Below are positions 1-64,000 of a stretch of 64,000 nt of DNA, piece after piece. The notes below the pieces were generated by a model that was given only the letters and a program-made list of their open reading frames with translations, did not search any database and had not been told where the DNA came from. The position numbers and the translations under genes are program-made. Position 1 is the stretch's first letter. Each line of letters opens with the position of its first letter. The DNA is taken from contig CANMAW010000001.1 in the NCBI GenBank assembly GCA_947495915.1, positions 248,001 through 312,000 of the forward strand. The letters are read 5' to 3'. Origin of the DNA: Maribacter algarum (ex Lu et al. 2025) (nom. illeg.). GTDB taxonomy: Bacteria > Bacteroidota > Bacteroidia > Flavobacteriales > Flavobacteriaceae.

Positions 1-137
1 AAGTAATTCTGCAATAGATAGGACAAGTTCCTTTTTGGTTGGTCTTATCTTTCTTTAGTAAGAATAAAACGGATAAATTGTTTTGATTCATAATCAATTG
101 ATTTTAAGGTTAAACAATTGACATGCAATTCAGAAAG

Positions 138-179
138 TGGGGTACCTGAGAATTTTAATGGGGTACCGAATGGGGTACC
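138..179. repeat. Three TGGGGTACC repeats in the noncoding segment before tRNA-Asn
   Basis: The nonamer TGGGGTACC occurs at 138-146, 159-167 and 171-179. The last two copies are 12 bp apart in start position, so they stay in phase. On the + strand they read as repeated Gly-Val-Pro in a short open frame (94-195) that has no usable start codon and ends at TAA 193-195. The rest of 1-274 shows no gene that I can support. The position just downstream of a tRNA gene would suit an old integration scar, but no integrase or attachment duplication is visible. Confidence 0.5.
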
Positions 180-274
180 TAATTTCCAGTATTAACTTGA
201 CAAGTTGACTTTTTATTGGAAAGAGCTGAATCAGCCTAAAACAGCGCAAACGACCGTAAAAATTGACCAAAAAC

Positions 275-308
275 AAAAAATCCAACCTAAATAAATAGAT
301 TGGATTTT
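275..308 (-). terminator. Rho-independent terminator of tRNA-Asn
   Basis: A perfect 9-bp inverted repeat (277-285 with 300-308, AAAATCCAA/TTGGATTTT) lies 9 bp beyond the 3' end of the tRNA on the minus strand. On that strand it continues into a T-rich tract. Position and structure fit transcription termination of the tRNA. Confidence 0.7.
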
Positions 309-316
309 ACTTTTTG

Positions 317-390
317 CTCCCCCTCTTGGGCTCGAACCAAGGACCCTCTGATTAACAGTCAGATGCTCTAACCAACTGAGCTAAGGAGGA
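317..390 (-). tRNA. tRNA-Asn (anticodon GTT)
   Basis: On the minus strand a 74-nt cloverleaf can be drawn. A 7-bp acceptor stem (TCCTCCT with AGGGGGA, one G-T pair) is followed by a D-arm containing AGCTCAGTTGGTTAGAGC, an anticodon stem CTGAC/ATCAG-like around loop CTGTTAA with anticodon GTT, and a T-arm with GGTTCGAGCCC. The discriminator base is G, and CCA is not encoded. It has its own promoter upstream and terminator downstream. Confidence 0.97.
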
Positions 391-422
391 AAATATGTAA
401 CTTTAATTGCTTAAAGCGGGTG

Positions 423-452
423 CAAATATAATCGTTTTTTAAAATTCCGCAA
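423..452 (-). promoter_or_regulatory. Promoter of tRNA-Asn
   Basis: Read on the minus strand, TTG (452-450) is followed after 19 bases by TATATTTG (430-423). This matches the Bacteroidota housekeeping promoter TTG-N19-21-TAnnTTTG. The -7 element lies 32 bp before the tRNA 5' end, so a short leader is expected. Confidence 0.7.
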
Positions 453-477
453 ACAAAAAAAACGTGATTTTACAATC

Positions 478-1794
478 TTAAAGAAATCTTTTAACGATAT
501 TCCAAATATCATTACCAAAAACCAAGGCCATAAGCCCCATTACGATTACAAATCCTACAATTTGACCACGTTCTAAAACTTTTTCACTTGGTGGTCTTCC
601 TGAAATCATTTCGTAAAGTAAAAACATGACGTGACCACCGTCAAGAGCAGGTATCGGTAACAGATTTACAAAAGCTAACCATACCGAAAACATGGCTAAG
701 AAACTCCAAAAGAAGCCCCAATTCCATTTGGCAGGCATCATTTCAACAATACCAATGGGCCCTTTAACTGATTTATAGGCTTTTGTTTTGGGTTTGGCAA
801 TAATTTTAAATTGCTTCACCTGTTTTGTTAAAACATTTATAGTTTCATTAAAACCAGCAGGTATGGAAGGAAAAAAATCATAGTTATCAGTTACTGTAAT
901 ATCTTCTACAAAAGGCCCAACACCAATGGTTGAATCTTTGCCTACAGTTAATTGAATTAACTTCTCTGAGCCATCTCTTTCAATAGTAAGAGCCACATTT
1001 TTATTTGCATGAAATGGTATTTGTGAAACAAACTCATTCCAATATGTTAGTGGTTTGCCGTTAAAACCAACAATTTTATCACCTGATTCTAATCCGGCAC
1101 TTGAACCCGATTTGCCTGGTACTACACTATCAATGACTGCGGGTACTCTATAACCCAAAAAGCGTTTTCCTTTGGCGCCAAGAACATCGGCAATACCTTC
1201 TTCAGAAACCGGAAAGGTTACGACTTTGCCATTACGATCTACTGTGATTTCATCGCCTAAAATAATATCAAGCATGGCGTCATCAAACTTCTTCGTCTTC
1301 TTACCGTCAATCGATAAAATTTTATCTCCAGTTTGCAGACCAATACGCTCACCAATTGAGTCTACTAAAATTCCGTATTTTACATTATCTGCAGGAATAT
1401 AAGTATCTCCGTTAATAAACAATAGTGAGGTATAAATAATCCAAGCTAGAAAGAAATTTACAGTTACCCCACCCAGCATAATTATTAATCGTTGCCATGC
1501 AGGTTTGCTTCGAAATTCCCACGGTTCAGGATCTTTCTTCATTTGTTCGGTATCCATACTTTCGTCGATCATACCTGAAATCTTAACATAACCACCTAAA
1601 GGCAACCAACCAATACCCCATTCGGTTTCACCAATTTGCTTTTTAAAAAGTGAAAATTTCCAATCAAAAAACAAGTAAAACTTCTCTACTCTAGTCTTAA
1701 ACCATTTCGCAGGTAAGTAGTGTCCGAATTCATGTAAAATCACAAGAATCGAAATGATTAAAACAAAAGTTAATATCTGAATGAGTAAATCCAT
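478..1794 (-). CDS. rseP: RIP metalloprotease RseP (site-2 protease)
   Basis: This 438-residue inner-membrane zinc protease belongs to the family that cuts anti-sigma factors and leftover signal peptides inside the membrane. The zinc motif HEFGH is at residues 21-25 in the first transmembrane helix. Two PDZ-like regions follow in the periplasmic part (about 130-190 and 220-290), and the third zinc ligand lies in the LDG motif (PALDGGH, about residue 386) in a C-terminal helix. The length is normal for Bacteroidota RseP. A TACTTTTG (-7-like) lies at 1827-1820 before the ATG. The ECF/anti-sigma pair at 10.2 kb would be a plausible target class, but that is inference. Confidence 0.95.
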   Translation of the reverse strand: MDLLIQILTFVLIISILVILHEFGHYLPAKWFKTRVEKFYLFFDWKFSLFKKQIGETEWGIGWLPLGGYVKISGMIDESMDTEQMKKDPEPWEFRSKPAWQRLIIMLGGVTVNFFLAWIIYTSLLFINGDTYIPADNVKYGILVDSIGERIGLQTGDKILSIDGKKTKKFDDAMLDIILGDEITVDRNGKVVTFPVSEEGIADVLGAKGKRFLGYRVPAVIDSVVPGKSGSSAGLESGDKIVGFNGKPLTYWNEFVSQIPFHANKNVALTIERDGSEKLIQLTVGKDSTIGVGPFVEDITVTDNYDFFPSIPAGFNETINVLTKQVKQFKIIAKPKTKAYKSVKGPIGIVEMMPAKWNWGFFWSFLAMFSVWLAFVNLLPIPALDGGHVMFLLYEMISGRPPSEKVLERGQIVGFVIVMGLMALVFGNDIWNIVKRFL

Positions 1795-1911
1795 TGAAAA
1801 ATTCTAAAATTAAAACGCACAAAAGTAAGGTTTTAAGGGGTCTTATAAAAAGAAACTATAACCCTGCTTGGTATTTTATGAAAGATTTGGCAGCTGTATG
1901 ACATTTAATTC

Positions 1912-1942
1912 TTGAACTACTTCGTCTACTAATGTATCTTTG
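1912..1942 (+). promoter_or_regulatory. Promoter of the SCO-family gene
   Basis: TTG at 1912-1914, a 20-base spacer and TATCTTTG at 1935-1942 match the Bacteroidota -33/-7 consensus. The ATG at 1955 is 12 bp further on, leaving a very short leader. Confidence 0.7.
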
Positions 1943-1954
1943 TGAAAAATTGAT

Positions 1955-2626
1955 ATGCGATCTTTTTTTGCAAAGTTTAAACTTTTCGGCATTGTTCTTT
2001 TTTGTCTTTCTGTTGTAATCATTTTTTTGTTTTACAATGCACTGTCACCAAGAAAAACACTTCCTATTTACCAACCGTCAGGGGTTAACCCTGAATTAGT
2101 CGATGCTTCAATACAGCACGTTAAAAAATATCATACCATTGCAGATTTTTCACTAACAAACCAAAATGGAAAAATTGTAACTCAAGACGACTATGCTGAT
2201 ATTATCTATATAGCCGATTTCTTTTTTACTACTTGCCCTACCATTTGCCCTATAATGACCAAGAATATGGCAAAAATTCAAAACGAAATTACCGATGCCA
2301 ATATTAAATTATTATCACATTCGGTAACCCCTATTATTGATTCTGTTGCACAGCTTAAAAAATATGCTTTGGAAAAAGGAGTTGATGACACCAAATGGAA
2401 TTTAGTTACCGGTGATAAAAAACAGATTTATGAACTGGCCAGAAAATCTTATTTAGCCGTCAAAACAGATGGCGATGGTGGTCCGTTCGATATGATTCAT
2501 ACAGAAAATTTCATTCTTATTGACAAAGAAAAACGAATTCGAGGGTTCTACGATGGCACTGACCCCAAAGAAGTTGAGCGTCTATTGGCTGATTTAGAAA
2601 TTTTAAAAAATAGCTATATTCAATAG
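1955..2626 (+). CDS. SCO1/SenC family copper chaperone/thiol protein
   Basis: This 223-residue thioredoxin-fold protein is anchored by an N-terminal transmembrane helix (about residues 10-28), with the rest outside the inner membrane. Family members deliver copper to the CuA site of cytochrome c oxidase or keep its cysteines reduced. The copper/redox motif CPTIC is at C94-C98, and the conserved distal histidine is in MIHTENF (about H182). Both are intact, so metal binding is expected. The ATG at 1955 sits just behind a good promoter. No cytochrome oxidase gene is in the window. Confidence 0.92.
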   Translation: MRSFFAKFKLFGIVLFCLSVVIIFLFYNALSPRKTLPIYQPSGVNPELVDASIQHVKKYHTIADFSLTNQNGKIVTQDDYADIIYIADFFFTTCPTICPIMTKNMAKIQNEITDANIKLLSHSVTPIIDSVAQLKKYALEKGVDDTKWNLVTGDKKQIYELARKSYLAVKTDGDGGPFDMIHTENFILIDKEKRIRGFYDGTDPKEVERLLADLEILKNSYIQ

Positions 2627-2660
2627 AAAACCCCCATAATTTTACAATTAAGGAGGTTTT
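2627..2660. terminator. Weak convergent terminator
   Basis: AAAACC at 2627-2632 can pair with GGTTTT at 2655-2660, with further imperfect CC/GG pairs inside. It lies between the convergent SCO gene and the 547-residue gene. The stem is imperfect, so confidence is low. Confidence 0.35.
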
Positions 2661-2680
2661 GTGCATTGTAAAATTCAAAT

Positions 2681-4324
2681 TTACTTACATCCTTCAGCAA
2701 ACATTTTTGCTATTTTTATTTGATCTTCTTCAGCAGATGAATATTCTTCATTGGTGATTTGAGTTGCAAGTACTTCACAACTTTCAAAAAATTTAGCACT
2801 AGCCATTTCAGCTTTTTTTACTCCTGCAATTTGAAAGTAATAGGCATTTTCAGTGGTCAAGTCTTTAAACAGAATAATGTTATCTGCTTTAAAAATTTCT
2901 TGCATAAACATGGTATTATTTAACATACTCATGCTAACTGCTTCTTGTTCTAAAAACGGTTTTTTAGGATTTACCGAAGCAAAAGTTTTTCCATCGGCAA
3001 CAATTTCCACAACCTCTTTACATTTGAAAATTTTATTCTTGGTTTTACCCTTTTCATTTATATAAGTTACAGCAACTCTTTTCGCGGCAGTATCACCACT
3101 CAGTTCAACGATATTACCAACAGAAGTACCTTGTGGTGAAAAATTTAATGAAATTTTACCTTCCATTTTCTCACCGCTTTTAGTTACAACATACCCCTCA
3201 GCCTTTGTTATATTATTATTTTTTACAGCCTCTTTTTTCGCTAAGGTTTTCATCTTTTCATCTAAGGTATAGGCATCAACATATGTTCGATTACCTGTAG
3301 CTACATCATAATTCAGCTGATAACGCTCAAAAGTATCTTCATACTGCTTTTTAATTCCGCTAGTAATCCACTTTTTATGACCTAAAGCGATTGCTTGATC
3401 AAGATACTCTTTAGCACCTACAAAATCTTCAGTGATTAATGATAATTTGTGAAGGTTAACCAGTATTCCCCAACTTACTTTCTTGCCCGTTTTATCGGTA
3501 ACGTCGTATTTCGAAAGTTGCGCTTTCCAAAAGTCAACGAAGGGTTTATACTGCTCTTTTCCGGAGCGTAAATCCTCAATCGTTTGCATAGTCGCTGCTA
3601 CTTTTTCTAATTCATGTAAATTACCCTTGGTTTCTTCTTCAAGACTTGGAAGTTTTTTGTCTTTTAGGTAATGAAAATTTTCAATTTGATTATTAGCTCT
3701 AATATCATACCCTTTGTAAATAGCGGGAACAAGTGATTCTGATAAATATGACCCTTTTAGTTTTTTCTTTAAATATTCTTGTACCAAATATGGACTAGCT
3801 TGTGCTTGCTGATCTCCATTAAAGATCAAATATTTGTCTTCTTCATCAAAAGAAAAATCTATGGTGTCAGGTATCAAGTTGCCTTGAGCATCAGCCTTTG
3901 GTTTAATAGCTATCGGAAAATAATGAACATTTTCGCCATTAGCCGCAATTAAAAGGTCGATTGCAGCACTGCTTTTTGGAAGAATTTCAACGCTATATGT
4001 TTTGTTGGCTTTGCTTCTTTTTATAGTAATGTTTAGGTCTTTTTTAGAAATTCCGTTTAGCATCACCATAAAGTCAGGTGCTGTTGCGGCATCTGTGTGC
4101 TTTGTAAAACTTTGAAAGTTCAATTCGTTTTGAAATTCTTCTTCGGTAAATGGTAAAACACTGCCCTCAGTGAGCGCAAAAGCACCCATATACGTTTTAA
4201 TATTTTCTGGAGCAGGTTTACCTGCATAACTAGGTACGGTTACCTTAATATTTTCATTTTTCAATGATTGTGCCTGCAGGCCGGTGGCACAAAGCGCCAA
4301 TAATAATAACAATGGTTTTTTCAT
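2681..4324 (-). CDS. Exported protein of unknown function (547 aa)
   Basis: I do not recognise a family. The protein begins with a clear Sec signal peptide (MKK, a Leu-rich core, then LQAQ with cleavage before about residue 20) and no lipobox, so it should be periplasmic or exposed. It is Lys/Glu-rich and soluble, with a helical middle part (about 215-340), including a stretch resembling a single TPR-like unit, and a more beta-rich C-terminal third. Two Cys lie near the C-terminus (SCEV and the final GCK). It is followed 26 bp upstream by another exported protein on the same strand, and the two probably form one transcript. Confidence 0.75.
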   Translation of the reverse strand: MKKPLLLLLALCATGLQAQSLKNENIKVTVPSYAGKPAPENIKTYMGAFALTEGSVLPFTEEEFQNELNFQSFTKHTDAATAPDFMVMLNGISKKDLNITIKRSKANKTYSVEILPKSSAAIDLLIAANGENVHYFPIAIKPKADAQGNLIPDTIDFSFDEEDKYLIFNGDQQAQASPYLVQEYLKKKLKGSYLSESLVPAIYKGYDIRANNQIENFHYLKDKKLPSLEEETKGNLHELEKVAATMQTIEDLRSGKEQYKPFVDFWKAQLSKYDVTDKTGKKVSWGILVNLHKLSLITEDFVGAKEYLDQAIALGHKKWITSGIKKQYEDTFERYQLNYDVATGNRTYVDAYTLDEKMKTLAKKEAVKNNNITKAEGYVVTKSGEKMEGKISLNFSPQGTSVGNIVELSGDTAAKRVAVTYINEKGKTKNKIFKCKEVVEIVADGKTFASVNPKKPFLEQEAVSMSMLNNTMFMQEIFKADNIILFKDLTTENAYYFQIAGVKKAEMASAKFFESCEVLATQITNEEYSSAEEDQIKIAKMFAEGCK

Positions 4325-4350
4325 AATTGTGGTTAGGTTTTTATCTAGTT

Positions 4351-5472
4351 TTAATTTATAACTCTTTTTCGTGTAAGCAATACTTCTAAGTATTTTTTAC
4401 TGTATTGAAAATCAAATTCATTTGCTTCATTAAACAGCAATGATTTATTACGCATACGATATTTGGCCTTGTTTAATTCATCATTGATAATTGAAACAAA
4501 ACGGGCCTTTTTATTATATTTTAATGCAATTTCATAATACTCTTGAACTAACGCATAAGATTCTAATAAGGTGTAGAGACTGGCTAAATTAGCATTTACG
4601 TAAAGTTTAAATGAATCGTTATTTATATAATCAACAGTATCTTTGAGCTCTAAAAATTCTTGTACAAGCTTTTCAACTTCGATATTGAAATTATTACGTT
4701 GAATTACATTTTCATCTAAACGCTCTAACTTTTTTATTCTTTTTTCAAGTTCTTTAACCTTCTCTACTGCTGTTAATTTTTTGGTTTTTGAAATTCCGTA
4801 GAACTTGATAAATTCTCTTCGAAAGTTTAAATCGACATGCCTACTTGCAAAACTTCTAAAAGCATTAACTGAACTCTTAAGTATTTTTTCATTTAGATAA
4901 ATTGCTAATTCTGAAGCCTTGTTGGTGGCAATTATATGAACATCTTCTGGGCCAAGGTTAGAAGTGAATTCGCCCAAAACTTCCTCAAAATATAAAGTGT
5001 CACTGGCTATTGTTTTATTTTGATGAGTTACTGATAATCTATACTCAATGTTTCCTTTAATTTCATATATGTTGTCTTCACCTGTATACTCATGATACAG
5101 CTCAACATCATCCATTTCAATTTTTAATAGGAAACCGTTTTCGTAAGGTATCTTCGACTTATGATATTTATCAAAACTATAAAGCTTTGGCACATAACCC
5201 GTGGTTCCGGGGTCGTATCCACCCCAGAGCACTTTTAAATCATGTAACACCAATTTATCTCCTTGATAATCTCGGGTTACAATCGACTTATTTCCTACCT
5301 GAGCTGACACCCCGTATACTTCACACCCACTCGGTAATGGATTCGAAGGATAATTGAACTGGTGTAGTTTTAAATAAAAGCTCGTGGTTTTTTGTGCAAA
5401 TGAGAAATAACTTCCGCAAATACAAAAGAAGAGCAATATCAAACGAATGAACCTTGGGGACATAAATACCAT
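4351..5472 (-). CDS. Exported protein of unknown function (373 aa)
   Basis: No family recognised. An N-terminal hydrophobic signal segment ends in SFAQ at about residue 26. Met1 (5472) and Met4 (5463) are both possible starts and both keep the signal. The first half is beta-rich. Residues about 235-330 are strongly charged and helical, with a KELEKRIKKLERL stretch that may form a coiled coil. It is the first gene of a likely two-gene unit with the 547-residue protein, 26 bp apart, so the two products may act together at the envelope. Confidence 0.7.
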   Translation of the reverse strand: MVFMSPRFIRLILLFFCICGSYFSFAQKTTSFYLKLHQFNYPSNPLPSGCEVYGVSAQVGNKSIVTRDYQGDKLVLHDLKVLWGGYDPGTTGYVPKLYSFDKYHKSKIPYENGFLLKIEMDDVELYHEYTGEDNIYEIKGNIEYRLSVTHQNKTIASDTLYFEEVLGEFTSNLGPEDVHIIATNKASELAIYLNEKILKSSVNAFRSFASRHVDLNFRREFIKFYGISKTKKLTAVEKVKELEKRIKKLERLDENVIQRNNFNIEVEKLVQEFLELKDTVDYINNDSFKLYVNANLASLYTLLESYALVQEYYEIALKYNKKARFVSIINDELNKAKYRMRNKSLLFNEANEFDFQYSKKYLEVLLTRKRVIN

Positions 5473-5642
5473 TGTAAAAACTTAAAGATGTCATTCTATA
5501 TATCGCTTTAAGAATTTTTGTTGTCAAAAAGCGTGTTTCTGTGGTAGGTTACTGCATGAAGCGATACCAGTAGAAAATTAGTCTCGTCATTTATTGTTCC
5601 TAATTAATCTATAAATTCACCATGATGTTCCACTTTTTCACT

Positions 5643-5650
5643 TATTTTTG
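5643..5650 (+). promoter_or_regulatory. -7 promoter element of the feo operon
   Basis: TATTTTTG matches TAnnTTTG and lies 31 bp before the feoA start. No clear TTG -33 element is seen at the expected distance, and no recognisable Fur or DtxR palindrome overlaps it. Confidence 0.45.
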
Positions 5651-5681
5651 CCCTCTTACTTATAATCAATCTAAATAATAA

Positions 5682-5924
5682 TTGGGTACAACAGTTGCAC
5701 ATTTAAAGCAAGGTCAGAAAGGAATTATAAAGGAATTCGAAGATAATTTGCTACCTATAAAACTTTTAGAATTGGGTTGTTTACCAGGTCATGAAGTTGA
5801 ATTGGTGCAAATAGCCCCCTTAAACGACCCTATCTATATTAATGTAAATGGTGCTCATATAGCTATTCGACGTTCTACAGCCTTGCAAATAGAATTAGAA
5901 CTAATTGACGACTCTGGGTTATGA
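5682..5924 (+). CDS. feoA: Ferrous iron transport protein A (FeoA)
   Basis: This 80-residue SH3-like cytoplasmic protein modulates FeoB. The fold pattern LKQGQKGIIKEF ... LLELGCLPGHEVELV ... GAHIAIRRSTALQIEL is typical. The start must be TTG at 5682. An in-frame TAA lies directly before it (5679-5681), and the next candidate start would remove most of the domain. The stop overlaps the feoB start in ATGA, so the two are translationally coupled. Confidence 0.93.
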   Translation: MGTTVAHLKQGQKGIIKEFEDNLLPIKLLELGCLPGHEVELVQIAPLNDPIYINVNGAHIAIRRSTALQIELELIDDSGL

Positions 5925-8158
5925 GTAAACAGATTAATGTAGCATTAGTAGGCAACCCGAATACCGGTAAGACTTCAGTGTTTAATCAACTTACCGGCCT
6001 CAATCAAAAAGTTGGAAATTACCCCGGTATCACGGTCGAAAAAAAAGAAGGCATATGCAAATTAGACCGAGGTGTAAAAGCCCATATACTTGACTTACCA
6101 GGCACCTATAGTTTAAATACAACTTCACTCGATGAAAGTGTAGCGGTCGAAATTCTTTTGAATAAAAAAGATAAAAATCACCCTGATGTTGCCGTTGTAA
6201 TTACAGATGTAGAAAACTTAAAACGTAATCTGCTTTTATTTACGCAAATTAAAGACCTTAAAATACCTGCAATATTGGTTATTAATATGGCCGATCGCAT
6301 GACGCGAAAAGGAATTTCAATTAATATTGCCCAACTTGAAGCACAATTAGATACGAAAATTGCTTTAGTAAGTACTAGAAAATCAACCGGAATTGAACAA
6401 TTAAAACGCTTAATTGGTGATTATAGGAAACTTTCTTCAAAGCCAAATATTGATACATCAGTAATTGCTCCTGATTATTTTGCGGAGCTTCAAAAAACCT
6501 ATCCGGGGGAGGATTTATATAAGCTTTGGTTGGTGATTACCCAAGATGTTAACTTTATGCCAATTGAAAAATCGGTTATTAAAGACAGCTCTTCTTTTGC
6601 TACCAAATCAAAATCTGAACTAAAAAGATTACAACAAAAAGAAACCATCTTAAGATATCAATTTATTAATGGGGTTTTAAAAAAAACCTACGAAGTTGAT
6701 CGAAATGCGGCCAAAGGTTTAAGGGCATCTTTAGATAAAATTCTTACCCATAAAATTTATGGCTATGTAATTTTCTTTTTAATTCTTCTGGTGATTTTTC
6801 AAGCTATTTACGAGTGGAGTAGCATTCCACAAGAATATATTGACATCTTTTTTGCAGATGCTAGTGAATGGGTTAAAAACACGCTACCACCAGGCGTTTT
6901 TACAAACCTGTTAGCTGAAGGAATATTAGCAGGTATAGGTGGTATTGTTATTTTTATACCACAAATTGCTTTTCTATTTTTATTTATTTCTTTACTCGAA
7001 GAATCGGGCTATATGAGTCGCGTAGTTTTTCTTATGGATAAACTAATGCGACCCTTCGGATTAAGTGGTAAGAGTGTGGTTCCACTAATTTCAGGCACGG
7101 CTTGTGCCATACCAGCTGTCATGGCTACCCGTACCATTGAAAACTGGAAAGAGCGTCTTATTACCATTCTCGTAACTCCGTTTACAACATGCTCTGCAAG
7201 ACTGCCAGTGTACCTTATTATTATTGCTCTTGTCATTCCTGAAGGTCGATTTATTGGTCTTAGTTATCAAGCCTTAACACTTATGCTGCTTTACCTTATC
7301 GGCTTTGGCGCTGCTATTATATCAGCTATGATACTGAACAAAATTCTTAAAATTAAAAGCAGAACATTCTTTGTGGTTGAAATGCCTTCGTACAAATTGC
7401 CCTTGCCAAAAAATGTAATCTTTACGGTTTGGGAGAAAACGAAAAGTTTTGTTTTTGGGGCCGGTAAAATCATATTGGCTATTTCAGTTATTCTATGGTT
7501 CTTAGGGTCTAATGGTTTTTCTGACGATTTCACGAATGCTGAAGAGATTGTTAAATCAAGAATTGAAAACCAAGGCTTCTCTGCTTTTAGTGAGTCTTAT
7601 ATTGATCAAAAGATTGAAGAATATAAATTTGAATTGAAAGAAGATGCCCTTCAATCAGAAAAAACAATTAAAATAGCAAGTATAAAAGATTCTCTATTAT
7701 CTGAAAACAGCGCACTTTATCATCGAATTGTAGACCAAGAAATTGCTAGTCACAAACTTGAACATTCATATATTGGCTATGCTGGCAAGGCTATTGAGCC
7801 ATTGGTAAAACCTTTAGGTTATGATTGGAAAATTGGAATTGCGGTTTTAACTTCTTTTGCAGCTCGTGAAGTTTTTGTAGGAACCTTAGCCACCATCTAT
7901 AGTGTTGGAAGTGATGAAGAAGACACTATAAAAAATAGAATGGCCGCTGAAATAAACGAAGACACTGGTCAACCACTTTTTAATTTAGCTTCTGGTATAT
8001 CACTTTTACTTTTTTACGCCTTTGCGATGCAGTGCATGAGCACCCTAGCTATTGTTAAAAGAGAAACTAATTCTTGGAAATGGCCTACAGCACAGCTTAT
8101 TTTTATGAGCCTTTTTGCGTATGTTGTTGCTTTAATTGCTTACCAAATTTTAAAATAA
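5921..8158 (+). CDS. feoB: Ferrous iron transporter FeoB
   Basis: This 745-residue inner-membrane Fe(II) transporter has an N-terminal G domain: G1 GNPNTGKTS (residues 11-19), G3 DLPGTYS (about 58-64) and G4 NMAD (about 122). The membrane part carries two Gate repeats, with the conserved Cys in GTACAIPAVMATR. A charged, helical insertion of about 70 residues (about 535-610) separates two membrane segments, which is common in Bacteroidota FeoB. The gene overlaps feoA by 4 bp and is followed by a Cys-rich partner whose ATG shares one base with the feoB stop. Confidence 0.97.
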   Translation: MSKQINVALVGNPNTGKTSVFNQLTGLNQKVGNYPGITVEKKEGICKLDRGVKAHILDLPGTYSLNTTSLDESVAVEILLNKKDKNHPDVAVVITDVENLKRNLLLFTQIKDLKIPAILVINMADRMTRKGISINIAQLEAQLDTKIALVSTRKSTGIEQLKRLIGDYRKLSSKPNIDTSVIAPDYFAELQKTYPGEDLYKLWLVITQDVNFMPIEKSVIKDSSSFATKSKSELKRLQQKETILRYQFINGVLKKTYEVDRNAAKGLRASLDKILTHKIYGYVIFFLILLVIFQAIYEWSSIPQEYIDIFFADASEWVKNTLPPGVFTNLLAEGILAGIGGIVIFIPQIAFLFLFISLLEESGYMSRVVFLMDKLMRPFGLSGKSVVPLISGTACAIPAVMATRTIENWKERLITILVTPFTTCSARLPVYLIIIALVIPEGRFIGLSYQALTLMLLYLIGFGAAIISAMILNKILKIKSRTFFVVEMPSYKLPLPKNVIFTVWEKTKSFVFGAGKIILAISVILWFLGSNGFSDDFTNAEEIVKSRIENQGFSAFSESYIDQKIEEYKFELKEDALQSEKTIKIASIKDSLLSENSALYHRIVDQEIASHKLEHSYIGYAGKAIEPLVKPLGYDWKIGIAVLTSFAAREVFVGTLATIYSVGSDEEDTIKNRMAAEINEDTGQPLFNLASGISLLLFYAFAMQCMSTLAIVKRETNSWKWPTAQLIFMSLFAYVVALIAYQILK

Positions 8159-8319
8159 TGATGGACACACTACAAATTGTTTTGGTATACTTGACTTTAT
8201 CTATTGCTGTAGCCTATATTATTAAAAAATTTTTACTGCCTAAGTCTGTTCTAGCCATGTTTGGCTCTAAAAAAACTACAACTAAAGGCTGTGGCGATAA
8301 TGATTGTGGTTGCCATTAA
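8158..8319 (+). CDS. FeoB-associated Cys-rich membrane protein
   Basis: This 53-residue protein has one N-terminal transmembrane helix (LVYLTLSIAVAYIIKKF) and a cytosolic-type tail ending in CGDNDCGCH, a cluster of three Cys and one His suited to metal binding. The family is regularly found behind feoB, and a role as a FeoC-like accessory factor is inferred. I chose the ATG at 8158 (TAATG overlap with the feoB stop) rather than longer frames that would run through feoB. A second ATG follows directly at 8161. Confidence 0.85.
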   Translation: MMDTLQIVLVYLTLSIAVAYIIKKFLLPKSVLAMFGSKKTTTKGCGDNDCGCH

Positions 8320-8350
8320 TAATTTCCATACTTATTAAAAACCTTCCCAT

Positions 8351-8378
8351 TGTAACATTTTACATTGCTATTAGTCTT
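8351..8378 (+). promoter_or_regulatory. Candidate ECF sigma promoter (TGTAAC-N17-GTCTT)
   Basis: TGTAAC at 8351-8356 is separated by 17 bases from GTCTT at 8374-8378. The same two boxes with the same spacing occur at 13051-13078 before the DUF5916 gene, and the -35-like box recurs before the sigma gene itself (10098). In ECF promoters a -35 box with an AAC core and a GTC-type -10 box are usual. It would drive the gene starting at 8499. Confidence 0.55.
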
Positions 8379-8498
8379 ACTAATTCAATCAGCTTTTCGT
8401 TAAAAAAAGAATAAATCCGTATTAACGAATTCTAAAAACTGGTGTTTGGTAAGTTTGCTATGCCTTTTTTTGTTTCATCAATCAATATTTCAATTATA

Positions 8499-10031
8499 AT
8501 GACCAAGACTATTTTCACCTTAGTTGCGCTTAGTTTTATGTTAATTACAACATTGACAAATGCCCAATCGTTAACCGCTATCGTCGTAGATTCAGCCTCT
8601 CAAGAGCCTATTCCTTATGTTACTGTTCAATTAAAAAACAACGGTGTAATCACCAATGAAGAAGGTCGTTTTACATTTCAATTAGATGACACAATACAAC
8701 CTACCGATTCTCTTTTTATTTCATGTATTGGGTATGCGTCAATAGCAAAACCGTTAAACGCTTTTAAAGAGAATAAAATAGCTTTAGCATCAAAAGCGAT
8801 CGATTTGAACCCGGTAATTGTTACCAATAAAAATTATACGCCTGAAGAAATAATAAATTTTGTAGAAGATAGCATTTCAAAAAACTATCATTTAGGTCTT
8901 TCAAAAAAAAGGGTTTTTCTAAGGGAAACTTATCGAAATAACGTTTTAAAAACCGATTATAAACTAAAAAAATCTACCATCAAAGAATTTAACAAGGCCT
9001 TTATAGACAATCTCATTGCTCAGGTACCAATGAGCAGCATTGTTTATAATGAAGCACTAGGTGATTTATATGGTGGTTTTGATGGTGACGAACAAAAACT
9101 TGATCTCATAAAAGCATCAGAATTATATGATAAAAATTTAGAGCTTGATTTCGAGGTTTTAGAAGATAAATTCAATACTATAGTAAAAGAGAATGTAAAG
9201 ACAGACTCTTATTTCAAAATCAAATCAGGACTCTTTGGTACTAAAGTTGAAAGCGGAGAACTCTTTGAGTCTGAAATTGATTCTACCGATGTTGCCGCAT
9301 TGAACAAACAATTAGAAGAGGAGAAAAAAAACAAGGAAGACCGAGAAAAAAACTTTGCTAGATACAAGAGGCAAACCATGGCCAACCTGTTTAAAAACCT
9401 TCCTATTTTTGAAGATACTGACTATAATGTTATTTTCAAGCCTAACCGCTACGAATTACGGTTAGATGATTTTACCTATTTAGGTGATGTTGCAGTTTAC
9501 GTAATCAGCTTTACCCCAAAACGTTCTGAAGATTACAAAGGTAAATTATATATAAATTCTGATGATTTTGCACTAATACGTATGGATTTTGAAAACGTTA
9601 AATCACTTCGAGATTTTAGTCTTCTTGGAATTTCTATAAATGAATATTTAGCTAAAGGCAGTATTTTTTTTACCAAGGGTGATGATCAAAAATATCATTT
9701 GAGCTATTATGATATCGAAAAAGGAAATCGCGTAGGATTTAAACGCCCTCTTAAAATTATTGAACTTAATAAAGTAGTTAAAGGTAAAAACAAACAGAAT
9801 GAAGTATCATTAAAAATAGATGCTGCATTTGGTGATCGCAATCGTTACGAATTGGTTGTTTTTGATGAAACTCCCGTAAACACTTCTACATATAACGACT
9901 TTAAAGAAAACAATACAGTCTTACCCACCTATATGCCTAATTACGACCCAGAATTTTGGAATGGCTATAACATTATTGAACCCAATAAAGCCATCAAAGC
10001 CTTTACTTCTATCGGTGAGATTACTGAATAA
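8499..10031 (+). CDS. CarboxypepD_reg-like domain protein, exported
   Basis: This 510-residue protein has a signal peptide ending in TNAQ, followed by a carboxypeptidase-regulatory-like beta-sandwich (about residues 22-105, with DSASQEPIPYVTVQLKNNGVITNEEGRF). A long, mostly beta region with a charged helix (LNKQLEEEKKNKEDREKN) follows. It lacks the TonB plug and barrel, so it is not a receptor. An in-frame GTG at 8442 would extend it, but that adds a non-signal-like leader. The ATG at 8499 begins a proper signal peptide. A candidate ECF promoter lies 120 bp upstream, linking it to the sigma gene that follows. Exact function is unknown. Confidence 0.8.
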   Translation: MTKTIFTLVALSFMLITTLTNAQSLTAIVVDSASQEPIPYVTVQLKNNGVITNEEGRFTFQLDDTIQPTDSLFISCIGYASIAKPLNAFKENKIALASKAIDLNPVIVTNKNYTPEEIINFVEDSISKNYHLGLSKKRVFLRETYRNNVLKTDYKLKKSTIKEFNKAFIDNLIAQVPMSSIVYNEALGDLYGGFDGDEQKLDLIKASELYDKNLELDFEVLEDKFNTIVKENVKTDSYFKIKSGLFGTKVESGELFESEIDSTDVAALNKQLEEEKKNKEDREKNFARYKRQTMANLFKNLPIFEDTDYNVIFKPNRYELRLDDFTYLGDVAVYVISFTPKRSEDYKGKLYINSDDFALIRMDFENVKSLRDFSLLGISINEYLAKGSIFFTKGDDQKYHLSYYDIEKGNRVGFKRPLKIIELNKVVKGKNKQNEVSLKIDAAFGDRNRYELVVFDETPVNTSTYNDFKENNTVLPTYMPNYDPEFWNGYNIIEPNKAIKAFTSIGEITE

Positions 10032-10052
10032 GCATTAGCACTAATATTATAT

Positions 10053-10088
10053 AAAAAACGCGTTAAAATTAATTTGATGCGTTTTTTT
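10053..10088 (+). terminator. Rho-independent terminator
   Basis: AAAAAACGC at 10053-10061 pairs with GCGTTTTTT at 10079-10087, followed by another T. It ends the gene at 8499-10031 and separates it from the ECF sigma gene. Confidence 0.75.
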
Positions 10089-10097
10089 ACGCCTTGT

Positions 10098-10124
10098 TGT
10101 AACCTTTTGTAAATTCCTGACTAT
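10098..10124 (+). promoter_or_regulatory. Candidate autoregulatory ECF promoter
   Basis: TGTAAC at 10098-10103 is followed after 17 bases by CTAT (10121-10124), with GAC at 10119-10121 as an alternative -10 core. The -35-like box is identical to those at 8351 and 13051; the -10 match is poorer. ECF genes are often autoregulated, and this is the only such box before the sigma gene. Confidence 0.45.
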
Positions 10125-10156
10125 ATATTATTGAAGACTAGCAAAAGAATTATTTT

Positions 10157-10681
10157 TTGGAAAAATTATCCGACGAAATTTTAATGATAAAAGTGGCAAA
10201 TGGAAATTTAGACTTGCTCAAAATTCTATTTGACAGGCATCATAAATACGTGTTTAATTTTTTATATAAAATGTGTAATGATCAAATGCTAAGTGAAGAT
10301 TTAACCCAAGAAGTATTTTATAAATTAATGAAATATAGAACTTCTTACAACAATGGAAAATTTGTCTCATGGTTATTTACTATTGCTCGAAATACTTTAA
10401 AAGCACATTTTAGAAAAACAGCAACGACTTATGAAAATTTAGATACCATCGCTTATAAACTTGAAGATGAAACTGCGCATAAAAAAGATTATTCCGATTT
10501 ACACCAAGCCATTAATGCGCTTTCCGCTTCTGATCGAGAACTGGTCATCTTAAATCGTTTTCATGATATCAAATATGAAGAATTAGCCGAAATCGTAGCG
10601 AGTACCCCAGGCGCAGTAAAAACAAAAATTAGTAGAGCACTAAACAAATTACGAACCATTTATTTTCAAAATTCAAATTAA
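10157..10681 (+). CDS. ECF-type RNA polymerase sigma factor
   Basis: The 174-residue protein has a sigma-70 region 2 (FNFLYKMCNDQMLSEDLTQEVFYKLMKYR, then SWLFTIARNTLKAHFRK) and region 4 (ASDRELVILNRFHDIKYEELAEIVASTPGAVKTKISRALNKLR), with no region 3. The start is TTG at 10157. An in-frame TAG at 10139 closes off anything longer, and the first ATG (10184) would remove the conserved N-terminal residues before region 2. Its stop overlaps the ATG of the anti-sigma gene by one base, so the pair is coupled. Confidence 0.95.
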   Translation: MEKLSDEILMIKVANGNLDLLKILFDRHHKYVFNFLYKMCNDQMLSEDLTQEVFYKLMKYRTSYNNGKFVSWLFTIARNTLKAHFRKTATTYENLDTIAYKLEDETAHKKDYSDLHQAINALSASDRELVILNRFHDIKYEELAEIVASTPGAVKTKISRALNKLRTIYFQNSN

Positions 10682-11478
10682 TGGAAAATAAACATATCAC
10701 AGAACTACTACCAGCATATATTGACAAAGCGTTGAGCAATGATCAAGAATTTCGCGTAGCGCAACATTTACGTGATTGTTCTTTATGCCAAGCTGCGTTA
10801 GCCGATTTACAAAAGCTAAATATTGCTTTTGATAATGAACCTTTGATAAGTCCAAGTGCACAACTACGAACGAATTTTTTTGAGCAAATAGAACTTGAAA
10901 AAGCAAACCGTTCAACAACGGTTCCTATAAATTCTTCAATCGAGAACAATAAAAATTATTGGATGAATACTGCTTTGAAAGTAGCCGCTAGTGTTACTTT
11001 ACTAGTTGGAGCTTATTTTTTCGGAAGACAACAAGCAAACCAAATATCGGATAACCAAATTGCAATATTGAATACCGAAAATGCGGCATTCAAACAAACC
11101 GCTATGTTGTCTTTAATGGAAAACAAATCAGCAAGCCGAAGAATTCAAGGTGTTCATTATATTCAAGAATTTGACCAACCTGATAAGGCTATTGTTTCCG
11201 CATTAGCAGATAGAATGCTCTTTGATGAAAACATCAATGTTCGCGCTGCAGCCGTTGAAGTCTTAGCGAATTTCACGAATTCTGAACAGGTAAAAAACAC
11301 CTTTATTGAAGCATTGAAGGTAGAGAAAGATCCTGGAATTCAAATCGCCATAATTCAAACTTTAGGCAAAATACAAGAGAAAAAAGCAGCTGAACCCATG
11401 CAAAAACTATTAGATCAAGAAGAGACACAACCTTTTGTAAAAGAACAAATAGAATCAGTATTAAACACAATTATATAG
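10681..11478 (+). CDS. Membrane anti-sigma factor: zinc finger plus HEAT repeats
   Basis: This 265-residue protein has three parts. A cytoplasmic ZAS-type zinc finger (HLRDCSLC, pattern HxxxCxxC at about residues 30-37) should hold the sigma factor. One transmembrane helix (about 97-113, VAASVTLLVGAYFFG) comes next. The outer part holds HEAT-type helical repeats (about 170-265, NVRAAAVEVLANF and GIQIAIIQTLGKI). HEAT repeats are protein-binding, so the outside part may sense an envelope partner; that is inference. It is encoded directly after and overlapping its sigma gene. Confidence 0.88.
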   Translation: MENKHITELLPAYIDKALSNDQEFRVAQHLRDCSLCQAALADLQKLNIAFDNEPLISPSAQLRTNFFEQIELEKANRSTTVPINSSIENNKNYWMNTALKVAASVTLLVGAYFFGRQQANQISDNQIAILNTENAAFKQTAMLSLMENKSASRRIQGVHYIQEFDQPDKAIVSALADRMLFDENINVRAAAVEVLANFTNSEQVKNTFIEALKVEKDPGIQIAIIQTLGKIQEKKAAEPMQKLLDQEETQPFVKEQIESVLNTII

Positions 11479-11498
11479 TCATCAAAAATCGAAAAATC

Positions 11499-12251
11499 AT
11501 GAAAAAATTACTCGTATTCTTATTTATAAGCACACTAGCTATAAACGCCCATGCACAATCAGATTACACCAAATCACTTGACGGCATTGAATGGGTCAAA
11601 ATTACATCACGGTCAGAAATTACAATAAAAACTCACGATAAAAATGAGATTCTAATCAAAGCCATAAATCTAGCACCTATACCTAGTAAAGCGAAAGGTC
11701 TAAAACTTGTTGGCGTTGGCGGAGAAGATAATACAGCTATTGGATTCAATGTTGTTCAAACCGGCAATGACTTGATTGTTGAAAGTGTAAGAAAATCAGG
11801 TGGCGCAGAAATTTACCTTCCCAAATCACAGAATGTTTCTGTCACTAATACTTGGGATGGTGACATCTTTGTTGAAGGATTCACAGGTGAAGTAGAAGCA
11901 AATGCCAAATTAAATGGAGGTCTCACACTTTCTAACGTCACCGGCCCGATAACAGCTTATGCCCTAAATGAAGACATTAAGGTTGTTTTTAATACGATAA
12001 ATCAAAACTCTCCCATCGTAATTCGAACCACCAATGGGGAAATAGATGTCACCCTACCTGAGAATACGAAGGCAGATTTAGAACTAAACTCTTGGAATGG
12101 TGATGCCTATACCAATTTCGATTTAAAAAGACCCGATAGAGATGGTTTGAGATCAATATCAGGTAAAAGTGTGAAGGGTGCCATTAATGGTGGTGGGGTT
12201 AGCATTCAACTGAAGTCTACCAACGGCAACATCTATCTTAGAAAGAAGTAA
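11499..12251 (+). CDS. Exported DUF4097-like beta-strand repeat protein (first copy)
   Basis: This 250-residue protein has a signal peptide ending in NAHAQ. The rest consists of short beta-strand repeats with alternating turns (NGGLTLSNVTGPI, TNGEIDVTLPENT, STNGNIYLRKK), as in DUF4097/DUF2807-type right-handed beta-solenoids. It is probably periplasmic or exposed. The gene lies 20 bp after the anti-sigma gene and 27 bp before a second member of the same type, so it is likely part of the sigma operon. Its molecular role is not known. Confidence 0.82.
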   Translation: MKKLLVFLFISTLAINAHAQSDYTKSLDGIEWVKITSRSEITIKTHDKNEILIKAINLAPIPSKAKGLKLVGVGGEDNTAIGFNVVQTGNDLIVESVRKSGGAEIYLPKSQNVSVTNTWDGDIFVEGFTGEVEANAKLNGGLTLSNVTGPITAYALNEDIKVVFNTINQNSPIVIRTTNGEIDVTLPENTKADLELNSWNGDAYTNFDLKRPDRDGLRSISGKSVKGAINGGGVSIQLKSTNGNIYLRKK

Positions 12252-12278
12252 TCATCAATCAATAACATCAGAATAGTC

Positions 12279-12995
12279 ATGAAAAACTTATTAATCACAT
12301 TGGTATTAGGCTTAATCAGTCTTTCCATAAACGCTCAAAAAATTATCGAAAAAAATCTCTCTTACAAAAATCAATTTATAAATGTTGAAGTAAAATTCGC
12401 AAATGAAATTGAAGTAAAAACATGGAATAAACCAACGGTGTATTTTAAAGCCGATATCACCTCAAAAGACGGTAAATTTTTAGAAAAGTACGAACTCTCA
12501 ATTGAAGAAAATACAAATACAATTGTTATTAATTCAAAGGCTGAACCCTACTTCGAAGCATATCACAATGATTGGAATGAAAGAAACCCCGACAAAAAAG
12601 AGCGATACTATTTTAACTCGAAAAACATGTACCAATTCAATTACGTTCTTTATGTGCCTAAGAACGCGAAGTTCAAAATCAGCAGCATTAATGGCGATTT
12701 AAAATCGGAAATAATCGAGGGTGAATTTGAGGCTGACCTCATCAACGGAAACATTGATATTGCTAATTATTCGGGGTACTTGAATCTCAACACGATTAAT
12801 GGAGAAATTGATCTGAGAATGATAAATGCTAAATTATCGGCTGAAACAATTCACGGCGAAATCTATGCCGACGAAAAACTAAAATTTACCTCAACAAATC
12901 GTAATGTCGGACAAAAAATAGCAGCTGTTTTAGGTTCAGGGTCTAATCGACTGCGTTTAAATACCATCAATGGAAATATGTACTTACGTCTTTAG
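12279..12995 (+). CDS. Exported DUF4097-like beta-strand repeat protein (second copy)
   Basis: This 238-residue protein has a signal peptide ending in INAQ and then beta-solenoid-like repeats (SSINGDLKSEIIEGEFEADL, NGNIDIANYSGYLNL, TINGEIDLRM, NTINGNMYLRL). The C-terminal NGN(M/I)YLR motif is shared with the preceding protein, suggesting tandem duplication followed by divergence. The N-terminal half differs and carries an insert rich in Asn, Tyr and charged residues. It is the last gene of the sigma operon before a new promoter. Confidence 0.82.
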   Translation: MKNLLITLVLGLISLSINAQKIIEKNLSYKNQFINVEVKFANEIEVKTWNKPTVYFKADITSKDGKFLEKYELSIEENTNTIVINSKAEPYFEAYHNDWNERNPDKKERYYFNSKNMYQFNYVLYVPKNAKFKISSINGDLKSEIIEGEFEADLINGNIDIANYSGYLNLNTINGEIDLRMINAKLSAETIHGEIYADEKLKFTSTNRNVGQKIAAVLGSGSNRLRLNTINGNMYLRL

Positions 12996-13050
12996 TAAGT
13001 GACAATCATTTTAGTATAAAAGTTAAAAATATCTTAAAATCAAAAATTTC

Positions 13051-13078
13051 TGTAACTACCTTGATTTATCAGAGTCTT
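13051..13078 (+). promoter_or_regulatory. Candidate ECF sigma promoter (TGTAAC-N17-GTCTT)
   Basis: TGTAAC at 13051-13056, 17 bases, then GTCTT at 13074-13078. It has the same boxes and spacing as at 8351-8378. The ATG of the DUF5916 gene is 29 bp downstream, a normal distance for a short leader. Confidence 0.55.
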
Positions 13079-13107
13079 TAAGTCACATCAATCATCAATC
13101 GAAAATC

Positions 13108-15759
13108 ATGAGAACCAACATCATTACTGTTTGCGTAATTCTATTTACGCAAACAGTATTATTTTCACAAGATTCTACCGATGTGGTAGCATTACGTACT
13201 TACACTACAAGTTTTTTAAATCAAACAACTGCTCCTGAAATAGATGGAAAACTCAATGACCCAGCCTGGAACATTGTACCATGGGAAGGTGATTTTATAG
13301 AACAAAGACCCGATGAAAACACCGCACCTGATCATCAAACAAAATTCAAAATAGTTTACGATCAAAAATTCTTATACGTGGGCATTCGCGCCTATGATGC
13401 CGAACCTGATAAAATTGAACTACGTTTATCAAGACGTGACGGATTTCAAGGTGATTGGGTAGGACTTTTTATTGATAGTTATCATGACAAGCGCTCAGCA
13501 TTTGGATTCATTACTACTGCTGCGGGTGTAAAAGCCGACCTTTTCGAATCAAATAATGGTAACAATGAAGATGAAAGCTGGAACCCTATCTGGTATACAA
13601 AATCAAACACCGACGCCGAAGGGTATACCGTTGAAATGAAAATACCCTTGAGTCAATTAAAATTCGGAAAATCAGGTGAACAAGTTTGGGGCCTGCAAGT
13701 GATGCGCAACTACTTTAGAGAACAAGAACGTTCGGTATGGCAACGCATTAAACAAGACACTCCGGGTTTTGTTAGCGAGTTCGGTTATCTCGACGGATTG
13801 ATGAACCTAGAGCCTCAGAAACAGTTAGAAATTCAGCCTTACACCGTAGCCAGAGTTGAAACCTATGAAGCCGAAGAAGGTAATCCGTTTCGTGATGGAA
13901 GTGATAGCAAATTTACCGGTGGTCTTGATGCCAAAATAGGTATTACCAATGATCTTACGCTTGATTTAACAGTAAATCCTGATTTCGGACAGGTTGAAGC
14001 AGACCCTTCTGCTATTGCTCTTGATGGTTTTCAGATTTTCTTTAGAGAACAACGCCCATTTTTTGTTGAAAACAAAAACATTTTTGATTATCGTGTCAGT
14101 AATTCTCAAGCAGGAAACACCTTTGGTTTTGACAATCTATTTTATTCAAGACGTATCGGACGCAGCCCTCAGGGCTATCCAGACATCGCAGCAAATGAGT
14201 TTGTAAATCAGCCAGAAAATACCCCTATTCTAGGCGCAGCAAAATTTAGTGGCAAAACTAAAAATGGTTGGTCGATAGGTGTTCTAGAAAGCATAACTGC
14301 TAAAAAATATGCCACCATTGATAATAATGGTATTCAAAGAAAAGAAGTGGTAGAACCACTTACCAATTATTTTGTTGGGCGAATACAGAAAGATTTTAAT
14401 GAACAAAAAACCTTTGTTGGTGGAATATTTACCACTACAAGCCGTGACAATCTTACACCTGAACTAAACTTTTTACATCATACAGCATTTACCGGCGGTA
14501 TTGATTTTAAACACCAATGGCAAGATCGCGATTGGTACCTCGGCGGAAACTTTGTATTTAGTCGCGTTAATGGAAGTACCGAGGCTATTGCTAATACACA
14601 ACAAAGTATAACGCATTTATTTCAAAGAGTTGGTGCAACCCATGTTGGCCTCGATGAAAATAGAACTTCACTTACAGGAACTGGAGGTAACCTTCAGCTT
14701 GGTAAAGTTGGAAATGGTAACTGGAAATTTGAATCAGGTGCCACCTGGCGTTCCCCAGAATTAGAATTAAATGACATCGGATTTCAAAGACAGGCTGACG
14801 ACATACGACACTACACATGGGTTGGATATCAAACCCTTAAACCGACAGAAACTTTTAGGCAAGTAGGCATCAATTACAACCATTGGAGCGTATGGGATTT
14901 TGCCGGCAACCATAACAACCTTCAATTTAATACCAACAGCTGGCAAAACTGGGCAAACAACTGGTTTACTAACATTGGCTTTAATTATTTTACCAATCAA
15001 TATTCAAATTTTGCGCTACGAGGTGGCCCCAGACTTAAGCAATCATCTGGCGTTTCTTTTTTCAATGGGTATAATACCGATCGTAGAAAAAAAGTTCGTT
15101 TTAACATTTTTCATAGAGGAAGAAAAGCACTTGATAATTCATATAGTTCTTATAATATTGATTTCGGAGTTACCTACCAGCCATTTAATGCGTTGAGTAT
15201 TTCAGCAAACCCTGAGTACGGCTATAACAAAGACCACTTGCAATTCATTGATAATATTGAAGCAAACGGCAATACCACCTATTTAAACGGTACTGTTGAT
15301 CAACGTACCTTTAGTATGTCATTACGTTTGAATTATACTATAAATCCGAATTTGACGGTTCAATATTGGGGGCAACCTTTCATATCAAGAGGGCGATATT
15401 CGAACTTTAAACAGGTTATAAATCCGCTAGCAGAGACCTTCGAAAATCGTGTGTCAACCTATAACAACAATCAACTTACCTTGGTTGATGAAGTATATGC
15501 TGTTGATCAAAACCAAGACGGAAATGTTGATTTCACCTTTGACAATCCTGATTTTTCATTTGTACAGTTTCGCTCTAATTTGGTTGTACGATGGGAATAT
15601 ATACCGGGCTCAGAAGTGTTTTTGGTTTGGTCTCAAGATATTGCGCAATCGGGTAATCCTCAAAACCAATTATTTAATGATTTAAATGACAACATATTCA
15701 ACGACGAAAAACCTCAAAATATATTTTTAATTAAGGCAACGTACCGCTTTGTTCTATAA
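13108..15759 (+). CDS. DUF5916 outer-membrane protein with CBM9-like N-terminus
   Basis: The 883-residue protein starts with a signal peptide ending in LFSQ. A carbohydrate-binding family-9-like domain follows (about 35-225, APEIDGKLNDPAWN ... LYVGIRAYD ... EMKIPLSQLKF). The rest is a long beta-rich DUF5916 region predicted to form an outer-membrane barrel, ending in the aromatic signature YRFVL typical of BAM substrates. Its ligand is unknown; the CBM9 fold suggests glycans or polyphenols, but this is not shown. A candidate ECF promoter precedes it, and a perfect 14-bp hairpin spans its signal-peptide codons. Confidence 0.88.
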   Translation: MRTNIITVCVILFTQTVLFSQDSTDVVALRTYTTSFLNQTTAPEIDGKLNDPAWNIVPWEGDFIEQRPDENTAPDHQTKFKIVYDQKFLYVGIRAYDAEPDKIELRLSRRDGFQGDWVGLFIDSYHDKRSAFGFITTAAGVKADLFESNNGNNEDESWNPIWYTKSNTDAEGYTVEMKIPLSQLKFGKSGEQVWGLQVMRNYFREQERSVWQRIKQDTPGFVSEFGYLDGLMNLEPQKQLEIQPYTVARVETYEAEEGNPFRDGSDSKFTGGLDAKIGITNDLTLDLTVNPDFGQVEADPSAIALDGFQIFFREQRPFFVENKNIFDYRVSNSQAGNTFGFDNLFYSRRIGRSPQGYPDIAANEFVNQPENTPILGAAKFSGKTKNGWSIGVLESITAKKYATIDNNGIQRKEVVEPLTNYFVGRIQKDFNEQKTFVGGIFTTTSRDNLTPELNFLHHTAFTGGIDFKHQWQDRDWYLGGNFVFSRVNGSTEAIANTQQSITHLFQRVGATHVGLDENRTSLTGTGGNLQLGKVGNGNWKFESGATWRSPELELNDIGFQRQADDIRHYTWVGYQTLKPTETFRQVGINYNHWSVWDFAGNHNNLQFNTNSWQNWANNWFTNIGFNYFTNQYSNFALRGGPRLKQSSGVSFFNGYNTDRRKKVRFNIFHRGRKALDNSYSSYNIDFGVTYQPFNALSISANPEYGYNKDHLQFIDNIEANGNTTYLNGTVDQRTFSMSLRLNYTINPNLTVQYWGQPFISRGRYSNFKQVINPLAETFENRVSTYNNNQLTLVDEVYAVDQNQDGNVDFTFDNPDFSFVQFRSNLVVRWEYIPGSEVFLVWSQDIAQSGNPQNQLFNDLNDNIFNDEKPQNIFLIKATYRFVL
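13125..13158 (+). other. Perfect 14-bp inverted repeat inside the DUF5916 signal-peptide codons
   Basis: TACTGTTTGCGTAA (13125-13138) and its exact complement (13145-13158) flank the loop TTCTAT. In mRNA this would be a stable hairpin from about 18 nt after the ATG. There is no T tract, so it is not a standard terminator. A role in translation or RNA stability is inferred. Confidence 0.5.
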
Positions 15760-15770
15760 CTATAGGAAAT

Positions 15771-17069
15771 TTAATTTCGCTGTGCTGCCATCCATTCCAT
15801 AAGGTTTACCGGATTTCCATTCCATAAAACGGATTCATTATCGAAACCAAAATTGGCATGATTTGAATGAGAGTAAATCCACGAGAAGTGACCATTATAA
15901 CGAAAATCAGCTCCGCCAAACATACCTGACAAATCAATCACGTTCTCATAAAATGAAAAATGCACGTTTGATGCATTTGCTGCAATTAATCTTTTGTATA
16001 GTGGTACAACCGTTTCATCAGGCATGGTTACTGTATCATCTTTAGCATGCAAGAACCAAATAGGAACTTCTTTGATTCTTTCAATTTGAATTTCGGTAAC
16101 AAATTGCGCTTGAAATGCAAGAGCGCTGATATATGCAGCAGCAAAGTAATCGGGGTTCTCAATTATCAGCTTCAAACTCATGTAGCCTCCATTAGAACAG
16201 CCTCCTATGTAAATTCTATTTATATCAATTGCAGGATTTTCTTTAACATAGTTTCGAATAAGAGCCATCAGTGTTTCATTGTAAATGTCATTCACCTCGC
16301 CCCTGGTATATTCACCATTGGCACTCTGCATCCAAAATGTAGGACTTTGAGGCACTAACACGTGAGCCCCACCAAAAATAGCTTGAATTTCTTTCGAAGC
16401 ATAATTAGTCGCTTTATTAGCAATTAATGGAATACTAGTATCTGTACCACCTTCTCCTCCGCCATGCAGCCATATAATTAAAGGTGATTTCGAGCTTCTA
16501 TTTGACGGTTTGAAATTAGCATAGGTCAACGTTATGTCGCCCTGACTAAAAACCCCATTTAAATCAAAGGCATCTACTTGCGGCATCACACGCTTCTTTT
16601 CTGTATTCCAAACTGTTTTAGAAGGAGTATGTTCGATTGCCAGTTTATATGCTACCCATTGATTTCTTCCTTGACCATCTTTAATGACATGTTTCATTGG
16701 TGAAGTTAAAGGGTCTGTTGGGCTAACCGACAAAACTAACGTCCTAAATTCTCCATCCACTTTTATTACTCCATTTTCGTTCGAACGATAGCTATGCACC
16801 ACTTCACGATTACCACTAGCCTCTTGCGGAGACATTTGAACTCCGGCAACTTCACGAGTTGTCGATACCTCAAAATCATTTGTTTTTGCCTCCACCATTG
16901 CCTCATTTAAAGGTATAACCACTTTATTTGCACCAGGGCCCCAATCAAATGCTTCTACAACTAGGGTATAAAAAGAATCAAAAGTACTTTTTTGAGAATA
17001 CGTTAAATTGAAGTTTGCAAGTACAAACAAAATAAAAAAAAGAGGGTAATATTTTGATGTATTTTTCAT
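15771..17069 (-). CDS. Secreted alpha/beta hydrolase, prolyl-oligopeptidase/esterase type
   Basis: The 432-residue protein has a signal peptide (cleavage near TYSQ, about residue 26), an N-terminal beta domain and an alpha/beta-hydrolase domain. Visible catalytic features are the oxyanion motif LIIWLHGGGEGG, the nucleophile elbow GGCSNGGY (Ser at the centre), the acid in HAKDDTV, and a C-terminal His in GHFSW or SHSNHANF. This pattern is seen in feruloyl-esterase-like and PHB-depolymerase-like peptidase S9 relatives. The substrate cannot be told from sequence. It is convergent with the DUF5916 gene, 11 bp apart. Confidence 0.85.
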   Translation of the reverse strand: MKNTSKYYPLFFILFVLANFNLTYSQKSTFDSFYTLVVEAFDWGPGANKVVIPLNEAMVEAKTNDFEVSTTREVAGVQMSPQEASGNREVVHSYRSNENGVIKVDGEFRTLVLSVSPTDPLTSPMKHVIKDGQGRNQWVAYKLAIEHTPSKTVWNTEKKRVMPQVDAFDLNGVFSQGDITLTYANFKPSNRSSKSPLIIWLHGGGEGGTDTSIPLIANKATNYASKEIQAIFGGAHVLVPQSPTFWMQSANGEYTRGEVNDIYNETLMALIRNYVKENPAIDINRIYIGGCSNGGYMSLKLIIENPDYFAAAYISALAFQAQFVTEIQIERIKEVPIWFLHAKDDTVTMPDETVVPLYKRLIAANASNVHFSFYENVIDLSGMFGGADFRYNGHFSWIYSHSNHANFGFDNESVLWNGNPVNLMEWMAAQRN

Positions 17070-17174
17070 GGTAAGCTTTTAAGAAATCTACACTGATGTA
17101 AGTTATAAAACAAACCTTAAAATCATTCAGCACTCAGATTCAAAAATCAAATTTGAAAAGCAGTGTAATTTCGC

Positions 17175-17561
17175 CTATATAAAACCCTCAATAAAATTCC
17201 AGAGTAACAAGGCCCATCCAATTACTAGAAGTAGTCCTCCCAATGGAGTTATAGGTCCTAAGACTCGAAGTTTTTTACCTTTTGATGAGCTAAAGGTTAA
17301 TCCATAAATACTAAATGAAAAAAGAAACGTTCCAACGATAAAACAGTAGATCATATAGCTCTCAAGTACCGATATCAAATTCAAGTTGAACCCAAGAATA
17401 ATCAATACAATGGCATGATACATTTGATATTTCACACCCGTTTCAAAACTTTTAAGTTGATCTTCTGAAAAAGTTTTTTTTAAGGCGTGGGCGCCAAAAG
17501 CTCCAAAAATTACAGCTAACAATCCGAAAAGTGCGCCGAAACTTTGCGCTACAATAACCAT
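17175..17561 (-). CDS. DUF423 family small membrane protein
   Basis: This 128-residue protein has four predicted transmembrane helices. The N-terminal signature GALFGLLAVIFGAFGAHALKK and the segment FETGVKYQMYHAIVLI are typical of DUF423 (E. coli YgdD type). Members are inner-membrane proteins of unknown role. It lies 60 bp downstream of the HExxH gene on the same strand. Confidence 0.9.
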   Translation of the reverse strand: MVIVAQSFGALFGLLAVIFGAFGAHALKKTFSEDQLKSFETGVKYQMYHAIVLIILGFNLNLISVLESYMIYCFIVGTFLFSFSIYGLTFSSSKGKKLRVLGPITPLGGLLLVIGWALLLWNFIEGFI

Positions 17562-17621
17562 AGTTAAATTTTTATGTCGAAGATAACGATAACCTTTCTT
17601 TTTAAGGCGTTTGCCTAAACC

Positions 17622-18135
17622 TTATTGCAATAAAGCAGATGCGATGGTTTCTTTGTTTTCTTGTGCTAAGTAAACTGGTGAAGTGGTAAATAATTCTTCC
17701 ACTTGATTTTTCCAATCTCTCGCGATATCAAAATAACTAGAATTCGTAACGGCCATAATTTCGTTGCAATCGTGACAGCTGTGTTTATAGTCAAGAAAAT
17801 GGTGTGCAAATTCATGAAAGGCAATAACCCTCAACATTTCAGGATCTAGCATTGCAGCCCAATTGATAAGAATGCTTTCTACCCTTCCGCTTTGATCTCT
17901 GGTTACCATTCCTAATACGGGGTTATCTTCTTCAAGAGGAAGCGTATTGGAGATATCAATATTCTTAAGTTGAAATAGCTTTGTATTGTACTCTATATTA
18001 TACTTTTTACATTCTTCAAAAAATTCATTCAATAAAGGTTGAAGTCGACCATCGATAGCAACACTTTTTTTGTGCGCTGGTAAAAAAGAGACCCATATAA
18101 TAGAGTAGTATTACAAAACTGAGGCTTGCCTTCAT
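17622..18135 (-). CDS. Exported HExxH metallopeptidase-like protein, apparently frameshifted
   Basis: The intact reading frame (17622-18032, TTG start) encodes IAFHEFAHHFLDYKHSCHDCNEIM. This contains the zinc motif HEFAH and a CHDC pair. No ATG precedes it in that frame. In another frame an ATG at 18135 opens a good signal peptide ending in TSAQK, which runs into a stop at TGA. The two join if one base is removed from the run of seven A (18065-18071), giving QKSVAIDGRLQPLLNEFFEEC. So the gene is broken by +1 in a homopolymer, or the read has an error, or slippage restores it. The full product would be about 170 residues, secreted. No named family is recognised. Confidence 0.65.
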
Positions 18136-18274
18136 AATGGTGGAGTTTTTAGTTAAATGGAAACAGCTACATTATTTTGAATAAAGGGGGAGGTACTACG
18201 AAACAACTATATATTAGCAACGAAAAGTTTAGCGATTTTTTTTAAGTAACTGTTATTTAACTTTTTATAAACAA

Positions 18275-18304
18275 AAAAGCCCAACGCTTTGCAGCTGGGC
18301 TTTT
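18275..18304 (-). terminator. Rho-independent terminator of the SDR gene
   Basis: AAAAGCCCA (18275-18283) pairs with TGGGCTTTT (18296-18304). On the minus strand the stem is followed by a run of T, directly after the SDR stop codon. Confidence 0.75.
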
Positions 18305-18325
18305 AACTTTAAATTGGTGTATTGG

Positions 18326-19075
18326 TTAAATTTGACTTAACCCACCATCAATTGATAATTCTACACCATTCACATAACTTGCTTCGTCTGAAGCTAAAAA
18401 CAATACCGCTTCAGCTATTTCTTTTGGCTCTCCAAAACGCTTTAAGGGTACGTTAGCGGCAAATGATTCACCCATTTGTGCTACCGCTTCTTCTGGCATT
18501 CCCATTTTTCCGTAAATAGGAGTTCCTATTGGACCTGGAGCTACTGAATTTACCCGAATATTTCTTGGAGCCAATTCTGCAGTTAACACCCTGTTAAAAG
18601 ACCTTAATGCACCTTTTGTAGCACTATATACTGCTGCACCCTCAAAACCTTTCTCATGAACAATTGAGGTATTGAAGATGATAGAGCCGCCGTCATTCAA
18701 ATGAGGAATGGCGTGTTTAGTTAAAAACATCGGCCCTTTGATATTTATATTAAATTGTGTGTCAAAATGGTCTTCATCAATTTGATCAGCAGGAGCAAAA
18801 TAAGCAACTCCAGCGTTTGCAAAAAGAACATCGATATTTCCATAGGCCTGAACCGCTTGTTTTATCAATTTTTCATTGTCCGCTGGTTTCGACTGGTCTG
18901 CCAATACCGCTTTAAAATCGCCAGATAATTCCTGTGAGACTGCATCGAGGGCTTCCTGTCTACGACCTGAAAATACCACTTTGGCGCCTTCACGAAGAAA
19001 ACCCTTTACTGTTTCTAAACCTATTCCAGAGTTACCACCTGAAATCACTACCACCTTGTTCTTAAATTTATTCAT
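18326..19075 (-). CDS. SDR family NAD(P)-dependent oxidoreductase
   Basis: The 249-residue protein is a classical short-chain dehydrogenase. It has the cofactor motif GGNSGIG (residues 13-19), NAG at about 88, catalytic Ser near about 139, and YSATKGA with Tyr and Lys of the active site at about 152 and 156. It ends in the usual NGVELSIDGG segment. The residue after the second beta strand is Arg-rich (SGRR), favouring NADP. It lies just downstream of a TetR gene and carries the same operator in its leader, so it is probably induced by the TetR ligand. The substrate is unknown. Confidence 0.92.
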   Translation of the reverse strand: MNKFKNKVVVISGGNSGIGLETVKGFLREGAKVVFSGRRQEALDAVSQELSGDFKAVLADQSKPADNEKLIKQAVQAYGNIDVLFANAGVAYFAPADQIDEDHFDTQFNINIKGPMFLTKHAIPHLNDGGSIIFNTSIVHEKGFEGAAVYSATKGALRSFNRVLTAELAPRNIRVNSVAPGPIGTPIYGKMGMPEEAVAQMGESFAANVPLKRFGEPKEIAEAVLFLASDEASYVNGVELSIDGGLSQI

Positions 19076-19092
19076 TGATTTTGATTTAATTT

Positions 19093-19108
19093 TGAAACGT
19101 TCATTTCA
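19093..19108 (-). promoter_or_regulatory. Candidate TetR operator before the SDR gene
   Basis: TGAAACGTTCATTTCA (+ strand) has TGAAA/TTTCA arms around six bases and lies 18-33 bp before the SDR start. An identical 16-mer lies before the tetR gene at 19739-19754. A near -7 element (TATATTTTG, minus strand) sits just upstream, so a bound repressor would block transcription. Confidence 0.65.
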
Positions 19109-19127
19109 AAATATATTAAAAAAATAG

Positions 19128-19709
19128 TTATATAATTACTAAAATTGCATTGTCAATAACTTGTTGTAATACCTTTCGATCTTTTATTAGCATACCTGTC
19201 ATACGAAAACCCTGAAATGCATTAAATATATGATAGGCATACGTTTTACTATCTTGGCCCGTATTTATACTTCCTTCTTCTTGACCATCGGCTATTAAAT
19301 CTTGAAAAATCGCCAAAGTCTGTTCTTGGTGATTAAGTAACCATTGCTTCACATCTTCATCGTGTCCGCCCATTTCAGCTTTACATTTCATAGTAAAACA
19401 TCCTTTAGCTATATCATCATCACATATATCTGGTAAAAATTCCTCAAAAATTAATCGTATGGCGTGCAACGGATTATTCGCTTTCACCAATGCCTTTTGA
19501 AACCGAGCATTACCATTTTTTTGATACTGTTTAAGGGTGTTTTGATAGAGCTCTAATTTTGAACCAAAAGAATTGTAAATACTTGAGCGATTCAATCCCG
19601 TTGCGTCTACTAAATCTTGCATTGAAGTACCATTGTACCCTTTTTCCCAAAACACATTCATTGCATGAAGCAAAACCTGGTCTCTATCAAACTCTTCTAT
19701 TCTAGGCAT
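19128..19709 (-). CDS. TetR/AcrR family transcriptional regulator
   Basis: This 193-residue repressor-type protein has an N-terminal helix-turn-helix (residues about 10-55, HAMNVFWEKGYNGTSMQDLVDATGLNRSSIYNSFGSKLELY) and a helical ligand-binding C-terminal part with a CFTMKCKAEMGG segment. It lies 52 bp upstream of the SDR gene on the same strand. Identical palindromes before both genes point to autoregulation and control of the SDR gene. Confidence 0.93.
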   Translation of the reverse strand: MPRIEEFDRDQVLLHAMNVFWEKGYNGTSMQDLVDATGLNRSSIYNSFGSKLELYQNTLKQYQKNGNARFQKALVKANNPLHAIRLIFEEFLPDICDDDIAKGCFTMKCKAEMGGHDEDVKQWLLNHQEQTLAIFQDLIADGQEEGSINTGQDSKTYAYHIFNAFQGFRMTGMLIKDRKVLQQVIDNAILVII

Positions 19710-19727
19710 TATAAAAATAATTCATGT

Positions 19728-19754
19728 CAAAGATATTATGAAACGTTCATTTCA
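19728..19754 (-). promoter_or_regulatory. Promoter and candidate TetR operator before tetR
   Basis: On the minus strand TATCTTTG (19735-19728) fits the -7 consensus. Directly upstream of it, TGAAACGTTCATTTCA (19739-19754 on +) repeats exactly the sequence found before the SDR gene. The site would cover the -33/-7 spacer. Confidence 0.65.
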
Positions 19755-19810
19755 TATAATTTTTAACAAAATATTAATTCATTGTCAAATCTTATCCCAC
19801 CAGGCATAAA

Positions 19811-19841
19811 AAAAAGCCCCGACAAAGTCAAAGGCCTTTTT
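19811..19841 (-). terminator. Terminator of the NTF2-like gene
   Basis: AAAAAGCCCC and GGCCTTTTT form an imperfect stem around GACAAAGTC, which itself pairs. On the minus strand it is followed by eight T. It lies 24 bp after the stop of the gene at 19865-20230. Confidence 0.6.
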
Positions 19842-19864
19842 AATTAATATTAGGTAATTAGTAC

Positions 19865-20230
19865 TTAAACTTCATCGTAAAAAAACTGTTCTTTTACAAT
19901 TTTACCTTCTTTTACCTGATAAACAGCAATTTCTGACGTGGTTGATCTATTTCCTGATGGTTTGTGAGTAGTGTCCATTTCAAATCTAACAGAAAACCAA
20001 TTATCTGCAACAATAGGTTCAGATACAGTGGTATTGTGTACCTCAAAATTTTCTTTCCACCACTCTCCTTTCTTCTGAATTCCCTCAAAACCTTCGACCA
20101 AACCTCCCTCTGATGAACCATCATTTTCGATGCTTACAATTTCTGGACTATAAAGACTTTGGTATGGGGTTTCAAAGTCTCCTTGTTTACAGCATGAGAC
20201 CAATTTTTCTGCAACTTCTTTAGTATTCAT
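19865..20230 (-). CDS. NTF2-like/SnoaL-like fold protein
   Basis: The 121-residue cytoplasmic protein has the alpha+beta layout of the NTF2/SnoaL superfamily. An N-terminal helix (EVAEKLVSCCKQGDFETPYQSLYSPEIVSIEN) is followed by GFEGIQKKGEWWKENFEVH and a curved sheet with SVRFEMDTTH and EIAVYQVKEGKIVKEQFFYDE. Members are small enzymes or ligand binders, and no catalytic residue can be assigned here. It stands alone between two minus-strand genes with its own terminator. Confidence 0.8.
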   Translation of the reverse strand: MNTKEVAEKLVSCCKQGDFETPYQSLYSPEIVSIENDGSSEGGLVEGFEGIQKKGEWWKENFEVHNTTVSEPIVADNWFSVRFEMDTTHKPSGNRSTTSEIAVYQVKEGKIVKEQFFYDEV

Positions 20231-20397
20231 GATTGTGCTATTTTATTAATTAAAGACTGAAAATACAATTTAAAGACTATAATTCAAAAGAAATTACCAA
20301 AGCTTAAAGTTACTTTACTGTTATAATTTTAATTATCTAATCTTCAAGAAAAGAACCTATTAAAAATAAGGTTGGTATAGTAGTTAAAAAGTATGTT

Positions 20398-20829
20398 TTA
20401 CTGATTTAATTCAATTTTATTTTCAAAAAAATCAAACATTTCAATCGTTTCTAGAGAATCTTTTAAGTTTAAAAAAATCTGAGACTTGTCTTTATTTACG
20501 ATTCTAATTTTTTGTTGTTCAAAATTATCGACAAATACATATACTTTAGTATCAGTTAACGTGTCTTTAAATTCTTGATATATTCCCTTCCCTTTTTCAA
20601 ATGCTGAAAAACCATTCAAACGTTTCATCGGCGGAATACGTTCAACCCACTCCACTTCTTCCAATTCATCATATTTTAAATCGTGATAATAAATACCTGA
20701 AAGTATTGTCATTTTATCAGATTCTATTCTTGTCCAGTTTTTATAATGTGCCGCGAAAGCGCATAGGCAAACGATCAAAGTAATCACAATTACAATATTC
20801 CAAAGCCAATGTTTTTTATTTGTTGCCAT
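20398..20829 (-). CDS. Small membrane-anchored protein of unknown function
   Basis: The 143-residue protein has one N-terminal transmembrane helix (about 10-28, LWNIVIVITLIVCLCAFAA) and an outside domain of about 110 residues with alternating strands. I do not recognise a family; the strand pattern (SDKMTILSGIYYHDLKYDELEEVEWVERIPP, then KIRIVNKDKSQIFLNLKD) recalls a PH-like fold. No partner genes are adjacent. Confidence 0.65.
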   Translation of the reverse strand: MATNKKHWLWNIVIVITLIVCLCAFAAHYKNWTRIESDKMTILSGIYYHDLKYDELEEVEWVERIPPMKRLNGFSAFEKGKGIYQEFKDTLTDTKVYVFVDNFEQQKIRIVNKDKSQIFLNLKDSLETIEMFDFFENKIELNQ

Positions 20830-21133
20830 ACCACTATTAAATCGAACGAGATCGCGAATACAAATTACTATTAGGTTCTAAAAAATACAACTTAAAATTT
20901 AAGCATATCGTATAATTCTATAAACAAAGGTTATTAAAACAAGGTCTGCTTTACTTCCTCAAAATAACTAGAACGCACAGAAATTTTCTCCTTCTGTCTT
21001 TTTATATGACGATCTATTAGTCATGATACCTTTCTTAATTGACAACATAACAAAATGAATCCTCATCAACATCAAAAATCACCCACCTAAAATTATACGC
21101 TCAAAAAAAGGCTAGCTATATTATTATTAGTTT
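20830..21133. other. Gene-free interval of about 300 bp
   Basis: No complete gene is seen. On the minus strand, overlapping short frames near 21070-20937 include a 34-codon frame starting with ATG, and another open frame without a start. They may be remnants, but nothing supports expression. No strong promoter, terminator or repeat was found. Confidence 0.4.
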
Positions 21134-21955
21134 TTAACCAAGGCCTACATCTAAAGTCATCATGACTACAAACCCGCCAATAAAACCAAGTACGGCAACA
21201 TCAGAATGTTTATCTTGTTGTGTTTCTGGTATCACCTCTTCTACCACTACAAAGATCATTGCACCCGCCGCAAACGACAAAGCATAAGGTAAAATTGGTT
21301 GAAAAGTTAATACGGCCCAAGCACCTATAACTGCAGCGATCGGCTCAACCAAAGCAGATGCTTGACCATACATAAAGCTACGTCTTCGTGTAAGCCCCTG
21401 TCGACGTAAAGGCATGGAAACCGCAAAGCCTTCCGGAAAATTTTGTAAACCAATACCAAGTGCTAGTGCTACCGCCCCACCAATTGTGGCTCCCTCAAAA
21501 CCTGCTGCTACACCACCAAAAAGTACACCAACAGCTAATCCTTCAGGAATATTATGCAATGTTATGGCAAGAGTAAGTAAGGTGGTCTTATGCCATGGGG
21601 TTTTGATTCCTTCAGCTTCTGCCTCTTTAAAATTTATATGCAAGTGAGGCAGCACCTTATCTAGACCAAAAAGAAACAAGGCACCGAGAATGAAGCCTAC
21701 TGCGGCAGGTATCACTTTAATAAAACCTTCACCTGGACTCATTTCAATACCTGGCGCCAATAAACTCCAAAAACTTGCTGCTACCATTACGCCACCTGTA
21801 AAACCAAGCATCGCATCCATAACCGCTCTATTCGGATTTTTAAAGAAGAAAACCAATCCGGCTCCAAGAGCTGTTAAACCCCAAGTAAATAAAGTTGCAT
21901 AAAACGCTGCTAATATGGGGTTTATAGATTCAAAATAATGAATTACATCTTGCAT
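21134..21955 (-). CDS. ZIP family divalent metal transporter
   Basis: The 273-residue inner-membrane protein has about eight transmembrane helices and the family's metal-site motifs HNIPEGLAVGV (helix 4) and NFPEGFAVSMPLRRQG (helix 5), in which His, Asn, Glu and Pro residues form the transport site. An acidic/His segment (HLHINFKEAEAEG) lies between helices 3 and 4. Likely substrates are Zn, Fe or Mn. It starts 2 bp after the DtxR-type regulator gene, so both are on one transcript and metal control is very likely. Confidence 0.93.
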   Translation of the reverse strand: MQDVIHYFESINPILAAFYATLFTWGLTALGAGLVFFFKNPNRAVMDAMLGFTGGVMVAASFWSLLAPGIEMSPGEGFIKVIPAAVGFILGALFLFGLDKVLPHLHINFKEAEAEGIKTPWHKTTLLTLAITLHNIPEGLAVGVLFGGVAAGFEGATIGGAVALALGIGLQNFPEGFAVSMPLRRQGLTRRRSFMYGQASALVEPIAAVIGAWAVLTFQPILPYALSFAAGAMIFVVVEEVIPETQQDKHSDVAVLGFIGGFVVMMTLDVGLG

Positions 21956-21957
21956 AA

Positions 21958-22614
21958 TTATTCGGTAATTTTAAGGAATAAGTTTGAGGCTATTTGGCTA
22001 GAAATATGAATAATATTGTCTTTAATTTTAATATCTAAAGAACCATCAAACTCTTCTTTTTCTAAAACTAAAATCGTATCACCAAGGGCAATCTTATTCT
22101 TATCTAAAAATTTTAGAAATGGCGGTGAAGAATCTTTTACTCCAACACATATTCCACTAGTGCCAATAGCCACCTCATTCAATAATTTTTTTATCGTTTT
22201 TTTAAACTCTCCTTTTTTAGAGGGAATTGGGTCACCATGAGGATCAACTTGCGGGAAACCCAAATGTTTGTCTAATTGATCAATTAACTTTTCACTTTTA
22301 ATATGCTCTAATTGTTCAGCAACTTCATGTACTTCATCCCAAGAAAAATCAAGTTTTTCTACCAAAAAAACTTCCCAAAGTCGATGCTTTCGCACTAAAG
22401 AAAGAGCAATTTTTTGACCATAACCTGTTAAACTTACGCCTTTATAAGGTTTATAATTAGCCACCCCTTTATCAGATAATTTCTTCACCATATCGGTGAC
22501 TGAAGAAGGCTTAGTATCCATCTGATCGGCAACGGCGTTGGTAGATACCATAGTGTTCTCACCCTTACCTAAATGGTATATTGCTTTGATGTAATCTTCT
22601 TCTGAAAGCGTCAT
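21958..22614 (-). CDS. DtxR/MntR family metal-dependent transcriptional regulator
   Basis: The 218-residue protein has an N-terminal winged helix (YIKAIYHLGKGENTMVSTNAVADQMDTKPSSVTDMVKKLSDKGV), a dimerisation domain with the metal-ligand segment (HRLWEVFLVEKLDFSWDEVHEVAEQLEHI) and a C-terminal SH3/FeoA-like domain (about 150-218). It should sense Fe(II) or Mn(II). It is the first gene of an operon with a ZIP transporter and is divergent from a TonB receptor. A palindrome in the shared promoter region is a candidate binding site. Confidence 0.93.
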   Translation of the reverse strand: MTLSEEDYIKAIYHLGKGENTMVSTNAVADQMDTKPSSVTDMVKKLSDKGVANYKPYKGVSLTGYGQKIALSLVRKHRLWEVFLVEKLDFSWDEVHEVAEQLEHIKSEKLIDQLDKHLGFPQVDPHGDPIPSKKGEFKKTIKKLLNEVAIGTSGICVGVKDSSPPFLKFLDKNKIALGDTILVLEKEEFDGSLDIKIKDNIIHISSQIASNLFLKITE

Positions 22615-22631
22615 AGTAAATAAGCTTTATG

Positions 22632-22660
22632 CAAAAATACATTTTTATATGTAAAAACAA
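22632..22660 (-). promoter_or_regulatory. Promoter of the dtxR-zip operon
   Basis: On the minus strand TTG (22660-22658), 18 bases and TATTTTTG (22639-22632) fit the Bacteroidota consensus. The regulator's ATG follows 17 bp later. Confidence 0.65.
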
Positions 22661-22663
22661 ATT

Positions 22664-22679
22664 TTTAGCTTTGTCTAAA
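22664..22679 (+). promoter_or_regulatory. Candidate DtxR-type operator over the receptor promoter
   Basis: TTTAGCTTTGTCTAAA has 5-bp arms TTTAG/CTAAA around six bases. It overlaps TAGCTTTG (22666-22673), a perfect TAnnTTTG -7 element for the TonB receptor gene, and also lies beside the -33 of the divergent regulator promoter. Binding by the adjacent DtxR-family protein would control both directions. This is inferred from position and symmetry. Confidence 0.6.
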
Positions 22680-22691
22680 TATTATTTTGAA

Positions 22692-24983
22692 ATGTATGAA
22701 ATTAAATTTTGGAGGAGGAAAAATATATTTTTGAATGTATGGCTTTTAACATGTTTATGGGGCAGCTCTATCTATGCTCAATCTGGACTTATAACTGGAA
22801 CCATTTCAGATGAGTTATCTACTATACCCTTTGCAAATATCTATTTAGAAGGTACGCGTATTGGAACCTCTTCTGATGAACAAGGAAATTATACACTGAA
22901 AAAAATTCCTGAAGGCACCTATATATTGACAGCTAAGGTTTTAGGATATCAAAATTATTCTCAAACTATTCATATAGAAAATGACCAAAAATTAAACTTG
23001 TCTATTGTACTAAAAGCCTCCTTAGAACAATTAGAAGAAACTGTTGTAACGGGTACATTAAAAGCTGTTAGTCGATCTGAAAGTCCGGTTCCTGTAGAGG
23101 TTTATAGTCCAACTTTTCTTAAAAAGAATCCGACGGCAAGTATTTTCGAGGCGTTGCAAAATGTCAATGGCGTGCGACCACAAATTAATTGCAACGTTTG
23201 TAATACCGGTGATATTCACATCAATGGTTTAGAAGGTCCATATACTTTAGTTTTAATTGATGGAATGCCTATTGTAAGTGGTTTAGGTACGGTATATGGC
23301 TTATCAGGAATTCCAAATTCACTCATTGAACAAATCGAAATTGTTAAAGGGCCAGCCTCAAGTTTATATGGTAGTGAAGCTGTAGGCGGCTTAATTAATA
23401 TCATCACAAAAAATACATTAGAAGCTCCAGAATTTGCCGCAGATGTATTTTTAACTGGATGGGGAGAGTACAATGTTGATGTAGGCGGAAAAATTGATAT
23501 TGGTAATAAAACAGATCTGCTCTTAGGTATTAATTATTTTAACTTCGATGAAGTAATTGATAACAATGGCGATAATTTTACGGATTTAACCTTACAAAAT
23601 AGAATTTCTGTTTTTCAAAAATGGAATTTTCAGCGAAATGCAAACCGTATATTCTCAATAGCTGGTCGATTCTTCTACGAAGACCGTTGGGGTGGAGAAC
23701 TACAGTGGACACCCGAGTTTAGAGGTGGTAATGAGATATATGGTGAAAGTATTTACACCCGCAGATGGGAAATTTTAGGAAAATACCAACTACCTGTAAA
23801 GGAAAAATTGCTATTATCCTTTTCATACAATGACCACGCACAAAATTCGGTATATGGAGACACCCCCTACTTTGCAGATCAACGTATCGGTTTTACGCAA
23901 CTTACTTGGGATAAAAAAATTGGGCATCATGATCTACTATTCGGTAGTGCACTTCGTTATAATTATTATGATGATAACACTACAGCAACCATTTCGGCCG
24001 ATAAAGTTACCATACCGAGTGTATTTCTTCAAGATGAAATTCAGTTAGCCAAAAAACACTCTTTACTACTTGGTCTTCGATATGATTATGACCGTAGACA
24101 TGGCGCTATATATACACCGCGAACAGCATATCGTTGGAAAATGACCGATAACGATATTCTACGTTTTAATGCTGGCACTGGTTTTAGAGTTGTAAATCTA
24201 TTTACTGAAGAGCATGCAGCTCTTACCGGTGCTCGCGACGTAATTGTTACCGAAACCCTTGAACCTGAAGAATCTTTTAATTTCAACCTAAATTATCTGA
24301 AAAAAATATACGGTGATAATGGCACTTTTGTCAATCTAGATGCCTCTATTTTTTATACTAATTTCAGCAATGCTATTTTACCTGATTATGACACCAATCC
24401 GAATCAAATTATTTATGATAATTTAGACGGAAAATCAGTTTCACAAGGATTTAGCGCAAACGTTGATGTGGTTTTTCCATCAGGATTTAAATTCTTAATT
24501 GGAGCAACTTTTCAAGATGTTAGTCAAACTGAAAACGGAGAAAAAAGCCGTCAAATACTTACCGAAAGTTATACCGGAACTTGGAATGTAAGTTACCATT
24601 TTAGGGCGATCAATTTGAGTGTTGATTACACGGGTAACCTATACGGCCCCATGCGATTACCCACTCTAGGAGAAAATGACCCCAGAAGTAATTATTCACC
24701 AATTTGGAGCATTCAAAACATTCAATTTACGTGGAAAAGATTGAAAGATTTCGAACTATATGGTGGTGTAAAAAACCTACTCAACTGGACTCCGAATCGT
24801 GGAAATCCATTTATCATAGCACGGGCAAATGATCCTTTTGATAGAGATGTTGTTTTTGATAATAATGGCGATGCGATTGCTACACCAAATAATCCGAATG
24901 CCTTAACTTTTGATCCTTCATATGTTTACGGCCCCAATCAAGGTATTCGAGGTTTCTTCGGTTTACGTTATCGATTGAACTAG
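22692..24983 (+). CDS. TonB-dependent outer-membrane receptor (metal-linked)
   Basis: From the ATG at 22692 this is a 763-residue receptor. It has a signal segment ending in IYAQ, a CarboxypepD_reg domain (GLITGTISDELSTIPFANIYLEGTRIGTSSDEQGNY), a plug (EALQNVNGVRP, a CNVC pair, INGLEGPYTLVLIDGMP, GPASSLYGSEAVGGLINI) and a 22-strand-type barrel ending in YRLN. An ATG at 22629 is in frame, but it lies upstream of the -7 element and operator at 22664-22679, so I reject it. Divergence from a DtxR regulator and ZIP gene suggests uptake of a metal complex, but the ligand is not shown. Confidence 0.93.
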   Translation: MYEIKFWRRKNIFLNVWLLTCLWGSSIYAQSGLITGTISDELSTIPFANIYLEGTRIGTSSDEQGNYTLKKIPEGTYILTAKVLGYQNYSQTIHIENDQKLNLSIVLKASLEQLEETVVTGTLKAVSRSESPVPVEVYSPTFLKKNPTASIFEALQNVNGVRPQINCNVCNTGDIHINGLEGPYTLVLIDGMPIVSGLGTVYGLSGIPNSLIEQIEIVKGPASSLYGSEAVGGLINIITKNTLEAPEFAADVFLTGWGEYNVDVGGKIDIGNKTDLLLGINYFNFDEVIDNNGDNFTDLTLQNRISVFQKWNFQRNANRIFSIAGRFFYEDRWGGELQWTPEFRGGNEIYGESIYTRRWEILGKYQLPVKEKLLLSFSYNDHAQNSVYGDTPYFADQRIGFTQLTWDKKIGHHDLLFGSALRYNYYDDNTTATISADKVTIPSVFLQDEIQLAKKHSLLLGLRYDYDRRHGAIYTPRTAYRWKMTDNDILRFNAGTGFRVVNLFTEEHAALTGARDVIVTETLEPEESFNFNLNYLKKIYGDNGTFVNLDASIFYTNFSNAILPDYDTNPNQIIYDNLDGKSVSQGFSANVDVVFPSGFKFLIGATFQDVSQTENGEKSRQILTESYTGTWNVSYHFRAINLSVDYTGNLYGPMRLPTLGENDPRSNYSPIWSIQNIQFTWKRLKDFELYGGVKNLLNWTPNRGNPFIIARANDPFDRDVVFDNNGDAIATPNNPNALTFDPSYVYGPNQGIRGFFGLRYRLN

Positions 24984-24998
24984 TTTTAATACTTATTT

Positions 24999-26174
24999 TT
25001 GAAGGAATCTAACTTCTATAACTATTTGGATACTTCTTCTTTTGATTATATCATTATTGGTGCAGGTGCCGCGGGCTTAATGCTAGCAACTGCAATGATC
25101 AAAGATGAGTTTTTCTCTGAAAAATCAATATTACTTTTAGATAAAAGCGCTAAAAAAACGAACGATCGTACCTGGTGCTTTTGGGAAAAAGGAGTAGGTC
25201 AATTTGACGATATTCTTTTCAAAAAATGGGATCATATCTACTTTAAAGGCAAAGACTTTTCTAATCGTTTTACGATTGCACCATACACTTATAAAATGAT
25301 ACAGGGTATCGATTTTTATGAATATGCCTTTCAAAAAATATCAACTTCTGCACAAGTTACCTTTCTACAAACCGAAGTACTTCATATGGAAGATACCGGG
25401 GAAGAAGTACTCGTAACTACCGCCAACAAATCGTATGTTGGGCAACAGGTTTTTAATAGTATTTTCAACTATGATATGGTAACCAATCAAAACAAATATC
25501 CGGTGTTACAGCAGCATTTTCTAGGTTGGATAGTTCAAACCAAAGAACCCGTTTTTAATTCTGAAGTAGCTACTTATATGGACTTCTCAATAACACAAGA
25601 TAACAATACCAGGTTCATGTATGTATTGCCTTTTGCCAAGAATAAAGCCCTTATTGAGTACACTTTATTTTCAGAAGATCTATTGCCGAAGAAAGACTAT
25701 GAAAAAGCAATTAAAGATTACCTTATTGAAAATTTAGGAGTAACATCTTATAATATTGAGGCTACTGAAGGAGGAAGCATTCCGATGACTTCTTTTGATT
25801 TTAAAGAACATAATACCAAAAACATTCTAAATATTGGCACTGCCGGAGGTTGGGCCAAACCAAGTACGGGTTACACATTTGTCAGTACTGCAAAAAAAAT
25901 TCCGCAATTAATCAACCACTTAAAAGCAGATAAACCAGTATTTAATTTAAATTTTAAAAATAGATTTTGGTACTACGATGTATTATTTCTAGATGTATTA
26001 CATCACGACAATGGTAAGGGTTTCTACATATTTGAGACCTTGTTTAAGAATAGAAATGCGCAATTAATTTTCAAATTTTTAGATGAAGAAACTTCCGTTT
26101 TTGAAGATATAAAATTTATATGGGGATGCCCAAAAATGCCCTTTATAAAGGCTCTTTTCCGTAGAATATTTTAA
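24999..26174 (+). CDS. crtY: Lycopene cyclase family protein
   Basis: This 391-residue FAD/NAD-binding protein of the lycopene beta-cyclase type has the dinucleotide motif YIIIGAGAAGLMLA near the N-terminus, then DRTWCFWEK, and the family's later motifs EGGSIPMTSFDF and GTAGGWAKPSTGYTF. It should convert lycopene to beta-carotene, the step before zeaxanthin-type pigments. The start is TTG at 24999, because an in-frame TAA lies at 24987 and the first ATG is inside the FAD motif. It begins 15 bp after the receptor stop, so it may share the metal-controlled promoter. It is convergent with a polyprenyl synthase, their ends overlapping by 4 bp. Confidence 0.9.
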   Translation: MKESNFYNYLDTSSFDYIIIGAGAAGLMLATAMIKDEFFSEKSILLLDKSAKKTNDRTWCFWEKGVGQFDDILFKKWDHIYFKGKDFSNRFTIAPYTYKMIQGIDFYEYAFQKISTSAQVTFLQTEVLHMEDTGEEVLVTTANKSYVGQQVFNSIFNYDMVTNQNKYPVLQQHFLGWIVQTKEPVFNSEVATYMDFSITQDNNTRFMYVLPFAKNKALIEYTLFSEDLLPKKDYEKAIKDYLIENLGVTSYNIEATEGGSIPMTSFDFKEHNTKNILNIGTAGGWAKPSTGYTFVSTAKKIPQLINHLKADKPVFNLNFKNRFWYYDVLFLDVLHHDNGKGFYIFETLFKNRNAQLIFKFLDEETSVFEDIKFIWGCPKMPFIKALFRRIF

Positions 26175-27145
26175 ACTTTTCGCCGCATTAAATTTTCACC
26201 AAACTCGTATAACAACTTTTTCTTTTTCTCTGAAATCTTCAACTGCTGAAGCACTGAAAAGGCTACTTGCGTATATTTTTCAATTTCTAATTGCGTTCGA
26301 CTAGCTGCACCGGTTTGCACAAAAATTTCTTTAACCGTATTAACCTTATCATCGGAGTCTTTAGGTTGAATAGAAAATAAATCAGCTAATGCTCGTTGTT
26401 GATCTTTAGTACCCAATTCTAAAGCTTTTAAATAAAGAAAGGTTTTTTTGTTTTCTATAATATCGCCCCCAACTTGTTTACCAAACGTTTTCGGATCGCC
26501 AAATGCATCTAAATAATCATCTTGTAATTGAAAAGCAATACCTAAATTTCTTCCAAATTCATAAATATGGTCTTGTTCATTCTCCGAAGCACCAGCAACA
26601 ATACCACCCATTTTTAAAGCGGCAGCGACAAGAACTGCTGTCTTATACTCTATCATTTTTAAATACTCTGCTTGGGTTACATCATCTCGAGTTTCAAAAT
26701 CAACGTCGTACTGTTGCCCTTCACAAACCTCTAAAGCGGTCTTACTAAACAATTTTGCAAGATCTTTAAATACCTCGCCGTCATAATTCTCGAACAATTT
26801 ATAGGCATAAATAAGCATGGCATCACCAGAAAGAATGCCTGTATTTATATCCCATTTTTCATGCACAGTTTGTTTGCCCCTTCGCAGTGGAGCGTCATCC
26901 ATAATATCGTCATGCACTAACGAAAAATTATGAAATATCTCAATAGCCAATGCAGCATTTAATGCTTTTTTATAATCACCTTCAAAAATGTCACAACCCA
27001 TTAAAACTAAGGTCGGACGCAATCGTTTGCCTCCTAAACTTAAAATATAAGTGATCGGAGCATACAAATTCATAGGCTCTTTAGAAATGTCTTTAGATTC
27101 TAAATAGGTAATAAACGCCTTGCGATAATATTCAATAGGGTGCAT
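26171..27145 (-). CDS. Polyprenyl (geranylgeranyl-type) diphosphate synthase
   Basis: The 324-residue trans-prenyl transferase has the first Asp-rich motif LVHDDIMDDAPLRRG and the second FQLQDDYLDAFGDP, both intact for Mg-diphosphate binding, plus the GGKRLRP motif for IPP. The residues before the first motif fit a C15-C20 or longer product; chain length is not certain. I chose the ATG at 27145 (MHPIEYYRKAF), since an ATG at 27175 adds ten residues not usual for the family. It supplies precursors for carotenoids or quinones, in keeping with the adjacent lycopene cyclase. Confidence 0.93.
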   Translation of the reverse strand: MHPIEYYRKAFITYLESKDISKEPMNLYAPITYILSLGGKRLRPTLVLMGCDIFEGDYKKALNAALAIEIFHNFSLVHDDIMDDAPLRRGKQTVHEKWDINTGILSGDAMLIYAYKLFENYDGEVFKDLAKLFSKTALEVCEGQQYDVDFETRDDVTQAEYLKMIEYKTAVLVAAALKMGGIVAGASENEQDHIYEFGRNLGIAFQLQDDYLDAFGDPKTFGKQVGGDIIENKKTFLYLKALELGTKDQQRALADLFSIQPKDSDDKVNTVKEIFVQTGAASRTQLEIEKYTQVAFSVLQQLKISEKKKKLLYEFGENLMRRKV

Positions 27146-27298
27146 GCAACTAATTTTATTCAAAAATACACCCATTTTAAGAAACTACTTTAGTAGATTT
27201 TAGAATCAAACCTTCTTTATAAAAAAAATAGAAGAAAATGCAATGAAAACAAAAAGCTTCGTCTTTACCATTGTAGGCTCGAATAAAAGCAATCATTA

Positions 27299-27841
27299 AT
27301 GATTTCTGAAAAAGAAAACCAAAAAAAACTTAAAACCTTTTTTGATGATGAATATCATTCATTAAGAGCCTATGCGCAATCAAGAATTGATGATGCTGCC
27401 GACCGCGACGCCGAAGATATCATTCAAGATGTTGCTCTTAAATTGTTTTCAAGATCAGAAACTGCCTCTCCAATTCATAATATAGCTGGTTTTGTTTATA
27501 ACGCTATTCGAAACCGTATCATTGATATTATGAGAACCCGAAAAATTCGTATTCATCTCGAAAACGAAATGGAAACGCGATTTACTGAATTCACTGAACA
27601 ATTTTATGGGCCTTCAGATAATAGTTATTCTGAACAAATGAGAGCTTCATTAAAAAAAGCAATTATTCGCTTAAAACCAGACCACCAAAATATAATAAAA
27701 GCTATAGATTTTGAAGGCTATACTTATCGTGAGCTATCGGAAGAAACGGGTATACCCGAAGGCACCTTAATGTCTCGAAGACACAGAGCAGTAACCTTAC
27801 TATTCAAAGAATTAAAAACACAAAAAGAATTTAAAAATTAA
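27299..27841 (+). CDS. RNA polymerase sigma factor, sigma-70/ECF type (second)
   Basis: The 180-residue protein has region 2 (RAYAQSRIDDAADRDAEDIIQDVALKLF, then AGFVYNAIRNRIIDIMRTRK) and region 4 (LKPDHQNIIKAIDFEGYTYRELSEETGIPEGTLMSRRHRAVTLLFKEL). No zinc-finger anti-sigma gene follows. Instead a small membrane protein gene begins 12 bp downstream, which may regulate it. No TGTAAC box is seen before this gene, so it probably reads a different promoter from the 10.2-kb sigma factor. Confidence 0.92.
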   Translation: MISEKENQKKLKTFFDDEYHSLRAYAQSRIDDAADRDAEDIIQDVALKLFSRSETASPIHNIAGFVYNAIRNRIIDIMRTRKIRIHLENEMETRFTEFTEQFYGPSDNSYSEQMRASLKKAIIRLKPDHQNIIKAIDFEGYTYRELSEETGIPEGTLMSRRHRAVTLLFKELKTQKEFKN

Positions 27842-27853
27842 AAACACATACTT

Positions 27854-28264
27854 ATGAAAGACTATATAGAACATCAAGTAAAAAGTAAAACAGAAAAGTT
27901 TTTTCGTGGATTTTTCAAAGTTTTATTTATGATCATAGCTGCCATATTATTCTTACTACTTTTTGGCTATGGGTTTATGTTACTTTGGAATTGGCTAATG
28001 CCAGATGTTTTTGGACTGCCCATACTTACCTACTGGAAGGCAGTAGGAATACTCGTTATGGCTAAAATACTATTTGGAAGTTTTGAAGGGAAACATTCTA
28101 AAAAGAGTAGCCCAAATAAACCGAAGAAACGATTTGGTGATAGAATGAAAAGTAACTGTGGAGGTGACTTTTCAAAATGGGAATTTTACGATGAATTTTG
28201 GAAGGAAGAAGGAGAACATGCTTTTAATAATTTCTTAGACAAAAAAAGGAATTCTACGAATTGA
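27854..28264 (+). CDS. Small membrane protein next to the sigma gene
   Basis: The 136-residue protein has two transmembrane helices (about 22-45 and 60-78) between basic and acidic tails. The C-terminal part is charged (KSNCGGDFSKWEFYDEFWKEEGEHAFNNFLDKK). I do not recognise a named family. Co-transcription with the sigma gene (12 bp) suggests it is a membrane partner, possibly an anti-sigma factor of unusual type; this is inference only. Confidence 0.7.
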   Translation: MKDYIEHQVKSKTEKFFRGFFKVLFMIIAAILFLLLFGYGFMLLWNWLMPDVFGLPILTYWKAVGILVMAKILFGSFEGKHSKKSSPNKPKKRFGDRMKSNCGGDFSKWEFYDEFWKEEGEHAFNNFLDKKRNSTN

Positions 28265-28274
28265 ATAACTCTAA

Positions 28275-28329
28275 TTTAATGTTAAAAAAACATTAAACCT
28301 CGGAAACTTTAAATGTTTTTTTAGTTTCC
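28275..28329 (+). promoter_or_regulatory. Two inverted repeats before the efflux-operon tetR
   Basis: TTTAATGTT (28275-28283) pairs with AACATTAAA (28289-28297). GGAAACT (28302-28308) pairs with AGTTTCC (28323-28329). The second palindrome ends 5 bp before TATATTTG (28335-28342), a perfect -7 element for the tetR gene at 28357. Repressor binding there would give autoregulation. The first repeat could instead be the terminator of the gene before. Confidence 0.55.
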
Positions 28330-28334
28330 TGTCC

Positions 28335-28342
28335 TATATTTG
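28335..28342 (+). promoter_or_regulatory. -7 promoter element of the tetR-tolC-RND operon
   Basis: TATATTTG matches TAnnTTTG and lies 14 bp before the ATG. No TTG is seen at the right distance upstream. Confidence 0.55.
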
Positions 28343-28356
28343 CCCTTCGTTTCGTT

Positions 28357-28962
28357 ATGAAGAAAAAGATACTTGAAAAAGCAACAGATATGTTCTTAAA
28401 CTATGGTTTTAAGAGCGTAACAATGGATGATATTGCAAACAAAATGGGAATTTCAAAAAAAACCATTTATGCGCACTACGCCAATAAGACGAGTTTAGTC
28501 AAAGACAGCACTATGTTCATGTTTGATGTTATATCTATGGGCATCGATAACATTTGTAGTTTAAACAAAAACCCTATTGAAGAGCTTTATGAGATTAAAA
28601 AATTCGTAATGCTCAATTTAAAGAATGAGAAATCATCACCACAGTATCAATTACAAAAATACTATCCGAAAGTGTATCAACTCATTACCAAAAAGCATTT
28701 TGAAGTGATGCAAGACTGTGTAGTTAAGAATGTTGAACAAGGTATAGCATTGGGTATATATAGAGAAAACATCAATGTAGAATTTGTTTCAAGAATTTAT
28801 TTTTCTGGAGCAAATAGCATAAAAGATCAACAGTTATTTCCGCTAGAACAATTTCCAGTGACCACCTTAATGGATGATTATTTAGAATATCATCTAAGAG
28901 GTATTGTAACGCCAAGCGGAAGAAAAATATTAAACAAAATCATCAATTCAAATCAAGAGTAG
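28357..28962 (+). CDS. TetR/AcrR family regulator of the efflux operon
   Basis: The 201-residue protein has an N-terminal HTH (KKKILEKATDMFLNYGFKSVTMDDIANKMGISKKTIYAHYANKTSLV) and a helical ligand-binding domain. Its stop is one base before the tolC-like start, so regulator and pump are one transcript. Palindromes over the promoter suggest that it represses its own operon until a ligand binds. Confidence 0.93.
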   Translation: MKKKILEKATDMFLNYGFKSVTMDDIANKMGISKKTIYAHYANKTSLVKDSTMFMFDVISMGIDNICSLNKNPIEELYEIKKFVMLNLKNEKSSPQYQLQKYYPKVYQLITKKHFEVMQDCVVKNVEQGIALGIYRENINVEFVSRIYFSGANSIKDQQLFPLEQFPVTTLMDDYLEYHLRGIVTPSGRKILNKIINSNQE

Positions 28963-28963
28963 C

Positions 28964-30307
28964 ATGCGTAAATCAATATTAACTTTTCTTTCATTTCTGA
29001 CCATCAGTATCGGATTTTCACAAGAAGAGGTTACCCAAACTTATAGCTTCACTTTACAAGAAGCTATTGAATTTGCACTAGAAAACAATTATAGTGCTAT
29101 TAATGCCGATAGAGATATTCTAGACGCAAAAAAACAGAAATGGGAAACCATAGCCAGCGGACTGCCACAAATTACTGGCGGCGTCAGTTATCAAAACCAA
29201 CTGAAACAACCTATTTCTGTAATTCCTGCCGAAATATTTGGTGGCGAGCCAGGAACATTTGCTGAAGTTGTTTTTGGGCAAGCACAATCTGCCACTGCAA
29301 CAGCAACTTTAACCCAGCAAATTTTTGATGGCTCCTATATTGTTGGAGTGCAAGCCACCAAAGCTTTTTTAAGTTATAGTGCTAATAATAAAGAGAAAAC
29401 AGCACTTGAAGTTAGAAAGGCGGTAACTGAGGCATACGGCAACGTTTTATTAGCTGATGAAAGTGTTGCGATTTTAGAAAAAAATAAAGCTAATTTAGAA
29501 AAGAATCTTTTTGAAACTACCAAAATATATGAAAACGGCATGGGAGATGAAGAAAGTGTTGAGCAACTTCAAATTACACTTTCATCGGTTGACAATCAGT
29601 TAAAAAATGCCGTTCGATTAAAAGGAATAACCCTTCAAATGCTCAACTTAGTTATGGGTATTGCAATAGATGCTCCTACACAACTCGAAGAAAATTTAGA
29701 TAATTTGACTCAAAAACAAATTGATTTTGAGTTACTAGAATCTGAATTCAACATGGAAAATAACGTTGATTTCAAACTAGCTACAAACCTGAATGAACAA
29801 CGTTTTTTCGAATGGAAATTAGCCAAAAGTCGTGCACTACCAACCTTAAATTCTTTTATCAACTATGGTGCTGCCGCTTATGCTGATAATTTTAATTTCT
29901 TTAATAGTGACCAACAATGGTTCGACCAATCTATTCTAGGTTTAGATTTAAGTATTCCAATTTTTAGCTCAGGAAGACGAAGTGCTAGTACAGCACGTGC
30001 AAAAATAGCCTTAGAAAAAGCAAAAACATCTTTAAATGAAGCAGAAGAGCAAATTCGACTGCAACTAGAGAGTGCCAAAAGCAATTATATTCTAGCAATT
30101 GAAGAATATAAAACAAATCAACAAAATCTGCATTTAGCAGAACGAATTGAAAATAAAAATCAAATAAAATATAATGAAGGTTTGGCAAGTAGTTTTGAGC
30201 TACGTCAGGCACAAACCCAATTATATGATGCGCAGCAAAATTATTTACAAAGTATGGTTGACGTCATCAATAAAAAGACAACTTTAGAAACAATCATAAA
30301 TAACTAA
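28964..30307 (+). CDS. TolC family outer-membrane efflux channel
   Basis: The 447-residue protein has a signal peptide ending in GFSQ. Two repeated outer-membrane-efflux halves follow, with long helices (FALENNYSAINADRDILDAKKQKWETI and the matching LNEAEEQIRLQLESAKSNYILAIEEYKTNQQNL region). It should form the trimeric outer-membrane duct for the RND pump encoded directly downstream. Confidence 0.93.
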   Translation: MRKSILTFLSFLTISIGFSQEEVTQTYSFTLQEAIEFALENNYSAINADRDILDAKKQKWETIASGLPQITGGVSYQNQLKQPISVIPAEIFGGEPGTFAEVVFGQAQSATATATLTQQIFDGSYIVGVQATKAFLSYSANNKEKTALEVRKAVTEAYGNVLLADESVAILEKNKANLEKNLFETTKIYENGMGDEESVEQLQITLSSVDNQLKNAVRLKGITLQMLNLVMGIAIDAPTQLEENLDNLTQKQIDFELLESEFNMENNVDFKLATNLNEQRFFEWKLAKSRALPTLNSFINYGAAAYADNFNFFNSDQQWFDQSILGLDLSIPIFSSGRRSASTARAKIALEKAKTSLNEAEEQIRLQLESAKSNYILAIEEYKTNQQNLHLAERIENKNQIKYNEGLASSFELRQAQTQLYDAQQNYLQSMVDVINKKTTLETIINN

Positions 30308-30339
30308 TACTAAACATCAATCTTTTAATACAATTAATC

Positions 30340-31521
30340 ATGAAAAACGCAATATACATTCTTATCGCAGCTGTTGCTTTATCATCTTGTGGCGATGGCA
30401 AAGTAGCTTCGGTTGAAGAACTTATCGCAGAAAGAAACTTAGAAGCAATTCGGGTGAAAAAAAGTGAACTATCAGAACAACAACGTACGATAGAGTTAGA
30501 ATTAAAGAAACTTGATTCTGCCATTTCAACATTTAAAGGCAATGAAAAGTTACCATTAGTAACTGTAGTAACCGCAAAAGCAGCCAATTTTGTTCACTTT
30601 TTAGAATTACAAGGTGATGTTCAAACAAAACAAAACGTATTAATCTATCCTGAAATGGCTGGCACCTTACAACGCGTATTAGTAAAAGAAGGGCAACGCG
30701 TACAAAAGGGTCAATTATTAGCAACTATTGATGATGGTGGTATGTCAAGTCAAGTTTCGCAATTGAAAACACAAGCAGCTTTAGCCAAAACAACATATGA
30801 AAGACAAAAAAGTTTATGGGATCAAAAAATTGGTTCTGAAATTCAGTTTCTTCAGGCAAAATCGAATTATGAAGCCACTGAAAACGCCGTAAAACAAGCA
30901 CAAAGTCAATTAGGAAAATCTACAATTAGAGCTCCTTTTAGCGGTATTATTGATGATGTCATTAAAGATCAAGGTACAGTCGTATCTCCTGGCCCAGGGG
31001 CTGAAGTATTTCGAATTGTTAATCTTTCTGACATGTATATTGAGGTAGATGTACCTGAGAGTTACTTAGGTGGAATTCAAAAAGGAAAAAAGGCAATCGT
31101 ATACTTCCCGGTTTTGGGTGATACAATTACCTCTGAGGTTCGTCAAACGGGCAATTTCATAAATCCAAGCAATAGGGCTTTTACTGTAGAGATTGCAGTA
31201 CCAAACAAAAAAGGAAATATTAAACCAAATTTAACGGCAAAAGTGAGCATTAACGATTATTCAAGTGAAAGTGCTATCACTATTCCACAAAGTATAATCT
31301 CAGAAAACGCTGATGGTGAACAATACGTATATGTGGCTACAGCTAATGATGATAATACCGCGGTAGTAAATCGAAAAATAGTAACTACCGGAAAAACTCA
31401 AGGCAGTATGGTTGAAGTACTATCAGGGGTTTCAGATGGTGACCAACTAGTAAAAGAAGGTGCTAGAAGCGTAAAAGATGATCAAACCGTTGAAATTCTA
31501 AAAAGCCAAACTGATGAATAG
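30340..31521 (+). CDS. RND efflux periplasmic adaptor subunit (lipoprotein)
   Basis: The 393-residue membrane-fusion protein has a lipobox (ALSSC, Cys17) for anchoring to the inner membrane, a helical segment after it (about 25-65), a lipoyl-type domain (VLVKEGQRVQKGQLLATID), a coiled-coil hairpin (SQVSQLKTQAALAKTTYERQKSLWDQKIG) and beta-barrel domains (STIRAPFSGIIDDVIKDQGTVVSPG). It joins the pump to TolC. The 3' end overlaps the permease gene by 8 bp. Confidence 0.94.
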   Translation: MKNAIYILIAAVALSSCGDGKVASVEELIAERNLEAIRVKKSELSEQQRTIELELKKLDSAISTFKGNEKLPLVTVVTAKAANFVHFLELQGDVQTKQNVLIYPEMAGTLQRVLVKEGQRVQKGQLLATIDDGGMSSQVSQLKTQAALAKTTYERQKSLWDQKIGSEIQFLQAKSNYEATENAVKQAQSQLGKSTIRAPFSGIIDDVIKDQGTVVSPGPGAEVFRIVNLSDMYIEVDVPESYLGGIQKGKKAIVYFPVLGDTITSEVRQTGNFINPSNRAFTVEIAVPNKKGNIKPNLTAKVSINDYSSESAITIPQSIISENADGEQYVYVATANDDNTAVVNRKIVTTGKTQGSMVEVLSGVSDGDQLVKEGARSVKDDQTVEILKSQTDE

Positions 31522-34500
31522 CAAGCAACAAAAAAACGCAGATAAAGAATTTAGCCCATCGTCGTGGGCTATTGACAATCCTTCGGTTGTTTATGTGATG
31601 ATTGCCATCTTCTTATGGTTGGGTTTTCAAGCATATCAATCAATGCCACGAGAAGATTTTCCTGAAATCGTAGAGACCAAGGTATACGTAAGTACAATTT
31701 ATCCTGGAAACACTGCAGAAGATGTTGAACGACTAATTACTGATCCTTTAGAAGATAAACTGAAGAATATTAGTAACGTCGTTAAAGTTACTTCAACTTC
31801 TCAAGAAGATTATTCAATCATCACAATCGAGTTTGATGAGAAATTAACCATTGATCAAGCCAAACAAAAGGTGAAAGATGAAGTTGATGGTGAAAAATCG
31901 AGTGAAGATTGGCCAACGTTTAACAATGCCAAATTAGAACCCAATGTTTTTGACTTGAATTTGTCAGAGTCTTTTCCAATAATGAATGTCAACTTCACTG
32001 GTGATTATCCTGTAGAAAAACTGAAAGAGTTTGCAGAATATATGCAAGATGAAATTGAAGATCTTAAAGAAATTAAAGAAGTTGGAATTCGTGGTGCCCA
32101 AGATAAAGAAGTTGAGATTGCGGTTGATGTTTACAAAATGATGGCTGCAAAAATTAGCTTTCAAGATATTCTTAGTGCGGTTTCTAATGGAAATACCACC
32201 ATGTCTGCTGGCAACCTAAAATCTGGTGAACAACGAAGAACAATTCGAATTTTAGGTGAAATTAAAGACCCTAAACAGCTCGAAAACTTTGTGGTTAAAT
32301 CTGAAAACGGAGCGGTGTACTTAAAAGATATTGCTAAGGTTACCTTCTCAGAAAAAGAAAAAACCACATTCGCTAGAGAATACGGCAAAAGCGTTGTCAT
32401 GCTTGATATTAAAAAGCGCTCTGGTAGTAACATGATTGAGGCAACTACCAAAATTCGCGAATTGGTAAAAGAAGCAGAAACCAATTATTTTCCAAAAGAT
32501 CTAAATATTACTATCGCAAATGACTCTTCTGGTCGAACTCTAAACCAGGTAGATGATTTGGTAAATAATATCATCTTCGGAATTATTTTAGTTGTAACCG
32601 TATTAATGTTCTTTCTAGGTTTTAGAAATGCATTATTTGTTGGGTTTGCTATACCTATGTCAATGTTTATTTCTTTTATGGTTTTATCCCTTTTCGGATA
32701 CACTTTAAATACCATGATACTTTTCGGAATGATCATGGGTCTTGGCATGTTGGTGGATAACGGAATTGTTGTTGTTGAGAATGTTTATCGCCTTATGAGT
32801 GAGGGTATGTCACGCACTGAAGCTGCGAAAAAAGGTATTGGTGAAATTGCTTTTCCAATTATTATTTCAACATTGACAACAGTTGCTGCCTTTGTACCTC
32901 TTGCCTTTTGGCCTGGTATTTTTGGACAGTTTATGAAGTATTTTCCCATTACTCTTTCTGTAGTACTAGGCTCTTCTCTTTTCGTAGCAATTTTTATGAA
33001 TTCGATGTTGGTATCTAAATTCATGGATATTCATGAAAAAGAACTGAGTTCAAAATCATTAATTAGAATCACTATAATTCTTGGCGGATTCGGACTTTTA
33101 ATTTTGATTTTTGGTGGCGCTATGCGAGGTTTAGGAACAGTAATGCTTGTTACGGCATCACAATTTTGGGTTTACAAATACGTGATTAAAAAATGGTCTA
33201 CAGGTTTTCAGAAGAAAACCATGGTTCGTTTTGAAAATTGGTATGAAAGAAGAATCACTCATGCCTTAAAGGGTAAAAATGTGTATTGGTATTTTGGCAT
33301 CACCTCCTTTTTGCTAATTGCGGTTTTTATGTTATTCGGAATGTCGATAGGTAGTGGCAGAACGAAGATAGAATTCTTTCCTGATAACAAACCCAATGAG
33401 ATTTACGCTTATATTGAATACCCTCAAGGCACCTCAATTGAAAAAACAAATGAACTTACTAAAGCCATTGAGAAAAGGGTATATGCTGTAGCTAACGGCT
33501 CTGAATATGTTGATGGCGACCATAACTATTTAGTAGAATCAGCTGTTTCACAAGTAGGCGAAGGCGCGGGAAACCCACAAACCGATGGAGGTTCATCAGC
33601 CGAAATGCCTCACCGTGGTAAGGTAACCGTATCAATGAAAGAATACAAGTATCGTGAAGGTCGTGATACTGAAAAGTTACGTGGTGAAATTCAAGAAGCC
33701 TTAACTGGTATATATCCTGGTGTTGGAATTTCAGTAGAGAAAGAGGCCAATGGTCCACCGGCGGGTTACCCAATAAATATTGAATTGCAAGGAAAAGATT
33801 ACTCTGAGCTTATCAATGCTGCCGAAGACATGCGCAATTTCATAAACACTAAAAACATTGCTGGAATTGAAGAATTAAAAATTGATGTAAATAAAGGAAA
33901 ACCTTCAATTCAAGTAGTCGTTGATAGAGAAAAAGCAGGTGAATTAGGGGTTTCTGTTGGGCAAGTCGGGCAACAACTAAGACGTTCATTATTTGGTGAA
34001 AAAGCCGGTGTTTACAAAGTTGATGGAGAAGATTACGATATCAACGTACGTTTTAACGAAGACATCAGGTATAACAAAAGTGCACTCTTTAATCAAAACA
34101 TCATTTTTCGTGACCCAGCAACTGGACAAATAAAAGAAGTTCCGGTCTCGGCAGTTGCATCGCAAAAAAACTCCTCTGGATTCAGCGCTATAAAGCATAA
34201 GAATAAAAAGAGAGTTGTAACGATATACTCGCAGCTAAAACCTGGTTTTAGTGATGCGGGAGCAATTGTTGGAGAAATTCAAAAAGAGATGGAAGATTAC
34301 AAAAATCTTCCTGATGGTATAAAGGTTGATTTTACTGGTCAGATTGAAGAGCAAAATAAGCAAATGTTATTTTTAGTCGGTGCCTTTTTTGGCGGTCTTG
34401 CCTTAATCATGCTTATCTTGATTTTTCAATTTGGAGGGATTTCTAAACCTCTAATTATTATGATTGCTATTTTCTTAAGCTTCATTGGTGTTTTTGGAGG

Positions 34501-35053
34501 ACTCATGTTAACCGGATGGTCTTTTGTTATTATGATGACGATGATGGGTATTATTTCATTAGCCGGTATTGTAGTAAACAATGGGGTTGTACTGCTTGAT
34601 TACACTCAAATTCTAATTGATCGTAGAAAAGTTAAACTGAATTTAGTTGATACCGATTTATTACCTATGAGTGATGCTACCGAAGTAATTATTAAAAGTG
34701 GTAAAGCTAGGCTAAGACCTGTAATTCTTACCGCAATTACAACTGTATTAGGTTTAATTCCATTAGCGATTGGTTTAAATATTGATTTCTTTTCGCTCTT
34801 TTCAGAATTTGATCCAAAAATATATATGGGCGGCGATAATGTGGTGTTCTGGGGACCACTGGCTTGGACAGTAATTTTTGGCCTAATGGTAGCAACTTTT
34901 CTAACTTTAATTATCGTTCCTGTTTTGTTTAACATTACCTATCGCATAAAAACCAAGATGCGAAGCTTTAGGAAATCAGAACCGCAATTAGGCGAAGAAA
35001 TACTAGCTACAAACGATGTTGAAGTGCTTCCAAACACAGAACCAGCTGGTTAA
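31514..35053 (+). CDS. RND family efflux permease
   Basis: The 1,179-residue inner-membrane pump is longer than AcrB (about 1,050). It has twelve predicted helices, two large periplasmic loops and the proton-relay region in LGMLVDNGIVVVENV (one Asp, with Asn in place of the second) and GIVVNNGVVLLDY. Extra length lies around residues 500-580 and near 1,090-1,120. It works with the two upstream gene products as a tripartite drug or metabolite exporter; the substrate cannot be read from the sequence. Confidence 0.95.
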   Translation: MNSKQQKNADKEFSPSSWAIDNPSVVYVMIAIFLWLGFQAYQSMPREDFPEIVETKVYVSTIYPGNTAEDVERLITDPLEDKLKNISNVVKVTSTSQEDYSIITIEFDEKLTIDQAKQKVKDEVDGEKSSEDWPTFNNAKLEPNVFDLNLSESFPIMNVNFTGDYPVEKLKEFAEYMQDEIEDLKEIKEVGIRGAQDKEVEIAVDVYKMMAAKISFQDILSAVSNGNTTMSAGNLKSGEQRRTIRILGEIKDPKQLENFVVKSENGAVYLKDIAKVTFSEKEKTTFAREYGKSVVMLDIKKRSGSNMIEATTKIRELVKEAETNYFPKDLNITIANDSSGRTLNQVDDLVNNIIFGIILVVTVLMFFLGFRNALFVGFAIPMSMFISFMVLSLFGYTLNTMILFGMIMGLGMLVDNGIVVVENVYRLMSEGMSRTEAAKKGIGEIAFPIIISTLTTVAAFVPLAFWPGIFGQFMKYFPITLSVVLGSSLFVAIFMNSMLVSKFMDIHEKELSSKSLIRITIILGGFGLLILIFGGAMRGLGTVMLVTASQFWVYKYVIKKWSTGFQKKTMVRFENWYERRITHALKGKNVYWYFGITSFLLIAVFMLFGMSIGSGRTKIEFFPDNKPNEIYAYIEYPQGTSIEKTNELTKAIEKRVYAVANGSEYVDGDHNYLVESAVSQVGEGAGNPQTDGGSSAEMPHRGKVTVSMKEYKYREGRDTEKLRGEIQEALTGIYPGVGISVEKEANGPPAGYPINIELQGKDYSELINAAEDMRNFINTKNIAGIEELKIDVNKGKPSIQVVVDREKAGELGVSVGQVGQQLRRSLFGEKAGVYKVDGEDYDINVRFNEDIRYNKSALFNQNIIFRDPATGQIKEVPVSAVASQKNSSGFSAIKHKNKKRVVTIYSQLKPGFSDAGAIVGEIQKEMEDYKNLPDGIKVDFTGQIEEQNKQMLFLVGAFFGGLALIMLILIFQFGGISKPLIIMIAIFLSFIGVFGGLMLTGWSFVIMMTMMGIISLAGIVVNNGVVLLDYTQILIDRRKVKLNLVDTDLLPMSDATEVIIKSGKARLRPVILTAITTVLGLIPLAIGLNIDFFSLFSEFDPKIYMGGDNVVFWGPLAWTVIFGLMVATFLTLIIVPVLFNITYRIKTKMRSFRKSEPQLGEEILATNDVEVLPNTEPAG

Positions 35054-35073
35054 AACAAATCATAATTCAATAC

Positions 35074-35108
35074 AAAAAACTCAGGCAAATCAATCGTCTG
35101 AGTTTTTT
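35074..35108. terminator. Bidirectional terminator between RND pump and DUF4184 gene
   Basis: AAAAAACTCAG (35074-35084) pairs with CTGAGTTTTTT (35098-35108). T runs exist on both strands. The last base touches the stop codon of the convergent DUF4184 gene. Confidence 0.8.
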
Positions 35109-35848
35109 TATGGAACTAGTTTCATAAAACGTTTGGGCTTCATAAGAATAAATGATAATGATGCCATGATAAGTCCTGCTAAAAATCCTGCACAAATAAA
35201 TACCACTCTTGCTGTAAAACGACCATAATCTATCGGGTCATACCTAAGGTAATACACCGATAAGGTAACCGCTAAGACAATAGCCCAATACGCAAAACTA
35301 TGTAGAACAGGAGTATGATAAATCAATTTTCTATCAGGCATACTAAAGATGAATTTAAAAATAGCAAAAGCCCCAAGCACACTAAAGCCGTATTGTAGTA
35401 AATTATATACCGGAGTGTTAAAAACTTCCATTTGAAATATCTCAAAAGTATTTACTACAAAGCCATACGAATGCGTAAAATCATCCCAAAGTAAGTGACT
35501 AAGATTTCCAATAATGATCGAAAAAATCACTTGTAGATAGTTCGTTTTGAAATAAGAAAACCAGTCAAAGGTTAAAAAAGGTCGAAATCGCTTTCCAAAA
35601 AATTCAGGTAAGTTCAAAATCATTTGATTTCGAACGACATAATGATATACGGTTATACATAAAAGCGCTAGAGGAATATTCAACCAAAAAATAGCCAATA
35701 GCGAATGCCCATGAACAATATGTGCATTGAGCGTGATAAAAAATTCAAAATCAGGTACCATACTACCCATGATCAAGCCTGAAACGGAAAGTATACGTAA
35801 CCGTAACAACGGCAATATTATTGCAGGGTGAGAACCGGTGAATGGCAT
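35108..35848 (-). CDS. DUF4184 family membrane protein
   Basis: The 246-residue protein has the family's start signature MPFTGSHPAIILPL and GSMVPDFEFF, and about six transmembrane helices. Polar residues in the first loop and HLLWDDFTHSYGF in the middle recall the metal-dependent hydrolase-like membrane family, and a role in lipid or sterol-like metabolism has been suggested for relatives. The function here is unknown. Confidence 0.88.
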   Translation of the reverse strand: MPFTGSHPAIILPLLRLRILSVSGLIMGSMVPDFEFFITLNAHIVHGHSLLAIFWLNIPLALLCITVYHYVVRNQMILNLPEFFGKRFRPFLTFDWFSYFKTNYLQVIFSIIIGNLSHLLWDDFTHSYGFVVNTFEIFQMEVFNTPVYNLLQYGFSVLGAFAIFKFIFSMPDRKLIYHTPVLHSFAYWAIVLAVTLSVYYLRYDPIDYGRFTARVVFICAGFLAGLIMASLSFILMKPKRFMKLVP

Positions 35849-36086
35849 AAGTAGAGATTTTATTGAACTTTAAAAAATCTTGATTTGGGTAATCAATTAG
35901 CAATAAAACGAAACTGTTTGCGAAATATTTCGTAGGAAATACCTTTCATTTAGTTTTTAACATTTTATTGCACAATCATTTAGCAATTTCCCTCAGTCAA
36001 AAGTAGGCTATAAAACTTTTCAATACTTAAAAAACAGGTTATGATAATATTATTGTTACAAACAATAACCATAGATAAATACTTCT

Positions 36087-36094
36087 TAAATTTG
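36087..36094 (+). promoter_or_regulatory. -7 promoter element of aspS
   Basis: TAAATTTG matches TAnnTTTG, 24 bp before the ATG. A clear TTG at the usual distance is missing. The rest of the 270-bp interval shows no gene. Confidence 0.5.
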
Positions 36095-36118
36095 CCACTT
36101 TAAAATAGGTCTACTAAT

Positions 36119-37873
36119 ATGTACAGAAGTCACAGTTGCGGAGAATTACGAGAAACTCATATCAATCAAAAAGTTACCCTTTCTGGTTGGGTGCACAAAA
36201 CACGTGATAAAGGTTTTGTTACTTGGGTAGATTTACGTGATCGCTACGGTATTACACAACTGGTTTTTGATGAAGATCGTACCTCAAGCTCACTAATTGC
36301 ACAAGCTCGTGAATTAGGTAGAGAGTTTGTGGTTCAGATTAAAGGAGAAGTCATAGAAAGAGCTTCTAAAAACCCAAATATACCAACTGGTACTATTGAA
36401 GTTTTAGTAGAAGAACTTACCGTACTTAATAGTTCGAAAACACCACCATTCACTATAGAAAATGAAACCGATGGTGGCGAAGATATTCGAATGAAATATC
36501 GCTATTTAGACATTCGTAGAAATCCCGTCAAAGACAGTCTTATTTTCAGAAGTAAGGTGGCCATGGAAGTTCGTAAATACCTTTCAGACGATGGCTTCAT
36601 AGAAGTGGAAACTCCATATCTAATAAAGTCAACACCTGAAGGTGCTCGTGACTTTGTAGTACCAAGTCGAATGAACGAAGGACAGTTCTATGCTCTTCCT
36701 CAATCACCTCAAACCTTCAAGCAGTTATTAATGGTTGGCGGTTTAGACAAATATTTTCAAATTGTAAAATGCTTCAGAGATGAAGATTTACGTGCCGATA
36801 GACAGCCAGAATTTACACAAATTGACTGTGAAATGGCTTTTGTAGAGCAAGAAGATATTTTAAATGCTTTTGAAGGTTTAACCAAACATCTTTTAAAGGA
36901 AATAAAAGGAGTAGCCATTGAATCGTTTCCTAGAATAACTTTCGATGAAGCTATGAAGCGTTATGGAAATGACAAACCAGATATTCGTTTCGGAATGGAG
37001 TTTGGTGAATTAAATACAGTCGCTCAGCATAAAGATTTTAATGTATTCAATGCTGCTGAATTAGTTGTTGGCATTGCTGTACCTGGAGGTAACACATACA
37101 CCAGAAAAGAAATTGACAAACTTACTGACTGGGTAAAACGACCACAAGTCGGTGCCCTAGGTATGGTATATTGTCGTTGTAATGAAGATGGAAGTTTCAA
37201 GTCATCTGTTGACAAATTTTACAACCAAGAAGATTTAGCCAAATGGGCAGAAGCTACTGATGCAAAACCAGGCGATTTGATCTGTGTACTTTCAGGAAAC
37301 ACGAACAAGGTTAGAGCACAACTTAGTGCCTTACGAATGGAATTAGCTGAACGTTTAGGATTGCGTAATCCTGATGAATTTGCACCTTTATGGGTTATTG
37401 ATTTTCCATTACTAGAACTTGATGAAGAAACAGGTCATTATCATGCGATGCATCACCCATTTACTGCTCCAAAACCTGGCCAACTAACTCTTTTAGATAC
37501 AGACCCAGGTGCTGTAAGAGCTAATGCATATGATTTGGTTCTGAACGGAAATGAAATTGGTGGCGGTTCTATTCGAATTCATGATAAAGAAACGCAAGCT
37601 ACCATGTTCAAACATCTAGGCTTTACCCCTGAAGAGGCAAAAGCTCAGTTTGGTTTCTTAATGGATGCTTTTCAATACGGTGCTCCTCCGCACGGTGGTA
37701 TTGCATTCGGATTAGACAGGTTAGTTGCTATTTTAGGCGGACAAGAAACTATTCGTGATTTTATTGCTTTTCCTAAAAACAATAGTGGTCGTGATGTTAT
37801 GATTGATGCACCTGCACAAATTGATGATGAGCAATTAAAAGAGCTCCATTTGAAGTTAGACCTTCCATCATAA
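36119..37873 (+). CDS. aspS: Aspartyl-tRNA synthetase
   Basis: This 584-residue class II synthetase charges tRNA-Asp. It has an N-terminal OB anticodon-binding domain ([24 protein letters not shown]), class II motif 1 and 2 ([31 protein letters not shown]), a GAD insertion (about 300-410) and motif 3 ([14 protein letters not shown]). The length is that of the bacterial type. It stands as its own unit before the ClC-type gene. Confidence 0.98.
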
Positions 37874-37934
37874 ACATTGCATTACCCAACATCCATTATT
37901 ATTTTTAATACTTTTAAGGAAGCAAAAACGCTAA

Positions 37935-39719
37935 ATGCCAACCTTAGCACAAAAACTGTTTTCTAAGTTTATCAAATGGAGGTATAAAAACATCTCCAAT
38001 AAAACATTCACGCATATTATGGCCGTGGCTGTTGGATTATTGGCTGGTTTGGCTTCTGTAGTACTTAAAAATCTTACCTTTTTCATACAATCATCACTTG
38101 CAGAAGGCATCGTTTTTTCAAGTAACCAACTGTATTTTGTTCTTCCAATTATTGGTTTGACTTTAGTGTATCTCTATGTGAAATTTGTGCACCGTGAAAA
38201 GCTAGAACACGCCGTCTCCTCAATTCTTTTTTCATTATCAAAAAAGAAAGGCGTTATTCCTTTAAAAAAAATATATACTCCATTAATCACAGCACCGTTA
38301 ACCGTTGGATTTGGTGGATCTGTTGGATTGCTCGGCCCCGCGGTAGCTTCAGGTTCTGCCATAAGCTCAAACCTCGCAACAGCTTTACATCTAAATCCGA
38401 AAACGAGAAGTTTACTCATAGCCTGTGCTTCGGCGGGTGCGGTGGCTTCTATTTTTCAATCGCCAATTGCAGCGATAATATTTGCTGTCGAAGTTTTTAG
38501 TATCGACTTCACCATGCTTTCGGTAATGCCACTGTTATTAGCATCAATTTCTGGGGTACTTACCTCCTATTTTTTTCTAGGAAATGAAGTGCTTTTCGAC
38601 TTTTCACTAGCCGACAACTTTCAGGTAAAAGACACTTTATTTTATGTTCTACTTGGAGTAGGCACAGCATTTGCTTCTATCTACTTTACCAAAATGTACT
38701 TCGGAATTTTAAAACTATTCGAGCCACTAAAGAGTCCGAAATATCGATTATTAGTTGGCGGTCTGGCCATAGGAATCATGCTCTATTTTATTCCACCACT
38801 ATATGGTGAAGGTTTCGGATTCATTAATAATTTATTAGAGGGCAATCATCTTTCGGCATTGGGCGCCACTCCCTTTGATGATTATCTAAGTAATATATGG
38901 GTGGTAATCGCCTTGTTATTTGGGCTCACAGTTTTCAAAGCAATAGCAATGACCACGACTTTTGCCGCTGGCGGTGCCGGTGGAATATTTATTCCTACCA
39001 TGGTTATGGGTAGTGCTCTTGGTAACGTCGTAGCAAAAGTTATTAATAATATAGGCCTCGGATTTGCCGTTTCTGAAAGTAATTTTACCCTTATAGGAAT
39101 GGCCGGGCTCATTGCCGGCGTGCTGCATGCTCCATTAACCGCCATCTTCTTAATAGCAGAAATTACCGGTGGTTATGAACTATTTGTGCCTTTGATGATT
39201 ACCGCAGCCATTTCATACCTCATCACCAAGAATGCCATAAAACATAATATTTATACGCGTGAATTGGCAAAACAAGGTGCTTTGCTCACCCATGATAAAG
39301 ACGAAAATGTTTTGACCATAATGCAGCTTGATGATGTTATCGAACAGAATTTTAAAACAGTCACACCTACCATGTTTTTAGGTGAAATGTTACATGAGTC
39401 GGTTTCAAAATCTACCAGAAACTTATTTCCCGTAATTAATGAGCAAGAAGTTTTGGTAGGGGTGGTACTATTAGATGATATCCGCGAATTTATGTTTGAA
39501 ACCGATTTATATCGTACCACTACAGTTTCAACCTTTATGCACGCTCCGCCCGAGTATATTTTCTACGGAACTGATACCATGCAACAAATCATGAAAAAGT
39601 TTCAAAACACAGGAGCATGGAATTTACCAGTGATTAAAAATGGTAAGTATTATGGCTTCGTTTCAAAATCAAAACTATTAACCGCCTATCGTCGTGAATT
39701 GATTAATTTTACAAATTAA
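37935..39719 (+). CDS. ClC family chloride channel-like protein with CBS domains
   Basis: The 594-residue protein has a ClC membrane domain (about 25-440) and two C-terminal CBS domains (about 460-590). Conserved parts include GGAGGIFIP and GGYEL, the latter holding the inner-gate Tyr (Y445 in E. coli ClC). The selectivity segment reads GGSVGLLGP: Leu133 stands where the gating glutamate (E148) is expected. The proton glutamate (E203) position is Val187 (AVEVF). Loss of both points to a channel-like or uncoupled anion pathway rather than a Cl-/H+ exchanger. This is inferred by alignment by eye. Confidence 0.92.
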   Translation: MPTLAQKLFSKFIKWRYKNISNKTFTHIMAVAVGLLAGLASVVLKNLTFFIQSSLAEGIVFSSNQLYFVLPIIGLTLVYLYVKFVHREKLEHAVSSILFSLSKKKGVIPLKKIYTPLITAPLTVGFGGSVGLLGPAVASGSAISSNLATALHLNPKTRSLLIACASAGAVASIFQSPIAAIIFAVEVFSIDFTMLSVMPLLLASISGVLTSYFFLGNEVLFDFSLADNFQVKDTLFYVLLGVGTAFASIYFTKMYFGILKLFEPLKSPKYRLLVGGLAIGIMLYFIPPLYGEGFGFINNLLEGNHLSALGATPFDDYLSNIWVVIALLFGLTVFKAIAMTTTFAAGGAGGIFIPTMVMGSALGNVVAKVINNIGLGFAVSESNFTLIGMAGLIAGVLHAPLTAIFLIAEITGGYELFVPLMITAAISYLITKNAIKHNIYTRELAKQGALLTHDKDENVLTIMQLDDVIEQNFKTVTPTMFLGEMLHESVSKSTRNLFPVINEQEVLVGVVLLDDIREFMFETDLYRTTTVSTFMHAPPEYIFYGTDTMQQIMKKFQNTGAWNLPVIKNGKYYGFVSKSKLLTAYRRELINFTN

Positions 39720-39728
39720 TTTAAGACA

Positions 39729-40163
39729 ATGAACTTTATTTTAGGTGTACCACTTATTCTATCTTTTTTTGGTATCTCTATAATCCATTTTTACTGGGCG
39801 GCAGGCGGAAAATGGGGATTTGATTCAGTTCTTCCTACTAATGAAAATGACACTAGGGTATTGAACCCTAAAACCATCGATTCAGTTATTGTTGGATTTG
39901 GGATTTTGCTTTTTGCTATTTTTTATATGATTAGAATTAGCGTAATAACTATAAACCTACCTGATTGGTTACTTTTATATAGTGGATGGGTTATACCAAC
40001 ATTATTTCTAATTCGTGTGATCGGAGATTTTAAATTTATTGGCCTTTTTAAAAAAATTAAAGATTCTACATTTGCTAAAAATGATTCTAAATATTTCATT
40101 CCACTTTGTAGTTTTCTTTCTTTCTGTGGATTTTTGTTGCAGTGGTATAAACTGACCTATTAA
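39729..40163 (+). CDS. DUF3995 family membrane protein
   Basis: The 144-residue protein has four transmembrane helices. It begins FGISIIHFYWAAGGKWGFDSVLPT, the signature of DUF3995, and has a basic loop near helix 3-4. The role is unknown. It lies 9 bp after the ClC gene and 1 bp before a second small membrane gene, so the three are likely co-transcribed. Confidence 0.85.
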   Translation: MNFILGVPLILSFFGISIIHFYWAAGGKWGFDSVLPTNENDTRVLNPKTIDSVIVGFGILLFAIFYMIRISVITINLPDWLLLYSGWVIPTLFLIRVIGDFKFIGLFKKIKDSTFAKNDSKYFIPLCSFLSFCGFLLQWYKLTY

Positions 40164-40164
40164 T

Positions 40165-40416
40165 ATGAAATACATCATAACTTTAATTGTACTAATTTCT
40201 TTCGGACTAATCATTTATGGTTTTAGTCTTGATGCATCTGAAGATGCACTTAGTCACAAATTTATTGGTTCAGGTACCGTCGGTTTATTCTTAATAGCAA
40301 TGCCGCTTTTTTTATATAAAGAAAGTAAAGGCAAAGATTTTAAAGATTATATGCTTACCGATGAAAACGTGAGAAAGATGCAAGGAAAACCACCAAGAAA
40401 AACAGAAGATTCTTAG
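40165..40416 (+). CDS. Small two-helix membrane protein
   Basis: The 83-residue protein has two hydrophobic helices (about 3-20 and 36-51) and a charged tail (KESKGKDFKDYMLTDENVRKMQGKPPRKTEDS). The family is not recognised. Its stop overlaps the 3' end of tadA by 4 bp on the other strand. Confidence 0.75.
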   Translation: MKYIITLIVLISFGLIIYGFSLDASEDALSHKFIGSGTVGLFLIAMPLFLYKESKGKDFKDYMLTDENVRKMQGKPPRKTEDS

Positions 40417-40862
40417 TTTAAATTTCTTTTTTGAATAAAGAATTTTTTTAATAATTCAGATGCATCTTTTTCGAGCACACCACCCATAACTTTAGTCTTC
40501 GGATGCAACTTTGTACCCATGGTACTAAATCCTCGTTGCGGGTCTTCTGCTGCAAATACAATTTTAGAAATTTGGCTCCAATATAAAGCACCGGCACACA
40601 TTTGACATGGCTCTAAAGTGACATAAAGAGTACAATCTTTCAAGTACTTTCCGCCTAAAAAGTTAGCAGCCGCAGTAATGGCTTGCATTTCAGCATGCGC
40701 TGTAACATCATTTAATTGTTCGGTTAAATTATGCGCACGTGCTATGATTCTATCTTGAACCACTACAATAGCCCCAACAGGCACCTCACCTTTTTCAAAT
40801 GCGGCCTCCGCTTCTTGCAAAGCTTTTTTCATAAAATAGGTGTCGTCGAACGGAACTAACAT
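40413..40862 (-). CDS. tadA: tRNA-specific adenosine deaminase / nucleoside deaminase
   Basis: The 149-residue zinc deaminase has HAEMQA (His ligand and catalytic Glu) and PCQMC (two Cys ligands), with the surrounding TLYVTLEPCQMCAGALYWSQI typical of TadA. It should convert adenosine 34 of tRNA-Arg to inosine. A guanine deaminase-like use cannot be ruled out, but the length and motifs favour TadA. Confidence 0.93.
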   Translation of the reverse strand: MLVPFDDTYFMKKALQEAEAAFEKGEVPVGAIVVVQDRIIARAHNLTEQLNDVTAHAEMQAITAAANFLGGKYLKDCTLYVTLEPCQMCAGALYWSQISKIVFAAEDPQRGFSTMGTKLHPKTKVMGGVLEKDASELLKKFFIQKRNLN

Positions 40863-40894
40863 AACCGCAAAAATACGATTATGTTTAAAACATT

Positions 40895-42262
40895 CTAATA
40901 CGTTATTTTCTTATAAAGCGGTACTTTTAAACCAACATAGAAATCAGCATTCTTACTACTATCAGAAATTAGGTTGGTTAAAATAGATCCAGAACCTAAT
41001 GTTAACGGACCTAATCTAAAACCAAGTCCCCAAGCCAAATCACCATACTGGCGTAAACCTAATGGAGAATAAACACTTATCCATTTAGACTCCCATCGTG
41101 GCGATAAAGTCGCAGTATTTATTAAAGTATTTGCATTTGCCAATCCAGAATTACGTAATGACAAGCCAGTGTGTACGCCGACATACCAACGTTTACCAAT
41201 GTAGTAATCTGCCATAATTTGCAGTGCTGTTGGCAATAGTATTTTCTGTTTCACGGTAGAGGTGTTGCCTGTATAATTATCTTCTAAAACCTGATCTAAA
41301 TCTTTAAATTCAAACTCCACTGCATTAACGCTTCCATTTAAATCATAATCGGTATTCTCACTATTATTATAACCTACACTACCAATATCAGTAATTGCCA
41401 CCGCCATTTTAAGTTTATATTGTTGTGCTCTTTTTCCTTGTACTGTCTCATCAACTATTCTTTTACGATACTCGTAAACAAAACCAATATCTGCACCAAA
41501 TCCGCTTTGAGAATTTCCAAACTCAGGAGAGTCATCTACAAAACCTTCTGTAGTACCATATGACAAGGAACCCTGTGTATTCAAAATATTGGTTGTACCG
41601 TTATAATTACCTGAAAGTTCAGGTGAACTAGCGAAAAGACCTCCAGCACCTAACAAGTACTTTAAGGTTAGACCACCTTTTAAAAAATGTTCTTGGGTAT
41701 TCAAAAGCTCACGGCCATAGCTGACACCTATTTCAGAAAATAAATGTATAGTGGTATTTAAATCTTTAGAATCAAAGTCAAAATCATTACCAATTTCAAA
41801 GCCATCGCTAATTTGTTCGTACAAATTTCCGTCAATATTGTTCAAATTGAATAACCCCCTTAACCTAGTAGTAATAGCAAAACTCTGTTTTTCACCGACA
41901 TTAAACATAAATGAAGGGCCCAAAATATCAATATTAGTAAAAAAATGATTATTGTCTGAAGGATAGCGTTCAGCACTTGTATCAAAATCAAAATCACCTC
42001 CAGAAGATAGAAGGTCTGAAAACGACAACCCCACAAAATCGCTACCCAGGTAACCACTTGCAGAAACAATATTTATATCGGCACTAAAAGGCGAATCGTA
42101 AACATTAGCAGGATTATAAAGCACTGAATGTACTCCAGCATAATTATCCATAACATTCCCCACATAACTTTGTGCTCGCATATTTAGGTGGGTAAATGCC
42201 ATAACTAATGCAATGCACCATGTGAAATATGCTGATTTTGAATTGGTTTGAGTATTCATCAT
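40895..42262 (-). CDS. DUF5723 family exported protein
   Basis: The 455-residue protein has a signal peptide (about 1-30, ending in RAQS). The family's opening is YVGNVMDNYAGVHSVLYNPANVYDSPFSADIN. The rest is a beta-rich sequence with repeated long strands, likely an outer-membrane barrel related to PorV/FadL-like shapes. It is separated from the upstream lipoprotein gene by a terminator. Confidence 0.85.
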   Translation of the reverse strand: MMNTQTNSKSAYFTWCIALVMAFTHLNMRAQSYVGNVMDNYAGVHSVLYNPANVYDSPFSADINIVSASGYLGSDFVGLSFSDLLSSGGDFDFDTSAERYPSDNNHFFTNIDILGPSFMFNVGEKQSFAITTRLRGLFNLNNIDGNLYEQISDGFEIGNDFDFDSKDLNTTIHLFSEIGVSYGRELLNTQEHFLKGGLTLKYLLGAGGLFASSPELSGNYNGTTNILNTQGSLSYGTTEGFVDDSPEFGNSQSGFGADIGFVYEYRKRIVDETVQGKRAQQYKLKMAVAITDIGSVGYNNSENTDYDLNGSVNAVEFEFKDLDQVLEDNYTGNTSTVKQKILLPTALQIMADYYIGKRWYVGVHTGLSLRNSGLANANTLINTATLSPRWESKWISVYSPLGLRQYGDLAWGLGFRLGPLTLGSGSILTNLISDSSKNADFYVGLKVPLYKKITY

Positions 42263-42390
42263 AAAAATTTATAGTTAATTGTTCAATAAATCGGAATCTA
42301 AAACGATTTCAACAGGTTAGTTGCTAACGTGTATAAACGGTCATTATTGCTTTAAAACACAGTAATGAAGAGTCTTTTCACCACTTAAAA

Positions 42391-42419
42391 AACCCGTCAG
42401 TTTTTTTACCTGACGGGTT
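42391..42419 (-). terminator. Rho-independent terminator of the lipoprotein gene
   Basis: AACCCGTCAG (42391-42400) pairs perfectly with CTGACGGGTT (42410-42419). On the minus strand it is followed by a run of T, as expected for the gene at 42484-43596. Confidence 0.8.
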
Positions 42420-42483
42420 ATTTCAAACTAACTCAAAATCATTTTTTGCTAAGACTTTTGTAATGGTAGATTACAACGAATCT

Positions 42484-43596
42484 TTAGTTGTTCTTTACAA
42501 ATATGGATTCATAAGTATATGAATCGCCGCTTTCATCAATAATCGTTTCTGATAAGACCAATTCACCGTTAATTATTTCAGCAGAAACACCATCAAAATA
42601 AACTTCGCCAGAATCGTAAGTCTCATTTTTGGTTGCATCAAGAAGGTTTTCATAAGAGAAATCGACAATTGACAAACCATTCGCTTCAGTATACGTCCAT
42701 TTTCCAAAATACTTATTATGTGATTCTGTTTTTTCAGCATCATAAACTGCATCACAAGAAGCAGCACTACCATCATAATCTATAATTTGATAAATGTCGT
42801 GATATTCTTCAGTGTAATCTCCATTTTCTACCAAGGTTATGATCCAATCGTTTTTCTCATAATTGTTATACAACACCTCGATACTTGACCCATTATTACA
42901 ACTTACAGTAGAAGTATCATCATCTTCTTCCACTTCTCCGTTAACCACATCACGATCATAAAGCCATTCACCAACAAGAGCCTCATTTCCGCCCCAGGCA
43001 GAAACCTCTATACAACGTGACACAATTTGACTCACGTCACCCGCAGCATTGTAAAGGCAAATATCATAACAGAACTCACCCTCAGTAATTGAATTATCAA
43101 ACTGAACTATAATCTCTTCTTCTACTTCAAATAGCTTTGCTGTTTTGGTCTTTGACTTACCTCTTTTTGTAGAGGCTCTCTTTTCGCTGTCTTCACTAAA
43201 AGTCACATCAAAATAACTGTTTGACGCGTTCTCATCAGTATCTTTAAAAACGATATATGCACCCGTCACCTGATCATCTGAAGCAACATCTAAAAGGAAT
43301 CCTGTATCTAAGTACCCTGCATGATCATCAGTATCAATTTGAAAGTCAACACTTCCTGATGGAGCTGGTGGCACCCCTTCTACTTTGGTTGCATCCATCA
43401 CAGAAACGCCAGAATCTATTGTGTTAATCGTGATTGCAGTATCGTCGCTTGGGTTGGGGTCAGTTGGATCAGTAGGTGTCGGATCAACCTGTTCTTCTTC
43501 AGTTGTAATATTTGCTTCATCTTTATCACAAGACTCTAAGTACAGGAAGCTACTAAGTATCAAAAGAACTGCAATTGCTTTATTAAGACTTTTCAT
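42484..43596 (-). CDS. Lipoprotein with lipocalin-like C-terminal part
   Basis: The 370-residue protein has a lipobox (LESC, Cys about 23). A Pro-Thr-Asp linker (DPTPTDPTDPNPSDD) follows, then a beta-sandwich region (about 60-200), then LVGEWLYDRD followed by strands, a pattern like lipocalin-type domains often seen in Bacteroidota lipoproteins. Four Cys in the middle and late parts may form disulfides. The ligand is unknown. Confidence 0.78.
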   Translation of the reverse strand: MKSLNKAIAVLLILSSFLYLESCDKDEANITTEEEQVDPTPTDPTDPNPSDDTAITINTIDSGVSVMDATKVEGVPPAPSGSVDFQIDTDDHAGYLDTGFLLDVASDDQVTGAYIVFKDTDENASNSYFDVTFSEDSEKRASTKRGKSKTKTAKLFEVEEEIIVQFDNSITEGEFCYDICLYNAAGDVSQIVSRCIEVSAWGGNEALVGEWLYDRDVVNGEVEEDDDTSTVSCNNGSSIEVLYNNYEKNDWIITLVENGDYTEEYHDIYQIIDYDGSAASCDAVYDAEKTESHNKYFGKWTYTEANGLSIVDFSYENLLDATKNETYDSGEVYFDGVSAEIINGELVLSETIIDESGDSYTYESIFVKNN

Positions 43597-43787
43597 AAAA
43601 TTAATTTTAATATATTTTTGGTTTTATTATTTATAGTACTACTTAACTAAAAGTTGTATCATTTGTTATATGACCGCTAAAATAAAATCGAAATCGGCCT
43701 CATAAAATACCCTTTAATGGGTAATTTTTAACCTAACTCATTTTTTAAAGTTTCAGCAGATACCATGAGTTACATCAGAATTACTAT

Positions 43788-43795
43788 TAAATTTG
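43788..43795 (+). promoter_or_regulatory. -7 promoter element of dxs
   Basis: TAAATTTG matches TAnnTTTG and ends 9 bp before the ATG, giving an almost leaderless message. No clear -33 TTG is seen. Confidence 0.5.
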
Positions 43796-43804
43796 TGTCT
43801 TCAA

Positions 43805-45577
43805 ATGGAGCTACTACAAAAAATAAATTCCCCTGCTGATCTTCGCAAATTAAAGACAAGTGAATTATCTCAACTTGCCAAAGAGCTCCGCAATTTTATT
43901 ATTGATATTGTAGCTAGTAAGGAAGGTCATTTAGGTGCGAGTTTAGGTGTAGTAGAATTGACCATTGCCTTGCATTATATTTTTGACACTCCTAACGACA
44001 AATTGATCTGGGATGTTGGACATCAGGCATACGGGCATAAAATTTTAACGGAAAGAAAAGATGTTTTTGACACAAATCGCCAATTCAAAGGCATTAGTGG
44101 TTTTCCTAAAAGAAGTGAAAGCATTTTTGATGCCTTTGGTACCGGCCATAGCTCTACGTCTATCTCAGCTATATTAGGTATGGCTATCGCTTCAAAGTTG
44201 CATGGAGATGATCAAAAACAACATATTGCAGTAATCGGTGATGCATCTATTGCGAGTGGAATGGCTTTTGAAGGACTGAATCATTTGGGAGTAACCAAAA
44301 CCAATGTTTTAATCATATTGAATGATAATGCCATCGGTATCGACCCTAGTGTTGGTGCATTGAAGAAATATCTGACTAACGTAAAAAAAGGTACTGCAAA
44401 GGATGAGAACATTTTTGAATGTTTAAATTTTAATTATTCTGGCCCTATCGACGGCCATAATTTAGAAGCATTGGTTACAGAATTAAATCGGCTTAAAAAC
44501 ATATCAGGACCGAAATTATTACATGTTATTACTACCAAAGGCAAAGGCTTAAAGCAAGCAGAAGAAAATCAAGTTGTCTATCATGCTCCTGGTAAATTTG
44601 ACAAAACCACAGGGGATTTATATACGAAACCAAACAAAGATCAACCTGCTAAATACCAAGATGTTTTTGGTCATACCATTGTAGATCTTGCCAAAAAAAA
44701 TAATAAAATCGTAGGTATTACTCCGGCAATGCCAACCGGAAGCTCATTAAAATATATGATGGAAGAAATTCCTGATCGTGCTTTTGATGTTGGCATTGCC
44801 GAGCAACACGCCGTAACGATGGCTGCAGGTATGGCTGCTGAAGGTTTAGTACCTTTTTGCACCATATATTCTACCTTTTTACAACGCGCTTACGATCAAG
44901 TAATACATGATGTGGCCATTCAGAACTTACCAGTAATCTTTTGTTTAGATCGTGCTGGTCTTGTTGGTCAAGACGGAGCGACACATCACGGTGTATTTGA
45001 TATAGCTTTCTTACGCAGTATTCCAAATCTTATGATTTTTGCACCTCTCAATGAAATTGAACTTCGCAATATCATGTACACTGCACAACTAGGCCTAAAA
45101 AATCCTATTGTAATTCGATATCCTAGGGGACGAGGGGTTTTAACTCATTACGAACAGAAATTTGAAACCATTGAAATAGGATCATCTGAAGAATTAAAAA
45201 AAGGCACAAATATTGTGGTTTTATCAATAGGGCATATTGGTAATGTTGTATCTAAAGTTATTCAAGAGCTCGAAAATTCGTTAGAAATTGGTCATTATAA
45301 CATGCGTTTTGTTAAACCCCTTGATAAAAAGCAATTAAAAAATATCTTTGCCACTTATAAAACTATCATCACGGTTGAAGATGGTTGTAAACTAGGAGGA
45401 TTTGGAAGTGCGGTTTTAGAGTATGCCAACGAATTGAAATACCAGGGCAACTTCAAAATTTTAGGTATTGCTGACACATTTATTGAACATGGCACCACCG
45501 AAGAACTTTATCAATTAACCGGACTTGATTTCGAATCAATAAAGAAAAGTATAAAATTAGAACTGCATGCAACGTAA
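43805..45577 (+). CDS. dxs: 1-deoxy-D-xylulose-5-phosphate synthase
   Basis: The 590-residue thiamin-diphosphate enzyme makes the first intermediate of the MEP isoprenoid pathway from pyruvate and glyceraldehyde 3-phosphate. It has the ThDP motif (GDASIASGMAFEGLNHLG ... LNDN), the pyrimidine-binding part with GIAEQHAVTMAAG and the C-terminal transketolase domain. GDA in place of GDG is not alarming. The start is the ATG at 43805; a TTG twelve bases earlier lies within the promoter element. It provides precursors for the carotenoid and quinone genes at 25-27 kb. Confidence 0.95.
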   Translation: MELLQKINSPADLRKLKTSELSQLAKELRNFIIDIVASKEGHLGASLGVVELTIALHYIFDTPNDKLIWDVGHQAYGHKILTERKDVFDTNRQFKGISGFPKRSESIFDAFGTGHSSTSISAILGMAIASKLHGDDQKQHIAVIGDASIASGMAFEGLNHLGVTKTNVLIILNDNAIGIDPSVGALKKYLTNVKKGTAKDENIFECLNFNYSGPIDGHNLEALVTELNRLKNISGPKLLHVITTKGKGLKQAEENQVVYHAPGKFDKTTGDLYTKPNKDQPAKYQDVFGHTIVDLAKKNNKIVGITPAMPTGSSLKYMMEEIPDRAFDVGIAEQHAVTMAAGMAAEGLVPFCTIYSTFLQRAYDQVIHDVAIQNLPVIFCLDRAGLVGQDGATHHGVFDIAFLRSIPNLMIFAPLNEIELRNIMYTAQLGLKNPIVIRYPRGRGVLTHYEQKFETIEIGSSEELKKGTNIVVLSIGHIGNVVSKVIQELENSLEIGHYNMRFVKPLDKKQLKNIFATYKTIITVEDGCKLGGFGSAVLEYANELKYQGNFKILGIADTFIEHGTTEELYQLTGLDFESIKKSIKLELHAT

Positions 45578-46703
45578 ATTTCTGAATACACCCCTGTTAC
45601 TTATAATATTTTTTTTATTCACGGCGATTACAAATGCTCAAGATAGCATTCCCGTTTTTCCAGAACGCGACTCAATTTTGATTGACTCCGTTGCTTTGCA
45701 AAAGAAAATTGATACGATCGTAATTCGTAGAATTCAAGAGCGAATTAAAGAAAATGCTGAAAGTGTCAATTTGTTCAATACGAACATCTCTTTTAAAAAA
45801 ACGAAGCCCTTAAACAAAGGATACAAGAAATTTCAAGTGCCCACCTTTTGGCAAAGTGTTAATTTAATTGGTTTAAATTTTAGTCAAGCCGCCTTTATTA
45901 ATTGGAATGCGGGTGGTAATAACTCTATCGCGGCCCTAGCAAATGCTCGTTTTGAACGCAACTATAAATTTCGCTATTTTCAATGGGAAAATAGCCTAGA
46001 AACACGGTATGGCATCAACTTACAAGAAGGTCAAAAAATTAGAAAGACTGATGATGCTATTAGGGTTACCTCAACTGTTGGTTATAGAAGAGACACCATA
46101 AGTAACTGGTATTATTCTGTCAAAGCCAATTTCAATACACAATTTACGGACGGATTTAAATATCCTGATAGAGAAACACCCATTTCCCGTGTTATGAGTC
46201 CGGGTTATTTCTTTTTGGGTGCTGGTACTTCTTTCATAACGGAAGATCGTAAATTCAATATTTATATCTCACCATTAACACAGAAAGCTACTTTTGTTTT
46301 TGATCAAGCGCTTGCAGATAAAGGAGCTTTCGGAGTGGAAAAAGCCGTTTTAGATGATGATGGAAATATAGTTCAAAAAGGAAAAAATGTGTTTTTAGAA
46401 GTTGGGTTTTTGGTTACCAACAATTGGGAAACCCAACTCATGGAAAATATAGCATTAAAACATCGCCTCAATGTGTACACCGATTATGTGCGTAGTTTTG
46501 GAAATATTGATATTGATTGGGAATTGAATGTTAACCTAAAGGTGAATAAGTACATCGTCACCAATTTGGGAACCCATGTTATTTATGATGATGATATACT
46601 TTTTGACCCTATTACAAATGATGCAGGTGTAGTTATTAACGAAGGACGACCTAAACTTCAGTTCAAACAATTGTTAGGTGTTGGTGTTGCCTATAATTTT
46701 TAG
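45567..46703 (+). CDS. DUF3078 family exported protein
   Basis: The 378-residue protein has a signal peptide ending in TNAQ and a beta-barrel-like domain of the DUF3078 type (NLIGLNFSQAAFINWNAGGNNSIA, then TRYGINLQEGQKIRKTDDAIRV). It probably sits in the outer membrane; the role is unknown. It overlaps the dxs 3' end by 11 bp and is probably translated with it. Confidence 0.88.
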   Translation: MQRKFLNTPLLLIIFFLFTAITNAQDSIPVFPERDSILIDSVALQKKIDTIVIRRIQERIKENAESVNLFNTNISFKKTKPLNKGYKKFQVPTFWQSVNLIGLNFSQAAFINWNAGGNNSIAALANARFERNYKFRYFQWENSLETRYGINLQEGQKIRKTDDAIRVTSTVGYRRDTISNWYYSVKANFNTQFTDGFKYPDRETPISRVMSPGYFFLGAGTSFITEDRKFNIYISPLTQKATFVFDQALADKGAFGVEKAVLDDDGNIVQKGKNVFLEVGFLVTNNWETQLMENIALKHRLNVYTDYVRSFGNIDIDWELNVNLKVNKYIVTNLGTHVIYDDDILFDPITNDAGVVINEGRPKLQFKQLLGVGVAYNF

Positions 46704-46706
46704 CAA

Positions 46707-48050
46707 CTAGAGCTGCTTACCCATTATTTTATTATGAATATGTACTGCTGCACTATCGGATAAGCTAGCTACATAACAACAAGAGTTCAATAGAATTTGA
46801 TACACTGAACAGTCTATAGTCTGGTAAAATTCTGGAAGTGTTTGCAAAATTAACTGGTCATAGTTCGAAATATTTCCTTCCTTTTTGCGAATTAGGGCGG
46901 TAATATAAACATCTAGTATATCTGAAATAATTTTGTATCCTGCAATCTCCTTTTCGATGACCTCTTGAGATTTATATATCTTGTCAACACTTAAAGAAAT
47001 TATATCTGAAATTTGAGCTTCATATTTGCTTTTATCCATTAAAGAAACATCAAAAGTTCCATTTAAAATGTCGTCTTCATACTTAATAAAAACATCAATA
47101 GCATCTTGTATTAAAGTATTAATAGCAAGGGCTCTTAAATAACTTAAACGATCTTCTTTATGTTTAAGTGAGTTATACTTACTGGTGTTAATACTATCTT
47201 TTACCAGTTTTATCAGATATTCTAACGCATAATCTTCAGAAATTAAGCCTAAATTAATACCATCTTCGAAGTCTATAATTGTATAGCAAATATCGTCTGC
47301 AGCCTCTACTAAAAATGTTAATGGGTGTCTAGAAAAACTGATGTCATTACCCGAACGAGTTTGAATCAAACCTAATTCTTCTGCTACCTGTTGAAAACCT
47401 ACCTTTTCTGATTGAAAAAAACCAAATTTTTTATCTGCAATATGTTTTGTTGGTTTTTTGGGCAAAGACTCTTTTGGGTATTTCATAAAAGCCCCAAGTG
47501 TTGCGTAACTAAGCCTTAAACCACCATCAACACCTTCTCGTGATTCGGTTAAAAGTTTAAAACCATTTGCATTTCCTTCAAAATCAATAATGTCTTGAAA
47601 TTCTTTTTTTGACACTTGTTTTTCGAAGTGCTTACCATTTCCATTTTTGAAATACTCACCGATAGCTTTTTCTCCACTATGACCAAAAGGCGGGTTACCA
47701 ATATCATGAGCCAAGGCCGCGGCAGCGACGATAGCTCCAAAATCATTAAATCGATAACCGTAAGTTTCTTTTAAATGTGGATGCTTCTCTAATATCTTTT
47801 TTCCCGCAATTCTACCTAAACTTCTACCAACTACTGAAACTTCAAGACTATGAGTTAAACGGGTGTGTACAAAATCTGTTTTAGAAAGTGGTATTACCTG
47901 AGTTTTATCTTGAAGACTTCGAAATGCTGATGAAAAAATGATACGGTCATAATCAACTTCAAACCCTAGTCGTAATTCATCTTGTTCTTTTCGCAATCTT
48001 TTATGCGTATCACCAAAACGTTTTAATGAGAGCAACTGTTCCCAGTTCAT
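46707..48050 (-). CDS. dgt: Deoxyguanosinetriphosphate triphosphohydrolase (dGTPase)
   Basis: The 447-residue HD-domain enzyme splits dGTP into deoxyguanosine and triphosphate. Key residues are in HTRLTHSLEVS (first His) and ALAHDIGNPPFGHSGE (HD pair), with a distal Asp in AADDICYTIIDFEDG. It is convergent with the DUF3078 gene, 3 bp apart. It may help control nucleotide pools. Confidence 0.93.
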   Translation of the reverse strand: MNWEQLLSLKRFGDTHKRLRKEQDELRLGFEVDYDRIIFSSAFRSLQDKTQVIPLSKTDFVHTRLTHSLEVSVVGRSLGRIAGKKILEKHPHLKETYGYRFNDFGAIVAAAALAHDIGNPPFGHSGEKAIGEYFKNGNGKHFEKQVSKKEFQDIIDFEGNANGFKLLTESREGVDGGLRLSYATLGAFMKYPKESLPKKPTKHIADKKFGFFQSEKVGFQQVAEELGLIQTRSGNDISFSRHPLTFLVEAADDICYTIIDFEDGINLGLISEDYALEYLIKLVKDSINTSKYNSLKHKEDRLSYLRALAINTLIQDAIDVFIKYEDDILNGTFDVSLMDKSKYEAQISDIISLSVDKIYKSQEVIEKEIAGYKIISDILDVYITALIRKKEGNISNYDQLILQTLPEFYQTIDCSVYQILLNSCCYVASLSDSAAVHIHNKIMGKQL

Positions 48051-48191
48051 ACCTGAAATAATATTAGATTAATCTTTCTTTTTAATGTTGCTAAAAACCC
48101 GAATAGACCCCAAAATACCTTCTCAAGCTAGCAGCATGCAAGATACCATATTTTATATGGTCATTATGACTTCAACTACACTCAAAATCAC

Positions 48192-48249
48192 TTAACCTTT
48201 AATTTACATCCTAACATTTAATTAACCCTTTTACAATACATCTTTAACA
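48192..48249 (+). promoter_or_regulatory. PHO-box-like hexamers (11-bp period) before the TonB receptor
   Basis: TTAACC at 48192 and TTTACA at 48203 are 11 bp apart. A second series has CTAACA at 48211, TTAACC at 48222 and TTAACA at 48244 (11 and 22 bp steps). Hexamers of this form at 11-bp spacing are what Bacillus PhoP binds (TTAACA-type repeats). Similar arrays occur at 53573 and 54518. The receptor ATG is at 48324. Confidence 0.5.
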
Positions 48250-48323
48250 TATGGGTAACTCGACTTTTACAACTACCCAGTTCTTTTGCAGCGGTATTTA
48301 AAACAAACATAGTTACAATTAAA

Positions 48324-51173
48324 ATGAAAAAAATTCTATTAAGTCTGCTACTATTAGCAGCAGTGCAAATTAGTGCACAAGACACTGGAAGTATTGCAGG
48401 AAAACTGACAGATAAAGAACTGAATAATGAGCCTCTTGCTTTTGCCAACATTCTTATTGAAGGTACTACTAAAGGTACCACATCTGACTTTGATGGTCTT
48501 TATGAAATTGCGGGTTTAGAGCCTGGCACTTACACTGTTATTTATAGCTTTTTAGGTTATGAAACCGTTACTATACCTGATGTAAATGTTGAAGCAGGTA
48601 AAGTGACTACCATTGATATTCCAATGTCAGCCAACGCTGGAGTTGAATTAGAAGGTGTTACGGTTGTTACGGTTGCTAGAAAAGATTCTGAAACGGCATT
48701 GTTATTAGATCAAAAGAAAGCCACCACTTTAGAAACATCAATCGGTGCACAAGAACTTATTAGAAAAGGAGCTGGTGACGCCAGTGCAGCAGTTACCAAA
48801 GTAACTGGAATTTCAAAAGAAGAGAGTTCGGGTAATGTTTATGTGCGTGGACTTGGTGATCGATTTAATATTACCACCCTAAATGGTTTGCCTTTACCAT
48901 CTAATAACACCTCTAAGAAAAATATTGATCTTGGTATCTTTGGAACAAGCATTATACAATCAATTGGTGTTGATAAAACCTATAACGCTAGAAATTATGG
49001 TGATTTCGGTGGCGCTAACATTAACATTGTTTCAAGAGATTATGTGGGCTCTGGATTCTTAGAGCTAGGCTTTCAATCAGGGGCAAATTCAGAAGCATTA
49101 AGCGTTGATGAATTTTATCTTAATGATGGACCAAGTTTCACTGGTTTTTACGACAAATCAATTGCTAACAATCCTTTCTCAGATACATTTGACACGAGTT
49201 GGGATAGAACAAAAGAAGGCACTCCTTTAAACTCAGGCCTTTCTATTAAAGGTGGTGATTCGTATACTATTGGAGAAGACACACGATTAAATTTCTTCGC
49301 TGTAGGCTCGTTCAGTAACAAAAACTCATACCGACAAGGTGTAAACAGAGGAGCTCCAAATGTTGGTAACGGTTTGCCAAACTCTGATTTTGATTACGAA
49401 AAATTTAGTTACAATACTGCGGCAACATTAATGGCTAATGTTGGTCTTCGTTTTGGTCAATCTCATGCCTTGAAGTACAACTTTTTAATGCTCAATAATT
49501 CAGAGCAAAAGCAAGAAGAATTCACGGGTATTATTGACCGTGAAGATGATGCGCCAGAAGGTGGTGGTTTTATACAAAGAGCAACTTTCGAAAGAACCAC
49601 TTTATATATCAATCAACTACTAGGTGAACACGATCTAAGTGATAAATTAGAAGTTAATTGGGGTGCTGGTTACAACTATGTTCTTAATCTTATTCCAGAC
49701 CGTAGACAAAATACAGTGCTACCTGTAAATAATAATGACCCTGACGGTCCTAAATCTTTCCGTCTAGTATCTGCTGCTTCTGAAAATCACAGATTCTGGC
49801 AAGATCTTGAAGAAGAAGAGGTATCTGCCAACATCTCAACGACTTATAAATTCAAAGAGAATGAAGATGAAGAATTTGATGGAAAATTAACAGTAGGGTA
49901 CAACGGTAGATTTAAAGATGTAGGTTTTGAAGCAATACAATTCAACTATCAGTTTTTAGACATCAACAATCAACCAGAAGTTGACCCTAGAAATATCGAT
50001 GCTTATTTCGCTGATAACCCTGTTAATTCTGGTCTATATCAAATTAGAACATTTAGAGGTGCATCTTCATTTAGTGGCGCATTAGAACCTCAAACTTATG
50101 AAGGGGAGCAACAAGTAAATGCTGGGTTTGTTTCTTTGGAATACAAATTCGGACCAAAATTCACATTATTAGCTGGTGTAAGAGGTGAACAAATCAATCA
50201 GACCATTTCTTGGAATGTTGTAGTAACACCACAAACCGGATCAAATGAATTAGACATTTTCGAGGTTTTACCTTCTTTAGCTTTAAAGTATGAGCTAAAT
50301 GAAAAACAAAACTTAAGATTCGCTGCTAGTAAAACGTATTCATTACCACAATTTAAAGAAAGAGCACCTTTCTTATTTCAAGAGGAAATTAATCAAGATT
50401 CACAAGGTAACCCTGATTTAGTGAACTCAGTAAACTATAATTTCGACCTACGATGGGAACTTTTTCCAACTTCAAGTGAGATACTTTCTTTCGGTGTGTT
50501 TTCAAAATACATAGAAAACCCGATCAACACTTTTTTGGTAGTGTCTGCAGCAAACAACTTGAGTTATGCAAATACCGGTGATTCTGCAACAGTTTTTGGT
50601 GCAGAGCTTGAAGCGCGTTTCAATGTTGTTGAAAATGAAATTGAAAAAGGTGATGATTTTCTAAAAGAAAGATTAACACTAGGTGGTAATATCTCTTATT
50701 TGAATTCAAATCAAAAACTAGATTCACAAAAGATTTCAGAAGAAACTAATTTATCAGCGGCTTTTACGAATACAGAAGCTCCTTTACAAGGTGCATCAGA
50801 TCTACTACTTAATGCCGACATCAGTTACCTAAAAGAGTTCGCTGCAAACAAAAGCTTCAGCTCAACTTTAGCAGCTAATTATTTTTCAGATAGATTATAT
50901 GCTATTGGTAGTACTGGTCGTGGTCATTTAGTAGATAAAGGTTTCACCACCGTAGACTTAATATCAAAAATGGAGTTGGGTGAACATTTCGGCATCGGTC
51001 TTAACCTAAGAAATTTATTAAATCCAGCAATTGAACGAATTAATGAAAATGCCGAAGGTACTTTAGATCTAAATAATCCTGCCATTCCAGGGTTCTTAGA
51101 AGATGGTCCTGTTACTGTTTTATCATACAAACGCGGAGTTGATTTCTCCTTTTCACTTTCTTACAAATTTTAA
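48324..51173 (+). CDS. TonB-dependent receptor with CarboxypepD_reg domain (phosphate-linked locus)
   Basis: The 949-residue outer-membrane receptor has a signal peptide ending in ISAQ, then a CarboxypepD_reg domain (about 20-105). A plug domain (RKGAGDASAAVTKVTGISKEESSGNVYVRGLGDRF) and a long barrel follow, ending in SFSLSYKF. It is the first gene of a set with a duplicated lipoprotein (46 bp downstream) behind 11-bp-spaced TTAAC hexamers. Uptake of a phosphorus compound or similar nutrient is inferred from context, not shown. Confidence 0.92.
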   Translation: MKKILLSLLLLAAVQISAQDTGSIAGKLTDKELNNEPLAFANILIEGTTKGTTSDFDGLYEIAGLEPGTYTVIYSFLGYETVTIPDVNVEAGKVTTIDIPMSANAGVELEGVTVVTVARKDSETALLLDQKKATTLETSIGAQELIRKGAGDASAAVTKVTGISKEESSGNVYVRGLGDRFNITTLNGLPLPSNNTSKKNIDLGIFGTSIIQSIGVDKTYNARNYGDFGGANINIVSRDYVGSGFLELGFQSGANSEALSVDEFYLNDGPSFTGFYDKSIANNPFSDTFDTSWDRTKEGTPLNSGLSIKGGDSYTIGEDTRLNFFAVGSFSNKNSYRQGVNRGAPNVGNGLPNSDFDYEKFSYNTAATLMANVGLRFGQSHALKYNFLMLNNSEQKQEEFTGIIDREDDAPEGGGFIQRATFERTTLYINQLLGEHDLSDKLEVNWGAGYNYVLNLIPDRRQNTVLPVNNNDPDGPKSFRLVSAASENHRFWQDLEEEEVSANISTTYKFKENEDEEFDGKLTVGYNGRFKDVGFEAIQFNYQFLDINNQPEVDPRNIDAYFADNPVNSGLYQIRTFRGASSFSGALEPQTYEGEQQVNAGFVSLEYKFGPKFTLLAGVRGEQINQTISWNVVVTPQTGSNELDIFEVLPSLALKYELNEKQNLRFAASKTYSLPQFKERAPFLFQEEINQDSQGNPDLVNSVNYNFDLRWELFPTSSEILSFGVFSKYIENPINTFLVVSAANNLSYANTGDSATVFGAELEARFNVVENEIEKGDDFLKERLTLGGNISYLNSNQKLDSQKISEETNLSAAFTNTEAPLQGASDLLLNADISYLKEFAANKSFSSTLAANYFSDRLYAIGSTGRGHLVDKGFTTVDLISKMELGEHFGIGLNLRNLLNPAIERINENAEGTLDLNNPAIPGFLEDGPVTVLSYKRGVDFSFSLSYKF

Positions 51174-51219
51174 TACTAATTATAAGAACGCTTTATTTAA
51201 CCATATTAAAACTAGAAAA

Positions 51220-53451
51220 ATGAAAAAAACAATGTATTCCTTAATGTTAAGTCTTGCTCTTGTAGCTTTCGCAGCCTCATGTAGTAATGATGACAACGCT
51301 CCTATCGTCACAGCACCTACGTGTAATGATGGTATTCAAAATGGAGATGAAACCGGCGTTGATTGCGGCGGTACTTGCACCCCATGTGAAACTGGGGGCG
51401 AAGTTGTATCACTATCAGGTGATGTGACGGAAGATACCACTCTTGATGCTGTTAATGAATATGAATTAACAGGAGCTTATATTGTTAAAGCTGGTGCTAA
51501 ATTAACAATCCCTGCAGGAACAACTATCGAAGCTGCCGGAGGTACCGCTTCATTTATTGGTGTAGAAAGAGGTGCTCAAATTGATATTCAAGGTACAGCT
51601 ACTAACCCTGTAATTTTGACTTCAGGTGCTGCTTCACCTGCTGCTGGTGATTGGGGTGGATTAGTTATCGCAGGTGATGCGCCAACAAACAAAGGTACAG
51701 ACGTAACTACTGAAGTTGGTGATCTTACTTATGGTGGTGCAAACGCAGCTGATAACTCTGGTTCAATTCGTTATTTAAGAGTTGAGTATACTGGTGCAAC
51801 ATTCTCAAATGATAAAGAATTTAATGGTGTTTCATTATTCGGTGTTGGTTCAGGTACTACTTTCGAATATGTTCAGTCTTTCAACGGTGGTGATGACGGT
51901 ATTGAATTCTTCGGAGGAGCTGTTGATGGAAACAACTTGGTTTCTATAGGAAGTGGTGATGACTCTATTGACTTTGCTGACGGATGGACTGGAAATGGTA
52001 CAAACTGGTACATTGCTGGTGGTGCAAAAGCTGGTATCGAAGGTTCAAACAATGGTGATGACGGTAACGCAACACCAACAACTACAACTACATTAACTAA
52101 TATTACCGTAGTTGGTCCGGTAACTGAAGGTGCCTTATTCTTCAAAGAAGGTGGTGGATCATTTACAGTTGACAATTTTTACACAAGTGGAATTGATTTA
52201 GGTATCAATGTAAAAGATACTGACGTAGAAGCAAATGCTAGAATTGACGCAGATGATCTTGCTATTACTAACATTCAGTTTGGTGATACGGCTGAAGGTT
52301 TTTCTGCAACGAACTACCTAGGAACAAACACAGATTTCTACACAGAAGGTATTGCTACTGGTGCAGGTAATGGTGCAGCTGCCCCAGATTGGGCTTCTGG
52401 CTGGACGATAGGTCTTAGCAACAGTGCTCCTGCAAGTAGCGAAAACTTGGCCGGTGAAATTACTGGAGATGTTTCATTAAATGCTTCAGTTGAATACCTT
52501 TTAACTAGTGGATTAGTAGTAAAATCAGGAGGTTCATTGACTATTCCTGCAGGTACTACAATTAAAGCCTCTGGTGGTACTGCTGCTTTTGTAGGTGTAG
52601 AAAGAGGTGCTCAAATCTTCATTAACGGTACAGCTACTAACCCTGTAGTTATGACATCAGGCGCAGATACTCAAGCTGCTGGTGACTGGGGCGGACTAGT
52701 AATTGCCGGTGACGCACCAACAAATAAGGGTGTTGACGTAACTACTGAAGTAGGTGATCTTACTTACGGAGGTACTAACGCTGATGACGATTCAGGATCA
52801 ATCACATACTTGAGAATTGAATACACGGGTGCTACTTTTTCAAACGACAAAGAATTTAATGGTGTTTCATTATTTGGAGTTGGTTCAGGTACTACCTTCG
52901 AATACGTTCAATCATTAAACGGTGGTGACGATGGTATCGAATTCTTCGGAGGATCTGTTGATGGAAACAATTTAGTTTCTATCGGAAGCGGCGATGACTC
53001 TATTGATTTCGCAGATGGATGGACAGGTAGCGGTACAAACTGGTACATTGCTGGAGGTGCAAAAGCTGGTATCGAAGGATCAAATAATGGTGACGACGGT
53101 AATGCTACACCTGTTACAACAACTACATTAACTAACATCACTGTAGTAGGACCCGTATCTGAAGGCGCTTTATTCTTCAAAGAAGGCGGTGGAAACTTTA
53201 CAATCGACAACTTCTATACTAGCGGTATTGATTTAGGTATCAAAGTTAAAGACACAGATACCGAAGCAAACGCAAGAATTACTGCCGGTGACTTAACAAT
53301 CACTAACATTCAATTTGATGCAACAGCAGATGGTTTTGTTGCAACTGATTATACAGGTACAGAAGCTTTTTATACAGAAGGTACTACAACAGGAGCTGGT
53401 AATGGAGCAGATGCTCCTGACTGGGCAGCTGGTTGGACTTCAGGACTATAA
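51220..53451 (+). CDS. Lipoprotein with two 345-residue beta-helix repeats
   Basis: The 743-residue protein has a lipobox (FAASC, Cys21), a CNDGIQNGDETGVDCGGTC segment common in exported Bacteroidota proteins, and then two near-identical halves (about residues 65-409 and 410-743). The offset is exactly 1,035 bp, as shown by CCTGCAGG at 51511 matching the same region at 52546. Each half carries TIPAGTTI, GVERGAQI, AGDWGGLVIAG, NGGDDGIEFFGG and GSGDDSIDFADGW, a pattern typical of right-handed parallel beta-helices. The ATG at 51220 is used, since an earlier frame (51103) overlaps the receptor and lacks a signal. It probably works with the receptor as a surface lipoprotein. Confidence 0.88.
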   Translation: MKKTMYSLMLSLALVAFAASCSNDDNAPIVTAPTCNDGIQNGDETGVDCGGTCTPCETGGEVVSLSGDVTEDTTLDAVNEYELTGAYIVKAGAKLTIPAGTTIEAAGGTASFIGVERGAQIDIQGTATNPVILTSGAASPAAGDWGGLVIAGDAPTNKGTDVTTEVGDLTYGGANAADNSGSIRYLRVEYTGATFSNDKEFNGVSLFGVGSGTTFEYVQSFNGGDDGIEFFGGAVDGNNLVSIGSGDDSIDFADGWTGNGTNWYIAGGAKAGIEGSNNGDDGNATPTTTTTLTNITVVGPVTEGALFFKEGGGSFTVDNFYTSGIDLGINVKDTDVEANARIDADDLAITNIQFGDTAEGFSATNYLGTNTDFYTEGIATGAGNGAAAPDWASGWTIGLSNSAPASSENLAGEITGDVSLNASVEYLLTSGLVVKSGGSLTIPAGTTIKASGGTAAFVGVERGAQIFINGTATNPVVMTSGADTQAAGDWGGLVIAGDAPTNKGVDVTTEVGDLTYGGTNADDDSGSITYLRIEYTGATFSNDKEFNGVSLFGVGSGTTFEYVQSLNGGDDGIEFFGGSVDGNNLVSIGSGDDSIDFADGWTGSGTNWYIAGGAKAGIEGSNNGDDGNATPVTTTTLTNITVVGPVSEGALFFKEGGGNFTIDNFYTSGIDLGIKVKDTDTEANARITAGDLTITNIQFDATADGFVATDYTGTEAFYTEGTTTGAGNGADAPDWAAGWTSGL
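51412..53451 (+). repeat. Tandem 1,035-bp coding duplication
   Basis: Two copies (about 51412-52446 and 52447-53451) encode the halves of the lipoprotein. Most differences are at third positions or give conservative changes, so the duplication is not recent but is maintained. Antisense open frames (51873-52175 and 52908-53210) appear at the same place in each copy and are shadows. Confidence 0.85.
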
Positions 53452-53509
53452 GCTAAAAATATGTTTGATCGAGCTGAAAGTAACTAAGGCTCTATTAAAT
53501 ACCACTGAG

Positions 53510-53539
53510 AACCCTGCTGAAAAGCAGGGTTTTCTTTTT
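53510..53539 (+). terminator. Rho-independent terminator of the receptor-lipoprotein operon
   Basis: AACCCTGCT (53510-53518), loop GAAA, AGCAGGGTT (53523-53531), then a T-rich tract. A GAAA tetraloop and a perfect stem make this a strong terminator. Confidence 0.88.
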
Positions 53540-53572
53540 CAAATAGGCTTGGATTAATAAGCCAAACTACAT

Positions 53573-53622
53573 TTAACCTTTTTCTTACATACTATTAAAA
53601 ACTACATAACCTTAACTTAACC
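53573..53622 (+). promoter_or_regulatory. PHO-box-like array of five hexamers, 11-bp period
   Basis: TTAACC (53573), CTTACA (53584), TTAAAA (53595), ATAACC (53606) and TTAACC (53617) start exactly 11 bp apart. This is the longest clean array in the window. The stand-alone CarboxypepD_reg gene begins at 53657, so the last repeat is 35 bp before it, a normal place for an activator such as PhoB/PhoP. Confidence 0.6.
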
Positions 53623-53656
53623 TTGACCATCGTTATTTGCAGCTCTAAACGTGAAA

Positions 53657-54055
53657 ATGAAACATACGATATTAATTATCTTTCTAATGTTAGGAGCTAC
53701 ATTGTTCTCTCAAGAAACAGGAAGCATTAGAGGAACGGTTACCGACAAAGCAATGAACAACGAACCGATGTTGTTCGCTAATGTGCAGGTTAAAGGTTTA
53801 GAAACGAATTTTCAAACGAATTTTCATGGTAATTTTGAAATTACAAATGTTGCACCCGGTAAACATACTTTAATTATAAGTTACGCTGGCTACAGCACTA
53901 AAGAAGTTTTAGTTAACGTTGCAGAAAATGAAATTTCTGAGTTGCAAACAACATTGGCGAGAATGCAAGTAAGTTTTGATGATGTTGCAGGTCTTGATAC
54001 TGCATTAGAAGATGCAAAAAATAATTCGCAAGTGAATACCGCTAATATAAAATAG
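53657..54055 (+). CDS. Stand-alone CarboxypepD_reg-like exported protein
   Basis: The 132-residue protein has a signal peptide ending in LFSQ and a single carboxypeptidase-regulatory-like beta-sandwich, then a short helical tail. It matches the N-terminal domain of the 949-residue receptor closely (TGSI.G..TDK..NNEP..FANV), but the plug and barrel are absent. I use the ATG at 53657; a GTG two codons earlier is possible. A role in binding the receptor's partner or regulating it is inferred. It lies behind a five-hexamer PHO-like array. Confidence 0.82.
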   Translation: MKHTILIIFLMLGATLFSQETGSIRGTVTDKAMNNEPMLFANVQVKGLETNFQTNFHGNFEITNVAPGKHTLIISYAGYSTKEVLVNVAENEISELQTTLARMQVSFDDVAGLDTALEDAKNNSQVNTANIK

Positions 54056-54082
54056 TAAAAAAAGTACATATTTATAAAACAA

Positions 54083-54110
54083 AAAAGAGACTCCGATGGG
54101 AGTCTCTTTT
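54083..54110. terminator. Bidirectional terminator
   Basis: AAAAGAGACTCC (54083-54094), loop GATG, GGAGTCTCTTTT (54099-54110) form a perfect 12-bp stem between two convergent genes, with A/T runs on both sides. Confidence 0.88.
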
Positions 54111-54130
54111 ATTTTTGGGGGAATAACAAT

Positions 54131-54490
54131 CTAGTTGTTACTAACAATTCCCTCTGTATTTTTAGTTTCAGAAACAGCAGCAATTGCATTATTGCTATAT
54201 TCTACTTCCTTTAAAACATTATTCGACCAGAATAACCACTTACCAGTCTTTACTCCATTCTCATATGATCCTACAGTAATGGTTTCCCCTTTTTCATTAA
54301 AGCTAGTCCATTCACCATGTAATTCTTTATTCAAATTAAAGGTCCCTTTTTGACTTATTTCTCCATTGGCATGAAAATATGTAGCTTCTATTAGATTTTT
54401 TTCTTGATTTAATTTCATTTCAGGCTTTGCTTGTGCAAATGTCATTACGGAAACAAAGAATATAGCGAGTATTAAAATTGACTTTTTCAT
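54131..54490 (-). CDS. Exported MORN-repeat/YwqK-like small protein
   Basis: The 119-residue protein has a signal peptide ending in TFAQ and then about three MORN-like units (ANGEISQKGTFNLNKELHGEW, EKGETITVGSYENGVKTGKW, SNNVLKEVEYSNN). Similar proteins are called YwqK-type or membrane-binding proteins. The PHO-like array at 54518-54567 lies just before its start and also before the phosphate transporter on the other strand. Confidence 0.82.
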   Translation of the reverse strand: MKKSILILAIFFVSVMTFAQAKPEMKLNQEKNLIEATYFHANGEISQKGTFNLNKELHGEWTSFNEKGETITVGSYENGVKTGKWLFWSNNVLKEVEYSNNAIAAVSETKNTEGIVSNN

Positions 54491-54517
54491 AAAAACTTAT
54501 TTAAATTATGACTCAAA

Positions 54518-54567
54518 TATACATTAAATTTACTTTATAATCACTTTTACTTAACATTAAATTTACA
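54518..54567. promoter_or_regulatory. PHO-box-like array of five hexamers between divergent genes
   Basis: TATACA (54518), TTTACT (54529), ATCACT (54540), TTAACA (54551) and TTTACA (54562) start 11 bp apart. The last two are almost identical to the pair at 48192-48208 (TTAACN-TTNAA-TTTACAT). The array lies between the MORN-like gene and the PiT transporter. The remaining 54568-54798 shows no gene. Confidence 0.55.
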
Positions 54568-54798
54568 TAGAAAACGACAAAATGCTAAATATATTGTTCA
54601 ACTACTGAAAATAATTGTAGGTATAACCAGTACAGTAGAGGTTTTTGCTAAAATCACTCCTTTTTTCATCTAAATGCTATAAGACCACAAATTTTAATAC
54701 CAAAAGTAATTTCATAACATTCAATTAACGTATAAACTGAATTATAATAGCACTTTTGTCAGCAACCTATTATTTAATAGGATAACGATACTAGTACT

Positions 54799-57042
54799 GT
54801 GGGAGAAGACATTTATCTTTTTATGATCATCGCTTTAGCGATTTTAGCTATAACCGATTTAGTCGTAGGTGTGAGTAATGATGCTGTAAACTTTCTGAAT
54901 TCGGCAATTGGATCGAAAGCTATTTCATTTAAAACTATTATGATTGTCGCCTCTATTGGTATTGCCTTTGGAGCCATATCATCTAGTGGTATGATGGAAG
55001 TAGCACGTAAAGGTATATTTAACCCATCTGAATTTGTTTTCGCCGAAATCATGATCATTTTCATGGCCGTCATGATCACCGATATTCTGCTACTTGATTT
55101 TTTCAATACGCTTGGAATGCCTACTTCTACAACGGTTTCTATTGTTTTTGAATTATTGGGTGCAGCGGTTGCAATCTCACTTTTAAAAATATCAAATAAT
55201 GACGGTGGTCTTAATGACCTCACCAACTACATTAACACTGATAAAGCAACCGAGATTATTCTAGGCATACTGTTATCGGTTGTTGTCGCATTTACCATTG
55301 GAGCAATAGTTCAATATGCATCTCGATTATTTATATCTTTTAAGTTCAATGAACGACCTAAATGGGTTGGAGCCCTTTTCGGCGGTTTTGCAATTACCTC
55401 TATTATCTATTTTATCATTGTTAAAGGATTAAAAAGTGCTGCAGTATTTAGTCCTCATGTATTGGCGTTTATTGCAAATAATCCTGAATTATTTCTTCTT
55501 GCTAATTTCATTCTTTGGAGTGCTTTTTCTTGGGTTGTAAGTAGCTTTTTTAAAATAAATATATATACCTTAATAATTGTGTTTGGCACATTTGCCCTAG
55601 CTATGGCCTTCGCCGGCAATGACCTTGTTAACTTTATCGGTGTACCATTAGCAGCCTTAGAATGGTATAACGCATGGTCAGGATCAGGAATCGATGCGGC
55701 AGCTTTCACAATGGATAGTGGCGCAGTACAAACCCCTACCATGTTACTGTTGGCATCAGGTGTTGTTATGGTCGTTACTTTGTGGTTTTCTTCAAAAGCT
55801 AAGAACGTAGTGAAAACAAGTGTTGATCTGTCGCGACAAGATGAGGGTGATGAAAGGTTTCAACCAAATTTCCTTTCTCGTCAAATTGTAAAATTTTCAA
55901 TTCAAGCATCTGAACACTTGGGTGGTTTATTACCTGATGCTTTGGTGTCAAAAATTGATTCACGTTTTGAAAAACCTTACGTATATGTTCCTAAAAGTCG
56001 TATACAAGATCTACCTGCCTTTGATTTGGTAAGAGCTTCAGTGAACCTTATGGTTGCCAGCGTACTTATCTCAATTGCTACTTCAATGAAATTACCCTTG
56101 TCTACCACTTATGTAACCTTTATGGTTGCTATGGGAACCTCACTGGCCGACCGTGCCTGGGGGCCTGAGAGTGCAGTTTATAGAGTAGCAGGTGTTCTTA
56201 ACGTTATAGGCGGTTGGTTCTTTACGGCATTTAGTGCTTTTGTCGCTGCTGCTATTATTGCCTACATTATTCATTTAGGTGGCATTTGGGCTATTGGCAT
56301 CTTATTAGTAATTGCATTTTTACTCATTACAAGAAACTACCTTTCACACAACCGAAGGATGAAAGAAACCAAAATAGAAGAGAAACTTAAAAAATCAGAA
56401 AGCAATTCTATTATTGGTCTTATTGAAGAAAGCTCTTCAAACATTTCAATGGCTATAGAGCGCGCAAACAAAATATACACCCAAACTATTGATGGTTTAT
56501 CTAAACACGATATAGACAAGCTTAAAAAGAGTAAAAAAGGTATTTCAAAACTCAACAGCGAAGTTGAAGACCTAAGTGGCAACATTTTTTACTTTATCAA
56601 AAATTTAGATGAATCTAGTGTTGGCGCTAGTAACTTTTACATTACGGCATTGAGTTATTTACAAGATATGACGCAATCTTTAGAATACATTTCTAAGGCA
56701 AGCTACAAACACGTTAACAACAACCACAAAAAGCTACGTTTTAACCAAATCAAAGATTTAAAAGAAACCGATCTTTTCATTGATGAACTATTCTCAGAAC
56801 TAAAATCCATTTTTGATACCAAGTCATATGATCAATTAACCAAAATTATCATGAATAAAGAGGTGTTAATCGCGACTATAGATCAAAAAATCAATAAACA
56901 AATAGAAAGAACCAGAGCTGACGAATCGAGTCCGAAAAACACCGCACTTTACTTCAGCTTGTTACTAGAGACAAAAGACCTACTAAAAGCAACAATGAAT
57001 CTTTTAGAAACCTACGAACGCCCTGCCAATATAAAGTCATAA
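54799..57042 (+). CDS. PiT family inorganic phosphate transporter with C-terminal extension
   Basis: The 747-residue inner-membrane protein of the Pho4/PiT type takes up phosphate with a cation. The two inverted repeats carry VGVSNDAVNFLNSAIGSKA and MKLPLSTTYVTFMVAMGTSLADRAWG. A C-terminal cytoplasmic part (about 520-747) is helical and charged, resembling the PhoU/DUF47-type proteins that often accompany PiT. Here it is fused. The start is GTG at 54799, which is followed at once by the first membrane helix. Confidence 0.93.
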   Translation: MGEDIYLFMIIALAILAITDLVVGVSNDAVNFLNSAIGSKAISFKTIMIVASIGIAFGAISSSGMMEVARKGIFNPSEFVFAEIMIIFMAVMITDILLLDFFNTLGMPTSTTVSIVFELLGAAVAISLLKISNNDGGLNDLTNYINTDKATEIILGILLSVVVAFTIGAIVQYASRLFISFKFNERPKWVGALFGGFAITSIIYFIIVKGLKSAAVFSPHVLAFIANNPELFLLANFILWSAFSWVVSSFFKINIYTLIIVFGTFALAMAFAGNDLVNFIGVPLAALEWYNAWSGSGIDAAAFTMDSGAVQTPTMLLLASGVVMVVTLWFSSKAKNVVKTSVDLSRQDEGDERFQPNFLSRQIVKFSIQASEHLGGLLPDALVSKIDSRFEKPYVYVPKSRIQDLPAFDLVRASVNLMVASVLISIATSMKLPLSTTYVTFMVAMGTSLADRAWGPESAVYRVAGVLNVIGGWFFTAFSAFVAAAIIAYIIHLGGIWAIGILLVIAFLLITRNYLSHNRRMKETKIEEKLKKSESNSIIGLIEESSSNISMAIERANKIYTQTIDGLSKHDIDKLKKSKKGISKLNSEVEDLSGNIFYFIKNLDESSVGASNFYITALSYLQDMTQSLEYISKASYKHVNNNHKKLRFNQIKDLKETDLFIDELFSELKSIFDTKSYDQLTKIIMNKEVLIATIDQKINKQIERTRADESSPKNTALYFSLLLETKDLLKATMNLLETYERPANIKS

Positions 57043-57060
57043 TTTAATTTTCTAGCACCT

Positions 57061-57789
57061 ATGCCATCGAGAGTATTGTTTTTTGTTGTCGCAATTTCAA
57101 TTAGCACGCTCACTTTTTCACAAGATATAAGCGGATCTGAATTATTAGAAAAGGCGATTTCTTATCACGATCCAGACGGTAATTGGGTGAACTTACATGC
57201 CAGGCTAAATGTAACAATGACTACCCCAGATAATAATGAACGTAACAGTATTATTGATATAAATTTACCTCAAGAATATTTTCAGGTTACAGCAAACAAT
57301 AAGGGTGTAATTTTGCAACAAACTATTGATAAAGGGCATTGTAAACTTTCTTTAAATGGGAGTTCAACATTTTCTAAAGTAGAAGCTGCAAAACATCGTT
57401 TGAGCTGTGAACGAGCTAAAATGTATAAAGATTATTATACCTATCTCTATGGCTTGCCAATGAAATTAAAAGACCCCGGTACCATAATACATGACACTAT
57501 TCAAAAAAAGCAATTTAAAAACAAAGAATATCTGGTTTTAAAGGTGGAATATGAAGAAGAAGTTGGTAAAGATATATGGTACTTTTATTTCGACCCAACC
57601 ACATTCGCTATGGAGGTTTATCAGTTTTTTCACGATGAAACCTTAAATGATGGCGAATACATTTTACTTACAGGTTTAGAAGAAATGAATGGCATTAAAA
57701 TACCCAAAACTAGAGCCTGGTACTACAACAAAGACCACAAATACCTGGGTACAGACGTTTTAAATGAGGTAGTCTCACCACAAAAGTAG
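57061..57789 (+). CDS. DUF6503 family exported protein
   Basis: The 242-residue protein has a signal peptide ending in TFSQ. The rest is a beta-rich lipoprotein-carrier-like domain: LLEKAISYHDPDGNWVNLHARL, DINLPQEYFQV, DIWYFYFDPTTFAMEVYQFF, GIKIPKTRAWYYNKDHKYLGTDVL. DUF6503 members resemble LolA/LppX folds. It begins 18 bp after the phosphate transporter, so it is probably co-transcribed. Confidence 0.85.
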   Translation: MPSRVLFFVVAISISTLTFSQDISGSELLEKAISYHDPDGNWVNLHARLNVTMTTPDNNERNSIIDINLPQEYFQVTANNKGVILQQTIDKGHCKLSLNGSSTFSKVEAAKHRLSCERAKMYKDYYTYLYGLPMKLKDPGTIIHDTIQKKQFKNKEYLVLKVEYEEEVGKDIWYFYFDPTTFAMEVYQFFHDETLNDGEYILLTGLEEMNGIKIPKTRAWYYNKDHKYLGTDVLNEVVSPQK

Positions 57790-57917
57790 TAGTCCATTTA
57801 ATTCAATTTTCTTTTTTACCGATGAATTATGATTTTTACCGAAATAACCGCTATTCCTTAAGAATTGTTGGTATTTTTCGACATTACTCACTATCTTATC
57901 AGTGGTAATTTTTATGT

Positions 57918-58334
57918 ATGAAAGCCTCCCCCGAAAGACAAACTCTTGTAGAAGAGCATAATTTAGATATAGGTAAATTCACTTTTTACCAAAATATATT
58001 AGTAACTGAGTTTAAAGAAGGTATACATGTAACCTTTGAAAATGCGGCTTTTCCTATTCAACTTGCTCAAATGGCATTTGGAACTGAAAATCCGATAGTC
58101 TATATCTCGCATAGAACCAATTCTTATTCCTGTGATCCGGTAAGGTATCGTGAAGTTGTAGACCTATTTCCAAACTTTACTGCTTTTGCAGTAGTTACTA
58201 AAAATAGACGCAGACGAATGCTTGCCAAACTAGAACGGTTTTTTATTAAAAAACCCATTGGAATATTTAACAATATGGAAGATGCAATTGAATGGGCTCA
58301 TGAACAAATAGAGAAGCAATACGCATTAGTTTAG
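57918..58334 (+). CDS. SpoIIAA/STAS-like cytoplasmic protein
   Basis: The 138-residue protein has no signal peptide and the alternating strand/helix layout of SpoIIAA-like domains (DIGKFTFYQNILVTEFKEGIHVTFENA, PIVYISHRTNSYSCDP, FTAFAVVTKNRRRRMLAKLERFF, PIGIFNNMEDAIEWAHEQI). The final DAIEWA segment is typical of that fold. Its partner is unknown. It is convergent with the next gene, overlapping by 4 bp. Confidence 0.75.
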   Translation: MKASPERQTLVEEHNLDIGKFTFYQNILVTEFKEGIHVTFENAAFPIQLAQMAFGTENPIVYISHRTNSYSCDPVRYREVVDLFPNFTAFAVVTKNRRRRMLAKLERFFIKKPIGIFNNMEDAIEWAHEQIEKQYALV

Positions 58335-59788
58335 ACTTTAACCAATTGTAAAGTTACTTTGTATATGTTTTCGTTAACCATTTTTGCCTTTAACCAAGCA
58401 TAAAAACTCATTACAAAAATATCTTCTTCGTGCGTTGATACCCGGTCAAAAGAGTTCTCAACCTTTATTTTGAATGCCTCAGATTGCACTTTAGATTGAT
58501 CTTCATAATATTCGGCTATTAGTTTCACAAAAGTTAGTACGCGTTCTTCACCAATTTTTTGGAGTTGTTTTGAAAATTTCACTTTAAAACGCTTTAATCG
58601 TAGAAGCACCAAATCTAATTTATCTAATTCGGTTAATACCAAAATCTCAATAAGGTTCTTTTTTAAAACCCAAATCCATCCCATCTTTTTTTCATACCAA
58701 TTATCGCTATGATTAAAACTTTTAATGCCATCATAAACTTTCGAGAATTCTTCTTGTTGAAAAAAGCACATAACCATCAACAGCTTGGCGTCTAAAGACT
58801 TTTCTGAAATCTGGGCTAGGGTTTTGATTGCGAGTTGAGGACGATTCGTATAATTAAAATTTAAAGCCTTTATGATTGCTATTTTTTTAGAAAACTGCTT
58901 GTAGTGGGCTCCTAAATTAACGCCCAGCAATTGTTGCATTTGATGTACTAACTTCATAGACTTTTCGAAATTCTTCTTTCTAAACTCGGTAATCGCTAAT
59001 AAATTTAAAATATGAATATGATAAAATTTATGTTTCTCTTGTAAAGTTTTTTTCTCTTGAACTATTTGATAAAGTGAAAACATAAATGGTGCTACAGAAT
59101 AAAAATCATTTTGCAATTTTGCAGAATGAGCGGTAATTTCCATCAGTTGATATAAAGATTTATAACTTAAAGATTCATTAATTCGAATACCGAACCTAGC
59201 GAAAGTACTTTGAACCAACTCTTTTATAATTTGCGAATCTCCCTTTCTTAATTTTGCTTTAATTACTGCATAAGCACTATTTAGGTGTATCTCTTGCTGA
59301 TAACGAGCCATGTTATTTCCACTAAGTGTTACCAATTGATCAATATCAATATCGCTGTTGTGATGCGCATATTGAATTTTAGTATGATAAATCTCATTGA
59401 GCAAGGCATAAATTTCGAATTGTAGCGCAAGTTTTTCGGCCTTTTTTAAAGTTTTAAAAGCAACCTTATAAGCCTTTCTTTCAAAGAAAATACGACTTGC
59501 TAAAAGAATTTTTAATATTGCTAATTCTTCAGAAGTTTCACCTGCGAAACTCTTCGCCGCAATAAAATCAACCAAATTATCTTGTAATCGCTTACTTAAG
59601 GCATGATAACTATTCAGTGAAGGTTTTCCATAAATTAACTCATCTAAATTTGTTGTATGACCACTACAAATCAATTTAAATAATTGTTCATTTTTTACAT
59701 CATTACGACGATTTTTTCGCCGTTGATATAATACAAATTCTTGCTTTTCATCATTAGAAAAGGTTTCAACTATAGCTATTAATGACAT
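58331..59788 (-). CDS. Large helical cytoplasmic protein of unknown function
   Basis: The 485-residue protein has no signal or membrane segment and is almost all helix, with repeats of paired helices resembling TPR-like scaffolds (FKTLKKAEKLALQFEIYALLNEIYHTKI and FEKSMKLVHQMQQLLGVNLGAHYKQFSKK). I do not recognise a family. It has a repeat-rich promoter region (59794-59880), suggesting specific control. Confidence 0.75.
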   Translation of the reverse strand: MSLIAIVETFSNDEKQEFVLYQRRKNRRNDVKNEQLFKLICSGHTTNLDELIYGKPSLNSYHALSKRLQDNLVDFIAAKSFAGETSEELAILKILLASRIFFERKAYKVAFKTLKKAEKLALQFEIYALLNEIYHTKIQYAHHNSDIDIDQLVTLSGNNMARYQQEIHLNSAYAVIKAKLRKGDSQIIKELVQSTFARFGIRINESLSYKSLYQLMEITAHSAKLQNDFYSVAPFMFSLYQIVQEKKTLQEKHKFYHIHILNLLAITEFRKKNFEKSMKLVHQMQQLLGVNLGAHYKQFSKKIAIIKALNFNYTNRPQLAIKTLAQISEKSLDAKLLMVMCFFQQEEFSKVYDGIKSFNHSDNWYEKKMGWIWVLKKNLIEILVLTELDKLDLVLLRLKRFKVKFSKQLQKIGEERVLTFVKLIAEYYEDQSKVQSEAFKIKVENSFDRVSTHEEDIFVMSFYAWLKAKMVNENIYKVTLQLVKV

Positions 59789-59793
59789 TTTTA

Positions 59794-59880
59794 ATCATAA
59801 GTTTTATATTATCATAATACCTTTAAATATGATAATTTAAACATAAATTTAAGGTTTTATATCATAAGATTTATCATAAT
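59794..59880 (-). repeat. Cluster of ATCATAA repeats before the helical-protein gene
   Basis: ATCATAA occurs at 59794, 59811, 59861 and 59873, with an inverted TATGAT at 59828-59833. Two pairs (59794/59811 and 59861/59873) look like a duplicated module, each with ATCATAAG followed by ATCATAAT. The cluster lies directly before the start of the minus-strand gene at 59788, and about 75 bp before the yiaA-like gene at 59955. It probably binds a regulator. Confidence 0.5.
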
Positions 59881-59954
59881 ATCTGTTTTATAGTTTACTC
59901 ACACTACCTCATCTTTGACATTAATTAATCGAAATTTCTAAATAAAAAGCAATT

Positions 59955-60413
59955 ATGGAAAATTCAGTATTTAATGACAAAAGCGAAAACAAAAAAAAGG
60001 CGCAAGAGTTTACAGGCAGACCTACTGCAGCATTCGTATCAGCTGCATGGATTGCAGTTCTAATTGGAATGGTTTCTTATTGTATCGGTTTATGGAATAC
60101 CAATATGCTACTTAATGAAAAAGGGTATTACTTTACCATTTTATTATTCGGACTATTCTCGGTGGTCTCTGTGCAAAAAAGTGTTCGTGATAGACAAGAG
60201 GGTATACAAGTCACAGAAATGTATTATGGTATAAGCTGGTTCACTACCATAGCTTCAGTGACCTTACTAATTATCGGATTGTGGAATGCCGATTTGGCAC
60301 TAAGTGAAAAAGGATTTTATGCTATGTCATTTACACTTAGTTTATTCGCAGCCGTTGCCGTTCAAAAGAACACGCGTGACATTCAATTTTTAGATGCTAA
60401 AGAAAGTGAGTAA
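59955..60413 (+). CDS. YiaA/YiaB family inner-membrane protein
   Basis: The 152-residue protein has two YiaAB units, each with two transmembrane helices (FVSAAWIAVLIGMVSYCIGLWN and SWFTTIASVTLLIIGLWNADLALSEKGFY). The repeated LWN-L-EKG(Y/F)Y and SVQKSVRD/AVQKNTRD blocks show internal duplication. Function is unknown; relatives are stress-linked. It has its own terminator. Confidence 0.88.
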   Translation: MENSVFNDKSENKKKAQEFTGRPTAAFVSAAWIAVLIGMVSYCIGLWNTNMLLNEKGYYFTILLFGLFSVVSVQKSVRDRQEGIQVTEMYYGISWFTTIASVTLLIIGLWNADLALSEKGFYAMSFTLSLFAAVAVQKNTRDIQFLDAKESE

Positions 60414-60435
60414 CCATTAAAAAGAGATTCAAAAA

Positions 60436-60460
60436 AAATGGCTTCCATAGGAAGCCGTTT
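60436..60460 (+). terminator. Rho-independent terminator of the YiaA/B gene
   Basis: GGCTTCC (60440-60446) pairs with GGAAGCC (60450-60456) around ATA, followed by GTTTTATTATTATTTT. It lies between convergent genes. Confidence 0.7.
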
Positions 60461-60487
60461 TATTATTATTTTACCCATATTTATCAA

Positions 60488-61072
60488 CTATCTGTAAAAA
60501 TTCATTTCATCCATATACTTCCATACCGCTTCTGGAAGTAATGGTCTTATGTTTTTTCCAGCGGCATGGTTTTTTCGAATGAAGGTTGATGAAATTTCCA
60601 TTATCGGAGCCTTCACCTTAGAAATACCAGAATGATTTTGAAACTGGTCAGGAACTCCTCCTTCTGATATACGGGGATAAACAAAAAGTTCATAATTCTC
60701 TAATATGGTTTCGAAATTCTTCCATTTATGAAATCCTTTTAAATTGTCTTCTCCCATAATTAAACAAAAACGATAGTCTTTTTTGAACTTTTCTTCTAAA
60801 TGAACGAGGGTATTTATAGTATAATTCGGTTGTGGAAGATCAAATTCAATTTTACTTGGTTTTAGTTTAGGATAAATTTCAGTTGCTTCTAAAACCATTT
60901 GATAACGATGGTGATTATCTAACAAGGTTTTCTTTGTCTTAAATGGGCTCTGAGGCGTTACAACAAACCAAACTTCATCAAGTTCAGAGAACTCAACCAT
61001 ATGATTAGCTATGATTAAATGTCCCATGTGAATGGGATTGAAAGTACCAAAATACAATCCAATCTTTTTCAT
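60488..61072 (-). CDS. nadD: Nicotinate-nucleotide adenylyltransferase
   Basis: The 194-residue enzyme makes deamido-NAD from nicotinate mononucleotide and ATP. It has the nucleotidyl-transferase motif GTFNPIHMGH and the C-terminal ISSTFIRKN. I use the ATG at 61072. A longer frame from 61108 overlaps the gmk gene and adds residues not usual for the family. It is the last gene of yicC-gmk-nadD, 10 bp after gmk. Confidence 0.95.
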   Translation of the reverse strand: MKKIGLYFGTFNPIHMGHLIIANHMVEFSELDEVWFVVTPQSPFKTKKTLLDNHHRYQMVLEATEIYPKLKPSKIEFDLPQPNYTINTLVHLEEKFKKDYRFCLIMGEDNLKGFHKWKNFETILENYELFVYPRISEGGVPDQFQNHSGISKVKAPIMEISSTFIRKNHAAGKNIRPLLPEAVWKYMDEMNFYR

Positions 61073-61082
61073 TGTAAAGAAT

Positions 61083-61667
61083 TCATTTTTCTTTTGAAAC
61101 TCCCACAAAATCTGCCACTAAACTGTGGGCTTCTTGAAGTGCAGTATCTAAATCATAATTCTTTATTACCTTATCGAACTGTGGCGCAGTGGCTAATTCA
61201 ACGGAAGCCTTGGCAATACGCATATTAATCTTATCATCACTTTCAGTACTTCGCTTTTTTAGTCTAATTTTTAGCTCATCGACACTCGGCGGTTTAACAA
61301 AAACAGCTAAGGTTTCTTTCGGAAATTTTCGTTTAATTCGAAGACCACCTACTACATCAATATCAAATATTACGTTTTTACCTTCTGCCCAAAGTCGCTC
61401 AACTTCACTTTTTAGGGTACCATAAAAGTTATCTCTATAAACCTCTTCCCATTCTAAAAAATCTTCGTTTTTTATATGTTGTTTAAACTCAGAAACACTC
61501 ATGAAATAGTAATGTTCTTTATTTATTTCTTTGCCCCTTCTTGGCCGTGACGTAGCTGATACCGAAAACGCCAAATTGAGCTCTTTTTGTTTTAAAAGAT
61601 GACGAACTATGGTTGTTTTACCACTACCTGACGGAGCAGAAAAAATAATTAACTTACCTCCTTCCAT
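61083..61667 (-). CDS. gmk: Guanylate kinase
   Basis: The 194-residue kinase phosphorylates GMP to GDP. It has the P-loop APSGSGKTT (residues 11-19) and the GMP-binding part (SATSRPRRGKEINKEHYYF). Its start overlaps the yicC stop by one base, and nadD follows after 10 bp. Confidence 0.97.
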   Translation of the reverse strand: MEGGKLIIFSAPSGSGKTTIVRHLLKQKELNLAFSVSATSRPRRGKEINKEHYYFMSVSEFKQHIKNEDFLEWEEVYRDNFYGTLKSEVERLWAEGKNVIFDIDVVGGLRIKRKFPKETLAVFVKPPSVDELKIRLKKRSTESDDKINMRIAKASVELATAPQFDKVIKNYDLDTALQEAHSLVADFVGVSKEK

Positions 61668-62524
61668 TACAAAACATTAAGCATTTGTTCTTTAATCTTC
61701 TCTAATTCGTCTTTCATTTGCACAACCAACTGCTGCATTGGCGCATAATTGGCCTTTGAACCTATAGTATTAATTTCACGCCCTATTTCTTGAGAAATAA
61801 AGCCCAATTTTTTACCATTAGAATCTTCAGAATTTAGTGTCTTGGTAAAATAATCTAAGTGATTAGCCAAACGAACTTTCTCTTCTGTAATATCATATTT
61901 TTCTAAGTAGTATATTAATTCTTGTTCAAATCGGTTTTCATCTACTTCAGCCGATAAATCTGCCACTGCTTTTTCGAGCCTTTCTCGAACATCAGTTTGC
62001 CGTTCAGGATCAATAGCAACCACTTGTGCTAATAATTCCTCTAATACCACAATACGTTCTTTAAAATCTTGCTCTAACACACTACCCTCTTCAGAACGAA
62101 ATTTGTTAATTTCAATAAGTGCTTCTTTTAAGGCGATAACGATTGTTTTATAATCTTCATCACTTACATCTTCACGATCGGTTCTTAAAGCATCTGGCAT
62201 TCGAAGTGCCATTTCCATTAAACGCAGATCATCGCCTTCAGCGATTGTTTTCAGCTGAGACATATAATTCTTGATTACCTCTTCATTAATCTGAGATGAA
62301 GATTCAGCACCAGTTGATTCAACATACAGTCCGAAATCGACCTTACCCCGAACTAAAGAACTCGCAATACTTTTTCTTAGTTCGAGTTCTTTTTCGCGGT
62401 ATGCTGATGGCATACGTGCATTTAAATCTAAATTTTTACTGTTAAGTGATTTAAGCTCAACAGTAATTTTTTTTGTCGGAAGCTGAATAACATGCTTTCC
62501 GAAACCGGTCATTGACTGAATCAT
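61667..62524 (-). CDS. YicC/YloC family endoribonuclease-like protein
   Basis: The 285-residue protein starts MIQSMTGFGKH, the family signature, and ends with GREINTIGSKANYAPMQQLVVQMKDELEKIKEQMLNVL. E. coli YicC has endoribonuclease activity on small RNAs. It is the first gene of a conserved operon with gmk and nadD. Confidence 0.95.
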   Translation of the reverse strand: MIQSMTGFGKHVIQLPTKKITVELKSLNSKNLDLNARMPSAYREKELELRKSIASSLVRGKVDFGLYVESTGAESSSQINEEVIKNYMSQLKTIAEGDDLRLMEMALRMPDALRTDREDVSDEDYKTIVIALKEALIEINKFRSEEGSVLEQDFKERIVVLEELLAQVVAIDPERQTDVRERLEKAVADLSAEVDENRFEQELIYYLEKYDITEEKVRLANHLDYFTKTLNSEDSNGKKLGFISQEIGREINTIGSKANYAPMQQLVVQMKDELEKIKEQMLNVL

Positions 62525-62543
62525 AAATATGCTTTGATTTCGG

Positions 62544-62576
62544 CAAAGGTACTGGTTTTCTTATAGAAAGAACCAA
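62544..62576 (-). promoter_or_regulatory. Promoter of the yicC-gmk-nadD operon
   Basis: On the minus strand, TTG (62576-62574), 22 bases and TACCTTTG (62551-62544) fit the Bacteroidota consensus. The yicC ATG is 19 bp downstream. Confidence 0.6.
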
Positions 62577-62657
62577 ATTTGCCTTGCTGACTAATTGCAT
62601 CAAAAATCTGGAATAAAAGAGCTATTAAAATAGTTTATAAGACGCTATCATGAATGA

Positions 62658-63398
62658 TTAAAGCTCTTTTATCTTAATATTTCTAAATGACACGCCGTCA
62701 CCATGATCTTGAACACCAATTTTACCTGTTGTATATTTTGCAAAATGTTCCCAATCTGCAAATTTTGATTTCGAAACCATATTACTCCATTCTGGGTCAT
62801 TAACCGGAAAGTTTACAATCTCTGTATCATTAAGAACAATGACCCCCATATTTGTTTTATGATTAATTGTTATTTCACATAAATTCCACTCACCAACCGG
62901 CTTAGTAACATCTTCAGAAGGAGAAACCATATCATACAATGCCCCTGCTTGATGACTTGTACCGTTTTTTCCATCAGGGTGTTTATCATTATCTAATACT
63001 TGAATTTCCGGCCCTGTTTCATAGGGCTGACCTAGATTATCAAGCTCTTTAACCGCCCAAAATATTCCACTATTTCCAGCTTCAGAAATTTTCCATTCTA
63101 AAGAAAGTACAAAGTCAGTATATTCTTCATTACTAACTATATTATAACTTTCTCCATTGCGCTCTTTTGGCGGATAGAAAACCATAGCTCCATCTTCAAT
63201 CTTCCAATGCTCTGAAACACCTTCTTTTCCATATTCATGCCACCCATCAAACGAAGAACCATCAAATAAAACAGTCCACTCATTTTTTGGCACCTCCATT
63301 TCCACCGGTGTAGTCAATTTTTCTTCTATTTCCTTTGTCTTTTCTTTACATCCAAAAAATGTAAGTGCTAATAATGTAGTAAAAAAAATACCTTTCAT
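62658..63398 (-). CDS. DUF1080 (3-keto-disaccharide hydrolase type) lipoprotein
   Basis: The 246-residue protein has a lipobox (LTFFGC) and the DUF1080 concanavalin-like domain: WTVLFDGSSFDGWHEYG, AEAGNSGIFWAV-like ISEAGNSGIFW, EIQVLDND, GEWNLCEITINH, KIGVQDHGDGVSFRNIKIKEL. Proteins of this type split 3-keto-glycosides or bind glycans. I use the ATG at 63398; the frame can be extended by ten residues only to a TTG. The neighbour at 63441 is a sugar isomerase/epimerase-like protein, as in 3-keto-sugar catabolic clusters. Confidence 0.9.
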   Translation of the reverse strand: MKGIFFTTLLALTFFGCKEKTKEIEEKLTTPVEMEVPKNEWTVLFDGSSFDGWHEYGKEGVSEHWKIEDGAMVFYPPKERNGESYNIVSNEEYTDFVLSLEWKISEAGNSGIFWAVKELDNLGQPYETGPEIQVLDNDKHPDGKNGTSHQAGALYDMVSPSEDVTKPVGEWNLCEITINHKTNMGVIVLNDTEIVNFPVNDPEWSNMVSKSKFADWEHFAKYTTGKIGVQDHGDGVSFRNIKIKEL

Positions 63399-63440
63399 AA
63401 GTTCTATTTTAAATCCTAATATTTTCAATCAATTTTTCTT

Positions 63441-64000
63441 TTAGGTTCCTAATATTTTTCGAAGCATTTCTTTATCAACTGCTGCACCAGCAAAGTCATC
63501 AAAAGTTTTTTCGGTTGCTTCGATAATATGGTCTTGAATAAAAATTGCTCCTTCACGAGCACCTTGTTCTGGGCTTTTAATACAACATTCCCACTCCATT
63601 ACAGCCCAAACATCACAGCCATATTGGGTGAGCTTCGAAAAGATTGTTTTAAAATCGATCTGCCCATCGCCAAGTGATCGGTATCTACCTGCTCGATCTC
63701 CCCAGTCATTATAACCGCCAAATGCCCCTTTTTTTCCTGTAGGATTAAATTCAGAATCTTTAACATGAAATGATTTGATAAACTCATGGTAATGGTCAAT
63801 GTACTCGATATAGTCAAGCTGCTGTAAAACAAAATGACTTGGGTCGTAAAGAATATTTACACGTTTGTGATTTCCTGTAGCTTCTAAAAATCGTTCAAAT
63901 GTATCACCATCGTGAAGGTCCTCACCTGGGTGAATTTCATAACATACATCAACACCTTCCTCATCAAAATGATTTAAAATTGGCAACCATCTTTTCGCCA
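63441..64000 (-). CDS. Sugar phosphate isomerase/epimerase (C-terminal part, cut by window edge)
   Basis: The frame is open to the window end, so the N-terminus is outside. The visible 185 or so residues belong to an AP-endonuclease-2-type TIM barrel. Metal-site pieces include CYEIHPGEDLHDG (Glu, His), NILYDPSHF (Asp, His), KSFHVKDSEF (His) and AVMEWEC (Glu). It is probably a xylose-isomerase-like sugar epimerase or isomerase working with the DUF1080 protein in sugar catabolism. Confidence 0.88.
   Translation of the reverse strand, partial: AKRWLPILNHFDEEGVDVCYEIHPGEDLHDGDTFERFLEATGNHKRVNILYDPSHFVLQQLDYIEYIDHYHEFIKSFHVKDSEFNPTGKKGAFGGYNDWGDRAGRYRSLGDGQIDFKTIFSKLTQYGCDVWAVMEWECCIKSPEQGAREGAIFIQDHIIEATEKTFDDFAGAAVDKEMLRKILGT

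Follow-up and report, generated by a model that had tools for sequence, protein, structure and literature searches.

Three arrays of short repeats with an 11-bp period, found in a 64-kb stretch of a Maribacter genome (the window, i.e., the whole stretch of DNA analyzed), are probably PhoB operators (Pho boxes) of Flavobacteriaceae with the unit TTAACAT; judging from the sequence comparisons described below, the probability of this assignment is about 85%. Pho boxes are a known kind of regulatory site, and their Flavobacteriaceae version appears to be new within the literature searched, in which no description of PhoB operator sites for this family was found and its phosphate response has been described through expression data without an operator. 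Members of the family are widespread in marine, freshwater, and soil habitats. Knowledge of the box and its spacing would make the phosphate regulon predictable from a member's genome and would link outer-membrane receptors, lipoproteins, and a widespread MORN protein to phosphate, and the defined geometry would provide a clean bench test of activator placement on the Bacteroidota -7 promoter.

Box arrays and their promoters

The original prediction described three arrays of hexamers, and all of its start positions (53573/53584/53595/53606/53617, 54518/54529/54540/54551/54562, 48192/48203, and 48211/48222/48244) were found as given, as was the sequence common to positions 48192 and 54551, TTAACNTTNAATTTACAT. 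The positions, period, conservation, spacing, and gene neighborhoods of the boxes (Table 1) are observed directly. The 11-bp periodicity is genuine and conserved; the repeats consist of 7-nt units placed head to tail with a matrix consensus of TTAACAT; they occupy a fixed place directly upstream of the promoter core, as seen from the spacing at the receptor and MORN genes. The receptor promoters used to train the matrix included array 1 of the window; arrays 2 and 3 were outside the training set.

Table 1. Boxes, -7 elements, and genes in the window (window positions)
Feature	Position	Strand	Details
Array 1, distal module	48192..48228	+	Boxes 48192, 48203, 48211, 48222 (offsets 0, 11, 19, 30)
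Array 1, proximal module	48244..48272	+	Boxes 48244, 48255, 48266 (11-bp steps)
Receptor -7 element, TTTG	48285..48288	+	14 nt past last box; TA half of TAnnTTTG absent
TonB-dependent receptor	48324..51173	+	CarboxypepD_reg-like, Plug, beta-barrel
Lipoprotein	51220..53451	+	Two similar halves; downstream of receptor
Array 2	53573..53623	+	Five boxes: 53573, 53584, 53595, 53606, 53617
Stand-alone domain gene -7 element, TTTG	53636..53639	+	14 nt past last box
Stand-alone CarboxypepD_reg-like domain protein	53657..54055	+	
Small MORN_2-like protein	54131..54490	-	Pfam score below cut-off
MORN gene -7 element, TATATTTG	54514..54521	-	
Array 3	54529..54568	-	Boxes 54529, 54540 (degenerate), 54551, 54562; orientation reversed relative to MORN gene
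PiT boxes	54714..54742	+	Boxes 54714, 54725; degenerate third box 54736
PiT -7 element, TTTG	54755..54758	+	14 nt past degenerate box, 25 nt past box 54725
PiT/PHO4-family phosphate transporter, long form	54823..57042	+	Upstream GTG at 54799 possible

Among periods of 8 to 15 bp, the 11-bp period scored highest, by a wide margin, in all three array regions (18.5, 28.0, and 17.6 for arrays 1, 2, and 3, with next-best periods at 11.7, 2.4, and 6.1, respectively), and the observed scores were matched by 1, 0, and 2 of 1000 intergenic shuffles. When the whole 64-kb window was shuffled 60 times (second order, both strands), the five-box scores of 28.0 (at 53573) and 25.7 (at 48211) exceeded those of all shuffles (maximum, 22.2). 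The five-box score of 17.6 at 54518 was below this maximum and the three-box score of 18.5 at 48244 was below its own (24.3), so that the case for these two sites rests on conservation.

Array 1, predicted to comprise five boxes, has all five at the expected positions and two more (48255 and 48266), which brings the total to seven, at offsets 0, 11, 19, 30, 52, 63, and 74. Its proximal module had the top promoter-model score (25.5) in the 864 kb of the same genome that was scanned. A score of 24 or more, out of a possible 28, was reached by the seven-box layout in 56 of the 60 receptor loci and in 0 of 1000 shuffles, the layout having been derived from the same sequences. In 58 of the 60 receptor rows, TTTG follows the last box at a distance of 14 nt. 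The receptor gene appears to form one operon with the lipoprotein gene, whose product had no Pfam domain above the cut-off.

Array 3 is the array of the MORN gene, in the opposite orientation, and not that of the PiT gene. The position 54518, previously counted as one of its boxes, overlaps a better reading, namely, the -7 box of the MORN gene (minus strand, 54521-54514). MORN homologues were matched in 125 of 149 family genomes; reversed boxes were present at all 30 of the best homologue loci, with 8 nt between the box edge and the -7 element in 21 of them. The MORN gene is divergent from PiT, at a distance of up to 3 kb, in 30 of the 45 genomes compared (G016, G022, G041, and G052, which have only weak MORN matches, were left out). 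PiT was rejected as the owner of array 3 because the array accompanies the MORN gene even at loci where no PiT was found (19 of 19). The PiT gene has boxes of its own, the pair at 54714 and 54725, which the original prediction did not contain, and the receptor-trained model detects the forward layout before 19 of 30 PiT genes (19 of 25 of the long form and 0 of 5 of the short form).

The regulator and the predicted regulon

The phoB candidate is located elsewhere in the same genome (G000:C1:943277-943936) and is followed by a PhoR-type kinase gene. Three proteins of this genome span the whole PhoB model; only the phoB candidate ranks PhoB models first, and the best matches of the other two are MtrA and RprY. 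TIGR02154 and NF053854 are its top-ranked models, although its scores of 209.9 and 208 bits fall short of the respective equivalog cut-offs of 296.2 and 270 bits. The gene is preceded by boxes in reversed orientation, among which the distal four-box offsets of array 1 (0, 11, 19, and 30) are kept, and it had the top reversed-array score among 260 genes, its stretch having been chosen deliberately. In 49 of 59 relatives, the receptor operon and phoB-phoR are transcribed divergently, with boxes between them in 48; in the window genome, the operon lies near dgt and PiT, away from phoB. These neighborhoods, the boxes before phoB, the sites before pstS (see below) and long PiT genes, and the published low-Pi induction of the Flavobacterium johnsoniae genes beside phoB (PMC8115612) support the proposal of a PhoB/PhoR-type regulon that covers the receptor, lipoprotein, stand-alone domain, MORN, and PiT genes, with the details of the boxes amended as described above.

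Across Flavobacteriaceae, such sites are found before classical phosphate genes other than PiT. The receptor-trained model detected the layout before 6 of 10 strong pstS matches and gave no signal at the remaining 4, strong matches being those above 100 bits for which a locus was available (one more lacked a locus). It found the layout at 0 of 19 weak PstS-like matches, a set from which the 1029-aa frame L228 was excluded. The promoter model was passed by 8 of 20 PhoX upstreams, many of which belong to long frames whose PhoX identity is doubtful; this set came from 25 places, L104 and L105 (short frame, second piece) being omitted and L091, L092, and L093 dropped for their short upstreams. By box score, 4 of 28 alkaline phosphatase upstreams qualified (omitting L135 and L136, the second pieces of already counted genes). 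The background in the own-genome stretches was 11 of 260 other genes by the promoter model. In the loci of the 59 relatives, 12 of the 13 nonreceptor matches of at least 13.5 bits preceded the gene for a second receptor, PstS, Porin_O_P, PiT, the lipoprotein, the stand-alone domain, or MORN. Outside Flavobacteriaceae, the layout is mostly absent: in a phylum-wide set of 30 pstS genes, the promoter model was passed by 6 at p<0.05 and strongly by two, one of them from Flavobacteriaceae, and boxes alone gave 11, mostly low-scoring.

Searches of the window organism's own genome found no PhoU, PF00245, or PstS match, so its regulon looks small. The motif search put forward with the original prediction, which expected hits at phosphate genes, recovered phoB, with its reversed boxes; the single weak PhoX-like gene was not preceded by a clear array (p = 0.22 and 0.46). 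The two-box pattern gave 2 matches vs 1 in the reversed control, and the strict three-box pattern had 1 exact match in the whole genome and 13 with two mismatches, none having a single mismatch, compared with 23 control matches at up to two mismatches. The receptor site stands out in the genome scan; other matches to simple patterns are no better than controls, and no regulon list can be drawn from patterns alone. At 14 bits, the own-genome sample yielded 7 matches and other period or gap settings 0 to 7, only the top scores being distinct. The box profile produced weak E-values over the whole genome (best, 0.038), with 13 of 21 matches lacking a convincing role. Its other matches in this genome included no convincing gene besides phoB and one lone receptor, and no gene could be clearly assigned to an array at C7:49942.

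Mode of action and alternative explanations

We infer that the boxes are bound by PhoB, that PhoB activates, and that forward and reversed arrays differ in function. At low phosphate, phosphorylated PhoB would bind head to tail on TTAACAT units in 11-bp steps, on one face of the helix. In the forward class (the receptor-lipoprotein operon, the stand-alone domain gene, PiT, and, in relatives, pstS), a gap of 8 nt separates the end of the last unit from the eight-base -7 element (14 nt when counted from the TTAC of the unit to TTTG). This element retains TTTG, but the consensus TA is mostly gone, and RNA polymerase would therefore depend on PhoB to be held at these promoters. With TAnnTTTG at its published position of -12 to -5, transcription would be expected to start about 5 nt past the TTTG. 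In the reversed class (MORN and phoB itself), the units face away from the gene, and PhoB would tune, up or down, an already working promoter, the MORN -7 element being closer to the consensus. A tentative extension, with the odds somewhat against it, is that these are two mirror-image classes of PhoB operators, both 8 nt from the -7 element, with forward arrays on TA-less promoters serving as on-switches and reversed ones giving a different, weaker, or opposite response, and that the receptor operon with its operator constitutes a portable Pho module.

It is unlikely that the boxes serve another OmpR-type regulator, such as the MtrA-like or RprY-like protein, or a non-OmpR factor, and that the proximity of phoB is incidental. 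Head-to-tail binding is common to OmpR-family regulators, and by TIGR02154 alone the MtrA-like regulator (214.7 bits) scores slightly above the phoB candidate (209.3 bits), but it is phoB-phoR that adjoins the boxes in most loci, the layout recurs upstream of pstS and PiT genes, and the two competing proteins match MtrA and RprY best. Even less probable is that the boxes are UP-like, AT-rich elements common to promoters of strongly expressed outer-membrane genes and have no tie to phosphate: the sites are indeed AT-rich, immediately 5' of the -7 element, and include outer-membrane proteins among their targets, yet their 11-bp periodicity is strict, few genes of the own-genome stretches pass the model, and the layout is absent at short PiT and weak PstS-like genes. 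Chance periodicity in AT-rich intergenic DNA has a negligible likelihood; although a few shuffles reach single-array scores and window-wide shuffles exceed array 3 and the proximal triple of array 1, it is refuted by conservation in the receptor loci and in 30 of 30 MORN promoters.

A more serious, if still doubtful, alternative is that activation by PhoB is confined to the forward arrays and that the reversed arrays before MORN and phoB belong to another regulator or are repressor sites. Their orientation is opposite, and TATATTTG occurs in 18 of 28 MORN promoter rows (in a search that demanded TA), whereas TA is absent in 57 of 58 receptor promoters. However, unit, period, and the 8-nt distance to the -7 element (in 21 of 30 MORN loci) are the same as in the forward arrays, MORN and PiT are frequently divergent neighbors, the MORN upstream of locus L022 also carries a forward-type match (16.4), and phoB of Flavobacterium johnsoniae is induced, not repressed (PMC8115612).

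Relation to known systems

The PhoP boxes of Bacillus subtilis, of the TTAACA type with an 11-bp period, have a very similar unit and the same period; the phylum and sigma factor differ, and the regulator proposed here ranks PhoB models first. The E. coli Pho box unit has seven conserved and four less conserved bases in 11-nt direct repeats (PMC4415409). The arrays have in common with it the 11-nt direct repeats and the location before pstS-type genes, but the unit is TTAACAT rather than CTGTCAT, the number of units varies from two to seven, the distance to TTTG of the Bacteroidota -7 element is fixed at 14 nt, and there is a reversed class. The PhoB of Bacteroides fragilis, another Bacteroidota member, binds a 512-bp pst promoter fragment in EMSA, with no binding unit given in the excerpts of that source (PMC3547664), and the phylum-wide comparison revealed little pstS signal beyond Flavobacteriaceae. 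In Riemerella, pstS is upregulated after the loss of a PhoR-like pair (PMC5399024), which counts against the assignment proposed here.

A similar arrangement is PUSIV of F. johnsoniae (Fjoh_0541-0549), a cluster with phoR-phoB next to a TonB receptor and lipoprotein (PMC8115612). In low Pi, the TBDT, lipoprotein, and PhoB genes show fold changes of 8.02, 9.91, and 3.06; no operator of the PHO regulon is given in the excerpts of that study, and OprP is not induced (-1.3; PMC8115612), at odds with the porin match in the Flavobacterium locus L052. A receptor-lipoprotein pair next to phoB-phoR is absent from the window genome but is present in the 49 relatives mentioned above, and the PUSIV gene order recurs in L052 and in two other Flavobacterium loci, L058 and L059.

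Box arrays and the receptor promoter

Judged by how they are built, what lies around them and the classical phosphate genes before which such boxes stand, the three arrays of the window represent a predicted Pho box. It is apparently a variant as regards its unit sequence, its geometry and its orientation. The E. coli Pho box has 11-nt units with the unit sequence CTGTCAT (available part of PMC4415409); the boxes described here are 7-nt units with the consensus TTAACAT, and among the open-access literature matches listed, no description of a Bacteroidota Pho box was found. The repeats of the original prediction are present where it placed them, and their 11-bp period was borne out, being far ahead of the other periods from 8 to 15 in each region. 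When both strands of the 64-kb window are scored with a seven-column box matrix built from receptor promoters (31 representatives chosen from 56 rows, including array 1 but neither array 2 nor array 3), the top ten five-box scores all fall in these three regions, on the plus strand. Of 1,000 shuffles of each individual intergenic region, 1 matched the observed score for array 1 (three boxes), none for array 2 and 2 for array 3 (five boxes each). Shuffling the whole window 60 times at second order gave a five-box maximum of 22.2, which only arrays 2 and 1 exceed (28.0 and 25.7); array 3 (17.6) does not, and the three-box score of 18.5 at 48244 is below the respective maximum of 24.3.

Coordinates of features in the window, elsewhere in its genome and in one relative
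Feature	Location	Remark
Array 1, before the receptor-lipoprotein operon	48211	best five-box match
Lipoprotein gene	51220-53451
Array 2, before the stand-alone CarboxypepD_reg-like domain gene	53573	best five-box match
Array 3, before the MORN gene	54518	best five-box match
Separate PiT boxes	54714, 54725	nearer one 25 = 14+11 nt ahead of TTTG
DUF6503 protein	57061-57789	directly after PiT
phoB-phoR pair, own genome	L151:8259-10148
phoB-phoR locus, own genome	L151:7239-10148
Lone TonB-dependent receptor, 899 aa	L198:6760-9459	array at C1:802678; two TTAAC and one TTAAG, 11-bp steps
Array in own-genome stretch L199	C7:49942-49963, minus
Stand-alone N-terminal domain gene and full receptor, relative	L027:5882-9503	domain gene from 6001

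The upstream regions of 59 retrieved relatives of the TonB-dependent receptor share a layout of boxes at offsets 0, 11, 19, 30, 52, 63 and 74, followed by TTTG of the -7 promoter element. At least 24 of its 28 letters were matched in 56 of 60 loci (window counted; L016, L026, L056 and L057 score lower) and in 0 of 1,000 shuffles (maximum 19), a score that measures conservation rather than independent prediction, as the layout was derived from the very sequences scored. Flavobacterium loci L052, L058 and L059 score 26 although their receptors are only 29-32% identical. Array 1 has seven of the seven boxes. The last box lies 14 nt from TTTG in 58 of 60 receptor rows (any TTTG; 57 with the first TTTG only), and array 2, also found in L003, L022 and L034, ends 14 nt before TTTG in each. 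The receptor operon of the window's genome adjoins an HD/dgt gene, as do the matches in L003, L016, L022, L027 and L034. In L027, which stretches about 200 bp past the full receptor, both the stand-alone domain gene and the receptor that follows it are preceded by a box array. The window lipoprotein, with no Pfam domain over cut-off, looks like an internal duplication with halves of about 340 aa; queries around 64-400 and 410-743 match the same stretches of relatives.

Association with phoB-phoR and phosphate genes

In 49 of the 59 relatives a phoB-phoR pair, its PhoB sharing 73-90% identity with the one in the window's genome, is divergent from the receptor, the starts being 179-293 bp apart in 48 loci and 4152 bp apart in one. 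In the window's genome this pair lies away from the receptor operon; its neighbouring genes resemble the ones found in L037 and other relatives, but the receptor-lipoprotein operon is absent, and upstream of phoB the distal four boxes are kept and the proximal ones lost. The regulator scores highest with two NCBIfam models, PhoB at 209.9 bits (cut-off 296.2) and Bacteroides PhoB at 208 (cut-off 270), and stays below cut-off in both. Two further own-genome proteins match the PhoB model over its full length, one of them at 214.7 for TIGR02154 versus 209.3 for the phoB candidate; the best NCBIfam models of these two are MtrA and RprY.

A promoter model (three boxes, 14 nt, TTTG) was scanned over the relatives' loci with 330 bp around the receptor starts removed. 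Thirteen matches reached at least 13.5 bits, one inside a coding frame and 12 before genes, namely a second receptor, PstS (confirmed by PF12849), a Porin_O_P gene, a lipoprotein, three stand-alone domains, four PiT and MORN; these loci, selected around the receptor, are rich in such genes. Period 11 with gap 14 gives 12 matches at 14 bits or more (0-9 for 64 other settings) and 8 at 17 bits or more (0-4 for others). Among family genomes, the model (p<0.05) is passed by 6 of 10 strong PstS matches (five at the floor of 0.003), 0 of 19 weak PstS-like matches, 8 of 20 PhoX and 19 of 30 PiT (long form, 19/25; short form, 0/5); by box score alone, 4 of 28 alkaline phosphatase upstreams pass. Phylum-wide, the model is passed by 6 of 30 pstS loci, or 11 by boxes alone, and the signal is strong only in L298 (Flavobacteriaceae) and L290.

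According to the available part of PMC8115612, whose text counts by log2FC, low phosphate in F. johnsoniae gave FC values of 8.02 for the TBDT beside phoB, 9.91 for lipoprotein FII, 3.06 for PhoB, 1.59 for PhoA2, 0.26 for PafA and -1.3 for OprP. From their common place beside phoB and the three Flavobacterium loci, we infer that this TBDT and lipoprotein are putative counterparts of the window's pair. PhoB of B. fragilis is described as binding a 512-bp pst promoter fragment (PMC3547664, in part). In Riemerella, pstS was raised upon loss of a PhoR-like pair, which speaks against simple activation in that organism (PMC5399024, in the part available).

Forward and reversed promoters

In the reversed class (MORN and phoB) the units point away from the gene. 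The MORN search was positive for 125 of the 149 genomes of the family. Among its 30 best loci, all have a reversed array (p<0.05) and 5 a forward one too; array 3 precedes the MORN gene even where PiT is not nearby (19 of 19 loci with no PiT within the available flanks). The -7 element lies 8 nt from the closest box edge in 21 of the 30 and 7 nt in 6; in 27 rows the weakest box is the second one from the element. MORN and PiT are divergent within 3 kb in 30 of 45 genomes where both places were compared. The small MORN-like protein (loci L260-L289) is often divergent from PiT; the DUF6503 protein may share the PiT operon.

The F. psychrophilum -7 consensus is TAnnTTTG at -12 to -5 (available part of PMC9723704). 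Most forward-class promoters lack TA: it occurs before 1 of 58 receptor genes, before none of 4 stand-alone domain genes, before 1 of 6 passing pstS and before none of 15 PiT (of 19 passing), the own-genome reference being 106 of 408 upstream TTTG sites. The MORN element is exactly TATATTTG in 18 of 28 rows (two left out), in a search that required TAnnTTT. This difference suggests that forward promoters may be activator-dependent and reversed ones less so.

Searches of the window's own genome

For calibration, 260 suitable genes from 40 own-genome stretches were scored: the model was passed by 11 at p<0.05 and by 3 at p<0.01, and reversed arrays reached p<0.05 in 6. Of all these genes phoB, whose stretch was deliberately included, has the top reversed score. 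In the window plus these stretches (864 kb, 20.7% of the genome), the promoter model scores highest at the window's receptor (25.5), followed by its stand-alone domain (21.2) and its PiT gene (18.3), and the fourth-ranked match (17.1) lies inside a coding frame; the 7 matches at 14 bits are not above some other period/gap settings. No match to PhoU, PF00245 or PstS was found in this genome.

Over the whole genome, a box-only profile returned 21 matches with E no higher than 10, one of them upstream of phoB and outside the training set; the best E was 0.038, and 13 matches lie elsewhere (two in the window). Six fall in the window's arrays, most of them overlapping the training set; the two that do not are in array 1's distal module. 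The L199 array, of TTAAC/TTTAC type, is clear, with no evident gene behind it and an overlapping 48-aa frame. The remaining profile match precedes the lone receptor, which is likely a further target; the boxes there are in register and TTTG follows after 14 nt.
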